Position numbers and translations under genes: made by a program. From an uncultured Litoreibacter sp. (GTDB lineage Bacteria > Pseudomonadota > Alphaproteobacteria > Rhodobacterales > Rhodobacteraceae): 64,000 nt of DNA. The stretch covers positions 924,359 through 988,358 of the forward strand of contig CANLVO010000002.1 in NCBI GenBank assembly GCA_947494645.1, given 5' to 3'. The notes beneath the pieces are model-generated. The model was not told where the DNA came from. It saw only the letters and a list, made by a program, of their open reading frames with translations, and did no database searches. Positions within the stretch are counted from its first letter, which is position 1; every line of letters begins with the position of its first letter. Shown here in pieces: positions 1-64,000 of this stretch.

Positions 1-797
1 GCGGCGTCTCCGGTCAGAAGCACTGCGCCATGGCCTGGAGTTTTTTTGTAATCGCCGAAGGGCAGATATGCGCCTTTATAGCTGAGCGAGGCATCGGCCT
101 GCGTCAGCGCCACGTAGCGTGACATGCTGGCCTTGATATCGGGGTTCTGCGGCGGCAGGCCGCAGATGCCGACGGTTCTGGTTTTGCGCTTGGGGAAAGA
201 CCAGCCATAGCCCCATTCCGCCGCGTCGAAATCTATCTCGACCGCATCGTCATGAGCGGGTCCCAATGGGGTTTCGATCTCAAGCCCGAAGGCGGTTTTG
301 TCCGGGTCAAACGCTTTGCCAAACAGCGCCCGCGCCACGACCGAGCCGACACCGTCCGCGCCGATCAGCACGTCATAGCCCAGCACCTCCCCGCCGCGGA
401 GTTGCACGGTTCGTGCGACCTGATCAATCTGCGTGACCGCATCACCCAGATAGGGCACAGCCCCGCTGCTAACGGCTTTCTCATGCAGCATCGCATCGAG
501 GTCGCGGCGCATGGTCAGGTGCATTTCGGGCGCGTTGGGGATGTCGGCCAAATGCGCGCCGCTGGCCGAAAACCGCATATGGGTGGAGGTCAGAAACAGA
601 TCAGGGGTGATGTCCTGCCCGAAGATGTCGCGCAGCGCCTTGCGGCTGCGCCCGGTGAACAGCCCGCCACACAGCTTGTCACGCGGGAAGCTGGCCTTGT
701 CGACTATCGCGGTCGTGAGCCCGTGCTTGCGCGCCTCCCGTGCGGCAGCGCTTCCGGCAGGACCCGAGCCTACCACAATGATGTCGAACCGTTTCAT
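1..797 (-). CDS. Geranylgeranyl reductase family FAD-dependent oxidoreductase (3' part off the window)
   Basis: Translating the minus strand from the ATG at 797 gives a flavoprotein opening MKRFDIIVVGSGPAGSAAAR, a classic GxGxxG Rossmann FAD-binding site. A CGGLFTGRS segment follows at about residue 45, and ADGVGS, the second FAD/NAD-contact motif typical of this family, near residue 145. The frame is open to the window edge, where LLTGDAA, the third FAD motif, is just visible, so about 265 residues are present. Family members reduce isoprenoid double bonds (geranylgeranyl groups of chlorophylls or archaeal lipids), but many roseobacters that lack photosynthesis carry a paralogue of unknown substrate. 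No photosynthesis gene is visible here, so the substrate is left open. The gene is divergent from the Mrp operon; their starts are 184 bp apart. A UbiH/VisC-like monooxygenase is less likely given the CGG(L)F motif. Confidence 0.85.
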   Translation of the reverse strand, partial: MKRFDIIVVGSGPAGSAAAREARKHGLTTAIVDKASFPRDKLCGGLFTGRSRKALRDIFGQDITPDLFLTSTHMRFSASGAHLADIPNAPEMHLTMRRDLDAMLHEKAVSSGAVPYLGDAVTQIDQVARTVQLRGGEVLGYDVLIGADGVGSVVARALFGKAFDPDKTAFGLEIETPLGPAHDDAVEIDFDAAEWGYGWSFPKRKTRTVGICGLPPQNPDIKASMSRYVALTQADASLSYKGAYLPFGDYKKTPGHGAVLLTGDA

Positions 798-981
798 GCG
801 CTCAGGTGTATGGGGCCTTTGACGGGCATTCAATGCTTTGCCCCGCCGCAACGGCGCCTGCCTAAAGTTTTCGCAATTTCGCTGCCGATTTTTCGAATAA
901 TCGTGGTTTCGAGCCTTGAGGTTTTGCAATTCGAATACAGCTTAGGTTAAGTAAGAAAACCCCGCTAATTCAGGAGCGTCA

Positions 982-3855
982 GTGTCCCTCTTTATTCTCG
1001 TTGCGCTGCCATTTTTCGGGGCACTCCTTCCGGGTTTGATGAATTCAGCGGGCCGCGCGTCTTGCGCTGGGGTGACCTTCACCGTCTCGCTTGTGGCCTT
1101 CCTGGGATTGCTGACCAACCTGCCCGCCGTTTGGGCGGGCGAGGTGGTGACCGCCCGGATCGACTGGCTGCCCTCGCTGGGGCTGAATTTCACCTTGATG
1201 CTCGATGGGTTGGGCTTCTTCTTCGCGCTGCTCATCCTTGGGATCGGGCTTTTGATCATCGCCTACGCGCGGCACTATCTCAGCCGCGACGACAATATGG
1301 GGGAGTTCTTCACCTATCTGCTGCTCTTTCAGGGCGCGATGGTGGGGATTGTTCTGAGCGATAACATCCTGCTTTTGCTGGTGTTTTGGGAGCTCACCTC
1401 GCTGTCGTCCTTCCTGCTTATCGGTTACTGGAAGCATCTGCCCGAAGGCCGCCAAGGCGCGCGCATGGCGCTGACGGTGACCGGCATGGGCGGGCTCGCC
1501 ATGATCGGCGGGATGCTCATTCTGGGCCAGATCGCGGGCAGTTACGACCTGAGCGTTATCTTGCAAAACCGGGAGCTGATACAGGCCGACCCCCTTTATG
1601 TGCCAGCGCTGATCCTGATCCTGATGGGCTGTTTCACCAAATCCGCGCAGTTCCCGTTCCACTTCTGGTTGCCCCACGCCATGGCCGCGCCCACGCCGGT
1701 CTCGGCCTATCTGCACTCGGCCACGATGGTCAAAGCGGGCATCTTCCTGATGGCCCGCATGTGGCCGGTTTTGTCGGGCACGCCGGAATGGTTCATGATC
1801 GTGACCACCGCGGGCCTTGTCACCATGGTTCTGGGCGCGGTGATTGCGCTGTTCAAGCATGACCTCAAGGCGCTTCTGGCCTTCTCGACGGTGTCCCATC
1901 TGGGTCTGATCACCATGCTATTGGGCACCGGCACCGCCTTTGGCGCCATGGCCGCGATGTTCCACATCCTCAACCACGCTACGTTCAAAGCCGCGCTCTT
2001 CATGTCGGCGGGCATCATCGACCACGAGACCGATACCCGCGATATCCGCCGCCTTGGCGGCTTGCGCGTGCTGATGCCGGTGACTTTCGTCATAGCAACG
2101 CTGGCGGCCTTGTCTATGGCAGGCATCCCGCTGCTGAACGGCTTCCTGTCGAAAGAGATGATGCTGGAGGAGGCCAACCACACGACCCTCTTCGGCATGC
2201 CGCTTCTGGTGCCGGTGATGGCAACTATCGGATCGCTCTTCTCGGCCGCGTATTGCTTCCGGTTGATTGGTCATGTGTTCCTTGGTCCCGTCCGCGACGA
2301 CTACCCCGCCAAGCCGCATGACCCGGGCCCCGGCCTGTGGCTGCCGCCCGCCATTTTGGTGGTTCTGGTGGTGGTCATTGGTGTCGCGCCGTTCTTGGCG
2401 GAGCCTTTCGTCAAGATGGTGACCGCCTCCGTACTGGGCGGCGAGGCAGAGGTGCCGAAGGCCTATTTCAAGATTTGGCACGGCCTTGTGCCGGCGCTCT
2501 TCATGTCCATCGCGGCGGTCGTCGGTGGCCTGCTGATGATGGCCATTTTCAACCCCGCCTTGCGGTTCTGGGACGCCGCGCCGCGCCCTGAGGCCAAGGT
2601 GATTTTCGAGGGTATTGTCGAGGCCGCCGCCCGGCTGGCCCGTGGCCTGATCCTTCCGCTGCACAACGGCGCGTTCTCGCGTTATGCGGCCATTGGCACT
2701 GTGGCGATTGTCGCCGCCGGGTTCCACGCGTGGAGCACCGGCACAATCGCAGCCCCCACCCGCGAACTTCAGCCCGCGGGCCCCGTGCCCATTGCGGGCT
2801 GGCTGATGTTGGTTGCGGCCACCGGAGGCATGGTCCTGATGCATCGCAACCGGCTGTTGTCCCTGATCCTGATCGGCATCGTCGGGCTGATGGTCTCCAT
2901 CGGGTTCGTGTTCTTCAGCGCACCTGATCTGGCCATGACTCAGTTCACGGTCGAGGTGGTGACGATCATCTTGCTGCTTCTAGCGCTGAATTTCCTGCCC
3001 AATACCACGCCGATCGAAAGCTCCGTGCTGCGCCGGGTGCGCGACGCGGGCATCGCCATTGCGGGCGGGCTGGCGGCGTTTGGGCTGGCCTATCACTACC
3101 TGTTGCGCGACGCGGTCACGACGCCAATCTCCGAATTCCACCTCGCCAATTCCTACAAGGGCGGCGGCGGCACCAATGTGGTGAACGTGATCCTCGTCGA
3201 CTTCCGGGGCTTCGACACGTACGGCGAGATCATCGTGCTGGGCATCGCCGCGCTTCTGATCTACGCGCTGACGGAGACGCTTCTTGGCGGCCCGGTCCGG
3301 GCACGTCTGTTGAACCGCAAGCCCGACCAGCCCCGCGCGGGCGACATGCACCCGATGATGATGGTGGTGCTGACCCGCGTGATCATGCCCGTGGTGATGA
3401 TGGTCGGCTTCTACATCTTCCTGCGCGGCCATAACGAGCCGGGCGGTGGGTTTATCGCCGGGCTGATCGTCTCCATCGGGGTGGTGATGCAATATATGGC
3501 CAGCGGGTTCGGCTGGACCTCGGCGCGGCTGAAATATCCCTATCACGGGGTCATTGGCGCGGGCGTGTTGATCGCAGGCCTTACAGGTATCGGGTCATGG
3601 TTCGTGGGCAAGCCCTTCCTAACCTCGGACTTCACATATGTCCGCATCCCGCCTTTCGAGGAGTTCGAGCTGGCCACCGCCGCGCTGTTTGATCTTGGTG
3701 TGTTCCTCGCTGTGGTCGGCGCGGTGATGCTGTCGCTGGAGAGCTTCTCGCGGCTGGCCCGCCGCGCCCACGTGCCTGACAGCGAGCACCCGATGGATAT
3801 CGACCCGTCCCGCGACGATCCGCAACCGGAACCGGCAAACGGGGGGGCAAGCTGA
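982..3855 (+). CDS. mrpA: Fused MrpA/MrpB subunit of the multisubunit Na+/H+ antiporter
   Basis: First gene of a seven-function Mrp (Mnh/Pha) antiporter operon that exchanges cytoplasmic Na+ or K+ for protons across the inner membrane. The start is GTG, preceded by AGGAG at 972-976. The 957-residue protein is almost all membrane helices. The NuoL-like proton-translocating module spans roughly residues 60-430 and includes the conserved FTKSAQFPFHFWLPHAM lysine/histidine segment. A MrpA-specific DUF4040-like section lies near residues 600-680. The C-terminal 150 residues, from MHPMMMVVLTRVIMP and through the loop NEPGGGFIAGL, are a MrpB domain. The A-B fusion matches the rhizobial PhaA' arrangement and explains the absence of a separate mrpB. 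It overlaps mrpC by one base. Confidence 0.95.
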   Translation: MSLFILVALPFFGALLPGLMNSAGRASCAGVTFTVSLVAFLGLLTNLPAVWAGEVVTARIDWLPSLGLNFTLMLDGLGFFFALLILGIGLLIIAYARHYLSRDDNMGEFFTYLLLFQGAMVGIVLSDNILLLLVFWELTSLSSFLLIGYWKHLPEGRQGARMALTVTGMGGLAMIGGMLILGQIAGSYDLSVILQNRELIQADPLYVPALILILMGCFTKSAQFPFHFWLPHAMAAPTPVSAYLHSATMVKAGIFLMARMWPVLSGTPEWFMIVTTAGLVTMVLGAVIALFKHDLKALLAFSTVSHLGLITMLLGTGTAFGAMAAMFHILNHATFKAALFMSAGIIDHETDTRDIRRLGGLRVLMPVTFVIATLAALSMAGIPLLNGFLSKEMMLEEANHTTLFGMPLLVPVMATIGSLFSAAYCFRLIGHVFLGPVRDDYPAKPHDPGPGLWLPPAILVVLVVVIGVAPFLAEPFVKMVTASVLGGEAEVPKAYFKIWHGLVPALFMSIAAVVGGLLMMAIFNPALRFWDAAPRPEAKVIFEGIVEAAARLARGLILPLHNGAFSRYAAIGTVAIVAAGFHAWSTGTIAAPTRELQPAGPVPIAGWLMLVAATGGMVLMHRNRLLSLILIGIVGLMVSIGFVFFSAPDLAMTQFTVEVVTIILLLLALNFLPNTTPIESSVLRRVRDAGIAIAGGLAAFGLAYHYLLRDAVTTPISEFHLANSYKGGGGTNVVNVILVDFRGFDTYGEIIVLGIAALLIYALTETLLGGPVRARLLNRKPDQPRAGDMHPMMMVVLTRVIMPVVMMVGFYIFLRGHNEPGGGFIAGLIVSIGVVMQYMASGFGWTSARLKYPYHGVIGAGVLIAGLTGIGSWFVGKPFLTSDFTYVRIPPFEEFELATAALFDLGVFLAVVGAVMLSLESFSRLARRAHVPDSEHPMDIDPSRDDPQPEPANGGAS

Positions 3856-4211
3856 TGGAGCTTCTTGTGGCCTCCGCCATTGGTATTCTGACCGCTGGCG
3901 GCATCTATTTGATGCTGCGGCTGCGCACCTTCCCGGTGATCCTTGGCATCTCGTTGCTGACCTATGCGGTCAACGTATTTCTCTTTGCCTCAGGCCGGCT
4001 GACCACCGCCGCGCCGCCTATTCTGCGCGACGATATCAGCCTTTATGCCGACCCGCTGCCGCAGGCATTGGTGCTGACAGCCATCGTGATCTCCTTTGGG
4101 ATGACGGCTGTTGTGGTGATGATCGGGCTGGGCGCGTTCCTTGGCTCTGACGATGACCATGTGGATGATCAAACCGCGCTGGATGACGACCCGGCGGAGG
4201 GTGCGTCATGA
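3855..4211 (+). CDS. mrpC: Na+/H+ antiporter subunit MrpC
   Basis: A 118-residue, three-helix membrane protein of the NuoK/MnhC family, the small channel subunit of the Mrp complex. Its helices begin MELLVASAIGILTAGGIYLM; a middle helix carries the conserved ILGISLLTYAVN segment, and a third contains ALVLTAIVISFGMTA. The last 20 or so residues are acidic (SDDDHVDDQTALDDDP) and probably cytoplasmic. The start ATG overlaps the mrpA stop by one base and the end overlaps mrpD by four bases (ATGA), so translation is coupled along the operon. The length is normal for the family. Confidence 0.95.
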   Translation: MELLVASAIGILTAGGIYLMLRLRTFPVILGISLLTYAVNVFLFASGRLTTAAPPILRDDISLYADPLPQALVLTAIVISFGMTAVVVMIGLGAFLGSDDDHVDDQTALDDDPAEGAS

Positions 4212-5746
4212 GCCATTGGATCATCGCCCCCGTTATCTTGCCTGCGCTGCTTGCACCGTTCATCGTGTTGGCCGCCCGCTACCATATCGGCATCCAGCGA
4301 GCATTTTCTGTCGCGGGCGTGCTGGCGCTGGTGGCAATCGCGGCCGGTCTCGCCTGGCAAACTTCAGATGGCACAATTCTGCTTTACCAGCTCGGCGACT
4401 GGGCCGCGCCCTTTGGCATCGTGCTGGTCGGGGATCGTCTCTCCACCATGATGGTGCTGCTCACCTCGGTGCTGGCGCTGTTTGTGTTGCTTTACGCAAT
4501 CGGCTCAGGCTGGGACGACCGCGGGCGGCATTTCCACGCGCTGTTCCAGTTCCAGCTGATGGGTATCCTTGGCGCGTTTCTGACGGGCGATTTGTTCAAC
4601 CTGTTTGTGTTCTTCGAGGTGCTGCTGATCGCGTCCTACGGGTTGATGATCCACGCGGGCGGCAATGCACGGCTGAGGGCAGGGGTGCAATACGTGCTCT
4701 TCAACCTCATCGGCTCCACGTTGTTCCTGTTCGCCCTCGGCTCGATCTATGCGGAAACAGGCACGCTCAACATGGCTGATCTGGCCCAGCGGGTTACCCT
4801 GATCACCCCTGAAGAGACCGTTGGCATCCGCGTCGCCGCCGTGTTGCTGCTGTTGGTCTTTGCGATCAAGGCCGCGCTGGTGCCGCTGCATTTCTGGCTG
4901 CCCTCCAGCTACGCCGAGGCCCCTGCGCCCGTCGCGGCCCTCTTTGCGATCATGACCAAGGTGGGCGCCTACGCGATCATCCGCGTCTACACGATGATCT
5001 TCCATCCCGATCTGGAGGTCACCGCTGGCCTGCATGACATCTGGCTGCTGCCTGCCGCGCTTGTGTCGCTGGCCATCGGCATGACCGGGGTGCTCGCGGC
5101 CAAGAAGCTGGACCGTTTGGTGGCCTTCTCCGTCATCGGGTCGATGGGCATGGTGATGGTGGCGATATCGCTCTTCACCCCTGAAAGCATTGCCGCGGCG
5201 CTCTATTATATCGTGCATTCCACGCTGGCGGGCGCGGCGCTGTTCCTGATCTCCGATCTGGTGCGCACGGGCCGGGCCGATCTGGAGCTGACCCCGCAAC
5301 CGGCGGTCTCCGGCAATGCGTTGACGGCGGCGATGTTCTTTGTGGGGGCCATCGCCATGGCAGGCCTGCCGCCGCTGTCGGGGTTTCTGGGCAAGCTCTT
5401 GGTCCTCGATGCGGGGTTCAACTCGGATATGATGGTCTGGATCTGGGTCGTGGTGCTTGGCTCCAGCCTTGTCAGCATCGTAGGGTTCTCGCGGGCGGGC
5501 AGCATCCTATTCTGGAAGGCCCATAGCGTGGAGCCCTCTGACGAGACTTACGCGCGCCCCGCCATGCTGTCTTACGCCGCTGTTGGCGGGCTGGTTGCGC
5601 TGCTCATCGCCCATACGGTTTTTGCGGGCAAGGTGCATGGCTACACCACCACCATGGCCGCGCAGCTTTTTGCGCCGGAGCCCTATATCTCTGTGGTGGT
5701 CGACACTGAGGGCAAGCTCGTTAAGCCGAAAACGGAGGACAAATAG
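4208..5746 (+). CDS. mrpD: Na+/H+ antiporter subunit MrpD
   Basis: A 512-residue polytopic protein of the NuoM/NuoN/MrpD family, the second large proton-translocating subunit of the antiporter. The conserved channel segment VFAIKAALVPLHFWLPSSYA lies near residue 220, with the essential lysine and histidine of the antiporter module. NLFVFFEVLLIASYGLM near residue 135 carries the conserved glutamate helix. A short charged tail ends in KLVKPKTEDK. It overlaps mrpC by four bases and mrpE starts one base after its stop. NuoM or HyfB proteins are excluded by the Mrp operon context. Confidence 0.95.
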   Translation: MSHWIIAPVILPALLAPFIVLAARYHIGIQRAFSVAGVLALVAIAAGLAWQTSDGTILLYQLGDWAAPFGIVLVGDRLSTMMVLLTSVLALFVLLYAIGSGWDDRGRHFHALFQFQLMGILGAFLTGDLFNLFVFFEVLLIASYGLMIHAGGNARLRAGVQYVLFNLIGSTLFLFALGSIYAETGTLNMADLAQRVTLITPEETVGIRVAAVLLLLVFAIKAALVPLHFWLPSSYAEAPAPVAALFAIMTKVGAYAIIRVYTMIFHPDLEVTAGLHDIWLLPAALVSLAIGMTGVLAAKKLDRLVAFSVIGSMGMVMVAISLFTPESIAAALYYIVHSTLAGAALFLISDLVRTGRADLELTPQPAVSGNALTAAMFFVGAIAMAGLPPLSGFLGKLLVLDAGFNSDMMVWIWVVVLGSSLVSIVGFSRAGSILFWKAHSVEPSDETYARPAMLSYAAVGGLVALLIAHTVFAGKVHGYTTTMAAQLFAPEPYISVVVDTEGKLVKPKTEDK

Positions 5747-5747
5747 T

Positions 5748-6248
5748 ATGACCCGCGCGTTCTACTGGCTGTTGCCGCACCCGTTTCTGACCCTGCTCTT
5801 GGCGCTGGTCTGGATCCTTTTGCAAAACGAGTTTTCGGCTGGCATGGCGGTCTTCGGGCTGATCCTCGGGGTGATCATCCCGTGGGGCACCTCGATCTGG
5901 TGGCCCGACACGCCCAAGGGTTTCCGCATCGGCAAGATGGTCAGCTACAGTCTAGTTGTCATGTGGGACATCATCGTGGCAAATATTCAGGTGGCTTGGA
6001 TCGTGCTGACGGTGCCCAACGCCAAGCTGAAACCGGCCTGGATCGTGGTGCCGCTTGAGCTGGTGCAGCCCGAGGCGATCACTGTGCTGGCGGGCACCAT
6101 CACCCTGACCCCGGGCACGGTCTCGGCGGATTTGTCGGATGAGGGGCACAGCCTTCTGGTGCATGTGCTGCACACCGATGACGCGGATGCGGTACGCGAC
6201 GAGATCAAGACCCGCTACGAGGCCCGCCTGAAGGAGATCTTCTCATGA
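5748..6248 (+). CDS. mrpE: Na+/H+ antiporter subunit MrpE
   Basis: The ATG immediately after the mrpD stop gives a 166-residue protein of the MnhE family, the usual length. A longer frame extends upstream but lies wholly inside mrpD in another frame, so it was not used. Helices open the protein (FYWLLPHPFLTLLLALVW), followed by the family signature WPDTPKGFRIGKM and the soluble C-terminal domain with ITVLAGTITLTPGTVSADLS. MrpE is an assembly and stability subunit of the antiporter rather than a cation channel. The end overlaps mrpF by four bases. Confidence 0.95.
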   Translation: MTRAFYWLLPHPFLTLLLALVWILLQNEFSAGMAVFGLILGVIIPWGTSIWWPDTPKGFRIGKMVSYSLVVMWDIIVANIQVAWIVLTVPNAKLKPAWIVVPLELVQPEAITVLAGTITLTPGTVSADLSDEGHSLLVHVLHTDDADAVRDEIKTRYEARLKEIFS

Positions 6249-6532
6249 CCAACGCACTCGGCCTTATGGATATCGCGCTGATCGTCACCTTCGTCAGTCT
6301 GGTGACGGGGCAGATCCTGTCAATGATCCGGCTGGTGCTGGGCCCAACGCCGGGCGACCGGATACTGGCGCTTGATACGATGGTGATCAACGCGCTTGGG
6401 CTGGTGGTGGTGCTGGGCATCCATCAAGGCGTCCAGATTTACTTCGAGGTGTCTCTGCTCATCGCCATGCTCGGTTTTGTGTCCACCGTCGCGCTGGCGC
6501 GGTTCATTTTGCGGGGGGACATCATCGAATGA
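6245..6532 (+). CDS. mrpF: Na+/H+ antiporter subunit MrpF
   Basis: A 95-residue, three-helix MnhF-family protein. The conserved MIRLVLGPTPGDRILALDTM loop between helices 1 and 2 is intact; its aspartates are family hallmarks. MrpF is a small structural subunit of the Mrp complex, and homologues have also been described in bile-salt efflux. It starts inside the last codons of mrpE (ATGA overlap) and ends four bases into mrpG, consistent with one polycistronic message. Confidence 0.95.
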   Translation: MTNALGLMDIALIVTFVSLVTGQILSMIRLVLGPTPGDRILALDTMVINALGLVVVLGIHQGVQIYFEVSLLIAMLGFVSTVALARFILRGDIIE

Positions 6533-6945
6533 GCATCGAGATGATCACCACCTACGCCACTGCCCTGTGCCTGTTCATCGGCTCCGGCTTTATTCTGGTC
6601 GGCGTCATCGGGCTATTGAAGTTCAACGATCCGATGACCCGGCTGCACGCCCCCACCAAAGTGGGCACGATCGGCATCGGCATGCTGCTTCTGGCGTCGA
6701 TCTTCCATTCGTTTAGCTTGGGCGACAGCTCCATGCATGAGCTGTTGATTATGGGGTTCCTCTTCGTGACCGCGCCGATTTCTGCGAATTTCATCGCCAA
6801 GGTCAGCATTCACCGCAAAGCCTGCGAAACACCGCCAGAGCCGCCGCGGGACGACACATGGTCAACGCTCAACCGGCCTCCGCATGATGAGATTGTGCCT
6901 GACACTCTCGACAGCCCGCCTCAAGGTGCACCCGAAAAAGCCTGA
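6529..6945 (+). CDS. mrpG: Na+/H+ antiporter subunit MrpG
   Basis: The last Mrp subunit, 138 residues, of the PhaG/MnhG family. The diagnostic loop GLLKFNDPMTRLHAPTKVGT lies near residue 30, followed by two further helices including ELLIMGFLFVTAPISANFIA. The C-terminal 35 residues are soluble, proline-rich and variable. It overlaps mrpF by four bases. Eleven bases separate its stop from the convergent gene that follows, and no rho-independent terminator hairpin is evident there. Confidence 0.94.
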   Translation: MSIEMITTYATALCLFIGSGFILVGVIGLLKFNDPMTRLHAPTKVGTIGIGMLLLASIFHSFSLGDSSMHELLIMGFLFVTAPISANFIAKVSIHRKACETPPEPPRDDTWSTLNRPPHDEIVPDTLDSPPQGAPEKA

Positions 6946-6956
6946 CAGTCGTTCGG

Positions 6957-7838
6957 CTAGAACGCAGAGATCACTTTCACGCCGTCCATCGATTTGATCC
7001 GCTCGATATCGGCCTCATATGCGGCCGTGATCGTCTCCACCGCGTCTGGGTCGATACCGTCGAGGTCGATCTCCTGCTCCGCCACGTCCGGATCGAAAAA
7101 CCGGCCCAGAAAGCCTTCGATGATTTCCAGCCGCGCGGCGGTTGACAGCGAGGTCTGCTTGGCGAGGTATTGCTTCAGCCGCGTCGCCGGAAACTCGCCA
7201 ATCAACGGCGCGACAAGGTCCAGATCGCCTTCCAGCTCGACAGTGCTGGGCAGCTGCGCCACGTGACGCAGGATCGCAGGCCACATCACCGGGGTCTCTT
7301 CATAGGCCCAGACGGTGATATCGCTGTAGGAATTGACCTTCCGAATTTTGGAAACCACGTCTGACCAGCGCACAGCCTCGAACGGCACGCCGTTCATGAA
7401 TTGCTCGCGGGTGGTGAAGCGCATGCCGCTCATCAGGTCAGAGACCATGGTGACCGGGTTCTGCACCGTCAGCATGAATTCCATGTCAGTGTCGGGCAGC
7501 AGGGTTCGTAGGTCTGTTGTCGCCTCCGCGGCGCGGCCATAGAATTCGCCGTCACGGAAGATATGGGCGGGCTCGTCCAGCAGGCTGCCATTTGACAGCA
7601 GCACGCGTTGGTCGGGTTTGGACATGGTCAGTTTGCGCAGCAGGTTGACGCGGTCCTCGTCTGAGAACTGGCCAAGGCTTTGCGCCATCAGGGCATTGTC
7701 GATGACCGATCTGTATTGCGTGGGTCGGCGCACCAAAGCGTCATGCTCGCTCAGCAAAAAGCCGTTCTTGCGCAGGGAAAACGTCAGCTGTTCAAAGCTG
7801 GGGCTGGGAGCGCCCAAGTGGAAAACAAGTTTCGTCAT
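6957..7838 (-). CDS. Conserved roseobacter hypothetical, sulfotransferase-like fold possible
   Basis: A 293-residue soluble protein with no signal peptide. I do not recognise a named family. The N-terminus MTKLVFHLGAPSPSFEQL has the beta strand-loop-helix shape of the PAPS-binding P-loop of sulfotransferase-like proteins common in roseobacters, where it usually reads HxGxxKTGTT. Here the lysine and the threonines are missing, so sulfotransferase catalysis is doubtful. The rest alternates helices and strands with WAYEETPVMWPAILRHVAQL in the middle and an acidic C-terminus. It is convergent with mrpG and divergent from the P-loop kinase 200 bp away. Assignment to a sulfotransferase-like fold is inference from the N-terminus only. 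Confidence 0.6.
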   Translation of the reverse strand: MTKLVFHLGAPSPSFEQLTFSLRKNGFLLSEHDALVRRPTQYRSVIDNALMAQSLGQFSDEDRVNLLRKLTMSKPDQRVLLSNGSLLDEPAHIFRDGEFYGRAAEATTDLRTLLPDTDMEFMLTVQNPVTMVSDLMSGMRFTTREQFMNGVPFEAVRWSDVVSKIRKVNSYSDITVWAYEETPVMWPAILRHVAQLPSTVELEGDLDLVAPLIGEFPATRLKQYLAKQTSLSTAARLEIIEGFLGRFFDPDVAEQEIDLDGIDPDAVETITAAYEADIERIKSMDGVKVISAF

Positions 7839-8038
7839 CTTTTGCCTGCGTCTGCTCTACTTAACTAGCGAATTGGCCCGCTTTTTTTGAATGTCTAGTC
7901 ACCCAGTATGTCCAGAATATGTTGGAAAAAGCCCGCTGATCTGACGATAAGGTGTGTTTCGCGCGGTTTCACCTAGCGAGGCGGGGGGCGTCGCGCTAAC
8001 GTTTACGCCTTAAAATAAACGCCTCAGAGGGGTAATCC

Positions 8039-8671
8039 ATGACCCAAACTGTCTCCGTCCCGCAACTGGTGCAACAGTTGGCCAGTTTGCCTGCCAGACG
8101 GCAACTTGTGGCCTTGGCCGGGCCGCCCGCCAGCGGGAAATCCACCCTCGCAGAGGCGTTGGCGTCCGAGCTCAATCAAGTCCGGCCCAACCGCGCGGCC
8201 ATCGTTCCAATGGACGGGTTTCACTATGACGATGCGGTGCTCGAGATGCGCGGTGAGCGCCCCCGCAAAGGCGCGCCGCATACGTTTGACGTTGGCGGCC
8301 TTGCCCATCTGCTGAACCGCCTCAAAGCCAATTCCGAGCCGGAGATCGCCATCCCGCTGTTTGATCGCAGCATCGAGGTCGCCCGCGCCGGGGCCGCCAT
8401 CATCACGCAGGACGTTGAACTGATCCTGGTCGAGGGCAATTACCTGCTCTTGGATCGCACCCCATGGGACCAGCTGACACCGCTTTTTGATGTGACCGTC
8501 ATGATTGAGGTTTCAGAAGCAGAGCTACGCCGCAGACTGGCAAAACGCTGGCAGGATCTGGGTCTCGATGCGGATGCCGTCCGTGCCAAGCTTGAGGAAA
8601 ACGACCTTCCCAACGGCCAGGAGGTGCTGCGCCACAGCCGTTCTGCTGATTATTTGATCGCCTCCGGCTGA
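8039..8671 (+). CDS. Nucleoside/nucleotide kinase family protein (uridine kinase/PRK-like P-loop)
   Basis: A 210-residue P-loop kinase. Walker A is GPPASGKST near residue 30. The acceptor-site segment VPMDGFHYDDAVL follows at about 60, as in uridine kinase and phosphoribulokinase. ELILVEGNYLLLD near 130 matches the Walker B/DE region of this family. An arginine-rich lid (EAELRRRLAKRWQ) follows. Such proteins phosphorylate a nucleoside, pantothenate or sugar, and homologues in rhizobia sit with fructose transport genes (FrcK), so the substrate cannot be named. AGAGG at 8027-8031 serves as the ribosome site. It is followed by the iron-regulated-looking promoter of the next gene. Confidence 0.8.
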   Translation: MTQTVSVPQLVQQLASLPARRQLVALAGPPASGKSTLAEALASELNQVRPNRAAIVPMDGFHYDDAVLEMRGERPRKGAPHTFDVGGLAHLLNRLKANSEPEIAIPLFDRSIEVARAGAAIITQDVELILVEGNYLLLDRTPWDQLTPLFDVTVMIEVSEAELRRRLAKRWQDLGLDADAVRAKLEENDLPNGQEVLRHSRSADYLIASG

Positions 8672-8686
8672 GCTTGAAATTATTTC

Positions 8687-8752
8687 CTGACTAAATTTAT
8701 AGGTTTTCTTGCCATACGCGGAGAATCTGATTACTGACTAAATTTGTAAGTT
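8687..8752 (+). promoter_or_regulatory. Tandem iron-box-like operators before the ferric-binding protein gene
   Basis: Two 19-bp direct repeats, CTGACTAAATTTATAGGTT (8687-8705) and CTGACTAAATTTGTAAGTT (8734-8752), match at 17 of 19 positions with starts 47 bp apart. The second ends 21 bp before the start codon. They resemble the AT-rich operators reported upstream of iron genes in Rhodobacterales (iron-rhodo-box type), though I am matching from memory. A related core, TGACTA-NN-TTTGT, also lies upstream of the convergent permease gene. Repression under iron sufficiency is inferred. Confidence 0.55.
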
Positions 8753-8773
8753 ATTCATTCTCTGGAGAACCCG

Positions 8774-9802
8774 ATGTCATCCTCTGACAGAAAACCCCTT
8801 CTGACCGTCGCCTCTGCCGCCCTGATTGGCATGCCGCTCGCGGCCTTCGCGGAGGGCGAGCTGAACCTCTATTCCTCGCGCCACTACGACACGGACGAGC
8901 GGCTTTACTCCGACTTTACCGAGCAGACCGGCATCACCATCAACCGGATTGAGGGCAAAGCCGACGAGCTGATCGCCCGCATGGAAGCCGAAGGCGTCAA
9001 TTCGCCGGCCGATATCCTGCTGACCGTCGACACCTCGCGGCTGGAACGCGCCAAGAATGCAGGTGTTCTGCAATCCATCGACAGCACTGTCCTTGAGGAC
9101 CGTATCCCGGCCAACCTGCAAGACAACGACAACCAATGGTTCGGCTTCTCGCAACGCGCCCGGATCATCTTCTATGACAAGGCCGATGTGACCGAGCCGC
9201 CCGCGAATTACGTCTCCCTCGCTGATCCGAAATACAAAGGCATGGTCTGTCACCGCTCCTCGTCCAACGTCTACAGCCAGACGCTGCTCTCCGCCGTGAT
9301 CGAAAACCATGGCGAAGAAGCCGCCAAAAACTGGGCCGCTGGCATGGTGGCAAACTTTGCGCGTGACCCTGAGGGCGGCGATACAGACCAGCTGCGGGCG
9401 ATTGTGTCGGGCGAATGTGACATCTCTGTCGCCAACACCTATTACTTCGCGCGGGCGCTGCGTAAAGACGTGGACGGGCTCTCTGCCGAGATCGAAGGTG
9501 TCGGCTGGATCTTCCCTGCACAAGAGGCCGAAGGCGCCCATATGAACCTGTCGGGCGGCGGCGTGGCCGCCAATGCACCGAACCTCGAAAACGCGATTAA
9601 GTTCATGGAATACCTCGCATCTGATTCGGCTCAGCAGTATTTCTCTGCTGGAAACGATGAATTCCCGGCAGTGCCAACTGTTTCGCTAAGCGAAAGTGTC
9701 GCAGCGTTAGGGGCCTATAAACCTGATGAAATCAGTCTTTCTGCGGTTGCAAAAAACGTCCCAATGGCGCAAAAGATATTTGACGAGGTCGGCTGGAAAT
9801 AG
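8774..9802 (+). CDS. fbpA: Fe(3+) ABC transporter substrate-binding protein, FbpA/IdiA type
   Basis: A 342-residue periplasmic binding protein. A signal peptide is visible: SSSDRKPLL, then a hydrophobic stretch ending MPLAAFA with cleavage before EGELNLYSSRHY, the usual FbpA opening. ADELIARMEAEGVNSPADI and SVANTYYFAR, which carries the paired iron-ligand tyrosines, are conserved, placing it in the ferric-ion (FbpA/FutA/IdiA) group. It delivers free Fe3+ to an FbpB-FbpC inner-membrane transporter. GGAG precedes the ATG. Two iron-box-like repeats lie in its promoter and a terminator hairpin follows. The permease is next door but convergent, and no ATPase gene is in the window, so the transporter is genetically split. 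Confidence 0.92.
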   Translation: MSSSDRKPLLTVASAALIGMPLAAFAEGELNLYSSRHYDTDERLYSDFTEQTGITINRIEGKADELIARMEAEGVNSPADILLTVDTSRLERAKNAGVLQSIDSTVLEDRIPANLQDNDNQWFGFSQRARIIFYDKADVTEPPANYVSLADPKYKGMVCHRSSSNVYSQTLLSAVIENHGEEAAKNWAAGMVANFARDPEGGDTDQLRAIVSGECDISVANTYYFARALRKDVDGLSAEIEGVGWIFPAQEAEGAHMNLSGGGVAANAPNLENAIKFMEYLASDSAQQYFSAGNDEFPAVPTVSLSESVAALGAYKPDEISLSAVAKNVPMAQKIFDEVGWK

Positions 9803-9828
9803 GCCTCGGAGGGGTAACGAGTTACACG

Positions 9829-9858
9829 GGCGCGGCTTCGGCTGCGCCTTTTTACTTT
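9829..9858 (+). terminator. Rho-independent terminator after the ferric-binding protein gene
   Basis: GGCGCGGC-TTCG-GCTGCGCC forms an 8-bp stem (one G-T pair) with a stable TTCG tetraloop, followed by TTTTTACTTTT. It sits 27 bp past the stop of the binding-protein gene and just before the end of the convergent permease gene. Confidence 0.85.
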
Positions 9859-9870
9859 TCAGGGGCCCGT

Positions 9871-11526
9871 TTACCCCCCGTTAAGCTTAGCCGCGTCCTT
9901 GCCGACTTTCCGGCAGAGCAAAATCACCGGCAGCAGCCCAATTCCGGCAATCACCAGACTTGGCACCGCAGCGCCCTCAAGCCGCTCATCTGCCGCCAAC
10001 CGGAACGCCTGCACCGCCAAAGTGTCGAAATTGAACGGCCGCATGATCAGGGTCGCGGGCAGCTCTTTCATCACGTCCACAAAGACGATCAACGCTGCCG
10101 TCAGAAGGCTTGGCGTCAGGATCGGCAGATGCACTTTGCCGATGACACCCCAGACCCCTTTGCCCAACACCCGGGCCGCCGCGTCCATATTCGTCGTGAT
10201 CGTCGCAATCCCGCCCTCATAGGCTCCAAGGGCCGCAGCCAGAAAGCGGATCATGTAGGCCCCCACCAGCAGCCAGATCGAGCCGGTGAACAGCAGCCCT
10301 GTCGAGATATCGAACCGCTCCCGCATCCAGGCGTCGAGCGTGTTGTCGAAGGCCGCGAAAGGCACCAGCAGCCCCACCGCGATCACGCCGCCTGGCACGG
10401 CGTAGCCCAGCCGCGCAATGTACAATGCCGCGTCCGACAATTTGCCGCCAAAGCTGCGCTGGAACGCGCCCAGCACAATGGCGGCCAAAACGGTCAACCC
10501 TGCGGCGATCAATGCCAGCGTCACCGTGTTGGAGATGAACTTCAGGTACCGCGCGCTCAACAGGTTCTGTTCCGAGCCCGCGCCCATCACCGCCAGCGCA
10601 ATCGTCGGGATCACCACGCCCAAGAGCACGGGCAGCAGGCAAAGCGCCACCGCGACCCAAGCCCGTGGCCCGCGCAGCACCGTGCGCTCCAGCGGGGTCT
10701 TTGCCTTCGCCGCCGCGTAGCGGGCATTGCCGCGGGTAAACCGCTCCATGAAGGCCAGCAGCAGCGCAAAGGCCAGCAGGCCCAGCGACAGCTGCGCCGC
10801 CGCCGCTCGGTCCCCCATGGAGAACCAGCTGGTGTAAATCCCCGTCGCAAAGGTCTGCACAGAGAAGTAGGACACCGTGCCGAAATCCGCGATCGTCTCC
10901 ATCGCGGTCAGCAAGACCCCCGCCGCAATCGCGGGCCGCGCCATCGGCAGGGACACAAGCCAAAAGGCCTGCATCGGGGTCTTGCCCAAGGAGCGTGCGG
11001 CGTGAAACACCGTGGCGCTCTGGCCCATGAAGGCGGTGCGCGCCAGCAGGTAGACATAAGGGTAAAGCACAAGGATCAGCATGATTGCAGCGCCGCCCAG
11101 AGACCGTATCTCCGGGAACCAGTAATCGCGCGGCCCGTAGCCCATCACCGCCCGCAAGGTTGATTGCACGATGCCCGGATGGTCCAGCAAATGGGTGTAG
11201 GCATAGGCCAAAACGTAGGCCGGGAAGGCCAGCGGGATGACCAGCGCGATCTCGATCCAGCGGCGGCCAGGAAACTCGGTCATGGTCACCAGCCACGCCG
11301 CCCCGGTGCCCACGGCGCAGGTGCCGATGCCCACCAGAACCACCAGCACGGCGGTGGTCGTGACGTAGCCCGCCAACACGGTATTGAGCAGATGGCGGAG
11401 GGTCTCTGACGTGCCGGTCAGCGCGGCGATCAAAACGCCCAGATGCGGCAACAGACACAAAACGGCCAACAGCACCGCGCTGAGCATCAGGCTGCGATGC
11501 GCCATTTTGTGAAAGAGTGACTTCAT
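9871..11526 (-). CDS. fbpB: Iron(III) ABC transporter permease, FbpB/SfuB type
   Basis: A 551-residue inner-membrane permease with about twelve helices in two tandem halves, as in FbpB/SfuB. Each half carries an EAA-type cytoplasmic loop: AARSLGKTPMQAFWLVSLPM near residue 180 and AARVLGKGVWGVIGKVHLP near residue 460 (the G-x9-I/V-x-LP signature for ATPase docking). It would pass Fe3+ received from the periplasmic binding protein encoded convergently next door. Normally fbpA, fbpB and fbpC are codirectional, so this convergent arrangement and the missing ATPase are unusual. Its promoter region holds a motif similar to the pair upstream of the binding-protein gene, which suggests shared iron control. 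Confidence 0.92.
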   Translation of the reverse strand: MKSLFHKMAHRSLMLSAVLLAVLCLLPHLGVLIAALTGTSETLRHLLNTVLAGYVTTTAVLVVLVGIGTCAVGTGAAWLVTMTEFPGRRWIEIALVIPLAFPAYVLAYAYTHLLDHPGIVQSTLRAVMGYGPRDYWFPEIRSLGGAAIMLILVLYPYVYLLARTAFMGQSATVFHAARSLGKTPMQAFWLVSLPMARPAIAAGVLLTAMETIADFGTVSYFSVQTFATGIYTSWFSMGDRAAAAQLSLGLLAFALLLAFMERFTRGNARYAAAKAKTPLERTVLRGPRAWVAVALCLLPVLLGVVIPTIALAVMGAGSEQNLLSARYLKFISNTVTLALIAAGLTVLAAIVLGAFQRSFGGKLSDAALYIARLGYAVPGGVIAVGLLVPFAAFDNTLDAWMRERFDISTGLLFTGSIWLLVGAYMIRFLAAALGAYEGGIATITTNMDAAARVLGKGVWGVIGKVHLPILTPSLLTAALIVFVDVMKELPATLIMRPFNFDTLAVQAFRLAADERLEGAAVPSLVIAGIGLLPVILLCRKVGKDAAKLNGG

Positions 11527-11581
11527 TGCGAGGGCCGTCCTAGCGCAGTTTCAGCCCGTGAAATAGCGTATTTTGTGCCAA

Positions 11582-11600
11582 TTGACTATTTTTGTCGGGC
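11582..11600 (+). promoter_or_regulatory. Iron-box-like motif upstream of the permease gene
   Basis: TTGACTATTTTTGTCGGGC on the + strand shares TGACTA-NN-TTTGT with the two repeats upstream of the ferric-binding protein gene (11 of 13 core positions against the 8734 copy). It lies 56 bp upstream of the permease start, in inverted orientation relative to that gene. It is in the 86-bp gap between the permease start and the dnaE2 stop. Confidence 0.4.
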
Positions 11601-11612
11601 ATACGGCCTGCG

Positions 11613-14600
11613 CTAATGAAAATCCCGCGACTTTGGGATCACCCGGACGTTGCGCGGGTGGGTGCGGCCCGCTTGCCCGCCAACCTGACTTGGCAAGGGA
11701 TGGGTCGGATGATCGCCCCGCGTGGTGATGCCCGGCAGGGTGATATCAGACAGCCCCGCCAGCCGGTCGCTGCGGTCTTCCAAGCGATTGGCCACGACAT
11801 GGATCACCTTGCCATCGGTCTGCACCTGACCGTGCACGACCAGCAGCCGTGCGGCCATGATCACGGGCCGGAAGGTATTGAACAGCGTGGGCCAGATCAC
11901 CAGATTGGCGACGCCACTTTCATCCTCCAGCGTGATGAAGCACACGCCTTTGGCGCTGCCGGGTTTCTGCCGCACCAGCACCAGCCCGGCCAGTGACACC
12001 CGTTGCCCATGCCGCATCCGGCGCAGATCGCTGGAACAGGAAAACCCCTGTTTGCGCAGGCTTTGGCGGTAGAATTGCATCGGATGGGCCTTCAGAGACA
12101 GCCGCAACGTCTGGTAATCCGCCACGACATGCTCGGCACGCGGCATGGCGGGCAGGATGACCTCTGGCTCGGGGCCATAGGCGCTGGCCTCGGCATGCTC
12201 GAACATGGGCAGGGCAGGGGCGTCTTTCAGGGTTTGGGACTGCCACAACGCTTGGCGCCGGTCGAACCCCATCGACCGCATCGCATCGGCTGCTGCCAAG
12301 CGTCGCACCGCGCCTGCATCCAGCCGGGCGCGGCTTTTCAGATCGGCCAGATCAGCAAACGGCGCATCGCGCACAGCCATGATCCGCAACCCCGCCTCTT
12401 GGTGCAGCCCGTCCACCTGCCGCAGGCCAAGGCGCAGGGCAAAGCCCGTGTCGCACGGCTCCAGCGTGCAATCCCAGTCGGAATAGTTCACATCCACCGC
12501 CCGCACCTCCACGCCATGATCCCGGGCGCAGCGCACAATCTGGGCGGGGGCGTAGAACCCCATCGGCTGCGAATTGAGCAACGCACAGGCAAAGGCCGCC
12601 GGGTAGTGGCATTTCATCCAGCTGGACACGTAGACCAGCTTGGCAAAGCTCGCCGCATGGCTTTCGGGAAAGCCGTATTCGCCGAAGCCCTTGATCTGGT
12701 TGAAGCACCGCTCCGCGAAAACCGGGTCATAGCCGCGCTCGGTCATGCGGCCGACCATCTTTTCCTGCAGCTTGCCGATGGTGCCGCGCGAGCGAAACGT
12801 CGCCATCGCCTTGCGCAGCTCATTGGCCTCCTTGGGGGAGAACTTCGCCGCGTCAATCGCGATTTTCATGGCCTGTTCCTGAAAGATCGGCACGCCTAAT
12901 GTGCGGCCCAGAATTTTCAGTAGTTCGTCTTGCGGATGGGCCGGGCCGGGGGCGGGGTAGTTCACCGTCTCGATCCCTTGGCGGCGGCGCAGATAGGGGT
13001 GCACCATGTCGCCCTGAATGGGGCCGGGGCGCACAATCGCCACCTCGATCACCAGATCGTAGAATTCGCGCGGTCGCAGCTTGGGCAGCATCGCCATCTG
13101 CGCCCGGCTCTCCACTTGAAACACGCCCAGACTGTCGCCCTCGCAGAGCATGTCATAGGTGGCCGTGTCATCTGGCGGCACAGTGGCCAGCTCGAAGCTT
13201 TCGCCGTGATGGGCCTCGATCAGGTCGAAGCACTTGGCGATGCAGCTCAGCATGCCCAGTGCCAGAATATCGACCTTGAAGATGCCAAGCGCGTCGATGT
13301 CGTCCTTGTCCCACTCGATAAAGCTGCGCTCCGGCATGGCGCCGTTTCCGATGGGCACGATCTCCGTCAAAGGGCGTTCGGTCAGGATGAAGCCGCCGAC
13401 ATGCTGGCTCAGATGGCGTGGCATCCCGATCATCTGGCGCGCCAGCGTCAGCACCATGCGCAGATACGGGTCCGACAGGTCCAGCCCGGCCTCCTTGGCC
13501 CGTTCGTCGGCCATCTGCCCCTCAAAGCTGCCCCAGATCGTGCCCGCCAGTTTCGAGGTCACATCCTCGCTCAGCCCCATCGCCTTGCCGACCTCCCGGA
13601 TGGCGGAGCGCGGGCGGTAATGGATCACGGTGGCGCAGAGCCCCGCCCGGTGCCGCCCGTATTTGGCGTACATATACTGGATCACCTCCTCGCGCCGCTC
13701 ATGCTCGAAATCCACGTCAATGTCGGGCGGCTCGTCGCGCTCTTCGCTCAGAAAGCGTTCAAACAGCACGTCATGCTCGTTGGGGTCCACGCTGGTCACA
13801 CCAAGGCAGAAACACACGGCAGAGTTCGCCGCCGAGCCGCGCCCCTGACACAGAATAGGCGGCTCCGCCTCGTAGCGGGCGAAACGGACAATGTCGTAGA
13901 TGGTCAGAAAATACCGCGCGATCTTCTTGGAGCGGATCAGCGCGAATTCCTTCTCAATCGTCTTGACCACATGGCCCGGCGTGCCCTCCGGGTAGCGGGT
14001 CTTGGCCCCCTCCCAGGTCAGGCGCTCCAGTTCTTCCTGGGCGCTGCGCCCGTCGGGCACGATCTCGGAGGGGTACTCGTATTTCAGGTCACTCAACGCG
14101 AAGCTGATCTTATCGGCCAGCGCCCGGGTGGCTTTGATCGCGTGGGGCCATTTGGCAAACAGGCGGCACATCTCGGCGGGCGGTTTCAGGTGCCGCTCCG
14201 CATTGGCCTCCAGCAGAAACCCCGCCTTGGGCACGGTGGTGCCGTTGCGGATGCAGACCATGATGTCTTGCAACGGGCGGCGCTCGGGCGCGTGGTACAG
14301 CACGTCATTGGTGGCCAGAATGCCCAAGCCATGCTGCCGCGCCAGCCGGTCCAGCCGGTTGATCCGCGCCACGTCGTCGCCCCGGTACAGATACGCCGCG
14401 CCGACATGGCGCATCCCCGGCAGCGCCTTGCAGAGCCGCGGTAGGCTGGCGGCGAAGCTGTCCAAATTCTGGGGCGGCATCACGATCAGATGCAGCCCCT
14501 CGCTATGGGCGGCCAGCATCTCCAGCGTCAGATGGGTCTGGTCTTTCTCCTGCCAGCCGCCATCCACTGTCTGCATCTTGCCTTTCGACAGCAGCGTCGA

Positions 14601-14933
14601 GAGCCTTGCATAGGCGGCGCGGTCCTGCGGGTAGGCCAGAATTTCGGTGCCGCAGATCAGCACCAGCCGCGACCCGATCAGGGGCCGGATGCAGGCGGTG
14701 GCGGCCTCCGTGTGCATCCGCACCACGCCTGCCAGCGTGTTGATGTCGGCGAGCCCCGCGCAATCATAGCCCAGCAGGTTGGCGGTGCCGCACAGATCCA
14801 CCGCGTCCGAGGCCGCCCGTAGAAACGAAAAGCAACTGGCCAGCCCGAATTCGACGTAGTCCGCCGGTGGGTGCCAGCGAAACCCGTTCTCGTCGCCCAG
14901 GGTGCGGCGGGCGTGGCCTTCCTGCTCGGGCAT
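11613..14933 (-). CDS. dnaE2: Error-prone DNA polymerase DnaE2
   Basis: A 1106-residue C-family polymerase that performs translesion synthesis with ImuA and ImuB. I use the ATG at 14933 (MPEQEGHARR), which overlaps the imuB stop by one base (TGATG); a longer frame runs back into imuB and is not needed for the family length. The PHP domain begins with VEFGLASCFSFLRAASDA. The palm holds the catalytic aspartates in PPDIDVDFEHERREEV. The fingers carry FQEQAMKIAIDAAKFSP, and an OB-fold with GLVLVRQKPGSAKGVCFITL lies near the C-terminus. DnaE2 lacks the DnaE1 tau-binding tail. It is the last gene of an SOS-controlled operon. Confidence 0.96.
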   Translation of the reverse strand: MPEQEGHARRTLGDENGFRWHPPADYVEFGLASCFSFLRAASDAVDLCGTANLLGYDCAGLADINTLAGVVRMHTEAATACIRPLIGSRLVLICGTEILAYPQDRAAYARLSTLLSKGKMQTVDGGWQEKDQTHLTLEMLAAHSEGLHLIVMPPQNLDSFAASLPRLCKALPGMRHVGAAYLYRGDDVARINRLDRLARQHGLGILATNDVLYHAPERRPLQDIMVCIRNGTTVPKAGFLLEANAERHLKPPAEMCRLFAKWPHAIKATRALADKISFALSDLKYEYPSEIVPDGRSAQEELERLTWEGAKTRYPEGTPGHVVKTIEKEFALIRSKKIARYFLTIYDIVRFARYEAEPPILCQGRGSAANSAVCFCLGVTSVDPNEHDVLFERFLSEERDEPPDIDVDFEHERREEVIQYMYAKYGRHRAGLCATVIHYRPRSAIREVGKAMGLSEDVTSKLAGTIWGSFEGQMADERAKEAGLDLSDPYLRMVLTLARQMIGMPRHLSQHVGGFILTERPLTEIVPIGNGAMPERSFIEWDKDDIDALGIFKVDILALGMLSCIAKCFDLIEAHHGESFELATVPPDDTATYDMLCEGDSLGVFQVESRAQMAMLPKLRPREFYDLVIEVAIVRPGPIQGDMVHPYLRRRQGIETVNYPAPGPAHPQDELLKILGRTLGVPIFQEQAMKIAIDAAKFSPKEANELRKAMATFRSRGTIGKLQEKMVGRMTERGYDPVFAERCFNQIKGFGEYGFPESHAASFAKLVYVSSWMKCHYPAAFACALLNSQPMGFYAPAQIVRCARDHGVEVRAVDVNYSDWDCTLEPCDTGFALRLGLRQVDGLHQEAGLRIMAVRDAPFADLADLKSRARLDAGAVRRLAAADAMRSMGFDRRQALWQSQTLKDAPALPMFEHAEASAYGPEPEVILPAMPRAEHVVADYQTLRLSLKAHPMQFYRQSLRKQGFSCSSDLRRMRHGQRVSLAGLVLVRQKPGSAKGVCFITLEDESGVANLVIWPTLFNTFRPVIMAARLLVVHGQVQTDGKVIHVVANRLEDRSDRLAGLSDITLPGITTRGDHPTHPLPSQVGGQAGRTHPRNVRVIPKSRDFH

Positions 14934-16477
14934 CAGGCAAACAGCCCATGCAGAAACCAGCGCGGGGTGCCGCCGCGCCGGTCGTCGGGCAGCCCCTCGC
15001 GGTAAACCCAGAACCGCCTGCCATCGGCGACCTCTACCTTGTAATAGTCGCGCAGCCGCGTGCCGGGGCGGTCGCGCCACCATTCAGGGGCAATGCGCTC
15101 GGGCCCTTGGAACCGCGCGGTCTTGTAAACCACGCGTCGCCAGCGAAATTGCGACGGAGGCCCGTCCGGCACCGCATAGATCACCTGCACCTCTTCGGGG
15201 GGCAGGAGCAGCCGCACCGGGCGTTCGCGCGGCGGGCGCACCATGTCGCCGGGGGCATGTTCAAGCGCGGCCACCCGGCCCGCCACCCGCTCCGGCATAT
15301 GGGTCTGTGCAGAGACGGGCCAGCTGACCCGCTCCTTGCCCAGCCGGGCGGTCAGCCGGTCCAGCAGCCCGGCCATATCAGCATCAGCGTTGCGCTTGCC
15401 GTCCAGCTCGGATTGCACACGGGCCAAGGGCTCCGCCCGCAGCGCCTCCAGTGTGATCAGGTCGAACCCAAAGCCCGGGTCCACGCCGCTCAGCTGGTCG
15501 TCAAACAAGCGCACCAGATGCGCGGGGTCGCGGCTGGCGCGTGCGGTGGCGCGGCTGACCGACAGGCTTTCGCCGTCGATGCGGTAGATCGTCAGCCGCA
15601 GCTGGCGCGCGCCCTGTTCGGCTTGGGCCAGCGCGTGGCACAAATCCGCGCTCAGCGCGGCCATATAGGGCGTGGGGTCCATCACCGGCTCGGCCAACCG
15701 GGCGCGGGCGATGAAATGCTGCGGGTCAGGCGGTGCGTTCAAGGGCTCAGCGGCGCGGCCCAAAGCCTGATCCAGCAGGATCAGGGGGTTGTCTGTTGCG
15801 GCCAGATTGGCAAAGCGCCGCATCATCGAGACCCGTGGCACCTGCGCCAAATCCCCGATGGTCTTCAGCCCCAGACGGTGCAGCAGCCGGGCGGTGTCGG
15901 CGCTCAGCCCAAGTGCCGCCACAGGCAGAGGGGCCAAAGCAATGCTCACATCACCCGGCCCACAGCGGCTGAGTGCAGGCCCGAACCGCGCCAAGGCCCG
16001 CCCCGCGCCGCGCGTCGGCGCCATCGCCACCCGGGCGCTGAGGCCCTGCATCGCAAAGCGTTGGCAGATGTCGCGCAGCAGCGCCTCCGCGCCGCCAAAC
16101 AGATGCACCGCGCCGGTCACGTCCAGCACCAGCCCGTCACCTGCATCCAACGCCGTCCACGGGCACCAGCGCCGCGCCCAATGCACCAAGCGCTGCATCA
16201 GCAGCTCGTCGCCGCGCAAATCAGCCGGTTCAATATGCAGGTCGGGATGAATGGCCTGCGCGTCCACCACCCGGTCGCCCGCGTGGATACCCCGGTCGCG
16301 GGCGGTCTGGTTCAACGCATGCACCACGGGGCCATGTGTGCCCTCACGCGACAGCACCACCGGCACGTCCTCATCCGGTGTTGTACGATACTGGCTGATC
16401 ACCCTCCGCCACCGCTCCATCGTGAGGGCGGGAAAGAAAACGCACACCATCTGGCGCTCTGGAGGTGCCGCGCTCAT
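14933..16477 (-). CDS. imuB: ImuB, inactive Y-family polymerase-like protein
   Basis: A Y-family (DinB/UmuC-like) protein of the mutasome. It serves as a hub linking DnaE2 to the sliding clamp and is thought to be catalytically dead. Starting at MSAAPPERQM gives 514 residues; another plausible start is MVCVFFPALTMERW nine codons later. GDGLVLDVTGAVHLFGG near residue 100 is the family's palm segment. LSADTARLLHRLGLKTIGDL near 200 is the helix-hairpin-helix. The C-terminus RLRDYYKVEVADGRRFWVYR is typical of alphaproteobacterial ImuB. The reading frame remains open upstream inside imuA, so the exact start is uncertain; the imuA overlap is about 80-107 bp. It ends in TGATG, coupling it to dnaE2. 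Confidence 0.92.
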   Translation of the reverse strand: MSAAPPERQMVCVFFPALTMERWRRVISQYRTTPDEDVPVVLSREGTHGPVVHALNQTARDRGIHAGDRVVDAQAIHPDLHIEPADLRGDELLMQRLVHWARRWCPWTALDAGDGLVLDVTGAVHLFGGAEALLRDICQRFAMQGLSARVAMAPTRGAGRALARFGPALSRCGPGDVSIALAPLPVAALGLSADTARLLHRLGLKTIGDLAQVPRVSMMRRFANLAATDNPLILLDQALGRAAEPLNAPPDPQHFIARARLAEPVMDPTPYMAALSADLCHALAQAEQGARQLRLTIYRIDGESLSVSRATARASRDPAHLVRLFDDQLSGVDPGFGFDLITLEALRAEPLARVQSELDGKRNADADMAGLLDRLTARLGKERVSWPVSAQTHMPERVAGRVAALEHAPGDMVRPPRERPVRLLLPPEEVQVIYAVPDGPPSQFRWRRVVYKTARFQGPERIAPEWWRDRPGTRLRDYYKVEVADGRRFWVYREGLPDDRRGGTPRWFLHGLFA

Positions 16478-17120
16478 AGGCGGCCACCCAACGCCCGGGT
16501 GCGCGGCCCCGGGCGCGAAACAGCTCCGCATCCCAACGTGCCGCACCGGGGGCTTGCAGATTGTCGGGATTGGCCTCTGAGGGCAGAGAGCCCACACGCC
16601 ATCGCGCCCGCGCCGCGCTGAGACCGCCCGGGTCGCCCGCCCGGATCATAAAAACCGGCACGCCCGAGGCCTCGCTGCGCAGGGCCAGCCGTTTGGTGGC
16701 GGTAAAGCTCAGCACTTTCGGCGCGCCGTAAACCTCGCCAATAACAGCCGACAAGGCGCTGCACGCAGCCCCTTCTTCCATCGCCCAAAGCACGTCGCGG
16801 GGGTGGTTGACCATGATCTGCAACACGGGCCTTTTGGGCCCGAAAGCGGTGATGCTGGGCATGTAAACCTGCCCGTTCTCCTGCCGAGACCCCCTGTCCT
16901 GCACCCACAAAACCGGCCCCTCGCGATCGCGCGGCAGGCTGGTCAGCGCAAACGCCGTCGCCGCTGGGTCGAAAGGCCGCGACGGCAACAGATCGGTCAA
17001 CGCGGCCTGTTCTATCGGAGCATGATCCGGCGTGTTTGCCGCAGCATGTTTCACCTCCGGCAAATACAGGCTGAGCCCCTTGCGGGCGTTTCGTGAAGAA
17101 TCTCCGGGCATGCATTCCAT
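16371..17120 (-). CDS. imuA: ImuA, SOS mutagenesis RecA/SulA-like protein
   Basis: A 249-residue first member of the imuA-imuB-dnaE2 cassette. The fold is related to RecA/SulA, and ImuA is required for DnaE2-dependent induced mutagenesis. Visible are RPVLQIMVNHPRDVLWAMEE near residue 100, ALSAVIGEVYG near 125 and PVFMIRAG near 155, which match the degenerate ATPase core of alphaproteobacterial ImuA; the family lacks a consensus Walker A. A LexA box ends 6 bp upstream of the ATG, so this gene carries the operon's SOS promoter. A second ATG three codons downstream (MPGDSS) could also be used. The 3' end extends about 100 bp into imuB. Confidence 0.88.
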   Translation of the reverse strand: MECMPGDSSRNARKGLSLYLPEVKHAAANTPDHAPIEQAALTDLLPSRPFDPAATAFALTSLPRDREGPVLWVQDRGSRQENGQVYMPSITAFGPKRPVLQIMVNHPRDVLWAMEEGAACSALSAVIGEVYGAPKVLSFTATKRLALRSEASGVPVFMIRAGDPGGLSAARARWRVGSLPSEANPDNLQAPGAARWDAELFRARGRAPGRWVAAYERGTSRAPDGVRFLSRPHDGAVAEGDQPVSYNTG

Positions 17121-17125
17121 TATAT

Positions 17126-17140
17126 GTTCACTTTTTGTTC
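17126..17140 (-). promoter_or_regulatory. LexA (SOS) box of the imuA-imuB-dnaE2 operon
   Basis: GTTCACTTTTTGTTC is a perfect GTTC-N7-GTTC direct repeat, the alphaproteobacterial LexA operator (GAAC-N7-GAAC read in the direction of imuA). It lies immediately upstream of imuA, as expected for a DNA-damage-inducible imuABC cassette. Confidence 0.9.
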
Positions 17141-17424
17141 ACGCAATCAATATCGAGATCCCGCGACCAAAAACGAAGTGCCTAAGGTCCGGAATCAAGC
17201 CGAAGGCGCCGGACCAGCGGCTGTCCGTCCCGGCGGACTGGCGCTTTTGATGCAGACGCGCTTAGCATGGATGGAAGATGTATTTGGCAACCATAAAGCG
17301 CTGCCGGACTTCTGGTGCAGCGCCACTCCACGGACAGCCGCTGGCCCGTCTCACGTCGCGTATCGCCATCCCGTTCGGGCGGTCTGGCGATGCACGGCAC
17401 CTTCGGCTTGCTTCCGTGCAGAGC
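17141..17424. other. Intergenic stretch between the mutagenesis operon and the dehalogenase fusion gene
   Basis: About 280 bp with no supported gene. It should hold the -35/-10 of imuA and the 3' untranslated end of the dehalogenase gene. Two inverted repeats are visible: GTCCG/CGGAC around 17224-17239, and TGCACGG (17391-17397) pairing with CCGTGCA (17414-17420) just past the dehalogenase stop. Neither has a T-run, so a rho-independent terminator is not supported. Short frames here lack ribosome sites. Confidence 0.5.
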
Positions 17425-20400
17425 CTACAAATCCACCTCAATCACGCCGCCTCTCTCGGCCGCGCGGGACTGGCACAGGATTACCTCCCCTTCGCGCTGC
17501 TTGTTCGACAGCACAAAGTCGCGATGCTCCACCTCGCCCGAGATCAGCCCGCATTTGCACACACCGCAAATCCCGTCGGAGCATTTCACATCCACCGCAA
17601 TGCCGTTCTCTGCCAGCACATCCGTGGCGGATTTCTCCGCCGGGACCATCAGCGTCTTGCCCGACTTGGCGAGCTTCAGCACAAAATCATGGTTCTCCCA
17701 TTCGGGCACGTCCGGCAGGGCGAAATATTCCAGATGGCGGGCCTCTTCGGGGAAACCTGCCGCCTCTGCCGCTGCCATCACCGCGTCCATGAACCGGTCC
17801 GGCCCGCAGGTGTAGACGTGATCCCCCGCGCGGTAGCCCGCCAGCACCGCGCCCAGATCCGCCCGCGTGCCCTCGCTGGAGATATGCAGCTGCACCCGGT
17901 CCGCCCACGGCACATTGGCCAGGTCGTCCAAAAACCCCGCGCTGTCGCGGGAGCTCACCGAATAATGCAAGGCAAACTCCGCCCCCTTGGCGTGCAGCTC
18001 ATGCGCCATGGCAATCATCGGCGTGACCCCGATGCCGCCGCCCATCAAGAAATGCCGCTTGCCGTCCTCTGCGACCGGGAAATGATTGATGGGTGGCGCG
18101 ATGAACACCTTGCGCCCCTCGTCAAAAATCCGGTGCATCAGCTTGGAGCCACCGCGGCCCGCATCCTCTCGCAGCACCCCGATCTGGTAGACAGATCGAT
18201 CCGCCGGGTCGCCCGACATCGAGTATTGCCGCAGAAATTCCGGGGCCACCACAATATCCAGATGCGCCCCCGCCTGCCATGCGGGCAAGTCGCCGCCATC
18301 CTCGCGGTGGAACTCGTATTTGGTGACGTCCGCGCTCATCCGCTCCACCCGGCTGACCACCACCGGGATCACCGGGCTCTCAGCGTCATTGGTGTAGCGG
18401 TGGATCAACCCGTCCATCTCGCCCGCGTTCATCCGGCGGTATTCGGCGGCAGGGATCATCGCGTCATACGCCGCAATCCCCGCCTCCCGGTCCATCGGGA
18501 AGGGGTAGGGATAGGGGTGTGGGGCCAAGGGCGCAGGGTAGACCGCCAAGGTCTGGTCCTCGTATTTCAGGTCCAGCTCGCGCTGCAAATCGCGCCGGTT
18601 GACCGCGTGCTCTGTAGGCCTGTAGCCGCCGTCCTCTTGCAGCTCCAAATCCCACCACCAGGTCTTGGTCTCGTTCAGCCCACCGTTGCCCGCAATGTCA
18701 TCCAGCTTGGCCAGCGCCGGGGCCAGTTTCGGCACGTTCATCGCGGCCCAGCGGAACGGGGCCTCGCTGAAGATGCCTTCCAAGTTCCACGGGCAGGTCT
18801 TCATGCAGCGGCCGCACATGGCCCCGCCCGGCGTGGTGATCCGGTAGGTGGTGCATTTCTGGCTGTCGGATTTCCAGATCTCGTAGCCGTTGAACATCAG
18901 CTTCGGTCCGGCGGTGATCGCGCCCGAGGGGCACTCGCGGGCGCATTTGTTGCAGCTCTCGCAAAAGCTCTGCAGCCCGAAATCAATCGGGGCGTCATGT
19001 GCCAGTGGCAAATCCGTCGTCACCACCCCCGATTTCAGCCGCGGCCCCAGATAGGGGTTCAGGATCACCTCGCCAATGCGGCTGACCTCGCCCAAGCCGC
19101 TGAGCAACAACAACGGAGGCTGCAACACCTCGCCATCCATCACCGAATGCGCCTTGGCCGAGTAGCCTAGCCGCCGGATCTGTTTGGCAATCACGCCGCC
19201 AAGCAACGAGAACCGCAAATAGGCCCGCATCGATTGCGCTACCGCGATCCAGTCATCGCCGCTGGAGCCCGCCATAGTCTCGAACCCCTGATCAATGATC
19301 ATCGAAATCGCCTGATCATGCGGCGGGTCGATCACCTCGCCGCGCGCGTCATGGCTGTACCAGGTCCAGTCCGGGCAACGCGAAATGCCCACCGCGTCGG
19401 CTCCGATGAAATACGCCGCCGCCTTGATATGCTCTGCCGCCGCGACCGGGTCCATCTTCTGCGGGGCGCCTTCCGCCGGGCCGTCCTGCAACAGCACAAA
19501 CGCCCCCAAGGCGCGGCGTTGCGCCGCCGATGGCGCGGCTTTCACCGCGTAATGCCCGCCCGTCGCGGCCTTCTGGTTGCCCTTGCCCATGTCGCCAAAT
19601 TGCGAGCGGGCGAACATGTCGGTGCGCTTGGGTACGCGGGCAACGTTGGGCTCGTCAATATAGGTGGTCGGCTCCGCCACGCGCTTCAGCTTCTCAAACG
19701 GATGCGCCCCGTCCATGTAACGCCGCTTGGCAAAGCCGTCCCGATTCAACGCGGATTTCTCGGACGCTGTGCCCAGTTTCCAGGCCAGCCCATGGGTCAC
19801 ACTGCGGGGCTGCTCAGCCGCCAGCGGCGCGTCGCTTTCCATCTCGAAACTGGTGGTGATCGCCGCCAGCCCGAAACGCGTGCCCAGATAGGGATGCACC
19901 AACACGCCATTCTCGACCGTTGCCAGCCCCGCCGCCACGGCCAGCCTGTGCAAGTCCACGTCGCTGGAGGTGGCGCTATGCGATTTGGCGGCAAAGCCCA
20001 GCACGCGAATGTAATTGCCGATAACGCAGGCCGTCTCGTTGGCCCGCAAAGCGGCGCGTTGGGCCTGCGCATCGGCGATCCAGTCATAGCCCGGCTCGTC
20101 CGCCCAAGGGTCACGCGGGTATTCGTAGGCAAAGACAATCGCGTGGCGATGCGCCTCAATCCCGCGCGGCGGGGCGGTGATGCTGTCGCGCAAACCCGCC
20201 ATGATCATGTCGATGCCGGAGGCCAGCGTCTTGGTCTGCCGGGTCCGCAGCGCCTCCCCCAACGCGTCAATGCCGGGGTTGCGGATAGGCGTCTCAAGCC
20301 GGGCCGCATCTGGCAGGGCGCAGATGCCCACGATGCTGGCATCGCTGAAATAGCCGAAAGCCTTGATATGGCGGGCGCGCTCGCCAGGGTCGTCCGGGCA

Positions 20401-20625
20401 CTCCGCCACCACGCCGTTGACCAGCCCGTCGCGGATCGTGTCCAGCATGGCCTGATACTCGCCCATCGCATTAACGATACTTTGCGGCGCGTCGGGCCGC
20501 TCGAAACTCAGTGCGTCAAAGGGCGGGCAGGTGTCCAAAGGCGGTAGGTGCGCCGCGCGGGCCAGCCGCTCGACCGGGTAGGGGCCCAGATGGGGCGCTC
20601 GGGATTTGGTGGAAAACAGCCGCAT
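17425..20625 (-). CDS. Self-sufficient reductive dehalogenase: RdhA-type B12/4Fe-4S core fused to flavin reductase and 2Fe-2S ferredoxin
   Basis: A 1066-residue fusion, no signal peptide. Residues about 80-265 and 390-540 are similar (IGNYIRVLGFAAKSHS and IAKQIRRLGYSAKAHS, then VHPYLGTRFGL and LNPYLGPRLKS), so the cobalamin-binding module is duplicated and probably only the second copy works. Two 4Fe-4S sites follow: CESCNKCARECP (Cys 555-565) and C-x12-CGRCMKTCP (591-611). Residues about 750-985 form a phthalate-dioxygenase-reductase-like flavin/NAD(P)H module (RQYSMSGDP, GGGIGVTPM, YTCGPDRFMD). The C-terminus is a plant-type ferredoxin, CSDGICGVCKC plus a later Cys (1015-1051). This layout fits the aerobic, cytosolic dehalogenases such as Comamonas BhbA and NpRdhA, which remove ortho-halogens from halophenols. 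I use ATG 20625; a TTG 13 codons upstream is less likely. It lies 45 bp after oxyR on the same strand. Substrate unknown. Confidence 0.88.
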   Translation of the reverse strand: MRLFSTKSRAPHLGPYPVERLARAAHLPPLDTCPPFDALSFERPDAPQSIVNAMGEYQAMLDTIRDGLVNGVVAECPDDPGERARHIKAFGYFSDASIVGICALPDAARLETPIRNPGIDALGEALRTRQTKTLASGIDMIMAGLRDSITAPPRGIEAHRHAIVFAYEYPRDPWADEPGYDWIADAQAQRAALRANETACVIGNYIRVLGFAAKSHSATSSDVDLHRLAVAAGLATVENGVLVHPYLGTRFGLAAITTSFEMESDAPLAAEQPRSVTHGLAWKLGTASEKSALNRDGFAKRRYMDGAHPFEKLKRVAEPTTYIDEPNVARVPKRTDMFARSQFGDMGKGNQKAATGGHYAVKAAPSAAQRRALGAFVLLQDGPAEGAPQKMDPVAAAEHIKAAAYFIGADAVGISRCPDWTWYSHDARGEVIDPPHDQAISMIIDQGFETMAGSSGDDWIAVAQSMRAYLRFSLLGGVIAKQIRRLGYSAKAHSVMDGEVLQPPLLLLSGLGEVSRIGEVILNPYLGPRLKSGVVTTDLPLAHDAPIDFGLQSFCESCNKCARECPSGAITAGPKLMFNGYEIWKSDSQKCTTYRITTPGGAMCGRCMKTCPWNLEGIFSEAPFRWAAMNVPKLAPALAKLDDIAGNGGLNETKTWWWDLELQEDGGYRPTEHAVNRRDLQRELDLKYEDQTLAVYPAPLAPHPYPYPFPMDREAGIAAYDAMIPAAEYRRMNAGEMDGLIHRYTNDAESPVIPVVVSRVERMSADVTKYEFHREDGGDLPAWQAGAHLDIVVAPEFLRQYSMSGDPADRSVYQIGVLREDAGRGGSKLMHRIFDEGRKVFIAPPINHFPVAEDGKRHFLMGGGIGVTPMIAMAHELHAKGAEFALHYSVSSRDSAGFLDDLANVPWADRVQLHISSEGTRADLGAVLAGYRAGDHVYTCGPDRFMDAVMAAAEAAGFPEEARHLEYFALPDVPEWENHDFVLKLAKSGKTLMVPAEKSATDVLAENGIAVDVKCSDGICGVCKCGLISGEVEHRDFVLSNKQREGEVILCQSRAAERGGVIEVDL

Positions 20626-20670
20626 GTCAGCGCCCACGTTGCGGCTGAACGCGGGCGATTGCAACCGGGC

Positions 20671-21564
20671 TTAGGCGGTCGGCGCGCAGCCCCGCACAAT
20701 GTCGGCGACTTGTGCAAACTGCGCCTTCAAGGGGCTGGTCTTTCGCCAGACCATCCCGATCATCCGTTCCGGCCCCGGGGCCGGGAAGTTCGAGACCGCA
20801 ACCGGGGCCGAGCGTGTCTCTACCTCGACGGCCATTTTCGGGATCAGCGTCACCCCAATGCCTGCGCCCACCATCTGCACCAGGGTCGACAAGGAGCTGC
20901 CATCCAGCATCTCACGCGGGGAGGCCGCTGCCGCATTGCAAAACGACAACGCCTGATCGCGGAAGCAATGGCCCTCCTCCAGCAGCAACAGCCTCATTTC
21001 ACGCAGTTTTTCGGCGCTGGGCACCGCCAGATCGCCGTCTGATTGCGGGCGCACCAGTACGAAATCTTCCGAGAAAAGCGCCACTTCTTCCAACGAGGGT
21101 TCCGAGACAGGCAACGCCACAATAGCTGCATCTATGCGCCCATCGGTCAGTTCTTGGATCAGCGTCGGCGTCAGCGTTTCGCGCACATGCAAATCCAGCC
21201 CGATATGGGCGCGGGTCAGCTGACCGATAATGGCGGGCAGCAGGTAGGGTGCAATCGTGGGAATCACCCCTAATCGCAGCCGCCCGCTCAGCCCGTCCTT
21301 GGGCGCGCGGGCAAGGTCTTCCAGCTCATCGACGCCGCGCAGAATGTCACGCACGCGCAGCGCGAAATCCTCACCAAAAGCTGTCAGCCGCACTGACCGC
21401 GTGCCGCGCTCGAACAAGGCGGTGCCCAGATGCGCCTCCAGCTCCTTGATTTGCATGGACAAAGCCGGCTGCGACACCGCGCAAGCTTCTGCGGCATGGC
21501 CGAAATGACCCATTTGAGCGAGCGCTTCGAAGTAGCGAAACTGTTTTAAAGTTAACCGGTCCAT
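20671..21564 (-). CDS. oxyR: OxyR, hydrogen-peroxide-sensing LysR-type regulator
   Basis: A 297-residue LysR-family protein. The N-terminal helix-turn-helix reads LKQFRYFEALAQMGHFGHAA with CAVSQPALSMQIKELE. The peroxide-sensing cysteines are present in LEEGHCFRDQALSFC, equivalent to E. coli OxyR Cys199 and Cys208, so the redox switch is intact. It is divergent from katG with 108 bp between the starts, the usual arrangement for direct control of catalase-peroxidase. The reductive-dehalogenase fusion follows on the same strand and may be cotranscribed. GcvA or CatR-type LysR functions are excluded by the cysteine motif. Confidence 0.95.
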   Translation of the reverse strand: MDRLTLKQFRYFEALAQMGHFGHAAEACAVSQPALSMQIKELEAHLGTALFERGTRSVRLTAFGEDFALRVRDILRGVDELEDLARAPKDGLSGRLRLGVIPTIAPYLLPAIIGQLTRAHIGLDLHVRETLTPTLIQELTDGRIDAAIVALPVSEPSLEEVALFSEDFVLVRPQSDGDLAVPSAEKLREMRLLLLEEGHCFRDQALSFCNAAAASPREMLDGSSLSTLVQMVGAGIGVTLIPKMAVEVETRSAPVAVSNFPAPGPERMIGMVWRKTSPLKAQFAQVADIVRGCAPTA

Positions 21565-21672
21565 AAGTTCATCTTATCGCATTGATCAGAAAATACGACT
21601 TAAACTAATTGGGTGGATTTGGTAAATAGAAGCCAGACAAATCACCGACTTCCAACAGCAGGAGCATCCCCG
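21565..21672. promoter_or_regulatory. oxyR-katG divergent promoter, probable OxyR operator
   Basis: The 108-bp divergent gap is AT-rich compared with its surroundings. ATCTTATCGCATTGATCAGA at about 21571-21590 shows the loose dyads and T-N11-A spacing of LysR-type binding sites. No exact OxyR consensus is seen, so the operator is inferred from gene order. The katG ribosome site (AGGAG, 21660-21664) lies 8 bp before its ATG. Confidence 0.45.
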
Positions 21673-23889
21673 ATGGACGGCAACCCCACAGACAATGCAG
21701 CGAAATGCCCAGTGATGGGAGGGCGCGAGGTCAACGCCGTCGTGCAGAAGATGAGCAACAAGCTGTGGTGGCCGAACACGCTTGACCTTAACGTGCTCAA
21801 GCAGAACTCCCCCGAAGTGGACCCAATGGGCGAAGAGTTTGACTACGCCGCCGAATTCAAAACGCTCGACCTGAAAGCTGTGAAGGCCGACCTCACCGCG
21901 CTGATGACCGACAGCCAGGATTGGTGGCCTGCCGACTATGGCCATTACGGCCCGTTTTTCATTCGCATGGCGTGGCACTCTGCCGGCACCTACCGCACCT
22001 TTGACGGTCGCGGCGGCGGTACCTCCGGCACGCAGCGCTTTGCGCCTCTGAACAGCTGGCCAGATAACGGCAACCTCGACAAAGCCCGCCGCCTGCTCTG
22101 GCCGATCAAGCAGAAATACGGCCGCAAGCTGTCCTGGGCCGACCTGATGATCCTGACCGGCAACGTGGCTCTGGAGTCCATGGGTTTCGAGACCTACGGC
22201 TTTGCCGGTGGCCGCGCTGACACTTGGGAGCCCGAAGACGACATCTATTGGGGGCCCGAAGCCGAATGGCTGGCCGACGAGCGCTACTCCGGCGACCGTG
22301 AATTGGCGGAACCGCTGGGCGCTGTGCAGATGGGTCTGATCTACGTGAACCCTGAAGGCCCCAACGGCAATCCCGACCCGCAGGCCTCTGGCCGCGACAT
22401 CCGCGAAACTTTCGCCCGCATGGCGATGAATGACGAGGAAACCGTCGCGCTTGTGGCCGGTGGCCACACTTTCGGCAAGGGCCACGGCGCCGCCGACCCC
22501 GACAAGTTCGTGGGCCCCGAGCCCGAAGGCGCGGACTTGACCGCGCAAGGCCTCGGCTGGCTGTCCAGCTATGAAAGCGGCGGCGGCGTGCACGCCATCA
22601 CCTCCGGCATCGAGGGCCCTTGGACCCCCAACCCGACCCAATGGGACATGGGCTATTTCGACGTGCTCTTCGGCTATGAATGGGAGCTGACCAAAAGCCC
22701 CGCAGGCGCGAATATCTGGGCCGCCAAAGACCTCGACGGCAAGGACCACGCGCCGCAGGTTGACGGCTCCGGCGACACGGTGCCCCTGATGATGACCACC
22801 GCCGACATGGCGATGCGCATGGACCCGGCCTACGAGAAAATCTCCCGCCGCTTCCACGCCAACCCAGCTGAGTTCGCAGAGGCTTTCGCCAAGGCATGGT
22901 ACAAGCTGACCCACCGCGACATGGGACCTCACGTCTGCGGTCTGGGCGCGGAAAAACCCGCCGAGCCGCTGCTGTGGCAAGACCCGGTGCCTGAGGTCGA
23001 TCACCCGCTGGTCGACGCGGCAGACATCGCGTCACTGAAAGAGCAGATCCTCGCCGCCGGCATCCCGGTCAACCAGCTGGTGGAAACCGCTTGGGCCTCC
23101 GCCGCCACCTTCCGCCAGACCGACCGTCGCGGTGGGGCAAACGGCGCACGCATTCGCTTGGCCCCGCAAAAAGACTGGGAGGCCAACCAGCCCGCACAAC
23201 TGCAAACGGTGCTGGCCGCGCTTGAAAAGGTGCAAGCCGATTTCAACGGCAAGGCAGCGGGTGGCAAGAAAGTCTCCCTCGCGGATCTGATTGTGCTGGC
23301 AGGCACCGCTGGGGTGGAACAGGCCGCGAAAGATGCGGGCCAGCCCGTCGAGGTCGCCTTCACACCGGGCCGCACCGATGCCAGCGAGGCGCAAACCGAC
23401 GCAGAGTCGTTCGAGGTGCTCGAGCCCCGCGCCGACGGCTTCCGCAACTATCTGGGCGCGGGCCAGAACCACTTCCGCTCTCAGGCGGAAATGCTGGTCG
23501 ATCGGGCGCATCTGCTGAACCTCACCGCGCCGGAAATGACCGTGCTGGTGGGCGGCATGCGGGCGATGAACGCCACGGTCGGCGGCGCACACGGGGTCTT
23601 CACCGACCGCCCGGGCCAGCTGACCACCGATTTCTTCACCGCGCTGATGGATATGAGCGTGGAGTGGAAAGAGACCGGCACTGATGACGTGTTCGAGGCC
23701 GTCGACCGCGCCACTGGCAAGGCCAAATGGACCGGCACCTCAGTCGATCTGATCTTTGGCTCCAACTCGCAATTGCGGGCGCTGGCCGAGGTCTATGCCT
23801 GCGACGACGCACATGCCGATTTCGTCCAGGACTTCGCCAAGGCCTGGACCAAGGTCATGGACGCGGACCGGTTCGAACTGGCAGCCTGA
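21673..23889 (+). CDS. katG: Catalase-peroxidase KatG
   Basis: A 738-residue bifunctional heme enzyme that removes H2O2 and has broad peroxidase activity. The ATG at 21673 with AGGAG upstream is chosen over an upstream ATG at 21613 that lacks a ribosome site. The distal heme pocket is intact ([11 protein letters not shown], with the catalytic Arg, Trp and His). The Met-Tyr-Trp adduct tyrosine lies in [14 protein letters not shown]. The proximal histidine is in [16 protein letters not shown] second, degenerate peroxidase domain follows from about residue 430, as normal for KatG. It is divergent from oxyR and ends at a strong terminator, consistent with a single-gene peroxide-inducible unit. 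Confidence 0.97.
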
Positions 23890-23907
23890 GCTTCCTGAAA
23901 CGCACAG

Positions 23908-23946
23908 AAACGGCGCGTGGCCCGCAAGCCGCGCGCCGTTTTCTTT
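23908..23946 (+). terminator. Rho-independent terminator after katG
   Basis: AAACGGCGCG (23908-23917) pairs with CGCGCCGTTT (23932-23941) to give a 10-bp stem with a 14-nt loop, followed by TTCTTTT. It sits 18 bp after the katG stop. Confidence 0.85.
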
Positions 23947-23986
23947 TGCGTAAAGCCCCGGCATAGTCGGCGCAAAGGGGGGCGCT

Positions 23987-25594
23987 GTGCTGACACCAAA
24001 AGACACCATCGACCAGACCCGCGCCGCGTTCGCATGGGACATTCCAAAGCGCTATAATATCGGCGTCGATATCTGCGACAAGACGGCCCTAAAAACCCCC
24101 GACGCGCTGGCGCTGATCGATGTGGGCCCGGACGGCCACGCCACGCAGTATACTTTCGGCCAGCTCAAGGCCCTCTCCAATCAGCTTGCCAATCTGCTCA
24201 GCCAGAGCACAGCGAAAGGCGACCGCGTTGGCGTGCTGCTGCCACAATCCATGCATACGGCCATCGCCCATATCGCGGCGCTGAAACTTGGCGCCATCTC
24301 TCTGCCGCTCTTCACGCTGTTCGGCCCCGACGCGCTGCGCCACCGGTTGAAAGACGCAGGCGCCCGCACGCTGATCACGACCCCGCAGGAGGCCGCCAAG
24401 ATCGCGTCCATCCGCGCTGACCTGCCGGATCTCAAGACCGTACTGACCACCGATGACCTCACTGCTGCCTTGCCCCACCAAAGCGCCGAATTCACCCCTG
24501 TCGACACCCATGCGGACGTCCCCGCGATCTTGATCTACACCTCTGGCACCACCGGCCCACCCAAAGGCGCGCTGCACGCGCACCGCGTCCTTCTCGGTCA
24601 TCTGCCCGGCGTCGAGATGAGCCATGATTTCTTCCCACAACAGGGCGACCGCATCTGGACACCCGCCGATTGGGCTTGGATCGGCGGGCTGCTAGACGTG
24701 TTGATGCCCGCGCTCCATCACGGCGTCCCGGTCGTTGCCTGCCGCTTTGAAAAATTCACCGCGGAGGCCGCCTTTGCGCTGATGGCAAAGCACCAAATCC
24801 GCAACGCCTTCCTGCCGCCCACCGCGCTGAAAATGATGCGGCAGGCCACGCAGACACCCCCCGAAGGTGTGCAACTCAGATCGGTTGCCAGCGGCGGCGA
24901 AACCCTTGGCGCGTCGCTCATCACATGGGGGCAGAGCACGCTTGGCACCACGATCAACGAGTTTTACGGCCAGACAGAATGCAATATGATCGTCTCCTCC
25001 TGCGCGGCCCTCGCACCAGCTGAGCCCGGTGTCATGGGTTTCCCTGTGCCGGGCCATGATGTGGCAGTGATCGACCCCAAGACGGGCGCGCATTGCGAAA
25101 CAGGCCAAGACGGCCAGATCGCCGTGCGCAGCCCTGACCCGGTGATGTTCCTGCGCTATTGGAACAATCCCGACGCCACGGCCCGCAAGTTTGTCACGAC
25201 CCCCGATGGTACATGGCTGCTTACAGGCGATGAAGGACAACTGACGACCTCTGGCCGGATCAGGTTTCTGGCCCGCGACGACGACGTGATCACTTCCGCG
25301 GGCTACCGCATCGGGCCCGGGGAGGTCGAAGACTGCCTGCTCACCCACCCGGCGGTCTCCCTCGCGGGGGTGGTCGCCGCCCCCGACGAGACGCGCGGCG
25401 CGGTGGTCGCGGCCTTCATCGTGCTCGCCCCCGGTCACGCATCCTCAGATGCGTTGAATGACGAGATCGCAGATCACGTCAAAACCCGGCTCGCGGCGCA
25501 TGAATACCCGCGCCAGATCCATGTTGTGGATGCGCTGCCGATGACGACCACGGGCAAAATCATTCGCGCAGAGCTGCGGGCGCGGCTGGTTTGA
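23987..25594 (+). CDS. Acyl-CoA synthetase (AMP-forming, acetyl-/medium-chain type)
   Basis: A 535-residue adenylate-forming ligase that activates a carboxylic acid to its CoA thioester through an acyl-AMP. The start is GTG with an AAAGGGGGG purine run 4 nt upstream. Motif A3 is ILIYTSGTTGPPKGALHAHR near residue 180. EFYGQTECN (A5) lies near 325 and WLLTGDEG (A7) near 405. TTTGKIIRAELR (A10) supplies the catalytic lysine at the C-terminus. Length and motifs fit the ACSM/acetyl-CoA-synthetase-like branch; the chain-length preference cannot be read from sequence. It stands alone between katG and gnd, each separated by a gap, so it is probably monocistronic. Confidence 0.88.
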   Translation: MLTPKDTIDQTRAAFAWDIPKRYNIGVDICDKTALKTPDALALIDVGPDGHATQYTFGQLKALSNQLANLLSQSTAKGDRVGVLLPQSMHTAIAHIAALKLGAISLPLFTLFGPDALRHRLKDAGARTLITTPQEAAKIASIRADLPDLKTVLTTDDLTAALPHQSAEFTPVDTHADVPAILIYTSGTTGPPKGALHAHRVLLGHLPGVEMSHDFFPQQGDRIWTPADWAWIGGLLDVLMPALHHGVPVVACRFEKFTAEAAFALMAKHQIRNAFLPPTALKMMRQATQTPPEGVQLRSVASGGETLGASLITWGQSTLGTTINEFYGQTECNMIVSSCAALAPAEPGVMGFPVPGHDVAVIDPKTGAHCETGQDGQIAVRSPDPVMFLRYWNNPDATARKFVTTPDGTWLLTGDEGQLTTSGRIRFLARDDDVITSAGYRIGPGEVEDCLLTHPAVSLAGVVAAPDETRGAVVAAFIVLAPGHASSDALNDEIADHVKTRLAAHEYPRQIHVVDALPMTTTGKIIRAELRARLV

Positions 25595-25652
25595 CCTCGC
25601 CCTGTGTTAACGGTAACGATTTGCCCAGATCTTAAAAGGGAACACCTCGGAT

Positions 25653-27065
25653 ATGTCGCAGTCTGATATCGGCCTCATCGGCCTTGGCACGATGGGGGCC
25701 ATGCTCTCGCTCAACATCGCGGATAATGGCTTCGACATCTCGGTCTTCAACCGCACCACGTCCCGGACCACGGAATTCAAGGCGGGCGCTGGCGATCTTT
25801 CCGACAAGATCACCGCCTGCGAAACCCTTGAAGAGCTCGTCGCCTCCATCAAGCCCCCCCGCGCCATCATCCTGATGGTGCCTGCGGGCGAAATCGTGGA
25901 CCAACAAATCGCCGCCCTGCGCCCGCTTCTGGATGACACCGACATGATCATCGACGCCGGCAACGCCAATTTCCGCGACACCGAACGCCGCGCCGCAGAT
26001 GCAAAGGCGCAAGGCGTGCCGTTCCTGGGCATCGGCGTCTCTGGCGGCGAGGAAGGCGCGCGGTTCGGGCCGTCTATCATGGGTGGCGGGCCGAAACAGG
26101 GCTGGGACCGGGTGTCCAACATCCTCACCGCAATCTCCGCCAAATATGAGGATACCCCCTGCGCCACATGGATGGGCGAGGGCGGGGCCGGGCATTTCGT
26201 CAAGGCCGTCCATAACGGGATCGAGTATGCCGATATGCAGATGATCGCGGAAACCTACGGCATCATGCGCGACGGCCAAGGCATGTCTGCCGACGCCTGC
26301 GCCACCGTGTTCGAGGCATGGAACAAAGGCCCGCTGCAATCCTATCTGGTGGAGATTTCCGGCAAGGTCGCCGCCGCCGATGACGAGAGCGGCACCGCAA
26401 TGCTTGACGTGATCATGGACAAGGCAGGCCAGAAAGGCACCGGCCGCTGGACCGTGATCGAGGCCCAGCATCTGGGCGCACCTGTCCCCGTGATCGAAGC
26501 TGCCGTTGCGGCCCGCAACCTGTCAGCACTAAAAGACGAACGCCTCAAAGGGGAAGAAGCCTACGGCGCAGCACCAATGTCTCTGCCCGACGGCGCGCTG
26601 ACCGATGATGATCTGGAGCAGGCCCTGATGGTCGGCAAGATCATGTGCTACGCCCAAGGCTACGCGCTGCTGAACGCCGCCAGTGCCGAGTTCAAATGGG
26701 ACCTCCCCATGGCCGACATCGCCGAGGTCTGGCGCGAGGGCTGCATCATCCGCTCCGCCATGCTCAACGACATGGCCTCCGCCCTGACGGAGGACGCCCA
26801 GCGCAACCTGATCTTCGCGCCCTATTTTGCCAAGCTGATCAACGCCAACCTGCCGTCCCTGCGCAAGACCGTCACCACCGCCATGGCCCACGGGCTGCAG
26901 GTCCCCGCGCTCGCCGCCGCGCTGTCCTATTTCGACACCATGCGCACAGGCCGCTCTACCGCCAACATGATCCAAGCCCAGCGCGACTTCTTCGGGGCCC
27001 ATGGGTTCGAGCGGGTCGACAAGGACGGCAAAGGCTTCCACGGCCCGTGGGGCGGCCAGCTTTAG
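25653..27065 (+). CDS. gnd: 6-phosphogluconate dehydrogenase, decarboxylating
   Basis: A 470-residue enzyme of the oxidative pentose phosphate pathway that converts 6-phosphogluconate to ribulose 5-phosphate, CO2 and NADPH. The N-terminal Rossmann site is IGLIGLGTMGAMLSLNIADN, followed by NRTTSRT, which accommodates the NADP phosphate. The substrate/catalytic signature GVSGGEEGARFGPSIM lies near residue 130 and GHFVKAVHNGIEY near 185 (catalytic Lys and substrate Asn). The length is the long, decarboxylating form. AAGGGAACA upstream supplies the ribosome site. Its end overlaps the convergent tag gene by four bases. Confidence 0.96.
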   Translation: MSQSDIGLIGLGTMGAMLSLNIADNGFDISVFNRTTSRTTEFKAGAGDLSDKITACETLEELVASIKPPRAIILMVPAGEIVDQQIAALRPLLDDTDMIIDAGNANFRDTERRAADAKAQGVPFLGIGVSGGEEGARFGPSIMGGGPKQGWDRVSNILTAISAKYEDTPCATWMGEGGAGHFVKAVHNGIEYADMQMIAETYGIMRDGQGMSADACATVFEAWNKGPLQSYLVEISGKVAAADDESGTAMLDVIMDKAGQKGTGRWTVIEAQHLGAPVPVIEAAVAARNLSALKDERLKGEEAYGAAPMSLPDGALTDDDLEQALMVGKIMCYAQGYALLNAASAEFKWDLPMADIAEVWREGCIIRSAMLNDMASALTEDAQRNLIFAPYFAKLINANLPSLRKTVTTAMAHGLQVPALAAALSYFDTMRTGRSTANMIQAQRDFFGAHGFERVDKDGKGFHGPWGGQL

Positions 27066-27634
27066 CGCGCCAGCTTCGCCACTTTCTCGTGGCACGGGCA
27101 GGTCACAAGATGGTCGTTGATCAACCCGGTGGCCTGCATGAACGCGTACACAATCGTCGGCCCGCAAAAGCGGAACCCGTCCTTCTTGAGGTCCTTTGAC
27201 ACCTGCACGCTCAGCGGCGTCTGCGCGGGCACCTCGTCCAGCGTCTTGAACCGGTTCTGCAACGGTTTGCCGTCCACGTAGGTCCACAAAAACCTGTCAA
27301 ACCCCTCCCGCTGCTCAATCCGCTGCCAGGCCCGGGCGTTGCCGATGGTGGCCTCGATTTTGCCGCGGTGGCGCACGATGCCGGCGTCGCCCAGCAGCCG
27401 CTCCACATCCGCCTCGCCCCAGCCGGCAATCACGTTGGGGTCAAACCCCTCGAACGCGGCGCGAAAGTTGTCGCGCTTCTTGAGGATCGTTAGCCAGCTT
27501 AAGCCCGCCTGAAACCCGTCCAGAATCAGCTTCTCCCAGAGGGTTCGGCTGTCATATTCGGGCACGCCCCATTCGGTGTCATGGTAGTCGATATAAAGTG
27601 GCTCTGTGCCGCACCAGCCGCAACGCTCGGTCAT
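27062..27634 (-). CDS. tag: DNA-3-methyladenine glycosylase I
   Basis: A 190-residue base-excision repair enzyme that removes 3-methyladenine from alkylated DNA. The Tag zinc site is visible: CGWC at the N-terminus with YHDTEWGVP, and DHLVTCPCHEK at the C-terminus supplying the His and Cys ligands. GFQAGLSWLTILKKRDNFR near residue 40 is the helix-hairpin-helix core of the family. The length is standard. It is convergent with gnd (four-base overlap of the 3' ends) and divergent from the EAL gene. Confidence 0.95.
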   Translation of the reverse strand: MTERCGWCGTEPLYIDYHDTEWGVPEYDSRTLWEKLILDGFQAGLSWLTILKKRDNFRAAFEGFDPNVIAGWGEADVERLLGDAGIVRHRGKIEATIGNARAWQRIEQREGFDRFLWTYVDGKPLQNRFKTLDEVPAQTPLSVQVSKDLKKDGFRFCGPTIVYAFMQATGLINDHLVTCPCHEKVAKLAR

Positions 27635-27763
27635 GTGTCAATGCTTTCAATGGGTTATCTTGGTCGAGACAAGTTTAGATCAATTAGAACAAAAGTGGAA
27701 TATTAACCTGCCAGAAAGGGCTCGCACGGTAGGTCTTTGGCCAAGACATATGAGGATACCACC

Positions 27764-28576
27764 GTGCCATACAGCAAGGATTGCGCCGCCGATAACCCGT
27801 TAAGTGCCGCCGTGCAGCTGCGCGATGCGAATATCTTGTCGATGGTGCGCGACGCGCTGCACCATTCGCATGTCATGCTGGCTTTCCAGCCCGTGGTGCA
27901 GGCCGCCGATCCAAGCCGCCCCGCCTTTTTCGAGGGGTTGATCCGGGTGCTCGACAGCACCAAACGGGTGATCCCGGCGCAAGATTTCATCAGCACAATC
28001 GAGGCGCTGCCAGAAGGGCGCCTGATCGATTGCCACGCGCTAGAACTTGGGTGTCAGGCGCTGAAACAGAACCCCAGCTTGCGGCTCTCCATCAACATTT
28101 CACCTCGCACAATCGGCCATCCCCGGTGGGAACAAATTTTTGCGCAGGCCGCGGCCTCTGACCCGACGTTGGCGGAACGGCTGATTGTCGAAATCACGGA
28201 ATCCTCTGCGATCGAGCTGCCGGATGTGGTCTCCAACTTCATGGACCGGTTGCACCTGCACGGGGTCAGCTTCGCGCTTGATGATTTCGGGGCGGGCTAC
28301 ACCGCCTTCCGGCATTTCAAGGATTTCTATTTCGACATCGTCAAGATCGACGGCAGCTTCGTGCGCCACATCGATAAAGATGTAGATAACCAAATTTTGA
28401 CCCGGGCGCTGGTCAACATCGCGCAGCATTTCGAGATGTTCACTGTCGCCGAAGGCGTAGAGGCCACGGCAGAGGCGCAACATCTGATCGACGCGGGCAT
28501 CGATTGCTTTCAAGGTTATCTGTTCGGCGCGCCGCAACTGAAACTTCCTGAGTTTCAGCACCAACGCATCGCCTGA
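27764..28576 (+). CDS. EAL-domain cyclic-di-GMP phosphodiesterase
   Basis: A stand-alone EAL protein of about 270 residues with no GGDEF, PAS or membrane segment. The signature reads EGL instead of EAL (FFEGLIRVLDS). The catalytic set is otherwise complete: Asn in SINIS, Glu in VEITES, LDDFGAGYT, KIDGSF, VAEGVE and FQGYLFGAP. Hydrolysis of c-di-GMP to pGpG is therefore likely. I use GTG 27764, which has GAGGA seven bases upstream; an in-frame TTG at 27737 would add nine residues. It stands alone between tag and phaA. The role is probably control of motility or surface attachment (inference). Confidence 0.85.
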   Translation: MPYSKDCAADNPLSAAVQLRDANILSMVRDALHHSHVMLAFQPVVQAADPSRPAFFEGLIRVLDSTKRVIPAQDFISTIEALPEGRLIDCHALELGCQALKQNPSLRLSINISPRTIGHPRWEQIFAQAAASDPTLAERLIVEITESSAIELPDVVSNFMDRLHLHGVSFALDDFGAGYTAFRHFKDFYFDIVKIDGSFVRHIDKDVDNQILTRALVNIAQHFEMFTVAEGVEATAEAQHLIDAGIDCFQGYLFGAPQLKLPEFQHQRIA

Positions 28577-28740
28577 TTTCCTTCTCTTAAGCACCTTTCT
28601 TGACGGCCCCAGTGAGACCCCCGGTGGCAGCTTGCCCGTTTGCGTAGCGCGGTCAGGCTTGTTACCACGAGGGGGACAGGCGCGCGAAGCTGCGCCTCGA
28701 CAGAATCGTCAATCGGCCAGAGCGCCGGAAAGGAACATTC

Positions 28741-29916
28741 ATGACCAATGTCGTAATTGCATCTGCTGCCCGCACAGCCGTTGGCAGCTTTTTGGGGTCT
28801 TTTGCCAACACCCCGGCCCATGATCTGGGCAAATCTGTCCTCGAAGCCGTGGTCGACCGCGCAGGCATCGACAAATCGGAAGTCTCCGAAACCATTCTGG
28901 GTCAGGTGCTGACCGCAGCCCAAGGTCAGAACCCCGCCCGTCAGGCGCATATTAATGCGGGCCTGCCGACCGAAAGCGCCGCGTGGAGCATTAACCAGGT
29001 GTGCGGCTCCGGTCTACGTGCCGTGGCGCTGGGTGCACAGCATATTCAATTGGGCGACGCCGCAATCGTGGCCGCTGGTGGTCAGGAAAACATGTCGATG
29101 AGCCCCCATGCCGCCGCGCTGCGTCAGGGTCAGAAAATGGGCGATATGAAATATATCGACACCATGATCCGTGACGGTCTGTGGGACGCGTTCAACGGCT
29201 ACCACATGGGCCAGACCGCCGAAAACGTCGCCGAGAAATGGCAGATCAGCCGTGATCAGCAAGACGAATTCGCCGTGGCCTCCCAGAACAAGGCGGAAGC
29301 CGCGCAGAAAGCAGGCAAGTTCGCTGACGAAATCACGCCGTTCACCATTTCGACCCGCAAAGGCGACATCACGGTCGATAGCGACGAGTATATCCGCCAC
29401 GGGGCCACGATGGACGCCATGGCCAAATTGCGCCCGGCCTTCACCAAAGACGGCTCGGTCACTGCTGCCAACGCCTCTGGCCTGAATGACGGCGCAGCTG
29501 CCACGCTGCTGATGAGCGCCGACGATGCTGAGAAGCGCGGTATCGAGCCGTTGGCGCGCATCGTCTCTTACGCCACCGCTGGTCTTGATCCGTCGATCAT
29601 GGGCGTCGGTCCGATCTACGCCTCCCGCAAAGCTCTGGAGAAAGCCGGTTGGAAGCCAGAAGATCTGGACTTGGTCGAGGCCAATGAAGCCTTCGCCGCA
29701 CAAGCCTGTGCTGTGAACAAAGACATGGGTTGGGACCCGGCCATCGTGAACGTCAATGGCGGCGCGATTGCCATCGGCCACCCCATCGGTGCCTCCGGCT
29801 GCCGCGTTCTGAACACGCTGCTTTTTGAAATGGCCCGCCGCGACGCCAAGAAAGGCCTCGCCACGCTCTGCATCGGTGGCGGCATGGGCGTTGCCATGTG
29901 CGTTGAACGCCCCTAA
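28741..29916 (+). CDS. phaA: Acetyl-CoA C-acetyltransferase (beta-ketothiolase)
   Basis: A 391-residue thiolase that condenses two acetyl-CoA to acetoacetyl-CoA, the first step of polyhydroxybutyrate synthesis. The acyl-enzyme cysteine is in [16 protein letters not shown] near residue 90. The GHPIGASGC catalytic His/Cys and the [11 protein letters not shown]-terminal motif are intact. AAAGGAAC lies just before the ATG. The 164-bp upstream gap should hold its promoter. A perfect hairpin terminator separates it from phaB, so phaB may be expressed by read-through or from its own promoter. A degradative thiolase (FadA) is less likely because of the phaB neighbour. Confidence 0.95.
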
Positions 29917-29937
29917 TCGCTGCGACACTCGAAAAAC

Positions 29938-29973
29938 AGGTTGCGCATGAAAATTGCGCAACCTATCTTTTTT
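29938..29973 (+). terminator. Hairpin terminator/attenuator between phaA and phaB
   Basis: AGGTTGCGCA (29938-29947) and TGCGCAACCT (29955-29964) form a perfect 10-bp stem with a 7-nt loop, followed by ATC and TTTTTT. It should uncouple or attenuate transcription between phaA and phaB. Confidence 0.9.
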
Positions 29974-30023
29974 GAGAAATAAAGTTACCCGAGATAATTC
30001 CAGATAAATTGAGGAGAAAATCT

Positions 30024-30749
30024 ATGTCACGTGTTGCCCTTGTCACCGGTGGATCGCGCGGTATCGGCGCGGCCATTGCGACGGCGCTTAAGGCTCAGGG
30101 CTGCGAAGTTGCAGCCACCTATGCCGGCAATGACGAGAAGGCCGCCGCCTTCACCGCCGAGACTGGCATCAAGACCTACAAGTGGAACGTGGCCGATTAC
30201 GACGCCTGCACCGCCGGTGTGGCCCAGATCGAGAGCGATCTCGGCCCGGTTGATATCCTCGTCAACAACGCAGGCATCACCCGCGACGCGCCGTTCCACA
30301 AGATGACCCCGCAGCAATGGCATGAATGTATCGACACCAACCTGAACGGTGTCTTCAACATGACCCACAATGTCTGGGGCGGCATGCGCGAGCGCAAGTT
30401 CGGGCGCATCGTCACCATCAGCTCGATCAACGGCCAGAAGGGCCAGTTCGCCCAAGCAAACTATGCCGCCACCAAAGCGGGCGATATCGGCTTCACCAAG
30501 GCGTTGGCACAGGAAGGCGCACGCGCTGGCATCACGGTCAACGTCGTGGCCCCGGGCTACATCAACACCGAGATGATGAGCACGATTCCTGAGAAAGTCA
30601 TGAACGAGGTGATCCTGCCGCAAATCCCCGTGGGCCGCCTCGGCGAAGCCTCCGAGATCGCGCGCGCCGTGGCCTTCCTCGCCTCCGACGATGCGGGCTT
30701 CATCACCGGCTCGACGATCTCTGCCAATGGCGGTCAGTACCTCGCCTAA
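30024..30749 (+). CDS. phaB: Acetoacetyl-CoA reductase
   Basis: A 241-residue short-chain dehydrogenase that reduces acetoacetyl-CoA to (R)-3-hydroxybutyryl-CoA with NADPH, the second step of PHB synthesis. The start ATG at 30024 has GAGGAGA at 30011-30017. VALVTGGSRGIGAAIATALK is the cofactor site, NNAGITRD the structural motif, SSINGQKGQFAQANYAATKA holds the catalytic Ser, Tyr and Lys, and the C-terminus ANGGQYLA is typical of PhaB. No phaC synthase is in the window. FabG is the nearest alternative but is not expected next to a thiolase. Confidence 0.95.
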   Translation: MSRVALVTGGSRGIGAAIATALKAQGCEVAATYAGNDEKAAAFTAETGIKTYKWNVADYDACTAGVAQIESDLGPVDILVNNAGITRDAPFHKMTPQQWHECIDTNLNGVFNMTHNVWGGMRERKFGRIVTISSINGQKGQFAQANYAATKAGDIGFTKALAQEGARAGITVNVVAPGYINTEMMSTIPEKVMNEVILPQIPVGRLGEASEIARAVAFLASDDAGFITGSTISANGGQYLA

Positions 30750-30764
30750 GCCTGTTAGCTAAGT

Positions 30765-30791
30765 GTTAGGGCCCGTTAACGAGGCCCTAAC
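30765..30791 (+). terminator. Inverted repeat after phaB
   Basis: GTTAGGGC (30765-30772) pairs with GCCCTAAC (30784-30791) around an 11-nt loop that itself contains GTTAAC. It lies 15 bp after the phaB stop. The T-run is weak (AAATCTTGCGTTT), so it may terminate poorly. Its right arm touches the start of the dispersed element that follows. Confidence 0.55.
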
Positions 30792-30860
30792 AAATCTTGC
30801 GTTTGATTTTGTACAAAATGGGTTTTGGCCCCTGAAAAGTGCCCCCAATTTGTACAAAAC
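30788..30860 (+). repeat. Dispersed element with paired TTTTGTACAAAA palindromes, copy 1
   Basis: Two near-identical palindromes, TTTTGTACAAAA at 30807 and ATTTGTACAAAA at 30848, have starts exactly 41 bp apart. They enclose a spacer containing GGGTTTTGG and CTGAAAAGTG. The reverse complement of a second copy (34417-34491) matches almost throughout. Similarity extends left of the palindrome through TAACAAATC. The element fills the gap between phaB and a small minus-strand ORF. Confidence 0.75.
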
Positions 30861-30866
30861 GCCTTC

Positions 30867-31007
30867 TCAGCGGCGCGTGCGCAGGGCTGAGAAGAGTTTT
30901 GGAACCGCTCTGAACATCGACGCCACCATCTCGCCCCGTGCTTCATGGGCGATCTTCTGAGCTGCGTTCATATCGGCGCTGTAATGTGTCTCGATCATCG
31001 TGTTCAT
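30867..31007 (-). CDS. Small Arg-tailed protein (46 aa), RSP_7527/DUF1127-like
   Basis: Minus-strand translation from the ATG at 31007 gives 46 residues: MNTMIETHYSADMNAAQKIA, then HEARGEMVASMFRAVP and KLFSALRTRR. The pattern of a short helix followed by ARxEMxxxMFRA and a basic tail resembles the small alphaproteobacterial RSP_7527 and DUF1127 proteins, some of which act in stress adaptation and RNA or phosphate metabolism; this is a resemblance, not an assignment. AAAGG abuts the first ATG and lies nine bases before a second ATG (MIETHY), which may be the real start. It is divergent from the LysR gene. Confidence 0.5.
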   Translation of the reverse strand: MNTMIETHYSADMNAAQKIAHEARGEMVASMFRAVPKLFSALRTRR

Positions 31008-31100
31008 CCTTTCTTAAACACAAGTATTTCTTGTCTGCCCTGAATATGGGGCCTTTATTCATTGGCGACAAACGAGACTTTTCAAGGGTTCGGTTAAGAT

Positions 31101-31117
31101 ATACTTATGTAAAGTAT
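31101..31117. promoter_or_regulatory. LysR-type box overlapping the regulator's own start codon
   Basis: ATACTT-ATGTA-AAGTAT is a perfect 6-bp dyad with T-N11-A geometry. Its right arm includes the A and T of the LysR gene's ATG at 31116. This position suggests autorepression, or control of the divergent small protein gene. Confidence 0.4.
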
Positions 31118-32060
31118 GCTGGATCGTTTGCCCCCTCTCACCGCCCTGCGCGCCTTTGAAAGTGCCGCACGTCATTTGAGCTTTGCCAAGGCCGCCGACG
31201 AGCTCAACGTCACCCCCGCGGCCCTCAGTTTCCAAATAAGGTCTTTAGAACAACACCTTGGCGCCCCCGTCTTCCGCCGTCTCAACCGTGCCGTCGAGCT
31301 GACAGAGGAAGGAAAACTCCTCCGCCCCGGCGTCCAACACGGCTTCTCAGCCCTGCAATCCGCATGGCGAAACGCGCAACGTCGGTTAAATAAATCTACA
31401 CTGACAGTCACCGCCGGCCCCGGTTTCACCGCCAAATGGCTTGCCCCCCGAATGTTTAGTTTTGCTCAGAAAAACCCCGATATTGAGCTGCGGTTCTCGG
31501 CAAGTTTACAGATCATGGATTTCGAGCGTGACGATATCGACGTCGCCATCCGGTTCGGCCAAGGCGAAGACGAGGGCTTGTTTTCAAAGCATATTATCGA
31601 CGATTGGGCCGCCCCGATGGTGGCGCCTGAGCTTGTGAAGAAGGTCAAAACTATTGAGGATCTTCAGAAGCTTACGCTGCTCCATGATGACCATCTTTCA
31701 TTTCTTACGCCACAGACCGACTGGGCCGCATTCTTCACTGCGGCAGGCGTCCCGGTTCCCGACGATCACGGGCCACGCTTCAGTCAGTCGGACCATGCTG
31801 TCGACGCCGCATTGGCAGGCGGTGGGGTGGTACTGGGTCGCATCTCGATGACCGATTCACATCTTGCGGACGGTCGTCTGGTGATGCCGCTTGACGTCGC
31901 AATTCCATTGAAAGGCAGCTACCGGATCGTCTGCCCCACGGGTTCTGAATCCCGAACTCAGGTTGCGCGATTTATTTCATGGGTAGAGAAAGAGACGCAG
32001 GCTCTTGGCGCGTGGTCAGAGGGATTGGATTTCATCCAACATATTGATCCCGAAAGATAA
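31116..32060 (+). CDS. LysR-family transcriptional regulator, GcvA-like
   Basis: A 314-residue LysR regulator of the GcvA subgroup. The DNA-binding region reads LPPLTALRAFESAARHLSFA with ELNVTPAALSFQIRSLEQHL; the PPLxALRAFEAAARHLSF opening is characteristic of GcvA-like proteins. The substrate-binding domain includes AVDAALAGGGVVLGR near residue 235. No redox cysteine motif is present. Roseobacters have many GcvA paralogues with varied targets, so the ligand is unknown. It is divergent from the 46-residue protein. A dyad overlaps its start. Confidence 0.9.
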   Translation: MLDRLPPLTALRAFESAARHLSFAKAADELNVTPAALSFQIRSLEQHLGAPVFRRLNRAVELTEEGKLLRPGVQHGFSALQSAWRNAQRRLNKSTLTVTAGPGFTAKWLAPRMFSFAQKNPDIELRFSASLQIMDFERDDIDVAIRFGQGEDEGLFSKHIIDDWAAPMVAPELVKKVKTIEDLQKLTLLHDDHLSFLTPQTDWAAFFTAAGVPVPDDHGPRFSQSDHAVDAALAGGGVVLGRISMTDSHLADGRLVMPLDVAIPLKGSYRIVCPTGSESRTQVARFISWVEKETQALGAWSEGLDFIQHIDPER

Positions 32061-32084
32061 ATGAGTCAGCCAAGACCAGTGCTA

Positions 32085-32124
32085 TTGACCGGTCAAGGCA
32101 GGGTTTCAATGTTGTAAATTGAAA
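32085..32124. other. Two short palindromes in the convergent gap
   Basis: TTGACCGGTCAA (32085-32096) is a perfect 12-bp palindrome. TTTCAAT-GTTGTAA-ATTGAAA (32104-32124) is a perfect 7-bp stem with a 7-nt loop. They lie between the stops of the convergent LysR and YdcH-family genes. The second could act as a weak bidirectional terminator, though no long T-run follows. Confidence 0.4.
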
Positions 32125-32128
32125 TAGT

Positions 32129-32293
32129 TTAAGACTGCAGGCGCGTCATTTCTTCTTTGAGACGCAGCTTCTGTTTCTTCAGTTCGACGATGGACAGGTC
32201 GTCGATGCTCGGGCTCTGTTGAGCGGCCTCTACCCTTTGCGACAATGCCTCGTGTTTCCGTTTCAGCTCCGTCAAATGCGAACTGATCGTCAT
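32129..32293 (-). CDS. YdcH family (DUF465) small coiled-coil protein
   Basis: The ATG at 32293 with GGAG upstream gives 54 residues (MTISSHLTELKRKHEALSQR and so on), the standard length of DUF465. An in-frame extension to 32356 is not needed. The protein is a single charged helical hairpin, ending LKKQKLRLKEEMTRLQS, a pattern typical of the family. Its function is not established. It is convergent with the LysR gene and follows the methyltransferase gene on the same strand with a 95-bp gap. Confidence 0.85.
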   Translation of the reverse strand: MTISSHLTELKRKHEALSQRVEAAQQSPSIDDLSIVELKKQKLRLKEEMTRLQS

Positions 32294-32388
32294 GGGCGTT
32301 CTCCTTTTATGGGTTTGATGTCCCACAAGTGCACCACATCTTTGGCGATCTGTCATCTTTTTCCGTCGCGGCGGCGCAGCAGAAATCC

Positions 32389-33138
32389 CTAAAACTCGAG
32401 CCTTTCGCCGCCTCGTAGAACGGCTTTCGCCTCGGCGCTGTAGTCATCTCGGTCCGTGTTATGGTTTGGTCCTTCGTGTAAAATCAATGGGTTATGAAGC
32501 TTCGCCACGCTGCGCGAGCCTTTGCGCGCTCGAAGGAGGAACCTATTGGCGGGCCTGCCAGTACGTGCGGCCAGTGGTTTAATTTCGACCCCGCCTGCAC
32601 GGTTATTGAGCGCCGAAATAACCTCCGGCAAGCGCTCAACGCGATGGATCAGGGTGAGCCATCCCTTCGGTTTTAGCCGCTTCAGGGCCGCGTCCAGCCA
32701 GTCTGAGAGGCTGACCTCCTCTTGCCGGGCCTGTGCCCTGCCTGCGTCGGGTGCGGGCTTCCCTGGGCCAAAAAACGGCGGGTTGGTGATGACATGGTCA
32801 AAGCTCATGTCCCGCAGCGGGTCGGGCATGGCCATCAAGTCGCCCGTTACGATCCGTAGGCTCACGTTGTTTTCATCTGCATTGCGCCGCGCCAGCTCCG
32901 CGTAGTCAGACTGCAGTTCCAGCCCCCAGCACTCGGCTTGTACCCGGTTGGACAAACACAAGCTTGCTGTGCCGACGCCGCAGCCCAAATCAAGCACTGT
33001 TTCACCTGATTTGGCAGGGCAGGCGGCTGCCAGAAGAACGGGGTCGGTGGCCGCGCGATATCCTGTAAGTGGTTGCCAAATATTGATTTTACCACCAAGA
33101 AATTTGTCTTGCGACAGCTGCTCTGAGGCAAAACCCAT
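32389..33138 (-). CDS. tRNA1(Val) adenine-N6 methyltransferase family protein (TrmN6/YfiC-like)
   Basis: A 249-residue SAM-dependent methyltransferase. LTGYRAATDPVLLAAACPAK at the N-terminus is the TrmN6 opening. VLDLGCGVGTASLCL is the SAM-binding motif I, and HVITNPPFFGPG carries the NPPF catalytic motif of N6-adenine methyltransferases. TrmN6 modifies A37 of tRNA1(Val) in E. coli; the alphaproteobacterial target has to be inferred. It is cotranscribed with the DUF2007 gene, whose stop lies four bases upstream of this start. Confidence 0.85.
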   Translation of the reverse strand: MGFASEQLSQDKFLGGKINIWQPLTGYRAATDPVLLAAACPAKSGETVLDLGCGVGTASLCLSNRVQAECWGLELQSDYAELARRNADENNVSLRIVTGDLMAMPDPLRDMSFDHVITNPPFFGPGKPAPDAGRAQARQEEVSLSDWLDAALKRLKPKGWLTLIHRVERLPEVISALNNRAGGVEIKPLAARTGRPANRFLLRARKGSRSVAKLHNPLILHEGPNHNTDRDDYSAEAKAVLRGGERLEF

Positions 33139-33142
33139 GTGG

Positions 33143-33358
33143 TTAGCCGTTCAGCTCGATATCATTGTCGCGCAGCACGGCGCGGGCCAGAAACAAGTCT
33201 CTGTCGACCACCATCAGGCGGCGCGGCATGATGCCGATTGAGCCTTCGAGCACGCTCATATGGACGTCCATTTCAAACACGCCTATATCCTCTCCCTCAA
33301 GGAGGGCTTTGGCAAAAGCGATGGTGGTCGGGTCATTGCTGCGCAGAAGCTCTTTCAT
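33143..33358 (-). CDS. DUF2007 domain protein (putative signal-transducing protein)
   Basis: A 71-residue soluble protein, MKELLRSNDPTTIAFAKALL followed by EGEDIGVFEMDVHMSVLEGS and GIMPRRLMVVDRDL. This matches the small DUF2007 fold (related to GlnB-like ferredoxin folds), commonly annotated as a putative signal-transducing protein without a demonstrated role. It is divergent from the polyprenyl synthase gene with 50 bp between starts and lies four bases before the methyltransferase gene. Confidence 0.85.
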   Translation of the reverse strand: MKELLRSNDPTTIAFAKALLEGEDIGVFEMDVHMSVLEGSIGIMPRRLMVVDRDLFLARAVLRDNDIELNG

Positions 33359-33408
33359 AGCTGCGAGATAACGGCAGCAGCGAAGCTTTGTCGAGAGGTG
33401 AGACGACC

Positions 33409-34413
33409 GTGACAGCCCCCAAGAATACCGGTGCGAAGCCGCATGACCGACTGTCGGCGGCCCTTGAGGGGGATCTGGCCTCTGTGAATGCTTTGATCCG
33501 CGAGCGGATGGCCTCGGAACATGCGCCGCGGATACCGGAAGTGACGGCGCATTTGGTCGATGCAGGCGGCAAACGGGTGCGCCCGATGCTGACCTTGGCG
33601 ACGGCCGGCATCTGTGGGTATGAGGGACCTTATCACGTCTATCTTGCTGCTACCGTTGAATTTATTCACACCGCGACCCTGTTGCATGACGACGTTGTGG
33701 ACGAGAGCGAGAAGCGGCGGGGGCGGCCTTCAGCGAATTTGTTGTGGGACAACCAATCTAGCGTTTTGGTGGGGGATTATTTGTTTGCCAGGGCGTTTCA
33801 GTTGATGACGGAACCGGGGCGGATGGATGTGCTTCGGGTGTTGTCCAACGCGGCGGCGACGATTGCGGAGGGCGAGGTTTTGCAGCTGAGTGCGGCGCAA
33901 GATCTGGCGACCACGGAAGAGACGTATCTGAAGGTCGTGCGCGGCAAAACGGCAGCGCTTTTTTCGGCGGCCACAGAGGTGGGTGGCATGATTGCAGACG
34001 CCCCAGAGGAGGTTGTGAAGGCGCTTTTTACCTACGGGGACGCGCTGGGTGTGAGTTTTCAGATTGCCGACGATGTCCTTGATTTTGGAGGATTTTCTGA
34101 CGCCACGGGCAAGAACGTTGGCGATGATTTCCGCGAGAGAAAGCTGACCTTGCCGCTGATCAAAGCGATTGCGCAGGCCGATGAGACAGAGGCTGCGTTT
34201 TGGGAGCGGACCATCGCGAAAGGGCGTCAGGAAGATGGCGATTTGCAGCATTGCCTAGAGATTTTGGCGCGTCACGGGGCGTTGGAGGCGGCGCGGCAGG
34301 ATGCGTTTGGCTGGGCGGCGAAGGCGCGCAAAGCGTTGGAGCAGGTGCCGGATCAACCGATGACGGAGATGCTGGCGGATCTGTCTGATTACGTGGTTGA
34401 GCGGATCAACTGA
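33409..34413 (+). CDS. Long-chain polyprenyl (probably decaprenyl) diphosphate synthase
   Basis: A trans-prenyltransferase that builds the ubiquinone side chain from FPP/GPP and IPP. I start at GTG 33409 (VTAPKNTGAK, 334 aa), which has AGAGGTGAG upstream; an in-frame TTG at 33388 is less likely. The first aspartate-rich motif is LLHDDVVDESEKRRGRPS near residue 95 and the second is FQIADDVLDF near 220. The GGKRVRPML substrate site is near 50. Alphaproteobacteria with Q-10 use a decaprenyl enzyme (DdsA/SdsA class), but product length cannot be read directly. It is divergent from DUF2007 and ends at the second dispersed element. Confidence 0.9.
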   Translation: MTAPKNTGAKPHDRLSAALEGDLASVNALIRERMASEHAPRIPEVTAHLVDAGGKRVRPMLTLATAGICGYEGPYHVYLAATVEFIHTATLLHDDVVDESEKRRGRPSANLLWDNQSSVLVGDYLFARAFQLMTEPGRMDVLRVLSNAAATIAEGEVLQLSAAQDLATTEETYLKVVRGKTAALFSAATEVGGMIADAPEEVVKALFTYGDALGVSFQIADDVLDFGGFSDATGKNVGDDFRERKLTLPLIKAIAQADETEAAFWERTIAKGRQEDGDLQHCLEILARHGALEAARQDAFGWAAKARKALEQVPDQPMTEMLADLSDYVVERIN

Positions 34414-34416
34414 GCC

Positions 34417-34491
34417 GTTTTGTACAAAACGGGGTCACTTTTCAGACCCCAAAACCCATTTTGTACAAAACTCGAGCCCGATTTTGTTAAC
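34417..34491 (-). repeat. Dispersed element with paired TTTTGTACAAAA palindromes, copy 2 (inverted)
   Basis: Perfect palindromes TTTTGTACAAAA at 34418 and 34459 again have starts 41 bp apart. Between them GGGGTC (34431-34436) and GACCCC (34445-34450) form a 6-bp hairpin. Read on the minus strand it matches copy 1 (30788-30860), including the outer CAAAATC flank. It fills the whole gap between the converging prenyl synthase and ispE stops. The flanking GTTAAC supplies the ispE TAA stop. A bidirectional terminator role is plausible. Confidence 0.75.
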
Positions 34492-35380
34492 GCCCTAGTA
34501 AGCAATTGCGCACCCACCAGCCGGGATGTTCCGCGCTGATTTTTGCGACCGCGCTCTGGGCCGATCCTGCATCCGGGAAGAGCCCGAAACAGGTGGCGCC
34601 TGAACCGGACATTCGGGCGAGCTGACAGCTTTCTTGCGCCTTTAGTTTTTCGATCACTTCACCGATTTCCGGGAAGAGAGACATGGCTGCCGGTTGCATG
34701 TCGTTGCGCTGGGTTGTGAGCCATTGGATCAGTGTCGTGGCGTCCGAAAAATCCGGCAGGTCGGGCATGGGCGGGTTGGTCTTGGAGCTGATGGCCTTGA
34801 AGACGTCTGGCGTGGACACAGCGACGCGTGGATTGACCAGAACGGCGTGAAGCGGGGGCAGGTCCCGGATGAAGGTCAGGTCGGCGCCGATGCCGCGCAT
34901 GCGGGCGGGGTGGGAGAAGAGGCAGACGGGGACGTCAGCGCCCAAGGTCTTGGCCTTGGCGGAAAGGCGGGTGGCCTCCGCATCAGACAGTTTGGCGAGG
35001 TCGAGACCTTCCGGGAAAAGTGCTTCTGCATCTGCGTCCCAGTGGCGGATCAATCCGCGAATGGTCGCGGCGGCGTCGGCGGAGCCGCCACCTATACCAG
35101 CGGCGCTGGGCAAGTTCTTGGTGAGCAGAAAGGCGGCCCCAGCGGCTTGCGGGTTGAAGAAATGCGCGGCCTTGAGGATGGAGTTCGACATGTCGGCGGG
35201 AACGCCATCGGCCTCCGGGCCTTCGATTGTCAGGGACAGGGTATTGGCCTCGAATATGTCGATGCGGTCGCCGATATCGGCGAAGACCACCAGACTGTCG
35301 AGCAGGTGGTAGCCATCCTCGCGCTGACCTGTGATGTGCAGCGTCAGGTTAACCTTTGCAGGGGCAAATTCAGAGGTCAT
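34487..35380 (-). CDS. ispE: 4-diphosphocytidyl-2-C-methyl-D-erythritol kinase
   Basis: A 297-residue GHMP kinase of the MEP isoprenoid pathway that phosphorylates CDP-ME at the 2-hydroxyl. FAPAKVNLTLHITGQREDGYH is close to the family N-terminus; the ATP motif is LPSAAGIGGGSADAAA near residue 90, and ARMSGSGATCFGLF near 260 is GHMP motif 3. It makes IPP/DMAPP precursors that the adjacent long-chain prenyl synthase uses. Its ATG abuts the TAA of the TPR gene upstream (TAAATG), indicating translational coupling. Confidence 0.95.
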   Translation of the reverse strand: MTSEFAPAKVNLTLHITGQREDGYHLLDSLVVFADIGDRIDIFEANTLSLTIEGPEADGVPADMSNSILKAAHFFNPQAAGAAFLLTKNLPSAAGIGGGSADAAATIRGLIRHWDADAEALFPEGLDLAKLSDAEATRLSAKAKTLGADVPVCLFSHPARMRGIGADLTFIRDLPPLHAVLVNPRVAVSTPDVFKAISSKTNPPMPDLPDFSDATTLIQWLTTQRNDMQPAAMSLFPEIGEVIEKLKAQESCQLARMSGSGATCFGLFPDAGSAQSAVAKISAEHPGWWVRNCLLGR

Positions 35381-37051
35381 TTACTGATTGGACGCGGCTT
35401 CTTCTTCCAAGACTACGTCGAGGCCAACTTCCAGTTTGCGCTGGATCCGCTCGGCTTCCTCTTCCTCGGGGTCGAAAGACAGCGCGCGTTTCCATTGAAA
35501 CTCAGCCTCCCGCTTGCGGTCGACCTTCCAGTAGACGTCGCCCAAGTGGTCGTTGACGATGGGGTCCACGGGCAGAAGGGAGACCGCGCGTTCCATCGGG
35601 CCCACGGCTTCCTCGTAGCGACCGAGGCGGTAGAAAACCCAACCCAGCGAGTCCGTGATGTAGCCGCTGTCTGGACGCTCTGCTACGGCGGTTTCGATCA
35701 TGCCCAAGGCTTCGTCGAGCTTCACCTGCTGTTCGACCAGAGAGTAGCCGAGATAGTTCAGCACATCGGGCTGGTTGGGGCGCAGTTCCAGCGCCTTGCG
35801 GAAATCGACTTCCATCTCTGCCAGATTGTCCATGCGCTCGTGCACAATGCCGCGGGCGTAGTAGACTGGCCATGCGCTGACATCGTCATCGGCGCGCAGA
35901 TCCAGCGATTTCGTATAAGCCTCAATCGCTTCCGCGTCGCGGTCCTGGCGGCCCAGATAGTCGCCCAATGCGGCATGCACGACCGGCGTATCAGGGTGGC
36001 TTTTCGAAAGGGCAGAGAGCACTTCGATGGCTGCGTCTTCCTGCGCGTCGGCATAAAGCGAATTGGCTCGACCCATTTCGGCCAGGAAGAACGCGGGATC
36101 ATCGGCAGGCACGTCAGAGAAGGCATCAACCGCCAGCTTGTATTGGTCCATCTCATCAAGCAGCTCTGCGCTCATGAGGGTGGCTTGGGTATGGTCCGGG
36201 CGCAGGTCAGAGGCGAGGCGGGCATAGATCAGGACCAGCTCGGGCGCTGCGCGACCTTGCAAGATTGCGGAGATGGTAAAGAGGACTTCTGCTGCCCCTT
36301 CCTGCGGTGTTGTCACGAAGCTGTATTCCGAGGCCTCGCCTGCCTCGATCCTGGCTTTCAGCGTGTCGAGCACGGGGTTGAAGCCGCCTTCCGAGACGAG
36401 GTCGAGCAGCTCGATCGCATCTTCCGATCGTTCCAATTGCACCAGCACCTGGGCATGGGCCTCGAGCCCGCGTGCGCTGAGCGTCAGTGGGCCGTTGCGC
36501 TCCCCTGACAGAATGGCATCGGCGCTTTCGAAGTCACCGACCTGTGCCAAGGCCAGAGCCTCGTGGTAGTGGGCAAGCTGGGCGAAGTCTTCTTCCTCTG
36601 CGACCTTCTGGAAGGCGGCTGTGGCATCTGACATCTGGCCTTTGCCCAAGAGCGCCCAGCCTTCAAGCAGACCGTTGAGCAGCGGGGCCAGGCCGTCCGT
36701 TTGCGCGGCTGGCTTTGCGGCCAGTTCGAAATCGCCGTCTTTCAGTGCGGCCATGTTTTTGACCAGCATCACGATAGGGTTGGTGCCGCCAGCGGTGACG
36801 TAGCTGTCTGCCACTCGGGACGCAGGGCCGATATTACCCGCGCCGATATTCGCGATCACGGCGCTTTCCAGAAGCGCCAGATTTGTCGGGTCCTCGACCA
36901 CGGCGCGCGCGAAATAGGCGACGGCCTCCTCATAGTCGGCGGCGATGCTGGCTTGGCGGGCGGCAAGGTAGGGGCCTGCGACATCCGCCTTGAGCGGCGC
37001 GGCGAAACAGCTGACCGCAAGCAACAGGGCCGTGGTGGTGCGAAGTGACAT
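35381..37051 (-). CDS. Secreted tetratricopeptide-repeat protein
   Basis: A 556-residue protein starting at ATG 37051 (MSLRTTTALLLAVSCFAAPL), whose first 22 residues form a signal peptide. The rest is helical TPR-like repeats: KADYEEAVAYFARAV-type helices near residue 30, then units around 370-540 such as DRDAEAIEAYTKSLDLRADD and GRYEEAVGPMERAVSLLPVD. It resembles the alphaproteobacterial TPR proteins (BamD/NrfG-like repeats, not those families) usually adjacent to ispE, of unknown role and probably periplasmic or envelope scaffolding. Its stop abuts the ispE start. An upstream in-frame extension is rejected because it would disrupt the signal peptide. Confidence 0.85.
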   Translation of the reverse strand: MSLRTTTALLLAVSCFAAPLKADVAGPYLAARQASIAADYEEAVAYFARAVVEDPTNLALLESAVIANIGAGNIGPASRVADSYVTAGGTNPIVMLVKNMAALKDGDFELAAKPAAQTDGLAPLLNGLLEGWALLGKGQMSDATAAFQKVAEEEDFAQLAHYHEALALAQVGDFESADAILSGERNGPLTLSARGLEAHAQVLVQLERSEDAIELLDLVSEGGFNPVLDTLKARIEAGEASEYSFVTTPQEGAAEVLFTISAILQGRAAPELVLIYARLASDLRPDHTQATLMSAELLDEMDQYKLAVDAFSDVPADDPAFFLAEMGRANSLYADAQEDAAIEVLSALSKSHPDTPVVHAALGDYLGRQDRDAEAIEAYTKSLDLRADDDVSAWPVYYARGIVHERMDNLAEMEVDFRKALELRPNQPDVLNYLGYSLVEQQVKLDEALGMIETAVAERPDSGYITDSLGWVFYRLGRYEEAVGPMERAVSLLPVDPIVNDHLGDVYWKVDRKREAEFQWKRALSFDPEEEEAERIQRKLEVGLDVVLEEEAASNQ

Positions 37052-37109
37052 GTGTGGTGACCGCTCTGATTTAATTGGGGTGTTTTGGTCGTGAGTAGAC
37101 GTGTTGGCT

Positions 37110-37149
37110 AAAAAATAGGGCGCGCATGGGGTTTTGTCCATGCGCGCCC
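37110..37149 (-). terminator. Rho-independent terminator after the ETF-QO gene
   Basis: GGGCGCGCATGG (37118-37129) and CCATGCGCGCCC (37138-37149) are a perfect 12-bp stem with an 8-nt loop. Read on the minus strand, TATTTTTTAG follows. It lies 30 bp past the ETF-QO stop and upstream of the TPR-ispE pair. Confidence 0.93.
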
Positions 37150-37178
37150 GTGGTCACAAATTCGGCAGAAGGTTTTGC

Positions 37179-38825
37179 CTACATGTTGGGATAGTTTGGC
37201 CCGTCGCCGCCCTGCGGCGTGGTCCATGTGATGTTCTGGCTCGGGTCCTTGATGTCGCAGGTCTTGCAGTGGACGCAGTTCTGGAAGTTGATCACGAACT
37301 TGGTGTCCGCTCCGTCGCCCACAAACTCATAAACCCCCGCCGGGCAATAGCGTGCCGACGGCCCCGCATAGTCGCGCAGGTTGACGTTCACCGGGATGTC
37401 GGGATCGGTCAGCTTGAGATGGGCAGGCTGGCTTTCCTCGTGGTTGGTGAAGGCGAAGGACACGTTGGTCAGCCGGTCAAAGCTGAGCGTGCCATCGGGT
37501 TTGGGGTAGTCGATGGGCTTGTGCTTTGAGGCCGCCTCGGTGCTGTCGGCATCGTTCTTTTTGTGCGCCAGCGTGCCGAAGAGAGAGAAGCCCAGCGTGT
37601 TGGTCCACATGTCCATGCCGCCCAGAACGAGGGAGGCCGTGAGGCCGTAGTTCGACCACAGCGGCTTGACGTTGCGCACCTTTTTGAGATCCTTGCCGAT
37701 GGGGCCGGTTTTGACCTCTTTGGCGTAGTCGTCCAGCGTGTCGCCGGAACGGCCTTCCGCGATGGCCTTATGCGCGGCCTCGGCTGCGGCTTTGCCCGAC
37801 AGCATGGCGTTGTGGTTGCCCTTGATGCGGGGGACGTTGACCATGCCAGCCGAGCAGCCCAGCAGCGCGCCGCCGGGGAAGGCAGTCTCGGGCATGGCCT
37901 GGAAGCCGCCCTCGGTGATGGCGCGGGCGCCGTAAGCCACGCGTTTGCCGCCTTTGAGCAGCTCGGCCACCATCGGGTGATGCTTGAAGCGCTGGAATTC
38001 CATGTAGGGAAAGAGGTGCGGGTTCTTGTAGTTCAGGTGCACCACGAAGCCGACATAGACCTGATTGTTATCAAGGTGATAGATGAAGGAGCCACCGCCT
38101 GCGTTCTTGCCAAGGGGCCAGCCCATGGTGTGGGTGACGGTGCCTTCGGCGTGTTTGTCGGGGTCGATCTCCCAGATTTCCTTCATGCCGAGGCCGTATT
38201 TCTGCGGGCCGCTGTCCTTGGCGAGGTCGTATTTCGCGATGACCTGCTTGGACAGCGAGCCGCGGACACCCTCGGAGAGGAACACGTATTTGCCGTGCAA
38301 CTCCATGCCGGGCTCGTAGCCGTCGCCTTTGGTGCCGTCTGCCTCGATGCCGAACTCACCTGCCACGACGCCTTTGACCTCGCCCTTGTCGCCGAAGACC
38401 AGATCGGAGCAGGCCATGCCGGGGAAGATTTCGACGCCCATGCCCTCGGCCACCTCGGCCATCCAGCGGCAGACATTGGCCATGGAGACGATGTAGTTGC
38501 CGTGATTGTTCATCAGGGGCGGCATCGGGAAGTTGGGGATGCGGACCTGACCGGCCTCGCCGAGCATGTAGAAGTTGTCTTTCTTGACCGGCACCTTGAC
38601 GGGGCTGTCCATCTCGCGCCAGTCGGGCAGCAGCGCGTCGAGGCCGCAGGGATCAAGCACGGCACCAGAGAGGATATGCGCGCCGACTTCGGAGCCTTTT
38701 TCCAGCACGACAACGTTGGTGTCGGCGTTGAGCTGCTTGAGACGGATCGCGGCAGACAGACCGGCGGGGCCAGCTCCTACGATGACAACGTCATATTCCA
38801 TGCTTTCGCGTTCGGTCTCGGCCAT
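37179..38825 (-). CDS. Electron transfer flavoprotein-ubiquinone oxidoreductase
   Basis: A 548-residue membrane-associated FAD/4Fe-4S enzyme that passes electrons from reduced ETF to ubiquinone during fatty-acid and amino-acid oxidation. FAD site VVIVGAGPAGLSAAIRLKQL near the N-terminus, EVGAHILSGAVLDP near 45, and the 4Fe-4S cluster CVHCKTCDIKDPSQNITW at the C-terminus define the family (ETFDH/FixC class). I use ATG 38825 (GGAGG ten bases upstream); a GTG two codons upstream is possible. It works with EtfA/EtfB encoded at 59-61 kb. A strong terminator follows. Confidence 0.96.
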   Translation of the reverse strand: MAETERESMEYDVVIVGAGPAGLSAAIRLKQLNADTNVVVLEKGSEVGAHILSGAVLDPCGLDALLPDWREMDSPVKVPVKKDNFYMLGEAGQVRIPNFPMPPLMNNHGNYIVSMANVCRWMAEVAEGMGVEIFPGMACSDLVFGDKGEVKGVVAGEFGIEADGTKGDGYEPGMELHGKYVFLSEGVRGSLSKQVIAKYDLAKDSGPQKYGLGMKEIWEIDPDKHAEGTVTHTMGWPLGKNAGGGSFIYHLDNNQVYVGFVVHLNYKNPHLFPYMEFQRFKHHPMVAELLKGGKRVAYGARAITEGGFQAMPETAFPGGALLGCSAGMVNVPRIKGNHNAMLSGKAAAEAAHKAIAEGRSGDTLDDYAKEVKTGPIGKDLKKVRNVKPLWSNYGLTASLVLGGMDMWTNTLGFSLFGTLAHKKNDADSTEAASKHKPIDYPKPDGTLSFDRLTNVSFAFTNHEESQPAHLKLTDPDIPVNVNLRDYAGPSARYCPAGVYEFVGDGADTKFVINFQNCVHCKTCDIKDPSQNITWTTPQGGDGPNYPNM

Positions 38826-38947
38826 GTGCACTATTCCTCCATACCCGTGTTCAACGGTGCGATAGACGTTCTAACGGGGTTTGCGCCTCAGGCAAGGCCG
38901 ATTGCACGCATGGGCCTGCGACGTCGTGACGTCATGCGGGGCGCGGC

Positions 38948-39934
38948 TCAGGATGTGGCGGGTCTGTTGGCGGCGATCTGGCGCGACGCAGGTCGCGCGT
39001 TCCAGCGCCAAAGCGCCGCCCAAGCCAGCGTCACCGCCGCGACGGAGAAGTAGCCGTCCACTGCGTAATGCCATCCCAGATGCACGGACAGCACCATGAT
39101 GATCGCAAGGTAAGCCGCACCGATGGGGACGAGGTATTTCGAGCGGTCAAAGAGGTAGAGCATCAGCATGGTCGCAACCGCGACATGAACCGACGGGAAG
39201 GCGGAGATGCCCGAGCCCACGGTTTGCGCGCCGTCGACGTAATTGTCCCATAGGCCTTGCTGGATCGTGCCGATCAGGGAGTCCTGAAAGCCGATATTCT
39301 GCATTGACTGGATCAGCCCCGCAAAGCGGTCCGTGCCAAGCAGGCGGTCATAGTAAAGCGGCCCGACGGAGGCCGTGGCGTAGGCCGCGACGTTGCCGAG
39401 TCCGATCCATGTAAAGGAGAACAGCTGCAGATAGGTGCGTTTGCGGACCGGGTCGCGGTCAAACAGCGCCAGCAGGAACGGGAAAAACAGCGCGGGCATG
39501 GACCAGATCGCGAAATAGAATGTCTTGGTGACCTCGACCGTCAGGATGTCGGCGTAGCGGTGCGTGTAGATCCATGGATCGACCCCGCCATGCATCACCT
39601 TGTCCAGATCCGCAAAGAACGTGTCGGCATAAAATGGCACGAAAAACGGCATTGCGCTTTTGATGAAGGTGAAAGCGGCGGTGAAGGCAAAACAGGCGGC
39701 AAAGGCCCATGTGGCCTCTATCAGCAGCTTTTTGCCACCGAAACTGCGCGAAAAGTAATAGAGGGCCGCGAATCCGGCGGCGATGAAGGGCAGGGCGGAG
39801 ACGACAGTTCGGATGGCCCATTTGCCGCGGTTCAGGATGTCGGCGAATTGCGCCATGGGATCCTCGCGGATCAGCATGACCATGACCACCGAAAATGCCA
39901 GATATCCTAATGAAAATAGGAAGAATCGTCTCAT
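38948..39934 (-). CDS. PAP2-family phosphatase, six-helix membrane protein
   Basis: A 328-residue protein starting at ATG 39934 (MRRFFLFSLGYLAFSVVMVM) with about six membrane segments. The PAP2 catalytic triad regions are visible near the C-terminus: SAFPSVHVAVATMLML (histidine of motif 2) and LSVHLGWHYAVDGYFS (motif 3); an Arg-containing motif 1 is less clear. It resembles the inositolphosphotransferase/AUR1-like PAP2_3 branch. The substrate (undecaprenyl-PP, phosphatidate or lipid A phosphate) cannot be stated. An N-terminal extension of 53 codons is open but lacks a ribosome site. It is divergent from the DUF2834 gene. Confidence 0.8.
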   Translation of the reverse strand: MRRFFLFSLGYLAFSVVMVMLIREDPMAQFADILNRGKWAIRTVVSALPFIAAGFAALYYFSRSFGGKKLLIEATWAFAACFAFTAAFTFIKSAMPFFVPFYADTFFADLDKVMHGGVDPWIYTHRYADILTVEVTKTFYFAIWSMPALFFPFLLALFDRDPVRKRTYLQLFSFTWIGLGNVAAYATASVGPLYYDRLLGTDRFAGLIQSMQNIGFQDSLIGTIQQGLWDNYVDGAQTVGSGISAFPSVHVAVATMLMLYLFDRSKYLVPIGAAYLAIIMVLSVHLGWHYAVDGYFSVAAVTLAWAALWRWNARPASRQIAANRPATS

Positions 39935-40076
39935 GCCCCAGGAGCTCCGTAACCTGTCATACCTGCTCGTCTCGTTTCTGTGTCTTGACGCATTTGGCCG
40001 CTTTGGCGGGTTCCAGTGTGTTGTTATATCCGCTAAGGGATGCGCCAGCACCGTTAACCTATTGGACACCCGAAAT

Positions 40077-40394
40077 ATGGCGATTTTACGCATGATTTAC
40101 CTCGCGCTGGCCATTTGGGGGGCAATCCACCCGATGAGCTGGTTTATCGCCTGGTTCAATGAGAACGGCTATTCGCTGGCCGGGATGGTTGAGGCGTGGC
40201 ACGCCAATGCCGCGACCAGCGGGCTGGTGTGGGATCTGACGATTGCCGCCGTGGCGCTGACCGTCTGGATCATTGCCGAAGTGTATACCCGCAAGAATTG
40301 GCTGGCCCTTGTCGCGATCCCCGCGACGTTTTGCATCGGCGTCAGCTGCGGGTTGCCGCTGTATCTGTTCCTGCGCACAAGACCGGTGACCTAG
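40077..40394 (+). CDS. DUF2834 small membrane protein
   Basis: A 105-residue protein with three membrane helices, starting MAILRMIYLALAIWGAIHPM. The GLVWDLTIAAVALTVWIIAE helix and the Pro-Met-Ser-Trp loop are typical of DUF2834. Function is unknown. The ATG at 40077 is chosen because an upstream in-frame extension lies in the shared promoter with the PAP2 gene. Its stop (40392-40394) is followed directly by the lysA ATG, so it is cotranscribed with lysA. Confidence 0.75.
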   Translation: MAILRMIYLALAIWGAIHPMSWFIAWFNENGYSLAGMVEAWHANAATSGLVWDLTIAAVALTVWIIAEVYTRKNWLALVAIPATFCIGVSCGLPLYLFLRTRPVT

Positions 40395-41660
40395 ATGGAC
40401 CATTTTCTGTATCAAGACGGCGAGCTATTCGCCGAAGACGTCTCCTTGCGCGATATCGCGGCGCAGGTAGGCACGCCGTTTTATTGCTATTCGGCGGCCA
40501 CGCTGACCCGGCATTTCAACTTGTTTGACGAGGCTTTGGCGGGGATGGAGCATCTGGTGTGCTACGCCATGAAGGCCAATTCCAACCAAGCAGTGCTGAA
40601 GCTGCTGGGCGATATGGGCGCTGGGATGGATGTCGTATCCGGCGGAGAGTACCGCCGTGCGCGGGCGGCAGGTGTGCCGGGCGAACGGATCGTGTTCTCG
40701 GGCGTTGGCAAGACCGAGGAAGAGATGCGTCTGGCCATTTCTGGCGGCATCCGGCAGTTCAATATCGAGAGCGAGCCGGAGATGGTTTTGCTGTCTTCGG
40801 TGGCCGTGTCCTTGGGGGCGGAGGTGCCTGTGACCATCCGGGTGAACCCGGATGTTGATGCCAAGACGCATGAGAAGATTTCCACCGGTAAAAAAGGCGA
40901 CAAGTTCGGCATTCCGATTTCGCGGGCTGTCGAGGTCTATGCGCAGGCGGCGGCTTTGCCCGGTCTGAAAGTGATCGGCATTGACGTGCATATCGGCAGC
41001 CAAATGGTGGATCTGGAGCCGTTCCGGCTGGCGTTTCGCAAAGTGGCGGAGCTGACGGAGGTGCTGCGGGGCGAGGGGCATGAGATTGCCCGCCTTGATC
41101 TGGGCGGCGGGCTTGGCATTCCCTATGAGCGGTCCAACGCGGATCCGCCTTTGCCGCGCGACTTCGGGCAGGTGGTGCGCGAGGAGGTTGGCCATCTGGG
41201 CTGCGAGATCGAGATTGAGCCGGGACGCCTGATTGCTGGCAATGCGGGGGTGCTGGTCTCGAAGGTGATTTACGTCAAATCGGGAGAGGACCGGAATTTT
41301 CTGATTCTTGACGCCGCGATGAACGATTTGATCCGACCGGCGATGTATGGCGCATATCACGACATTATCCCGCTGAGCGAGCCTAAGCCGGGGGCGGAAC
41401 CGGCCACATATGACGTGGTTGGACCCGTTTGCGAAAGCGGAGATACGTTTACAAAACAACGGGTTATGGCGGAGATGGGGCCGGGTGAGCTGGTCGCGTT
41501 CCGCTCTGCCGGGGCGTATGGCGCGGTGATGTCGTCTGAGTATAATTCCAGACCGCTCATTCCGGAGGTTTTGGTGCGGGGGGATCAATTCGCCGTCATC
41601 CGGCCACGGCCCACCTTTGACGAGATGATAAATCGAGATACCATCCCCCCATGGTTGTAG
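40395..41660 (+). CDS. lysA: Diaminopimelate decarboxylase
   Basis: A 421-residue PLP enzyme (alanine racemase-like barrel) that makes L-lysine from meso-diaminopimelate. The PLP lysine is in LVCYAMKANSNQAVLKLLGD near residue 60; the GGGLGIPYE glycine-rich phosphate loop lies near 240; GPVCESGDTF near 345 supplies active-site residues across the dimer. The start ATG immediately follows the DUF2834 stop. TIGR02302 and the zinc-ribbon gene lie downstream, an order often conserved in Rhodobacteraceae (from memory). Confidence 0.96.
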   Translation: MDHFLYQDGELFAEDVSLRDIAAQVGTPFYCYSAATLTRHFNLFDEALAGMEHLVCYAMKANSNQAVLKLLGDMGAGMDVVSGGEYRRARAAGVPGERIVFSGVGKTEEEMRLAISGGIRQFNIESEPEMVLLSSVAVSLGAEVPVTIRVNPDVDAKTHEKISTGKKGDKFGIPISRAVEVYAQAAALPGLKVIGIDVHIGSQMVDLEPFRLAFRKVAELTEVLRGEGHEIARLDLGGGLGIPYERSNADPPLPRDFGQVVREEVGHLGCEIEIEPGRLIAGNAGVLVSKVIYVKSGEDRNFLILDAAMNDLIRPAMYGAYHDIIPLSEPKPGAEPATYDVVGPVCESGDTFTKQRVMAEMGPGELVAFRSAGAYGAVMSSEYNSRPLIPEVLVRGDQFAVIRPRPTFDEMINRDTIPPWL

Positions 41661-41694
41661 CGCTATGGCGTGCTGTGGCCGTTGAGGTTTCGCG

Positions 41695-44289
41695 TTGAAC
41701 GAACATGACCGCCAGATCGAATTGCATGCGCTGCGCCGCCCGCTGGGGCTGACGCGGTTTGGCATGTTGGCCGAGCAGGCGGTGCGCGGGCTGTGGCCCT
41801 TATGGACCGTGGCGCTGGCGCTGTTCGTGGTTTTGGCCTTCGGCTTGCATATGTCTGTCGGCGTTGAGGGCTTCTGGCTGGGCGCTGTGGCCTTCGTGGC
41901 CGCGTTCGGCGGGGCGATCTGGTACGCGTTCCGGCATTTTCGCTGGGTCAGCGAGGCGGATGCGATCGACCGGCTGGACCGCTCCATGCCCGGGCGGCCT
42001 TTGACGGCGACGTTTGATGACATGGCGATTGGCGGCGATGACGCGGCGTCGCGCACCGTTTGGGAGGCGCATATCCTGCGCACCAAGCGGGCCTTGCAAG
42101 CGGCCAAACCGGTGGAGCCTGATCTTGCGATTTCCGACCGCGACCCGTTTGCCTTGCGCTACGCGGCGCTGCTGTTTTTCGGGATTGCGGTGATGTTCGG
42201 CTCGATCTGGCGGCTGGGCGCGCCTGAGGGCGTGCTGCCGGGCACCCCCGGCGAGGCCGTGATTGCCGGGCCAAGCTGGGAAGCGTGGGTGGAGCCCCCG
42301 TCCTATACCGGGTTGCCGACGATATACCTCAATGACGTGCGGGCCGCGGAATTTGAGGTCCCTAAAGGCAGCCAGATCACCATGCGGCTTTACGGCCAAG
42401 TGGGCAGCATTCCTTGGACGGAGACCCTGTCGGGCCAGCCCGCACCGCAAGAGCCGCAATCGGCCTTCACCATTGACGTGGCGCAGAGCGGCAGTTTGAG
42501 CATTGAAGATCAGGTCTGGGAGATCACCGCGCGGACGGACCGGCGGCCGAAAGTGTGGTTTCAGGGCGCGATTGAGCGCGGTGCAGACGGCGAGATGAAG
42601 CTGCCGTTTAACGCGTCAGATGACTATGCGGTGGACTCAGGAACGTCGACCATCACGCTGGATCTACCGGCGGTTGAGCGGATCTACGGGCTGAGCGTCG
42701 AGCCGGAGCCGCGCGAGGCGTTGGTGCTGGATTTGCCAATGCCAATAACGGGGCGGCGGGACAACTTTTCCGAGCTGCTGATCGAGAACATGGCGGAGCA
42801 CCCCTGGGCGGGGCTGAATGTGCGCTTCACGCTGGATGTGTTGGATGCCACCGGGCAGGACAGCGAGGATGAGGTGATCACCTCGACGTTGCCGGGGCGG
42901 AGCTTCTTCCAGCCGATTGCCTCTGCCGTGGTGGAGCAGCGGCGCGACATCTTGTGGTCGCGGGAAAACGCGGCGCGGGTGAGCCAGATTTTGCGGGCGA
43001 TCACGCATGACGCGCAGGAGACCTTCCCCAACCAACAGGCTTATCTGACCATTCGCCGGGCGCTGGAGCGCCTTGAAATCCATGCCCGCTATGGCCTGAC
43101 GGAAGAAAAGCGCGACGAGATCGCGGCATTGCTGTGGGCTGCGGCGAACCTGTTGGAAGACGGGCGGCTATCAGATGCTTTGGAACGGCTGCAACGGGCG
43201 CAAGAGCGGTTAGAACAGGCGATGCGGGACGGCGCGACGGATGAAGAGATCTCCGAGCTGATGCAAGAACTTGCGGAAGCGATGCGCGAATACATGGAGC
43301 AGCTGGCGCAGAACCCGCAGGAGGGTGGCGAGCAGCAGCAACAGGGCGAGGGTCAGGAGATGACCCAGGACCAGCTGCAGGAGATGCTCGACGAGATTGA
43401 GCGGCTGATGCAGGAGGGCCGTAACGAAGAGGCCGCCGAGCTGCTGCAACAGCTGATGGAAATGATGGAGAACATGCAGGTCACCCAAGGCCAGCAGAAC
43501 CAGCAGGGCCAAGGCGAGGGCGAGCAGGCCATTGAAGGGCTGCAAGAGACGTTGCGCGACCAGCAGGGCCTGAGCGACGAGGCCTTCCGCGACCTGCAGG
43601 AACAGTTCAACCCGGGCGCACAGGCTGGCGAAAGCGAAGGCAATGAAGGCCGCAATGGTGGGCAGGGCCGGGGCCAGAACCATGACGGGCAAGGTGGCCA
43701 GGGTCAGCCGGGCGACGAGCAAGGTGAAGGCGGCGAAAGCCAGCAGGGCGACAATCAGCAAGGGCGCGGAGATGACGACGAGTTGGGCGAGGAAGGCGGC
43801 TCGCTGGCGGACCGTCAGGAACGTCTGCGCGACGAGCTAAACCGGCAAAGGGCCGGGCCATTGCCCGGTGCGGGAACAGAGGCTGGTGACGCGGCGCGCG
43901 AAGCATTGGACCGGGCCGGCGAAGCGATGGACCGGGCCGAAGACGCGCTGCGCAATGACGAGACAGCGCGGGCGCTGGGTGCACAGTCAGAGGCGATGGA
44001 CGCCCTGCGGGATGGCTTGAGAAACCTCGGCGAAGCGATGGCCGAGAACCGTCAGGAAGGCGGGCAACAGGGCGACCAGCAGGGACAAGCCAGCGATCAA
44101 AGTCGCGATCCGCTGGGCCGGGAACAAGGGCTGGACGGTCAGTCTGCTACGGATGAAAGCATGCTGGGCGGAGAGTTCGCGCAGCGGCGGTCTCGTGAGC
44201 TGCTCGATGAGATCCGCCGTCGTTCTGGCGAGCGGGAACGGCCCGAGATCGAGCGCGACTATCTTGAGCGGTTGCTCGACCAATTCTAG
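41695..44289 (+). CDS. TIGR02302/DUF4175-type low-complexity membrane protein
   Basis: An 864-residue protein with two or three membrane segments near the N-terminus (LWPLWTVALALFVVLAFGLH and LGAVAFVAAFGGAIWYAFRH) and a soluble middle domain with beta structure (VEPPSYTGLPTIYLND). From about residue 530 to 800 it is dominated by Gln, Glu, Gly and Met, with runs such as NPQEGGEQQQQGEGQ and NQQGQGEGEQAIEG, likely a coiled coil or disordered. This fits the alphaproteobacterial TIGR02302 family, whose role is unknown. The start is TTG with GAGG upstream. It lies 34 bp after lysA. Confidence 0.85.
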   Translation: MNEHDRQIELHALRRPLGLTRFGMLAEQAVRGLWPLWTVALALFVVLAFGLHMSVGVEGFWLGAVAFVAAFGGAIWYAFRHFRWVSEADAIDRLDRSMPGRPLTATFDDMAIGGDDAASRTVWEAHILRTKRALQAAKPVEPDLAISDRDPFALRYAALLFFGIAVMFGSIWRLGAPEGVLPGTPGEAVIAGPSWEAWVEPPSYTGLPTIYLNDVRAAEFEVPKGSQITMRLYGQVGSIPWTETLSGQPAPQEPQSAFTIDVAQSGSLSIEDQVWEITARTDRRPKVWFQGAIERGADGEMKLPFNASDDYAVDSGTSTITLDLPAVERIYGLSVEPEPREALVLDLPMPITGRRDNFSELLIENMAEHPWAGLNVRFTLDVLDATGQDSEDEVITSTLPGRSFFQPIASAVVEQRRDILWSRENAARVSQILRAITHDAQETFPNQQAYLTIRRALERLEIHARYGLTEEKRDEIAALLWAAANLLEDGRLSDALERLQRAQERLEQAMRDGATDEEISELMQELAEAMREYMEQLAQNPQEGGEQQQQGEGQEMTQDQLQEMLDEIERLMQEGRNEEAAELLQQLMEMMENMQVTQGQQNQQGQGEGEQAIEGLQETLRDQQGLSDEAFRDLQEQFNPGAQAGESEGNEGRNGGQGRGQNHDGQGGQGQPGDEQGEGGESQQGDNQQGRGDDDELGEEGGSLADRQERLRDELNRQRAGPLPGAGTEAGDAAREALDRAGEAMDRAEDALRNDETARALGAQSEAMDALRDGLRNLGEAMAENRQEGGQQGDQQGQASDQSRDPLGREQGLDGQSATDESMLGGEFAQRRSRELLDEIRRRSGERERPEIERDYLERLLDQF

Positions 44290-44297
44290 GTAAACGT

Positions 44298-45158
44298 TTA
44301 GCTGCTGAAGCCTTCAAGCAGGCGGTTCAGCAGCTGCAGAAGGCCCTGAGCGGCGTTCTCCAATGCCAAGCGCAAACTATCGATTACATTGACCACATTG
44401 GTGATCATTGGCTCGTATTGCGGGAACCGCTCGGCCAGCGCCGGGGCGTAGGCGTAAAAGAGCAAGATCAAAGCGGTGAGCAACAGCATCAGGCCAAAGC
44501 CAAGCCGGAACCCGCGGCGGCCACCGGTGGCGGTCGCGCTTTCATCTAGGTTGCCATCCTCGTCGTAGACTGGGTCCGGTGCAGAGGCGAGGGTCGAGTT
44601 GATCTCTTCGATATCGGGCAGAAGCTCGCGCTTGTTGCCGTCCCCACGCTTATGCGCAGGTGCCAGACCTGCGACGGTGGCCTCGCCGGTATCCACATCT
44701 GCGTCCGCGTCTGCATCCGCGGAGGCGTTTGCTTGCGGAGCGGTATGAGGCTCTGGGCTTGGTGTCGGCGCGTAGTCGCCTTGATCGAGGCCAAGCTCGG
44801 TCTGTGTTTCTAGCCCGCCGGTTTCGGCCTCGCGGTGGCGCATCTCGTGCTGCACCTCTTCATGGATCACGCTCAGCGCGTCCGGGTCCGTGGCTTGCCG
44901 TTCGCGCGCGTCCTGCGCACCTGCCGGTGGCGTGAAGTCGGGGTCATTCACATCTTCGTCATCAAGCGCGTCGCCCGGGTCAAAAACAGGCCCCGGCGCC
45001 TCTTCCGAGGCCTCGGGTGCGATGGTGTCGTCGAATCCCTCGGGCATTTGCAGCCAGGTATGGGCGCAATTGGAGCATTGGACGTCCCGACCTTCAGAAG
45101 AGATCTGGTCGCCATCCACTTCATATTCAGCATCACAATTTGGGCAAATCAGCCGCAT
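44298..45158 (-). CDS. MJ0042-type zinc-ribbon membrane protein
   Basis: A 286-residue protein whose N-terminus is a zinc ribbon (CPNCDAEYEV, then CSNCAHTWLQ), the MJ0042 finger found in alphaproteobacterial envelope/division proteins. A long acidic, low-complexity middle (about residues 40-190, rich in Asp, Glu, Ala, Pro) leads to a single membrane helix, RLGFGLMLLLTALILLFYAY, near residue 230, and a short C-terminal helix. Its role is unknown. It is convergent with the TIGR02302 gene and divergent from ftsE. Confidence 0.85.
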   Translation of the reverse strand: MRLICPNCDAEYEVDGDQISSEGRDVQCSNCAHTWLQMPEGFDDTIAPEASEEAPGPVFDPGDALDDEDVNDPDFTPPAGAQDARERQATDPDALSVIHEEVQHEMRHREAETGGLETQTELGLDQGDYAPTPSPEPHTAPQANASADADADADVDTGEATVAGLAPAHKRGDGNKRELLPDIEEINSTLASAPDPVYDEDGNLDESATATGGRRGFRLGFGLMLLLTALILLFYAYAPALAERFPQYEPMITNVVNVIDSLRLALENAAQGLLQLLNRLLEGFSS

Positions 45159-45322
45159 CTTCGTCCCTTGCTCGGTCCCTCTTGGCCAGAGGTCGCTCCC
45201 CGCGTAGAACAGGTCTTAGCGCGTGGCCTGTGCTATTCCAAGGGTTTGTGTTTCTGATTGATTGCAAGTGTGTCCTGCTATGCCCTAATTGTGTCTAAAA
45301 CGTAAACCGGAGCAGCCCCACC

Positions 45323-46000
45323 GTGATTGAGCTAGACAACGTAGCCTATTCCTATGGCGGGGACGATTTGCTGAGCGACATCTCGTTGCGCATTCAGCCG
45401 GGATCGTTTCACTTTTTGACCGGGCCTTCCGGGTCAGGCAAGTCGACCTTTCTGAAGCTGTGTTACATGGACCTGACGCCCAGTTCCGGGCTCGTGCAGG
45501 TGTTCGGCCAGGACGTGCGGGGGCTGGCGCGTGACCAAGTCGCGCTGGCGCGGCGGCGCATCGGCGTGGTGCATCAGGATTGCCGGTTTCTGGACCATCT
45601 GAGCGTGGCTGAAAACATCGCGCTGCCGCTGACCGTGGCCGGGCGCGACGTGGAGGCGGAGAAAGACAACCTCAAGGCGCTGATTGACTGGGTCGGGCTG
45701 CGAGGGCAACAACAACAACGCCCGCCCGAGCTGTCCGGCGGCGAGCGGCAACGCGCCGCCCTTGCGCGGGCGGTGATCATGGGGCCGGACGTGATTTTGG
45801 CGGATGAGCCCACGGGCAACGTGGATTGGGAGATGTCGCAGCGGCTTATGTCGTTGCTGATTGAGCTGAACAAAATGGGCAAATCGGTGATGCTGGCCAC
45901 GCATGATCTGAACCTGATCCGCACCACCAAGAACCAAATCTCGGCGCGGGTCCTGAGGATCGCCAACCGCAAGCTGCAATTGGCGGGGGCGGATCTGTGA
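45323..46000 (+). CDS. ftsE: Cell division ATP-binding protein FtsE
   Basis: A 225-residue ABC ATPase that works with FtsX at the division septum to activate peptidoglycan hydrolases. Walker A is LTGPSGSGKSTFLKLCYMDL, the Q-loop IGVVHQDCRFLDHL is near residue 85, the signature LSGGERQRAALARAV near 140, Walker B VILADEPTGNVDWEMS follows, and the H-loop is MLATHDLNLI. ftsX overlaps its end by four bases. Divergent from the zinc-ribbon gene. Confidence 0.95.
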   Translation: MIELDNVAYSYGGDDLLSDISLRIQPGSFHFLTGPSGSGKSTFLKLCYMDLTPSSGLVQVFGQDVRGLARDQVALARRRIGVVHQDCRFLDHLSVAENIALPLTVAGRDVEAEKDNLKALIDWVGLRGQQQQRPPELSGGERQRAALARAVIMGPDVILADEPTGNVDWEMSQRLMSLLIELNKMGKSVMLATHDLNLIRTTKNQISARVLRIANRKLQLAGADL

Positions 46001-46902
46001 AGGCGGTGCTGGCCTCGTTGATGGAGCTGTTGCGCGGCGATGTGCAGGCCGACCGGGTGGTGCCGCCGACGGGTTTCACCGCCACTTTGACCACGTTGAC
46101 CGCCGGGGCGATGGCGTTTCTGGCGGTTTTTGCGCTGGCGCTGTCTTTTGCCACTGGGCGGCTGGCAGAGCGGTGGTCGTCGGAGCTGGCGCGGTCCTCC
46201 ACGGTGCGCATTTCGGCCCCTGAAGCAGAACTGGAGGCGCAAACCCGAGCGGCCCAAGAGGTGCTGCGGCTGACGCCGGGCGTGGCACGCTCGCGAATAC
46301 TGGGGGACGAGGAACAGCGCCTGCTTCTGGAGCCGTGGTTTGGCCCGGACCTGCCGATTGACGCGTTGCCGATCCCCCGCCTGATCGAGGTGGTCGAGGA
46401 GGGCGACGGCTATGACGCCGAAGGGCTGCGGCTGCGGTTGGCGGCGGAGGCCCCCGGCGCGGTTCTTGACGACCATACGCGCTGGCGCAGGCCGCTGGTG
46501 GAGGCCGCGAACCGGCTGAGGTTTCTGGGATGGGCCGCGATCACGCTGATTGCGTTGTCCACAGCGGCGATGATCACGCTGGCGGCCCGCGCGGCTTTGG
46601 CCGCCAACGCGCAGGTGATCCGGGTGACCCGGCTGGTGGGCGCCCGCGACATCTATATTGCGCGGGCCTTTGTAAGACGGTTTACCTTGCGCACGCTTAT
46701 CGGCGGGGCGGTGGGCACCTTGGTTGGGATGCTGGCCATCGCCTTGTTGCCAAGTGCGGCGGAAGAGGGTGCGTTCCTCACTGGCTTGGGCTTCGTGGGG
46801 CTGCATTGGCTCTGGCCGTTGCTGATCCCGCTCTTTGGCGCGATGGTGGCGTTCTGGGCCACGCGCAGCGCGGCGCTGTCGGCGCTCAAAGCGCTCAAGT
46901 AA
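45997..46902 (+). CDS. ftsX: Cell division protein FtsX-like permease
   Basis: A 301-residue membrane protein with four helices, the FtsX topology: an N-terminal helix (FTATLTTLTAGAMAFLAVFA), a periplasmic loop of about 110 residues, and three C-terminal helices (FLGWAAITLIALSTAAMITL and so on). VIRVTRLVGARDIYIARAFV is the conserved cytoplasmic loop that contacts FtsE. It overlaps ftsE by four bases, fixing the pairing. The plsC gene starts 12 bases downstream and is probably cotranscribed. Confidence 0.92.
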   Translation: MKAVLASLMELLRGDVQADRVVPPTGFTATLTTLTAGAMAFLAVFALALSFATGRLAERWSSELARSSTVRISAPEAELEAQTRAAQEVLRLTPGVARSRILGDEEQRLLLEPWFGPDLPIDALPIPRLIEVVEEGDGYDAEGLRLRLAAEAPGAVLDDHTRWRRPLVEAANRLRFLGWAAITLIALSTAAMITLAARAALAANAQVIRVTRLVGARDIYIARAFVRRFTLRTLIGGAVGTLVGMLAIALLPSAAEEGAFLTGLGFVGLHWLWPLLIPLFGAMVAFWATRSAALSALKALK

Positions 46903-46914
46903 GGAGACGACGGG

Positions 46915-47658
46915 ATGGGCTACGCAATTCAATGGCTGCGATCGCTGGTCTTTATCATTGTGATGTATATCGGCATGCCGATCTACGCGCTGCTTTACCT
47001 GCCGTGGACTTTGTTCAGCCCGCATGGCGCAGTGGCGGCATGTCATGCCTATAGCCGCTACGTGAAGTGGCTGGCCTCGTGGATGGTCGGCCTGAAATGC
47101 GAAATTCGCGGCACGCCGCCAACGGATCAGGTTCTGGTCGCGGCCAAGCACCAGTCTTTTCTGGACATCATCATGATTTTCGACGCCATCCCGCATGGCA
47201 AATTCATCATGAAGCAGATCCTGCTCTATGCGCCCATTCTGGGCCAGTATGCCTACCGTCTGGGCTGCGTGCCGGTGAACCGGGGCAAGCGGGGCAAGGC
47301 GATTGCGAAGATGCTGGCGGATGTGAAGAAGGGCGAGGCGCTGCCCGGGCAATTGGTGATCTACAGCCAAGGCACCCGGTTGGCCCCGGGCGTCAAGCGG
47401 CCGTACAAGATCGGGACGGCGGTTTTGTACGAGCAGATGGGCACCGATTGCTACCCTGTCGCCACCAATGCGGGCGTGTTCTGGCCGCGTCACGGGATTT
47501 ACCGCAAACCCGGCACCGCAGTCGTCGAGTTTCTGCCACCTATCCCTGCAGGGCTGCCCAAGGAAGAGTTCCTCGAGCGGCTAGAGCGCGAAGTGGAGGC
47601 CGCCTCGGACGCGCTGTTGGACGAGGTGGGCTTCGTGCGCCCCAATGAGGCGCAGTGA
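46915..47658 (+). CDS. plsC: 1-acyl-sn-glycerol-3-phosphate acyltransferase
   Basis: A 247-residue membrane-bound PlsC-family acyltransferase that adds the second acyl chain in phospholipid synthesis. Instead of the usual NHxxxxD it reads AAKHQSFLDIIMIFDAIP near residue 75 (HxxxxD catalytic pair present). GCVPVNRGKRGKAI near 120 and VIYSQGTRLAPG near 150 match the downstream substrate motifs. A membrane helix opens the protein. GGAG just upstream of ATG. It follows ftsX by 12 bp and overlaps the PPOX gene by four. A second, divergent paralogue lies at 56 kb. Confidence 0.92.
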   Translation: MGYAIQWLRSLVFIIVMYIGMPIYALLYLPWTLFSPHGAVAACHAYSRYVKWLASWMVGLKCEIRGTPPTDQVLVAAKHQSFLDIIMIFDAIPHGKFIMKQILLYAPILGQYAYRLGCVPVNRGKRGKAIAKMLADVKKGEALPGQLVIYSQGTRLAPGVKRPYKIGTAVLYEQMGTDCYPVATNAGVFWPRHGIYRKPGTAVVEFLPPIPAGLPKEEFLERLEREVEAASDALLDEVGFVRPNEAQ

Positions 47659-48260
47659 GCGGGTTTGTCGAGGATATCGCTGCGTTAGAGGCGCTTTATG
47701 GCACGCCGGGGGAGGCCTCGCTGATCAAGGTCGCCCGGCAGATGACGCCGATGTACCGCGCCTGGATCATGGCGTCGCGGTTCTGCGTGCTCAGCACAGT
47801 CGGGCCTGAAGGCACCGATGGCAGCCCGCGCGGAGATGCGGGCCCCGTGGTGCGCGAACTTGACGCGCAGACCCTCGCGATGCCCGATTGGCGGGGCAAT
47901 AACCGTATGGATTCGCTGCGCAATATCGTGGTTGATGGCCGCGTGTCGCTGATGTTCATGGTGCCGGGATCGAACAACGTGGTGCGGGTAAACGGCACGG
48001 CTCGGGTGAGTGTAGAGGATGCGCTTTTGGCCTCATTTGAGCAGGACGGACAGCATCCGCGCTCCGTGATTGTGATCAAGATCGCTGAGATTTACAGCCA
48101 GTGCGCACGGGCCCTGATCCGGTCCGAGACGTGGTCGGGCGCGGATGAAAGCGCAGGGCTTCCCAGCGTCGGCGACATGCTGGCCGAGGCGAAACAGGGC
48201 TTTGACGGCGCCGGATATGACGCCGATTGGGGCACGCGGGCTAAGACGACGATGTGGTGA
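47655..48260 (+). CDS. Pyridoxamine 5'-phosphate oxidase-family FMN protein (MSMEG_1061-like)
   Basis: A 201-residue PPOX-type split-barrel flavoprotein. The FMN-binding segment reads ASRFCVLSTVGPEGTDGSPR near residue 45, and NRMDSLRNIVVDGRVSLMFM near 90 with NVVRVNGTARVS matches the MSMEG_1061-like subfamily. Such proteins bind FMN or F420 and their substrates are mostly unknown, so PdxH activity is not claimed. The start GTG overlaps the plsC stop (GTGA). It ends the ftsE-ftsX-plsC unit. Confidence 0.85.
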   Translation: MSGFVEDIAALEALYGTPGEASLIKVARQMTPMYRAWIMASRFCVLSTVGPEGTDGSPRGDAGPVVRELDAQTLAMPDWRGNNRMDSLRNIVVDGRVSLMFMVPGSNNVVRVNGTARVSVEDALLASFEQDGQHPRSVIVIKIAEIYSQCARALIRSETWSGADESAGLPSVGDMLAEAKQGFDGAGYDADWGTRAKTTMW

Positions 48261-48352
48261 GAGGGTGTGGACCTGTTCTTGCCTGAGCCCTTCGGCCTGT
48301 GGTGCGCGATGAGGGGTTTGTGGGGCGAAGCGGTTCTTCAGTTTGCGTCACG

Positions 48353-49423
48353 TCAAACTGCATGGGGTCGGAGTTTTTCGACCTCTGGCCGGTAAGGTGC
48401 CGCCCCAACAGGTAGATCCGGGACAATGACAGCGTCCTGATATTTCAGCTGTTTGATCAGCACGGGCACCAGACGCTTGAATGCCGCAGCAATGGAACGG
48501 TCCGGTGAAGGGACGTCGTCTTTTATCAGCTCATGCAGCTTGGGCAGATTGTAGTACGGCACCATTGTGAACATGTGGTGTTCCAGATGATAGTTCATGT
48601 TCAGATAGATGAAGCGGCTGACGGGGTTCATCATCACAGTGCGCGTATTCAGGCGGTGATCCGAGACATTTTCGGCAAGGCCAAGGTGCTGCAACAGGCC
48701 GGTCATGACATGGTGCCATGCCCCGTAGAGGCGCGGTAGACCGATCAGCATCAGCGGCAAAATGGATGTCATCAAGATCGAGACAGCGATGGTGCTGCCA
48801 TAGATCGCGAGCCAGATGCGGGCGATCCTGAAGACCTTGGGGCGGTCTCTTGGGGCGACATACATTGCTTCGTCAGGGTCCAAGTGACCTCTGGCGTGCA
48901 GGACCATCCGCATGACAGCCCTGTAGACGTCGACGACCCCGATGAACATCAACGCGATGCGCACCAGATCAGGCGGGCGCATCGCAACGATTTCGGGATC
49001 ACGCCCCACGACGATTGTATCCGTGTGATGCCTAATGTGGCTGGCGCGCCAAACAACGGGGTTGCGCATCATCATGAAGCTGGCGATTTGATAGACAATT
49101 TCGTTCATCCAAGCGGTCTTGAACGCTGTCCGATGTCCACATTCGTGCCAACGCGAGTCCCCCGCCGACCCATAGAGAACGCCATATATCAGCCAGAACG
49201 GCGCGGACCATACCGACGGCCAGAGCGCGACCGCAACTCCTGCGCTTGCACACATCGCACCAAGCCATATTGCGGTGTCGCGCAACGCAATGGCATCGGA
49301 TTTTTGCATCAGATCGCGAATAGCTTTTGGATCGACATCGGGACGGAACCACTTTGGATTGGCGGTTCCGTTTTCAATAGCGGCTTGGCCGGCGTCTCCG
49401 GAGAGTTGATAATCCTCGGTCAC
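48353..49423 (-). CDS. Membrane fatty-acid desaturase family protein
   Basis: A 356-residue membrane diiron enzyme. The three histidine boxes are present: RWHECGHRTAF near residue 90, ASHIRHHTDT near 130 and MNYHLEHHMF near 275. Four membrane segments surround them (for example IALMFIGVVDVYRAVMRMVL). The substrate (lipid acyl chain, sphingolipid or alkane) cannot be read from sequence. It is convergent with the PPOX gene and is transcribed toward it; pckA lies behind it with a shared terminator. Confidence 0.88.
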   Translation of the reverse strand: MTEDYQLSGDAGQAAIENGTANPKWFRPDVDPKAIRDLMQKSDAIALRDTAIWLGAMCASAGVAVALWPSVWSAPFWLIYGVLYGSAGDSRWHECGHRTAFKTAWMNEIVYQIASFMMMRNPVVWRASHIRHHTDTIVVGRDPEIVAMRPPDLVRIALMFIGVVDVYRAVMRMVLHARGHLDPDEAMYVAPRDRPKVFRIARIWLAIYGSTIAVSILMTSILPLMLIGLPRLYGAWHHVMTGLLQHLGLAENVSDHRLNTRTVMMNPVSRFIYLNMNYHLEHHMFTMVPYYNLPKLHELIKDDVPSPDRSIAAAFKRLVPVLIKQLKYQDAVIVPDLPVGAAPYRPEVEKLRPHAV

Positions 49424-49515
49424 GGAAAAAGCGTAGCCACGCGATCGAGACCGGTCAACGTGGGTTCAAAGCAGCTTTCTTGTACCGCGCTAACCTGTTC
49501 GCAGGGCGTCTCATG

Positions 49516-49553
49516 AAAAAGGCCCGCCGCCTGACGGGCAGGGGCGGGCCTTT
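49516..49553 (-). terminator. Bidirectional hairpin terminator after pckA
   Basis: AAAGGCCCGCC (49518-49528) pairs with GGCGGGCCTTT (49543-49553) to give an 11-bp stem with a 14-nt loop. The minus strand continues with TTTTT, fitting termination of pckA, whose stop is 18 bp away. Confidence 0.92.
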
Positions 49554-49570
49554 GGGGTATGGGGTGCGGC

Positions 49571-51169
49571 TTAGCCGATGGCGGCGGCTTTGACGTCGGC
49601 GTCGATATGGGGGACGTACTGCTCGAAATTTTCCGAGAACATCGTGACCAGTTTGGCGGCCTGACGGTCATAGGCGTCCGGGTTGTCCCATGTGCGGCGC
49701 GGGTCGAGGATGACGTCGGCGACGCCTTCCGCGGAGACCGGGACCTCGAAGCCGAAATTGGCGTCCTTGCGGAACTTACCCTTGTCGAGCGAGCCGTCGA
49801 GGGCTGCGTTCAGCAGCGCGCGCGTGGCGCGGATCGGCATGCGGGAGCCGGTGCCATAAGCGCCACCGGTCCAGCCGGTATTGACCAGCCAGCAGGTGGA
49901 GCCGTGCTTGGCGATTTTTTCCTGCAAGAGCTTGCCGTAGACCTCAGGGCGGCGGGGCATGAAGGGCGCACCGAAACAGGTGGAGAAGGTGGGCTCTGGC
50001 TCCGTCACGCCACGCTCCGTGCCCGCGACTTTCGAGGTGAAGCCGGACAGGAAGTGATACATGGCCTGCGCAGGCGTCAGCCGGGCGATGGGAGGCAGCA
50101 CGCCAAACGCATCGCAGGTCAGCATGATGACGTTTTTCGGGTGGCCGCCGAGTGCGGTGTCGGACGCGTTTGAGATATAGTGCAGCGGGTATGCGCAGCG
50201 CATGTTCGCGGTCAGGCTGTCATCGTCGAAATCGAGATCCTTGGTTTCGGGGTCAAAGATCATGTTCTCGATCACGGTGCCGAATTTCGACGTGGTGGCG
50301 TAGATTTCGGGCTCGGCGGTGGGCGACAGGTTGATGGTCTTGGCGTAGCATCCGCCCTCGAAGTTGAAGGAGCCGCGGTCGGACCAGCCATGCTCGTCAT
50401 CGCCGATCAGCGTGCGGCCGGGCTCTGCCGAGAGGGTGGTTTTGCCAGTGCCGGACAGGCCGAAGAACACGGCGGTGTCGGCGGGGTTGCCGGGCGCGTG
50501 GTTGGCGGAGCAGTGCATCGGCATGATGCCTTTTTCGGGCAGCAGGTAGTTTAGCAGCGAGAAGACGGATTTCTTGTTCTCGCCCGCGTAGGCGGTGCCT
50601 GCGATCAGGATCAGCTTCTTGTCGAAATGCATCGCGATGACGGTTTCCGAGCGGCAGCCATGTTTGGCGGGGTCGGCCTTGAAGCTGGGGCAGTTGATGA
50701 TGGTGTATTCCGGCGCGAAGCTGTCGAGCTCGTTCCGCTCGGGGCGGCGCAGCAGGTGGCGGATGAAGAGGCCGTGCCACGCCAGTTCTGTGACCACACG
50801 CACGTCAAGGCGGTGGGCGGGGTCAGCGCCGCCAAACAGGTCCTGTACGAAGAACTCGCCGCCGGTCATGTGAGCCTTCATTTCGGCCTCAAGCACGTCG
50901 AAGCTGGCGGCGTCCATAGGCGCGTTGTTGTCCCACCAGATGCTATCTTCCACGCTTGGGGTGCGGACCACGAATTTGTCTTTCGGAGAGCGGCCCGTGT
51001 GGGTTCCGGTGGTGACCAGAAACGCGCCGCCTTTGCCAAGTGTGCCTTCGTTGCGCTTCAGCGCGGCCTCGATCAGGGCGGGTTCGCGGTAGTTGTAGTG
51101 CACCTCGCCAAGCTCAGAAATACCTTGCGTTTCCAGCGTTTGAGCTGGGTTTACACGTCCATGGTTCAT
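49571..51169 (-). CDS. pckA: ATP-dependent phosphoenolpyruvate carboxykinase
   Basis: A 532-residue gluconeogenic enzyme that converts oxaloacetate and ATP to phosphoenolpyruvate. The P-loop is [18 protein letters not shown] near residue 240, followed by LIGDDEHGW (kinase-2 Asp) and SAEPG; the N-terminal domain includes [10 protein letters not shown]. The length is standard. It is divergent from chvI over a 365-bp gap with paired operator-like repeats, the arrangement known in rhizobia, where ChvGI and the PTS-Ntr proteins affect central carbon metabolism. GGAG lies before the ATG. Confidence 0.97.
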
Positions 51170-51534
51170 TTGGGGTCTCCTGACGCGAGGGCTCGAGGTC
51201 TCGCAAACTTGCTATCCATACGGCGGCCAAAAGAGGCCGATTTCCGCAAGGTGCCGCGTGAATGCGGCACAATTGAGGTATAGCAATGGGGATTTCACCG
51301 GGGAACCGCTGCAAGCGCTGCCGTTAGCGTTATCAGGTCGCAGTTAGCGTTATCATGGCGCGATCTGAACCTGCGATTTCGCGGAATGTGCGGCAAATTA
51401 GTCAAACATTAGGGGGCAAATGGGCAAATAGCGACGTGACGAGGGTGATTCGTCACAAAAATGTTGATTCCAGCGGGGTCTCGGCGGATGATGCGCCAAA
51501 ATAAGAATAATCGAGCAATATAAAGGGTTTCCAC
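51170..51534. promoter_or_regulatory. pckA-chvI divergent regulatory region
   Basis: A 365-bp gene-free region. It contains GTTAGCGTTATCA twice (51323-51335, 51343-51355), starts 20 bp apart, a LacI-like half-palindrome on one face of the helix; rhizobial pckA is controlled by a LacI-type repressor (PckR), so this is a candidate site. GTGACGA-N7-TCGTCAC (51436-51456) is a perfect 7-bp dyad 79 bp upstream of chvI. GTGCCGC-N6-GCGGCAC (51251-51270) could fold in the pckA leader. No gene is supported here. Confidence 0.6.
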
Positions 51535-52236
51535 ATGTCGAAGATTGCATTGGTGGACGATGACCGGAACATTCTGACTTCCGTCCAGATGACACTTGAG
51601 GCCGAGGGCTTCGAGGTTGAGACATATAATGACGGCCAAAGCGCGCTCGATGCCTTTGCCCGCAAGATGCCTGACATGGCTGTGCTGGACATCAAGATGC
51701 CCCGCATGGACGGCATGGATTTGCTGCAGCGCCTGCGCCAGAAATCCGAAGTGCCGGTGATTTTCCTGACCTCGAAGGACGACGAGATCGACGAGGTTCT
51801 GGGCCTGCGCATGGGTGCGGATGACTACGTGCGCAAACCGTTTTCGCAGCGCCTGCTGGTAGAGCGCATCCGCGCGATCCTGCGCCGCAAGGAAGCCATT
51901 GCGAAAGACGACGCGGGCGAGGGCGAAGTGGCCCAGACCATGGAGCGTGGCGATCTGGTGATGGACCCGCTGCGCCACACCGTGGCGTGGAAGGGCAATG
52001 ATGTATCGCTGACCGTGACCGAGTTCTTGCTGCTGCAGGCTTTGGCCCAGCGCCCCGGCTTCGTGAAATCCCGCGACCAGCTGATGGACGTGGCCTATGA
52101 CGATCAGGTCTATGTGGATGACCGCACCATCGACAGCCACATCAAACGGCTGCGGAAAAAGATGCGGACCGCCGATGACGAGTTCTCTGCGATTGAGACC
52201 CTGTACGGCATCGGCTACAGGTACAACGAAGAGTAA
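51535..52236 (+). CDS. chvI: Response regulator ChvI
   Basis: A 233-residue OmpR/PhoB-type response regulator. The receiver domain begins [20 protein letters not shown]; the phosphorylated Asp is in [17 protein letters not shown] near residue 53, and the switch Lys in [10 protein letters not shown] near 105. The winged helix carries [20 protein letters not shown] and the recognition/wing segment [17 protein letters not shown]. In other alphaproteobacteria ChvG-ChvI senses acidity and envelope state. It is followed by chvG after 32 bp. Confidence 0.95.
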
Positions 52237-52268
52237 GTAACGATCACCTTTTAGCGTCGAGGATCGCC

Positions 52269-53975
52269 GTGGCGGACGCAAGACCAGTGAGTAATGCAGA
52301 GTTAGAAATGGGGGAGGACTGGACGGAGGAGCATAGCTCCGTCGAGGCCGAACTTCAGTCGTCGCGGGAAAAACGGAACTTCATTTCGTTGAACCGGTCG
52401 CCTCTGGCGCGCAAGATCATCACATTCAACCTTCTGGCGCTGGTCATTCTGGTCGCAGGCGTCCTGTTTCTGAACCCGTTTCGCGACAGCCTTGTCGCGC
52501 AGCGGGAGGCTGGCCTTGTGTCGGAGGCCGAACTGATCGCTGACGTGTTCGAGGCCCGGCTTGCAGGCGAGGGGGCCACCGCTTTGACCGTCTCCGGCGG
52601 TCGGACCGCCGAAGAGGTCCTGTCCGGGCTTGATCTGGCACCGGGCGTCGACGTGTTCGTCTTTGCCGCCGACGAGGCGATGATCGCCAACACGGTCGGG
52701 CAGGAACGCGAGGTTCTGGCAGGTACGGAAACCTTCCAGCCGGATGATAGCTCGACCATCATCACCAATTTCCTGGCCATGGTCTGGGAAGGCATGTCGA
52801 GCCTGATTGGCGCCGATGACGTGTCCGGCCCGGGCACCAGCAGTGAGGAAGAAGCGCGCTTGCTGCTTGTTCCAGCGCTTGAAGGTGAAACGCAGGTGCG
52901 CAGTGGACTTGATGGCTCTGGGGGGTCGATCTTCTCTGTTGCGACGCCGATAGAATTGCCCAGTGGCACGGCGGGCGTCATCGCCCTGACCACTGCTGCG
53001 GGCCAGATCGACCAGCTTGTCCGCGTGGAGCGTGAGCAGGTGTTGCAGATGTTTGTCATCGCAATTTTGGTCTCGATTGGCCTGAGCCTTGTGCTGGCCT
53101 CTACTATTGCCAACCCGCTGTCAGATCTGGCGGCAGCCGCCGAGCTGGGCCGTGACAAGAACGCCCGCAAAGTGAGCCCAAGCCGCGTGCGTATCCCCGA
53201 CCTGACCGCGCGGCCCGACGAGATTGGCCGATTGTCCGGCGCGATGCGAGGCATGGTGTCTGCGCTATATGAACGGATCGACGCCAACGAACAGTTTGCG
53301 GCTGACGTGGCGCATGAGATCAAGAACCCGTTGGCCTCGCTTCGGTCTGCGGTGGGCACGTTGCATGTGGCCAAAACCGGCGACCAGCGCACCCGACTTC
53401 TGGAAGTGATCGAGCATGACGTGCGGCGGCTGGACCGGCTGGTCAGCGATATCTCCAACGCGTCGCGTCTGGACAGCGAGCTGGTCAAGGAAGACGAAGA
53501 GCCGTTCGACCTGATGAAGATGCTGAACAACCTGACGGAGTATTTGGGCCAGCAGGCCTCGGAGAAAGGTGTGGAGTTCATCCGCGACGTGCCGAAAGAG
53601 CCGATCATCATTCACGGGCTTGAGGCCCGTCTGGCGCAGGTGTTTGTGAACCTGATCACCAACGCGACCTCGTTCTGCGAGGATGGCGACGCGGTGCGCA
53701 TCTGGGCGCGGCGGCGCGACAACCGGGTGTTGGTCGTGGTTGAAGACACCGGCCCCGGCATCCCCGAGCAGGCGCTGAACAAAGTGTTCAACCGGTTCTA
53801 TTCCGAGCGGCCCGAACAGCAGTTTGGCAACCATTCGGGACTTGGCCTTGCGATCTCCAAGCAGATTGTGGAAGCGCATGGCGGCGTGATCTGGGCCGAA
53901 AACATTCGCCCCACCGATGCCGACATCACCTCAGAGCCGCTTGGCGCGCGCTTCGTGGTAGGCCTGCCCACGTAA
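52269..53975 (+). CDS. chvG: Sensor histidine kinase ChvG
   Basis: A 568-residue inner-membrane sensor for ChvI. The first helix is KIITFNLLALVILVAGVLFL near residue 42, a periplasmic sensing domain of about 200 residues follows, and a second helix near 265 (MFVIAILVSIGLSLVLAST) leads into HAMP. The H-box is FAADVAHEIKNPLASLRSAV near 345 with the phospho-His. The ATPase domain shows LAQVFVNLITNATSF (N-box), VVVEDTGPGIP (G1) and GLGLAISKQIV (G2). GTG start, with GAGGATCG upstream. hprK starts seven bases after its stop. Confidence 0.95.
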   Translation: MADARPVSNAELEMGEDWTEEHSSVEAELQSSREKRNFISLNRSPLARKIITFNLLALVILVAGVLFLNPFRDSLVAQREAGLVSEAELIADVFEARLAGEGATALTVSGGRTAEEVLSGLDLAPGVDVFVFAADEAMIANTVGQEREVLAGTETFQPDDSSTIITNFLAMVWEGMSSLIGADDVSGPGTSSEEEARLLLVPALEGETQVRSGLDGSGGSIFSVATPIELPSGTAGVIALTTAAGQIDQLVRVEREQVLQMFVIAILVSIGLSLVLASTIANPLSDLAAAAELGRDKNARKVSPSRVRIPDLTARPDEIGRLSGAMRGMVSALYERIDANEQFAADVAHEIKNPLASLRSAVGTLHVAKTGDQRTRLLEVIEHDVRRLDRLVSDISNASRLDSELVKEDEEPFDLMKMLNNLTEYLGQQASEKGVEFIRDVPKEPIIIHGLEARLAQVFVNLITNATSFCEDGDAVRIWARRRDNRVLVVVEDTGPGIPEQALNKVFNRFYSERPEQQFGNHSGLGLAISKQIVEAHGGVIWAENIRPTDADITSEPLGARFVVGLPT

Positions 53976-53982
53976 CTTTCGC

Positions 53983-54420
53983 ATGACCGTTGACCCGCAC
54001 CTGATCCACGGCACCGCGATTGCAGTGGAGGGCGCAGGCCTGCTGATCACCGGGGCCTCTGGCGCAGGGAAATCCTCATTGGCGGTGCAGCTGATTGCGA
54101 TGGGGGCCGCGTTGATCGCGGATGATCAGGTGGCGTTGTGGCCCGAGGGGGACGGGCTTGTCTTGCGCAAACCAGAAGGCCTTCCGGAAGCGATTGAGGC
54201 GCGGGGCGTGGGGTTGCTGGCGGCACCGATGCGGGCCTCCGCCCCGTTATGCGCTGTGGTGGATCTGGACATTGAAGAGCGGGATCGCCTGCCTGCCGCG
54301 CGCACCCGGCTGATCGCAGGGGTTGAGGTAAAGGTATTTGCCAATGCCGTGAGTGGCCATTTTCCCAGCGCCATTTTGCTCTATCTTAGGCATGGACTGG
54401 CAAACGGAGTGCAGCAATGA
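53983..54420 (+). CDS. hprK: HPr kinase/phosphorylase, short alphaproteobacterial form
   Basis: A 145-residue truncated HprK comprising only the P-loop catalytic domain (Gram-positive HprK is about 310). Walker A is LITGASGAGKSSLAVQLIAM near residue 25, then GAALIADDQVALW with the catalytic acidic pair. It phosphorylates or dephosphorylates Ser46 of HPr (encoded downstream) to set PTS-Ntr output. The N-terminal domain that senses metabolites in Gram-positives is absent, as is usual for the family here. It follows chvG by seven bases and overlaps rapZ by four. Confidence 0.93.
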   Translation: MTVDPHLIHGTAIAVEGAGLLITGASGAGKSSLAVQLIAMGAALIADDQVALWPEGDGLVLRKPEGLPEAIEARGVGLLAAPMRASAPLCAVVDLDIEERDRLPAARTRLIAGVEVKVFANAVSGHFPSAILLYLRHGLANGVQQ

Positions 54421-55316
54421 CGGCGTCTGTCTCAGACCCGGACCAGCAGGTTGTATTGATCACCGGCCCCTCGGGCGCGGGACGCTCGACGGCGATCAAT
54501 GTACTGGAGGATTTGGGGTTCGAGGTGATCGACAACCTGCCGATATCCATGGTGCCGCGGCTGCTGGATGGCCCGAACCATGCCCGCCCGCTGGCCTTGG
54601 GGCTGGATGTGCGCAACCGCGACTTTTCGCCCGAGCGGGTCTCGGGGCTGATGGACAGCCTGCAGGCCAACCCCGGCATTGAGGCGAGCCTTCTGTTTGT
54701 GGATGCCAGGGTCGATACGCTGATCCGGCGGTATTCGGAAACGCGGCGCAGGCATCCTTTGACGCCCGAGCAGACGCCGCAACAGGGGATCGAGCAGGAA
54801 GTTGCGTTGCTTGCGCCGCTAAGATCACGGGCGGATGTCTTGATTGATACATCAGACCTGTCGCCACATGCGCTGCGCGACGAGCTGTCCAAGTGGTTCT
54901 CCCGCGGGGATGCGGGGAAGATGGCCATCACCGTTGAGTCGTTTTCCTACAAACGGGGCCTGCCGCGCGGCGCGGATATCGTCTGGGATTGCCGATTTCT
55001 CAACAATCCGCATTGGCAAGAAGACCTGCGGGCCAAGACCGGGCAGGACCCTGAGGTTGCGGCCTTCGTGCAAGCCGACCCCCGACATGCCGGTTTCATG
55101 GCGAGACTTGTGGACAATTGCGAGTATTTGCTGCCAGCGTTTCGCGAAGAGGGAAAAACCCATCTTGCCATTGCGCTGGGCTGCACCGGCGGACGGCACC
55201 GATCTGTTTCCGTTACGGAACAATTGGGCCAGACCCTTGCAAATAAGGGTTGGGAGGTGTCTATAAGGCATCGTGAAATGGAGCGACAGGGCGTGGGGAT
55301 GCGCGGGGCTTCGTGA
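54417..55316 (+). CDS. rapZ: RapZ/YvcJ-type nucleotide-binding adapter
   Basis: A 299-residue protein with P-loop LITGPSGAGRSTAINVLEDL near residue 20. The C-terminal domain carries FSYKRGLPRGADIVWDCRFL, and CTGGRHRSVSV near 265, both signatures of RapZ. In enterobacteria RapZ directs RNase E to GlmZ to control GlcN6P; in alphaproteobacteria the partner is unclear. It overlaps hprK by four bases. A 108-bp gap then precedes the EIIA gene. Confidence 0.93.
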   Translation: MTASVSDPDQQVVLITGPSGAGRSTAINVLEDLGFEVIDNLPISMVPRLLDGPNHARPLALGLDVRNRDFSPERVSGLMDSLQANPGIEASLLFVDARVDTLIRRYSETRRRHPLTPEQTPQQGIEQEVALLAPLRSRADVLIDTSDLSPHALRDELSKWFSRGDAGKMAITVESFSYKRGLPRGADIVWDCRFLNNPHWQEDLRAKTGQDPEVAAFVQADPRHAGFMARLVDNCEYLLPAFREEGKTHLAIALGCTGGRHRSVSVTEQLGQTLANKGWEVSIRHREMERQGVGMRGAS

Positions 55317-55424
55317 TCAGGTCACGCAATTGTTGACGGCGCAGACATAGCCGGGCCGCATATTGCGACGGGAAGACGGTATAGAAATGGGGTCGACACG
55401 CGGCCAGTACGGGGACCAATCCGA

Positions 55425-55823
55425 GTGATAGGTATTGTAATTGTTGCACATGGTGGGCTGGCGAGAGAGTATCTTTCCGCCATCGAGCATGTGGTTGGCC
55501 GCCAGGACGGCATCCGCGCCATCACCATCGAAGAGAACCACGACCGCTCTGGCAAGCAATCAGAGATTTGCCAGGCCGCCAACGACGTTGACCAAGGCGG
55601 CGGCGTTGTGGTGGTCACGGACATGTTTGGCGGCTCCCCCTCGAACCTGTCGCTGATGGCCTGCAAGGCCAAGAACCGGCGGATTCTATACGGGGCGAAC
55701 CTGCCGATGCTGATCAAACTTGCGAAATCGCGGCATCTGGAAGTGCCACAAGCCGTTGACTCTGCTATGGCCGCGGGCCGAAAGTACATCAATAGCTTTG
55801 ATGGGCTGGCCGCCGATGGCTGA
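55425..55823 (+). CDS. PTS EIIA component (EIIA-Man type) of the nitrogen PTS
   Basis: A 132-residue EIIA. The phosphoacceptor histidine is in IGIVIVAHGGLAREYLSAIE near the N-terminus; GGGVVVVTDMFGGSPSNLSL near residue 65 is the mannose-family signature. With HPr next to it and no sugar-specific EIIB/C in sight, it is a regulatory, not transport, phosphotransferase. Start GTG. Eight bases overlap the HPr gene (ATGGCTGA). Confidence 0.93.
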   Translation: MIGIVIVAHGGLAREYLSAIEHVVGRQDGIRAITIEENHDRSGKQSEICQAANDVDQGGGVVVVTDMFGGSPSNLSLMACKAKNRRILYGANLPMLIKLAKSRHLEVPQAVDSAMAAGRKYINSFDGLAADG

Positions 55824-56085
55824 GCGGGTCCTGAATATTATTAATGTGAAAGGGCTACACGCCCGGGCGTCTGCCAAGTTTGTTGAAGTTGTTGAAGAGT
55901 TCGACGCCACGGCAACGGTTAGCAAAGACGGTATGGATGTATCTGGCGACAGCATCATGGGGCTGCTGATGTTTGGCGCGGCCCGTGGGACCTCTATCTC
56001 AGTGACCACAGCCGGGCCGCAGGCCGACGCCCTCGCTGACGCGCTTGAGGCCCTTGTGGCCGACAAGTTCGGCGAAGAAGCCTGA
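55816..56085 (+). CDS. HPr, phosphocarrier protein of the PTS
   Basis: An 89-residue HPr. It starts at ATG 55816 (MAERVLNIINVKGLHARASA); an in-frame extension upstream lies inside EIIA and is not needed. The phospho-His is in KGLHARASAKF (His15 equivalent), and the regulatory serine that HprK modifies is in GDSIMGLLMFGAA (Ser46 equivalent). It relays phosphate from EI-Ntr to EIIA. It overlaps the EIIA gene by eight bases. Confidence 0.95.
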   Translation: MAERVLNIINVKGLHARASAKFVEVVEEFDATATVSKDGMDVSGDSIMGLLMFGAARGTSISVTTAGPQADALADALEALVADKFGEEA

Positions 56086-56102
56086 GCGGCGGGCCGGGCG
56101 GC

Positions 56103-56996
56103 ATGGACGGGTCCAACACTCCAGACAATGACACGGAGCAGAGCGAGAGCCCTGAGCCGGTCTATGTGGCCTATGACCGCCGCAACCTGTCTTACGCCAA
56201 CACCTTTACTAACCCGTTCAAGCGGCTGACCATCCAGATCATGGAGCTGTTCACCGGCAAGCTGCATCTGCTCTACCTGATCCGAAAGTTTGAGCGGGGC
56301 GGCGTACAGTTTGGCCAGGGCTTCTGGCGCGACGCGCTGGATGTGATGGGCATCGAGCTGCAGACCCCGCAAGAGCAGCTGAACCGCATTCCGGCGACGG
56401 GGCCGGTGATCGTGGTGGCCAACCACCCGCATGGGCTGGTCGACGGCATGGTGTTGGCCGAGACCATCGGGCGCATTCGCACGGATTACAAAATCCTGAC
56501 CCGGTCGCTTTTGACCGGGGTGAACGCGATTGACCAGTTCATGATCCCGGTGCCTTTCCCGCATGAGGAAGATGCGTTGCAGCAGAACCTCGAGATGCGA
56601 CGCAAATCGATGGAGCACCTCAAGGAAGGCGGCGTTATTGTGCTGTTTCCCTCGGGCGTTGTGGCGACCTCGGAGACGTGGTTTGGCCCGGTGATCGAGA
56701 AGGAATGGAACCCGTTCACCGCCAAGATGATCCAGCGCTCGGGCGCGACCGTGGTGCCAATTTTCTTTCCCGGCCGCAATTCCCGCGCCTACCAGATTGC
56801 CAACCAGATCTCGCCTACATTGCGTCAGGGTCTCTTGATCCACGAAGTGCGCCACGCGCTTTACAAGCCACAGGCCCCTGTCGTGGGAGAGCCGTTTGAC
56901 CCTGAAGACATCAAGGAATGGTCCGCCAACCCGCGCGGTTTTGTAGGATGGCTGCGAGAGCAGACGCTGGCGTTGAAATCTCAGGTTAAATCGTAA
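56103..56996 (+). CDS. Lysophospholipid acyltransferase family protein
   Basis: A 297-residue PlsC-type acyltransferase. The NHxxxxD motif is VVVANHPHGLVDGMV near residue 105 (HPHGLVD), and the FPxG-type segment VLFPSGVVATSE near 180 supports substrate binding. It differs from the plsC at 47 kb in lacking an N-terminal membrane helix; its N-terminus is acidic and disordered. It belongs to the group that makes alternative lipids (for example ornithine lipids or hemolysin-like), but I cannot name the product. It follows HPr by 17 bp. Confidence 0.88.
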   Translation: MDGSNTPDNDTEQSESPEPVYVAYDRRNLSYANTFTNPFKRLTIQIMELFTGKLHLLYLIRKFERGGVQFGQGFWRDALDVMGIELQTPQEQLNRIPATGPVIVVANHPHGLVDGMVLAETIGRIRTDYKILTRSLLTGVNAIDQFMIPVPFPHEEDALQQNLEMRRKSMEHLKEGGVIVLFPSGVVATSETWFGPVIEKEWNPFTAKMIQRSGATVVPIFFPGRNSRAYQIANQISPTLRQGLLIHEVRHALYKPQAPVVGEPFDPEDIKEWSANPRGFVGWLREQTLALKSQVKS

Positions 56997-57004
56997 ATTG
57001 GTGC

Positions 57005-57085
57005 CACGCCTTTCGGCGCGGCGATGAGGGGGCTCTGCCCCCGTCGCTGCGCGCCTCCCCCGGAGTATTTCTGAAGCAATGATAG
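57005..57085. repeat. Rhodobacteraceae intergenic repeat (CTCCCCCGGAGTATTT type) with GC hairpin
   Basis: GGGGG-CTCTG-CCCCC (57028-57042) forms a stem-loop, followed by CGCCTCCCCCGGAGTATTTC at 57052-57071. I recall this class of sequence as a very frequent convergent-gene repeat in Rhodobacteraceae genomes, so it is probably a REP-like terminator. Only one copy is in the window. It sits between the convergent acyltransferase and Hbd genes. Confidence 0.5.
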
Positions 57086-57117
57086 GGTTTCCGTAAGGAA
57101 GGTCGTGCGCGTCGCGC

Positions 57118-57993
57118 TTAGCGCGTGGGCTTGGGCGGATCGACGCGGTAGTCGTAGAAGCCGCGGTCGGATTTGCGGCCGAGCCAGCCGGCCTCCACAT
57201 ATTTTGTGAGCAGCGGGCAGGGGCGGTATTTGGTGTCCGCCAGCCCATCATGCAGCACATTCATGATCGCGAGGCAGGTGTCGAGCCCGATGAAATCGGC
57301 CAGCTCCAACGGGCCCATCGGGTGGTTGGTGCCTAGTTTCATCGCGCTGTCGATGGAGGAGACGGACCCCACGCCTTCATAGAGCGTGTAGACCGCCTCG
57401 TTGATCATCGGCATCAGGATGCGGTTGACGATGAAGGCGGGGAAGTCCTCTGCGGTGGCTGAGGTTTTGCCAAGCTTCTGAACCACCTCGTGCAGGGTCT
57501 TGTAGGTGGGCTCATCTGTGGCGATGCCGCGGATCAGCTCGACCAGCTGCATGATCGGGACCGGGTTCATGAAGTGGAAACCCATGAATTTTTCGGGCCG
57601 ATCGGTGCGCGAGGCCAGCCGCGTGATCGAGATCGAAGACGTATTCGAGGTTAGGATCGTATGCGGCTTGAGATGCGGCAGCAGGTCTTCAAAAATGGCG
57701 TTCTTGATGGTTTCACGCTCGGTTGCGGCCTCGATGATCAGATCGGAAGGCCCGATCTCGGGCAGAGACATGGTGGTGGTGATACGGGCAAGCGTGGCCT
57801 CTTTGTCCTCTTCGGTGATCTTGTCGCGCGACACCTGACGGCCCAAATTGCCGTCAATTTTACGCAACGCGTCGTCCAGAGCATCTTGCGAAATGTCGGA
57901 CATCTTGACGTCATAACCCGCCAACGCAAACACATGCGCAATGCCGTTGCCCATCTGCCCGGCCCCAACAATACCTACGGTTTTGATCTCCAT
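57118..57993 (-). CDS. 3-hydroxybutyryl-CoA dehydrogenase
   Basis: A 291-residue NAD-dependent enzyme interconverting (S)-3-hydroxybutyryl-CoA and acetoacetyl-CoA. The ATG at 57993 (MEIKTVGIVGAGQMGNGIAH) fits the family length; 24 codons upstream in the same frame are not needed. Rossmann motif VGAGQMGNGIAHVFALAGYD, catalytic segment SSISITRLASRTDRPEKFMG and HFMNPVPIMQLVELIRG. It works in butyrate/PHB-related metabolism, and electron carriers EtfA/EtfB are encoded 1.4 kb away. Convergent with the acyltransferase. Confidence 0.95.
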   Translation of the reverse strand: MEIKTVGIVGAGQMGNGIAHVFALAGYDVKMSDISQDALDDALRKIDGNLGRQVSRDKITEEDKEATLARITTTMSLPEIGPSDLIIEAATERETIKNAIFEDLLPHLKPHTILTSNTSSISITRLASRTDRPEKFMGFHFMNPVPIMQLVELIRGIATDEPTYKTLHEVVQKLGKTSATAEDFPAFIVNRILMPMINEAVYTLYEGVGSVSSIDSAMKLGTNHPMGPLELADFIGLDTCLAIMNVLHDGLADTKYRPCPLLTKYVEAGWLGRKSDRGFYDYRVDPPKPTR

Positions 57994-58165
57994 GAGAGCG
58001 GCCTTTGCGTTCATTTCCAACGGGTGTCTGGGCGCAGGATAGGGCGTGGGACGGGCGCTATACAAGAGCCAGCGGGAACTTAAAATTTTTGGAAAACTAG
58101 GGGTTTAGCCATTTGGAAACGGCTGGTGGGTCAGAGTGTCTGTGTGAGTCGTAAGAGGTGGGCAA

Positions 58166-58993
58166 ATGGCCTTTGAGAGACCGGGCGAGAGCCCGATAGA
58201 TTACCAGCAATGCCGATACGGCTACTCAAAACTGCTGTTTCGTGGCCCCAAGCGCAATCTGGACAAGCCGTTCGTCGCCTTTGTCGGCGGGACGGAAACC
58301 TACGGCAAGTACGTCCCCGAACCGTTTTCAGCGCTGATTGAGAAGCAGATTGGCACGACATGCGTGAATTTTGGCACCGTGAACAGCGGGGTGGATGCGT
58401 TTGTGGTGGATGGCAGCGTGCTGCCGATTTGCAGCAAGGCCAAGGTGACCGTGGTGCAGGTGATGGGGGCGCATAACATGTCGAACCGGTTCTACTCCGT
58501 TCACCCGCGCCGCAATGACCGGTTCTTGAAGGCATCGACCCTGATGCGGACGATTTTTCGGGAGGTGGATTTTACGGAATTTTCCTTTACCCGGCATTTG
58601 CTGATGACGCTGAAGACGGTTTCTCCCGGTAAGTTTGCGGTTTTGGAGCAGGAGCTGAAAGCTGCATGGCTGGCGCGGATGGAGCTGATGTTGAGCAAGA
58701 TTTCGGGCAAGGTGGTGTTGCTTTGGGTGTCGGACCGGGCGCCTGGGTCACAGCCCTCCGGGCGTGAGTTGGGGGGCGACCCGCTGTTTGTGGACCGCCA
58801 GATGATCGAGGCGCTGCGCGCCAAGGTGCATGACTATGTCGAGGTTGTGGTGCCAGCGGAGCTGCGCGCAATGGGGACGCTGGGCATGTTGTTCCCGCAG
58901 CTTGAAACCGCCATGGCGCAGGAGATGTATGGACCTGCCGTGCATGCGCATGTGGCCGAGAAACTGGTGCCGGTGCTGGAGGCTCAACTCTAG
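58166..58993 (+). CDS. DUF6473 family protein
   Basis: A 275-residue soluble protein beginning MAFERPGESPIDYQQCRYGY. FVAFVGGTETYGKYVPEPFS and VNFGTVNSGVDAF near residues 35 and 70 resemble DUF6473, a roseobacter family with an alpha/beta fold of unknown function. I recognise the family from these segments only. AGAGGTGGG precedes the ATG. It is divergent from the Hbd gene (172 bp gap) and is followed directly by the tandem repeat array. Confidence 0.7.
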   Translation: MAFERPGESPIDYQQCRYGYSKLLFRGPKRNLDKPFVAFVGGTETYGKYVPEPFSALIEKQIGTTCVNFGTVNSGVDAFVVDGSVLPICSKAKVTVVQVMGAHNMSNRFYSVHPRRNDRFLKASTLMRTIFREVDFTEFSFTRHLLMTLKTVSPGKFAVLEQELKAAWLARMELMLSKISGKVVLLWVSDRAPGSQPSGRELGGDPLFVDRQMIEALRAKVHDYVEVVVPAELRAMGTLGMLFPQLETAMAQEMYGPAVHAHVAEKLVPVLEAQL

Positions 58994-59022
58994 GTAAAGA
59001 GTTGGGTGCGGTGCCGGCATTA

Positions 59023-59202
59023 TTTCACGTGCTCGCCTGTGGGAAGACCCGTGTGTTGGCCTATGGGATAACCCGTGTGGTGACGTATGTGGTGGTCCGT
59101 GTGCTGGCACAGGTACTGGCCCAGGGGATGACCCGTGTAGTGATCCGCCCGATAACCCGTGGGCTGACGTATGTGGTGATCTGTGTGCTGCACACGTGCT
59201 TG
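59023..59202 (+). repeat. 12-bp-period degenerate tandem repeat array, about 15 units
   Basis: Units of consensus ACCCGTGTGGTG repeat with a strict 12-bp period: ACCCGTGTGTTG at 59047, ACCCGTGTGGTG at 59071, ACGTATGTGGTG at 59083 and again at 59167, GTCCGTGTGCTG at 59095, ACCCGTGTAGTG at 59131, ATCTGTGTGCTG at 59179. Segments 59067-59106 and 59151-59190 match at 36 of 40 positions, 84 bp (seven units) apart. Because the period is a multiple of three, all frames stay open: the + frame from TTG 59002 encodes tetrapeptides such as TRVV-TYVV-VRVL. Several CACGTG sites follow to 59270. No homologous function is known to me. Confidence 0.85.
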
Positions 59203-59299
59203 CCTTTGTGAAGCCTTGTGCTGAGACACGTGCTGGACAATCGAACGACACGTGTCGGGAGCCACGTGACGATGCAAGTCCTGACTTAGGAGATAATCG

Positions 59300-59383
59300 A
59301 TGCGCTGGCCTATGCGCTGGGGAGGCCCCGGTCAGGCGCGCGCGCGGACGGGGCTGCTACCCAAGACGCGGGCCAGACGCTGA
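59300..59383 (+). CDS. Possible 27-residue Arg-rich small ORF
   Basis: ATG 59300 is preceded by AGGAGA with a six-base spacer, a good ribosome site. The product would be MRWPMRWGGPGQ followed by an Arg-rich tail ending TRARR. It lies between the repeat array and the etfA terminator. Nothing else supports it; the Arg content may only reflect GC-rich intergenic DNA. Confidence 0.2.
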   Translation: MRWPMRWGGPGQARARTGLLPKTRARR

Positions 59384-59386
59384 ACG

Positions 59387-59414
59387 AAAAAGGCCCCGCC
59401 GGGGCGGAGCCTTT
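59387..59414 (-). terminator. Rho-independent terminator of the etfB-etfA operon
   Basis: AAAGGC-C-CCGC and GCGG-A-GCCTTT (59389-59414) form a stem with one C-A mismatch. On the minus strand it is followed by TTTTT. It lies 20 bp past the etfA stop. Confidence 0.8.
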
Positions 59415-59434
59415 ATAAAGCGATTTGAGACAGC

Positions 59435-60361
59435 TTAGAGCTTTTCGATCAGTTCCGGGACCGCGTCGAACAGGTCGGCGACCAGCCCGTAATCGGCAAC
59501 CTGGAAGATCGGGGCCTCTTCATCCTTGTTGACCGCGACGATCACTTTGGAATCCTTCATGCCCGCAAGGTGCTGAATGGCGCCGGAGATGCCGACCGCC
59601 ACATAGAGATCTGGGGCCACGACCTTGCCGGTCTGACCGACTTGCCAGTCATTGGGCGCGTAGCCCGAGTCGACGGCAGCGCGGGACGCGCCAACAGCGG
59701 CACCCAGCTTGTCTGCCAGTTTCTCGATCATGGCGAAGTCTTCTTCAGAACCCACACCGCGGCCGCCGGAGACGACGATACCGGCAGAGGTCAGCTCTGG
59801 ACGATCAGAGGCCGCGACCTTGTCGGCCACCCATTCGGACAGGCCGGGATTGCCCGCTGCGCCGATTTTCTCGACGGAGGCGGAGCCGCTCATCTCGGCT
59901 GCATCGAAAGACGATGTCCGGAAGGATACGACTTTCTTGGCGTCCTCGGATTTGACCCTCTGGATCGCGTTACCGGCATAGATCGGGCGCTCGAAAGTCG
60001 CGCCGTCGACAACGCCGGAGACGTCGGTCATCACCATCACGTCCAGCAAGGCTGCGACACGTGGCATGATGTTTTTCGCATCTGTCGTCGCCGGGGCCAC
60101 GATATGCTCGTAGTCGCCTGCCAGAGAGACGATCAGGTCGGCGGCTGGCTCTGCCAGACGTTTGCCGTAGATCGCGTCCTCAGCGCAGAGCACCTTTGCG
60201 ACGCCTGCGATTTTGGCGGCCTCGTCGGCAGCGCCAGAGCAGGTTGCGCCGACGCATAGCACGTGGATGTCGCCAAGCGCGCCAGCCGCCGTAACAGCGG
60301 ATGCGGTTGCGTCAACGGACAGCTCGCCGTCATTGACCTCGGCCAAAAGAAGTACAGCCAT
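59435..60361 (-). CDS. etfA: Electron transfer flavoprotein alpha subunit
   Basis: A 308-residue ETF alpha chain that binds FAD and carries electrons from acyl-CoA and other dehydrogenases to ETF-QO. The FAD signature near the C-terminus reads LYVAVGISGAIQHLAGM with VAVNKDEEAPIFQVADYGLV; SGGRGVGSEEDFAMIEKLAD near residue 205 is the first part of the FAD site. The start overlaps the etfB stop by one base (TAATG). It pairs with ETF-QO at 37-39 kb. Confidence 0.97.
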   Translation of the reverse strand: MAVLLLAEVNDGELSVDATASAVTAAGALGDIHVLCVGATCSGAADEAAKIAGVAKVLCAEDAIYGKRLAEPAADLIVSLAGDYEHIVAPATTDAKNIMPRVAALLDVMVMTDVSGVVDGATFERPIYAGNAIQRVKSEDAKKVVSFRTSSFDAAEMSGSASVEKIGAAGNPGLSEWVADKVAASDRPELTSAGIVVSGGRGVGSEEDFAMIEKLADKLGAAVGASRAAVDSGYAPNDWQVGQTGKVVAPDLYVAVGISGAIQHLAGMKDSKVIVAVNKDEEAPIFQVADYGLVADLFDAVPELIEKL

Positions 60362-61122
60362 TACAGGACCCCCGCTTCGTCTTTGAGTTTCTCGACCAGC
60401 TCATCGACCGAGCCGACCTTGATGCCAGCTTTGCGGGCCTCGGGCTCGGCAGTGCTGACGATGCTCAGGCGTGGCGCGGTGTCGACGCCGTAATCGCCCG
60501 GTGTTTTCTCATCCAAAGGCTTTTTCTTGGCCTTCATGATGTTGGGCAGCGAGGCGTAGCGCGGCTCGTTGAGGCGCAAATCGACAGTGACGACTGTCGG
60601 CATGTTGACCTTGATCGTTTGCAGACCGCCATCGACCTCGCGGGTCACGACGGCCTTATCGCCTTCGATTTCCAGCTCGGATGCGAATGTCGCTTGGCTC
60701 CACCCCATCAGGGCGGCCAGCATCTGACCGGTTGCGTTCATGTCATTGTCGATGGCCTGCTTCCCGCAGACGACCAGACCGGGCTGCTCTTCGTCAACGA
60801 CGGCCTTCAGGATCTTGGCGACTGCCAGAGGCTCAATGTCGTTGTGCACATCTTCAGATGCCACGACCAGGATCGCGCGGTCTGCGCCCATCGCCAGCGC
60901 CGTGCGCAGCGTTTCCTGATTTTGCTTTACCCCGACAGAGACCGCGATGACCTCCTCGGCGGCACCAGCCTCTTTGAGGCGGATGGCCTGTTCGACGGCA
61001 ATTTCGTCAAACGGGTTCATCGACATTTTGACGTTCGCAAGATCAACCCCGCTGCCATCCGCCTTCACACGGACTTTGACGTTGTAGTCGATCACACGTT
61101 TGACGGGTACGAGGACCTTCAT
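60361..61122 (-). CDS. etfB: Electron transfer flavoprotein beta subunit
   Basis: A 253-residue ETF beta chain. [20 protein letters not shown] opens it, [18 protein letters not shown] near residue 35 and [20 protein letters not shown] near 120 are the family signatures; AMP-binding residues are in these. It forms a heterodimer with EtfA, overlapping its gene by one base. The operon promoter must lie in the 204-bp gap upstream. Confidence 0.97.
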
Positions 61123-61326
61123 CAGCGGTATCTCCCAAGTTTTGCCCCAGACCGGGGCGGCATGAATTCCATTGTCAAATAGCGAAACGAGGACCCGGAA
61201 AACAGGTCAAAATCGACGCGCCACCTTATTCTGACGTCGCGTTTGTGAAATTCCAACGGATTTTTTCACGAAGAGGCCGTGATAACGCTACCGGATAGAG
61301 GGGTTCGCGTCGAAAAGACGCAGTTT
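61123..61326. other. etfB upstream gap
   Basis: About 200 bp between the etfB start and the adenosyltransferase stop, both on the minus strand. It should hold the etfBA promoter. GTGAAA (61245-61250) and TTTCAC (61264-61269) are a 6-bp dyad separated by 13 bp. No gene, riboswitch or T-run terminator is evident. Confidence 0.4.
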
Positions 61327-61899
61327 CTAGCGGTTTGCGCCGGGCACCCAAAGCACATCATCCTTGCCATCATTATTGGCGATCCGGGAGGCCACGAAGA
61401 ACCAATCACTCAGCCGGTTGAGGTATTTCACGGCGGCCTCATTGACCGATTCTGTGCACGCAAGCTCGACACAGAGCCGTTCGGCGCGGCGCGACACGGT
61501 GCGGCACAGATGCAGATGCGCGGCCAGCGCAGAGCCGCCGGGTAGGATGAATGAGCGCAAAGGCTCGAGCGCGTCATTCATCGCGTCGATTTCGGCCTCA
61601 AGCCGGTCAACCTGATCAGAGGTCATGCGCAGGGGCGGGTATTCGGCCTCTGCGTCCTTTTCCATGTCGGGACGGCAGAGATCCGCGCCCAGATCGAAGA
61701 GGTCGTTCTGGATGGCCGCGAGTTGCTTGTCCATCTCGCCTGTCGCGTGCAGACGGGCCAACCCGGCGGTGGCGTTGGTTTCATCCACGGTGCCATAGGC
61801 CGTGACCCGCATCGAGTGTTTGGCGACCCGGCTGCCATTGCCCAGCGCCGTTTCACCGGCATCGCCGGTACGGGTATAAATCTTGTTCAGCACGACCAC
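61327..61899 (-). CDS. PduO-type ATP:cob(I)alamin adenosyltransferase
   Basis: A 190-residue enzyme that makes adenosylcobalamin. The ATP motif at the N-terminus is YTRTGDAGETALGNGSRVAK; YGTVDETNATAGLAR near residue 35 and SFILPGGSALAAHLHLCRTV with SRRAERLCVELA near 115-140 are the PduO/MMAB signatures. Adenosylcobalamin supports methylmalonyl-CoA mutase; the dehalogenase at 17-20 kb would also need a cobalamin. It starts three bases after the stop of the twin-TM protein gene, so the two are cotranscribed. Confidence 0.95.
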   Translation of the reverse strand: MVVLNKIYTRTGDAGETALGNGSRVAKHSMRVTAYGTVDETNATAGLARLHATGEMDKQLAAIQNDLFDLGADLCRPDMEKDAEAEYPPLRMTSDQVDRLEAEIDAMNDALEPLRSFILPGGSALAAHLHLCRTVSRRAERLCVELACTESVNEAAVKYLNRLSDWFFVASRIANNDGKDDVLWVPGANR

Positions 61900-61902
61900 G
61901 GG

Positions 61903-62112
61903 TCAGGACCCTCCCAATCTACGGATGAATACAAAGGCAACGATCAGCAACACGGCCACGGCCTGCGCATAAATGCGGTAGCGCATCAGGCGGTTGGCAT
62001 GTTTGCGGTTAAAGTCGCCGCCCTTGGCGAACCCCCCGATACCGATGAGCAAGATGATCACCACCGCCAAACAGGCGGCTGCCATGATCAGAAAAAGCGG
62101 GTCATTGGCCAT
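61903..62112 (-). CDS. Twin transmembrane helix small protein (HIG1-like)
   Basis: A 69-residue protein with two helices, LFLIMAAACLAVVIILLIGI and YRIYAQAVAVLLIVAFVFIR, joined by a basic loop KGGDFNRKHANRLMRYR. This is the pattern of the alphaproteobacterial twin-TM/HIG1-N family, related to factors associated with cytochrome c oxidase; the role in this organism is inferred. It precedes the adenosyltransferase gene by three bases. Confidence 0.85.
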   Translation of the reverse strand: MANDPLFLIMAAACLAVVIILLIGIGGFAKGGDFNRKHANRLMRYRIYAQAVAVLLIVAFVFIRRLGGS

Positions 62113-62181
62113 GAGAAGTGGTCCCTAAATTTGCCTACACGCAGCATGTAGCGGGGTAGCGTGCAAAAGCGAATGGTTGAT

Positions 62182-63012
62182 TCACAATTTGGCCAGGATT
62201 GCGTCCATGGCGCGGGTTGGCAGCAGGCGTTTCAAGACCCCCATCACATGCGTTGGCGTCGTGATGTAGTAGCGGGGCCGGGGCCGGGTGCTTTCCAGCG
62301 CATGCACCACTTTGGCGCTGACGGCTGAGGCTGGCAGCTCGAACGTGTCCGGCCCGTTGCTTTCGTAGAGCCGCTTGATCAGGGTCGTCTCGTAGTGGTC
62401 CTTGCGCGGAGAGGCCTGCCAGTTGATCCATTTTTCGAAATGCGGGATCGAATTTTCGCGGATTTTCGAGGTGATCGGCCCGGGTTCGATCAGGACGATG
62501 TGGATATTGGTGTCCCGCATTTCGATGCGCAGGGTATCGGTGAGCCCCTCCATCGCGAATTTCGTGCTGTTATAGGCGCCGCGCCAGCGCAAGGTCGCGA
62601 AGCCCAGCACGGAAGAACAGTTCAGGACGCGGCCATGCCCCTGGGCGCGCATGACGGGTAGCACCAAGCGGGTCAGCTCGTGATAGCCAAAAAGGTTGGT
62701 CTCGAAAATGGCGCGCAGGGCGTCGGTTGGCAGGTCCTCGACCGCACCCGGAATGCCGTATGCCCCGTTGTTGAAGAGCGCATCCAGCGTGCCGCCGGTG
62801 CGCTCCAGACAGGTGGCCAGGGCGGCCTCCATGCTGGGTTGATCGGTGTAATCGAGCCTGAAACTTTCGAAGCCCTCCCCCTGCAGCCGGTCGCAATCGG
62901 CTTGGGCACGGCAGGTCGCAAAGACCCGCCAGCCACGGTTTTTCAGGGTGAGTGCTGCGTCATATCCAATGCCGGAGGAGCAGCCCGTGATCAGGATCGA
63001 TTTTTGTGTCAT
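62182..63012 (-). CDS. Short-chain dehydrogenase/reductase
   Basis: A 276-residue classical SDR. Cofactor site ILITGCSSGIGYDAALTLKN, NNGAYGIPG structural motif near residue 85, and the catalytic Ser in CSSVLGFATLRW with YNSTK (Tyr, Lys) near 145. The FxxT/ATCR segment after the cofactor strand suggests NADP. It resembles 11-beta-hydroxysteroid-dehydrogenase-like SDRs of unknown substrate. It is probably in an operon with the twin-TM gene downstream (69 bp). Confidence 0.88.
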   Translation of the reverse strand: MTQKSILITGCSSGIGYDAALTLKNRGWRVFATCRAQADCDRLQGEGFESFRLDYTDQPSMEAALATCLERTGGTLDALFNNGAYGIPGAVEDLPTDALRAIFETNLFGYHELTRLVLPVMRAQGHGRVLNCSSVLGFATLRWRGAYNSTKFAMEGLTDTLRIEMRDTNIHIVLIEPGPITSKIRENSIPHFEKWINWQASPRKDHYETTLIKRLYESNGPDTFELPASAVSAKVVHALESTRPRPRYYITTPTHVMGVLKRLLPTRAMDAILAKL

Positions 63013-63055
63013 GGAGGCTGGCTACGCCAAGAGCCGCCCGGATGCAAAACCGTTC

Positions 63056-63673
63056 TTAGCCTTGGTCGGGGCGCAGAAAGTCGGCGGACATGTAGGCCTC
63101 GAGGCCGCTTTCAAGGATGAACACCCGCGCCCAGCCATTGTCGAGCATCTCGATGACCTCCGCGCTGTCGCCGCGTCGGGTCTGACCGAGCACGGCACCG
63201 AATGTTCCGGCTTCTGCACGCAAGTTCACGGTGTTGCCGGTGACGGTCCAGATCTCGCCGACCCCGTTCGAGGGTGCTTCCGGTGCAACCTCCGGCTCTG
63301 AAGGCTGGATGATTTGTGCAGTCGTTCCCGTGTCTTGCGGGGTGGCGGCGACTGCAATCACCTCCGCCTCGGGTTCGGGCTCCTTTTGCGCCAGCGGGGC
63401 GGGGTCAATGGGGGTAACGTCCAAAGCGGCGACGTCGATTTCGGGCAGTTCGAGCGGTGCAACTTCTGCAATCTCAGGCTCTTGCGTCTCAGGGGTCACG
63501 GCGGCGGGAATGACGGGTGTTTCGGGGGCCTCTTCTTCTTCGACCACGGCCACGTCTTGCGACACCGCTTCGGGCTCTGCCGCCACGGCAAGCTCTTCGC
63601 CCTCCGGTGCGTCACCGAAGACCAGCAATGTCACGTAGATGGCGGCACATAAGCCCAAAACCCACTTTGCCAT
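63056..63673 (-). CDS. Secreted/anchored SH3b domain protein
   Basis: A 205-residue protein beginning [20 protein letters not shown], a signal or anchor helix. Residues 25-130 are low complexity (Glu, Ala, Val, Pro; [20 protein letters not shown]). The C-terminal 60 residues are an SH3b domain with [20 protein letters not shown] and [16 protein letters not shown]. Such proteins usually bind peptidoglycan; that is inferred. ATG 63673 is chosen because an upstream extension lacks the signal peptide. It is divergent from parC. Confidence 0.85.
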
Positions 63674-63811
63674 GATCTGTTCCTCCGTTTGCGCCCCTGC
63701 ACGAAGAACAATTTGCCATACGGGTCGGTTCCAAACCAAGGGGAATATATTCGGGCAATTGACTTAATCTGGACGCTTTACCCTCGCCACAGCGGGCGCT
63801 ACACAGCATCT

Positions 63812-64000
63812 ATGTCCGACGAGATCATCGACCCCAACATGAGCGCTGCCAGCATGGTGGAACCGCTTCGCCGCGCGATTGGTGATCGGTACCTGCAATA
63901 TGCTCTGAGCACGATTATGCACCGTGCTTTGCCGGATGCGCGGGACGGATTGAAGCCGGTTCACCGGCGAATCCTCTATGCAATGCGGGAGCTGCGGCTG
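63812..64000 (+). CDS. parC: DNA topoisomerase IV subunit A, 5' end only
   Basis: The first 63 codons of a gyrase/topoisomerase IV A subunit, [20 protein letters not shown], then [20 protein letters not shown] and [16 protein letters not shown], the highly conserved N-terminal DNA-cleavage domain start. The [17 protein letters not shown] block is shared by ParC and Gyr[17 protein letters not shown] favours ParC over GyrA (usually YAMSVIVGRALPD). The rest lies beyond the window edge. It is divergent from the SH3 gene. Confidence 0.88.

Follow-up and report, generated by a model that had tools for sequence, protein, structure and literature searches.

Among the closest described systems is JtRdhA (WP_104007082) from Jhaorihella thermophila, a marine member of the Rhodobacterales. 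Its report already covers the fusion, the duplicated cobalamin-binding domain, the aerobic activity and the marine Rhodobacterales host (PMC10463259). JtRdhA has the same order of parts as the protein analysed here, namely a duplicated cobalamin domain, two [4Fe-4S] clusters and a fused PDOR module with no Tat signal, and according to the paper the same six active-site residues, the comparison being made with its published description (PMC10463259). Its substrates are established in that report, whereas those of the present enzyme we infer. Because the 80 loci retained out of 279 do not include it, JtRdhA may be well below 70% identical to our protein. BhbA of Comamonas sp. 7D-2 (plasmid pBHB, WP_015585978, locus L102) is likewise a full-length RdhA-PDOR fusion, with 51% identity over 100% of our protein, and both carry a stretch of 51-52 amino acids discussed below. 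The bhbA gene is part of a plasmid cluster that also contains genes for protocatechuate 4,5-dioxygenase and transporters, whereas our rdhA lies beside oxyR and katG. NpRdhA of Nitratireductor pacificus (PDB 4ras, 6zxu) has identical active-site residues, but it has no PDOR domain and carries 10 residues where our protein has 52.

A fourth enzyme, Ros_A3X954 of Roseobacter sp. MED193, is described as a catabolic reductive dehalogenase without a Tat signal that debrominates 2,6-dibromophenol; titanium citrate and methyl viologen were used in its assay (PMC13101508). MED193 carries two RDH genes over the profile cut-off, one of which (L037) is a PDOR fusion 72% identical to our protein. The motifs printed for Ros_A3X954 in that paper lie in the open reading frame of the shorter paralogue, L093, and not in L037 (PMC13101508). 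Consequently, its assay cannot be cited as an assay of an orthologue, and we rejected Ros_A3X954, the second, short RDH gene of MED193, as the orthologue of our gene.

The enzyme belongs to an already described class that is common among marine relatives, and the novelty implied by a preliminary description of this DNA does not stand, the fusion having been described for JtRdhA (PMC10463259). The literature library we searched gave no report of an RdhA in Litoreibacter, of its linkage to oxyR or of an assay on a protein from this sequence clade; the one paper it gave on Litoreibacter and dehalogenases has a passage on haloacid dehalogenases (PMC3910544). Our enzyme adds an intact-looking member to a class with a proposed role in marine bromophenol turnover, and leaves that picture unchanged.

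Module architecture and active site

Within the window, by which we mean the whole stretch of 64,000 nucleotides analysed, rdhA is a single intact gene on the minus strand (17425-20625), identified by its open frame, domain and NCBIfam profiles and structure-sequence matches. It encodes 1066 amino acids from an ATG at 20625. A longer frame runs from a TTG start (17425-20664, minus strand) with zero internal stops, and the N-terminus of NpRdhA (4ras) coincides with the ATG start. The NCBIfam RDH model TIGR02486 matches the whole protein with 201 bits (E = 3.4e-59), exceeding its curated cut-off of 160; in 14 control genomes the same model found matches in 11 and none above the cut-off. Among solved structures NpRdhA (4ras) is the closest relative (E = 5.2e-158), aligned in two stretches (residues 1-105 and 158-734) with 44.3% identity over the 573 aligned columns of the larger one. 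The respiratory enzymes of the PceA type (4uqu) give a weaker match to module 2 (E = 9.9e-32).

Module 2 is the cobalamin and two-[4Fe-4S] RdhA core (residues 435-646; 18688-19323, minus strand), delimited by profiles and alignment, and it passes the RDH cut-off alone (173 bits, E = 1.1e-50). In NpRdhA the active-site residues are F291, S422, M423, Y426, K488 and R552, which PMC10463259 describes as common to JtRdhA. In the alignment to NpRdhA they correspond to F338, S465, M466, Y469, K531 and R595, all identical, the last five lying within module 2. The first 4Fe-4S motif is C555xxCxxCxxxC565 (C555, C558, C561 and C565; 18931-18963, minus strand) and the second is C591...C604xxCxxxC611 (C591, C604, C607 and C611; 18793-18855, minus strand). 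These two motifs, together with the active-site Tyr, Lys and Arg and the RDH score, place the protein in the RdhA superfamily. The six active-site residues, the eight 4Fe-4S cysteines and the four 2Fe-2S cysteines are invariant in 100 of 100 full-length rows, which comprise the window protein, 78 genome_contigs loci (L014-L091), 5 plasmid loci (L102-L106) and 16 loci of the genus (L107-L122); L012, L013 and the fragment L123 stand outside this count, and L089 and L109 are identical rows.

The C-terminal residues 753-1058 match reductases of the PDOR (phthalate-dioxygenase-reductase) type (2pia, E = 1.1e-53). This module contains a flavin/NAD(P)H reductase part at about residues 753-970 (17716-18369, minus strand), recognised by profiles, the PDOR match and Foldseek, and a plant-type 2Fe-2S ferredoxin domain at residues 987-1055 (17461-17667, minus strand; Fer2, E = 1.2e-9) with the conserved cysteines C1015, C1020, C1023 and C1051. 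Both parts being present, the protein has the reductase composition of a self-sufficient RdhA-PDOR fusion. It also has the insert relative to NpRdhA: residues 106-157 (20155-20310, minus strand) fall in a gap of the NpRdhA alignment, and the stretch is 52 amino acids long in 98 of the 100 rows and 51 in the other two. An insert specific to RdhA-PDOR fusions has been described for JtRdhA (PMC10463259), and residues 106-157 are probably its equivalent.

Module 1 is a degenerate copy of the cobalamin domain (residues 79-268; 19822-20391, minus strand), found by alignment to module 2 (35% over 125 columns, E = 8e-15) and by the RDH model, with which it scores below the cut-off when taken alone (36 bits, E = 8e-9). 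It has A192 and G252 at the positions of Y469 and K531 in module 2. Across the 100 rows, position 192 is C in 76, A in 14, G in 8, S in 2 and never Y, while position 252 is G in 98 and S in 2; module 1 also has no Fe-S part, besides its missing catalytic Tyr and Lys. According to the JtRdhA report, a degenerate module 1 is normal in catabolic RdhAs, and its equivalent in NpRdhA is vestigial, unable to bind cobalamin, and imitates the dimer interface seen in the respiratory enzymes (PMC10463259). The role of this module, left open by the preliminary description, is thereby answered for NpRdhA.

Two features of the respiratory enzymes were sought by inspection. The first 40 residues contain no twin-arginine signal, which agrees with a catabolic RdhA, as does the duplicated, degenerate cobalamin domain; for lack of that signal we rejected a respiratory RdhA. 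Nor does an rdhB-like gene adjoin rdhA in the neighbouring sequence, and upstream there is no room for one, the gap before rdhA being just 45 bp. The roughly 300 bp behind rdhA are largely filled by a palindromic repeat.

We used an AlphaFold model (from 30 window and locus sequences; mean pLDDT 71.0, pTM 0.64) for fold ranking only, module 2 being mediocre. Most of module 1 and much of the reductase are modelled well, and the Fe-S region poorly, with pLDDT blocks of 38-56 over residues 551-650 of module 2. Foldseek placed NpRdhA chains at ranks 1-14 (E 9.8e-54 to 1.0e-51, TMt 0.76-0.78), followed by PDOR-type reductases and P450-reductase fusions. The predicted fold is consistent with the sequence and carries little independent weight for module 2. 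Altogether, the layout given in the preliminary description holds: one frame with two RdhA-like modules, whose quoted peptides occur in the translation, two 4Fe-4S motifs, a flavin/NAD(P)H reductase, a plant-type ferredoxin and no Tat signal.

Proposed reaction and substrate

The protein is very probably a cytosolic, self-sufficient catabolic reductive dehalogenase working by the mechanism outlined here. Its family and architecture, an NAD(P)H-driven mechanism in the cytosol and a phenolic bromide as the likely substrate are backed by homology, by conserved residues and by what has been published on JtRdhA; by the same analogy, the preliminary suggestion of NAD(P)H-driven dehalogenation of an aromatic compound such as a bromophenol gains support (PMC10463259). 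NAD(P)H would reduce the flavin of the C-terminal PDOR module (FMN in JtRdhA), and single electrons would pass through the 2Fe-2S domain and then the two 4Fe-4S clusters until they reach the cobalamin of module 2, bound base-off. A C-Br or C-I bond ortho to the phenolic OH would then be cleaved reductively, with the Y469/K531/R595 group delivering the proton. A vestigial module 1 would pack at the site occupied by the second subunit in dimeric respiratory enzymes. The reaction, the electron path, the halide preference, the oxygen tolerance and the role of module 1 are all modelled on characterised relatives.

JtRdhA is reported to use NADPH to dehalogenate bromo- and iodophenols (ortho-halophenols) with 1:1 coupling also in air, and the chloro-analogues tested inhibited it and were not turned over (PMC10463259). 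Ros_A3X954, a roseobacter enzyme without the PDOR module, is described as highly oxygen-sensitive, its activity being lost in oxygen (PMC13101508), so the oxygen tolerance of our enzyme is not certain.

The likely use would be debromination or deiodination of marine halophenolics, for example 3,5-dibromo-4-hydroxybenzoate, the dehalogenated ring entering 4-hydroxybenzoate and protocatechuate catabolism. Because the genome itself encodes PobA (659 bits) and PcaH (341 bits), both inside C2:539797-542692, a route from 3,5-dibromo-4-hydroxybenzoate through 4-hydroxybenzoate to protocatechuate is possible. CobN-type chelatase genes are also present in the genome, one of which could be a magnesium chelatase subunit.

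Position behind oxyR and alternative readings

Upstream on the same strand, 45 bp from the ATG of rdhA, is the end of an oxyR-like gene for a LysR regulator (20671-21564, minus strand). Its best match is the NCBIfam OxyR model (234 bits, E = 1.7e-69; under the 329-bit cut-off), and its product has two cysteines with what we take to be the OxyR spacing. Divergent from it lies katG, a catalase-peroxidase gene (21613-23889, plus strand; TIGR00198, 1069 bits, above cut-off). On the other side, the interval that separates rdhA from the following gene contains a nested palindromic repeat (17190-17416); Rfam gave no match for it (16900-17600, E up to 1) and nothing at gathering score across the whole window. 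Beyond the repeat are imuA-imuB-dnaE2-like genes, for which the models found only an IMS/Y-family domain and an error-prone DnaE, imuA being assigned from its position. Among the neighbouring genes scanned there is no aromatic-degradation gene, the nearest being oxyR and katG and those of DNA-repair type.

This neighbourhood raises the question of whether the same fold and electron path could serve mainly in detoxification or protection under peroxide stress, linked to OxyR, instead of carbon gain, with halophenols being removed when H2O2 is present. Haloperoxidases and H2O2 form halophenols. The arrangement, with rdhA 45 bp behind oxyR and katG divergent, recurs in both nearest species; the 45 bp gap aligns well among the three and contains no terminator-like site, and co-transcription of rdhA with oxyR in this clade is possible. 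The missing promoter says little about the gap, as the scan found zero sites anywhere in 17000-21800. The lack of aromatic-degradation genes nearby also favours a protective role. Against it, the linkage is specific to one lineage. Of the 21 genus genomes, 18 have an OxyR match (E of 1e-60 or better) with a KatG match beside it, but rdhA follows oxyR in just three of these (our own, G012 and G018), and the other 15 have no RdhA match within about 1.5 kb of oxyR. Among the 80 genome_contigs loci, some of whose contigs end nearby, the linkage appears only in L012 and L013, the two nearest species. Moreover, position by itself is no proof of regulation. We therefore regard a mainly protective role as unlikely. 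Equally unlikely, in our view, is the proposal that this clade's dehalogenase was captured behind oxyR, so that H2O2 would switch on debromination together with KatG; if true, halophenol removal would be coupled to the peroxide signal that accompanies halophenol formation by haloperoxidases.

A catabolic dehalogenase remains the preferred reading, and a wider search gave it no conserved partner gene. Clustering of the open reading frames around rdhA in 100 loci, with frames running into rdhA dropped, yielded families that reached 22 loci at most, with many antisense or spurious frames among them. With two regulator seeds, 7 of 95 loci showed a MarR-type gene within 500 bp upstream of rdhA, and 3 of the 95 showed one of LysR/OxyR type (the window, L107 and, as a divergent weaker match, L066); neither approach pointed to a wider partner.

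The remaining readings concern the identity of the protein. A QueG-type epoxyqueuosine reductase, or another class III B12 enzyme that is not a dehalogenase, would explain a weak match of the QueG model TIGR00276 to residues 489-576, yet that match reaches 28 bits against a cut-off of 200, compared with 201 bits against 160 for RDH; a different gene of the genome scores 444 bits with the QueG model, and the PDOR fusion, the duplicated module and the NpRdhA active-site residues fit an RdhA, which makes QueG extremely improbable and led us to reject it. A decayed or repurposed, non-catalytic homologue, suggested by the loss of catalytic residues from module 1, was rejected just as firmly, because the frame is open, the cluster ligands and all six active-site residues survive in module 2, and catabolic enzymes normally have a degenerate module 1 (PMC10463259). 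Judged from its sequence, the dehalogenase gene appears intact.

Distribution and descent

Of the 21 genomes examined in the genus, 19 have an rdhA homologue, 18 of them full length including our own; in G009 the gene is split over two contigs, and G010 and G017 give reductase-domain matches only. In a family sample of 394 genomes, at least 144 have a full-length row (query start at 5 or below and end at 1036 or above, with at most two candidates scored per genome), and at least 142 of the 392 outside the own genus. A broader tally of 340 of 394 includes matches to the reductase module only and is not a count of RdhA. The figure of at least 142 of 392 thus offers a rough lower-bound census, in the rest of the family, of a class proposed for bromophenol turnover. 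The search of genome_contigs passed 279 relatives, of which 80 were kept; Rhizobiales are represented, as are four assemblies whose record titles name Granulosicoccaceae, these being MAGs with possible binning errors. Two of the relatives stand at 91%. The plasmid search gave 8 records with a query coverage of 80% or more.

We built a FastTree phylogeny of 101 rows, rooted on BhbA and leaving out the G009 fragment, in which some long branches meet (BhbA, L106 and one more). The window protein, L012 (G012) and L107 (G018) form one clade with support 100, another clade holds 13 rows of the genus, and L108 (G013) and L109 (G008) are placed elsewhere. The 18 genus rows need four label changes, all four forced by starred branches. 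In this tree rdhA is polyphyletic in the genus, which suggests horizontal exchange, or old paralogues and losses. The oxyR linkage and this polyphyly look new as details of the lineage, and are modest facts on how the trait moves and on its possible control. The RdhA of G008 is identical to that of Litoreibacter roseus K6.

A palindromic repeat 3′ of the fusion gene

A nested palindromic repeat lies between rdhA and the next gene (window 17190-17416), pairing 22-nt arms that are 91% complementary and 19-nt arms that are 95% complementary, with an RNA fold z-score of -7.6. An Rfam search of this stretch at E-values up to 1 returned no match. A core of about 160 nt is found again in the same genome, at C1:119284 (82%) and C1:2012296 (73%), and shorter pieces occur on C2. 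At three or fewer mismatches, the 22-nt end of the repeat has nine genome matches, two of them within the element itself, versus none for its backwards control. At the same place in L013, a locus from one of the two nearest species, 215 nt of the stretch are matched at 92%. The element is a low-copy intergenic repeat.

Neighboring genes and intergenic gaps

Window 11613-17120 is probably an imuA-imuB-dnaE2 mutagenesis cassette: an error-prone DnaE model scores 1375 bits, above its cut-off, and an IMS-domain protein is also encoded there; the gene ahead of the latter matched no model. Within the 45-bp oxyR-rdhA gap (20626-20670), no terminator-like site was found. The katG-oxyR gap (21565-21612) holds a stretch conserved among the three species carrying rdhA behind oxyR, which could contain an OxyR site.

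Related genes in other bacteria

Four assemblies titled as Granulosicoccaceae (Gammaproteobacteria; L041, L049, L061 and L076) carry the RdhA-PDOR fusion at 69-71% identity and are placed amid alphaproteobacterial rows in the tree, reflecting either horizontal transfer or a binning error. Roseobacter sp. MED193 has a second, short reductive dehalogenase gene (L093), a 537-aa frame without the PDOR module; judged from its motifs, this gene encodes the enzyme assayed as Ros_A3X954 (PMC13101508).
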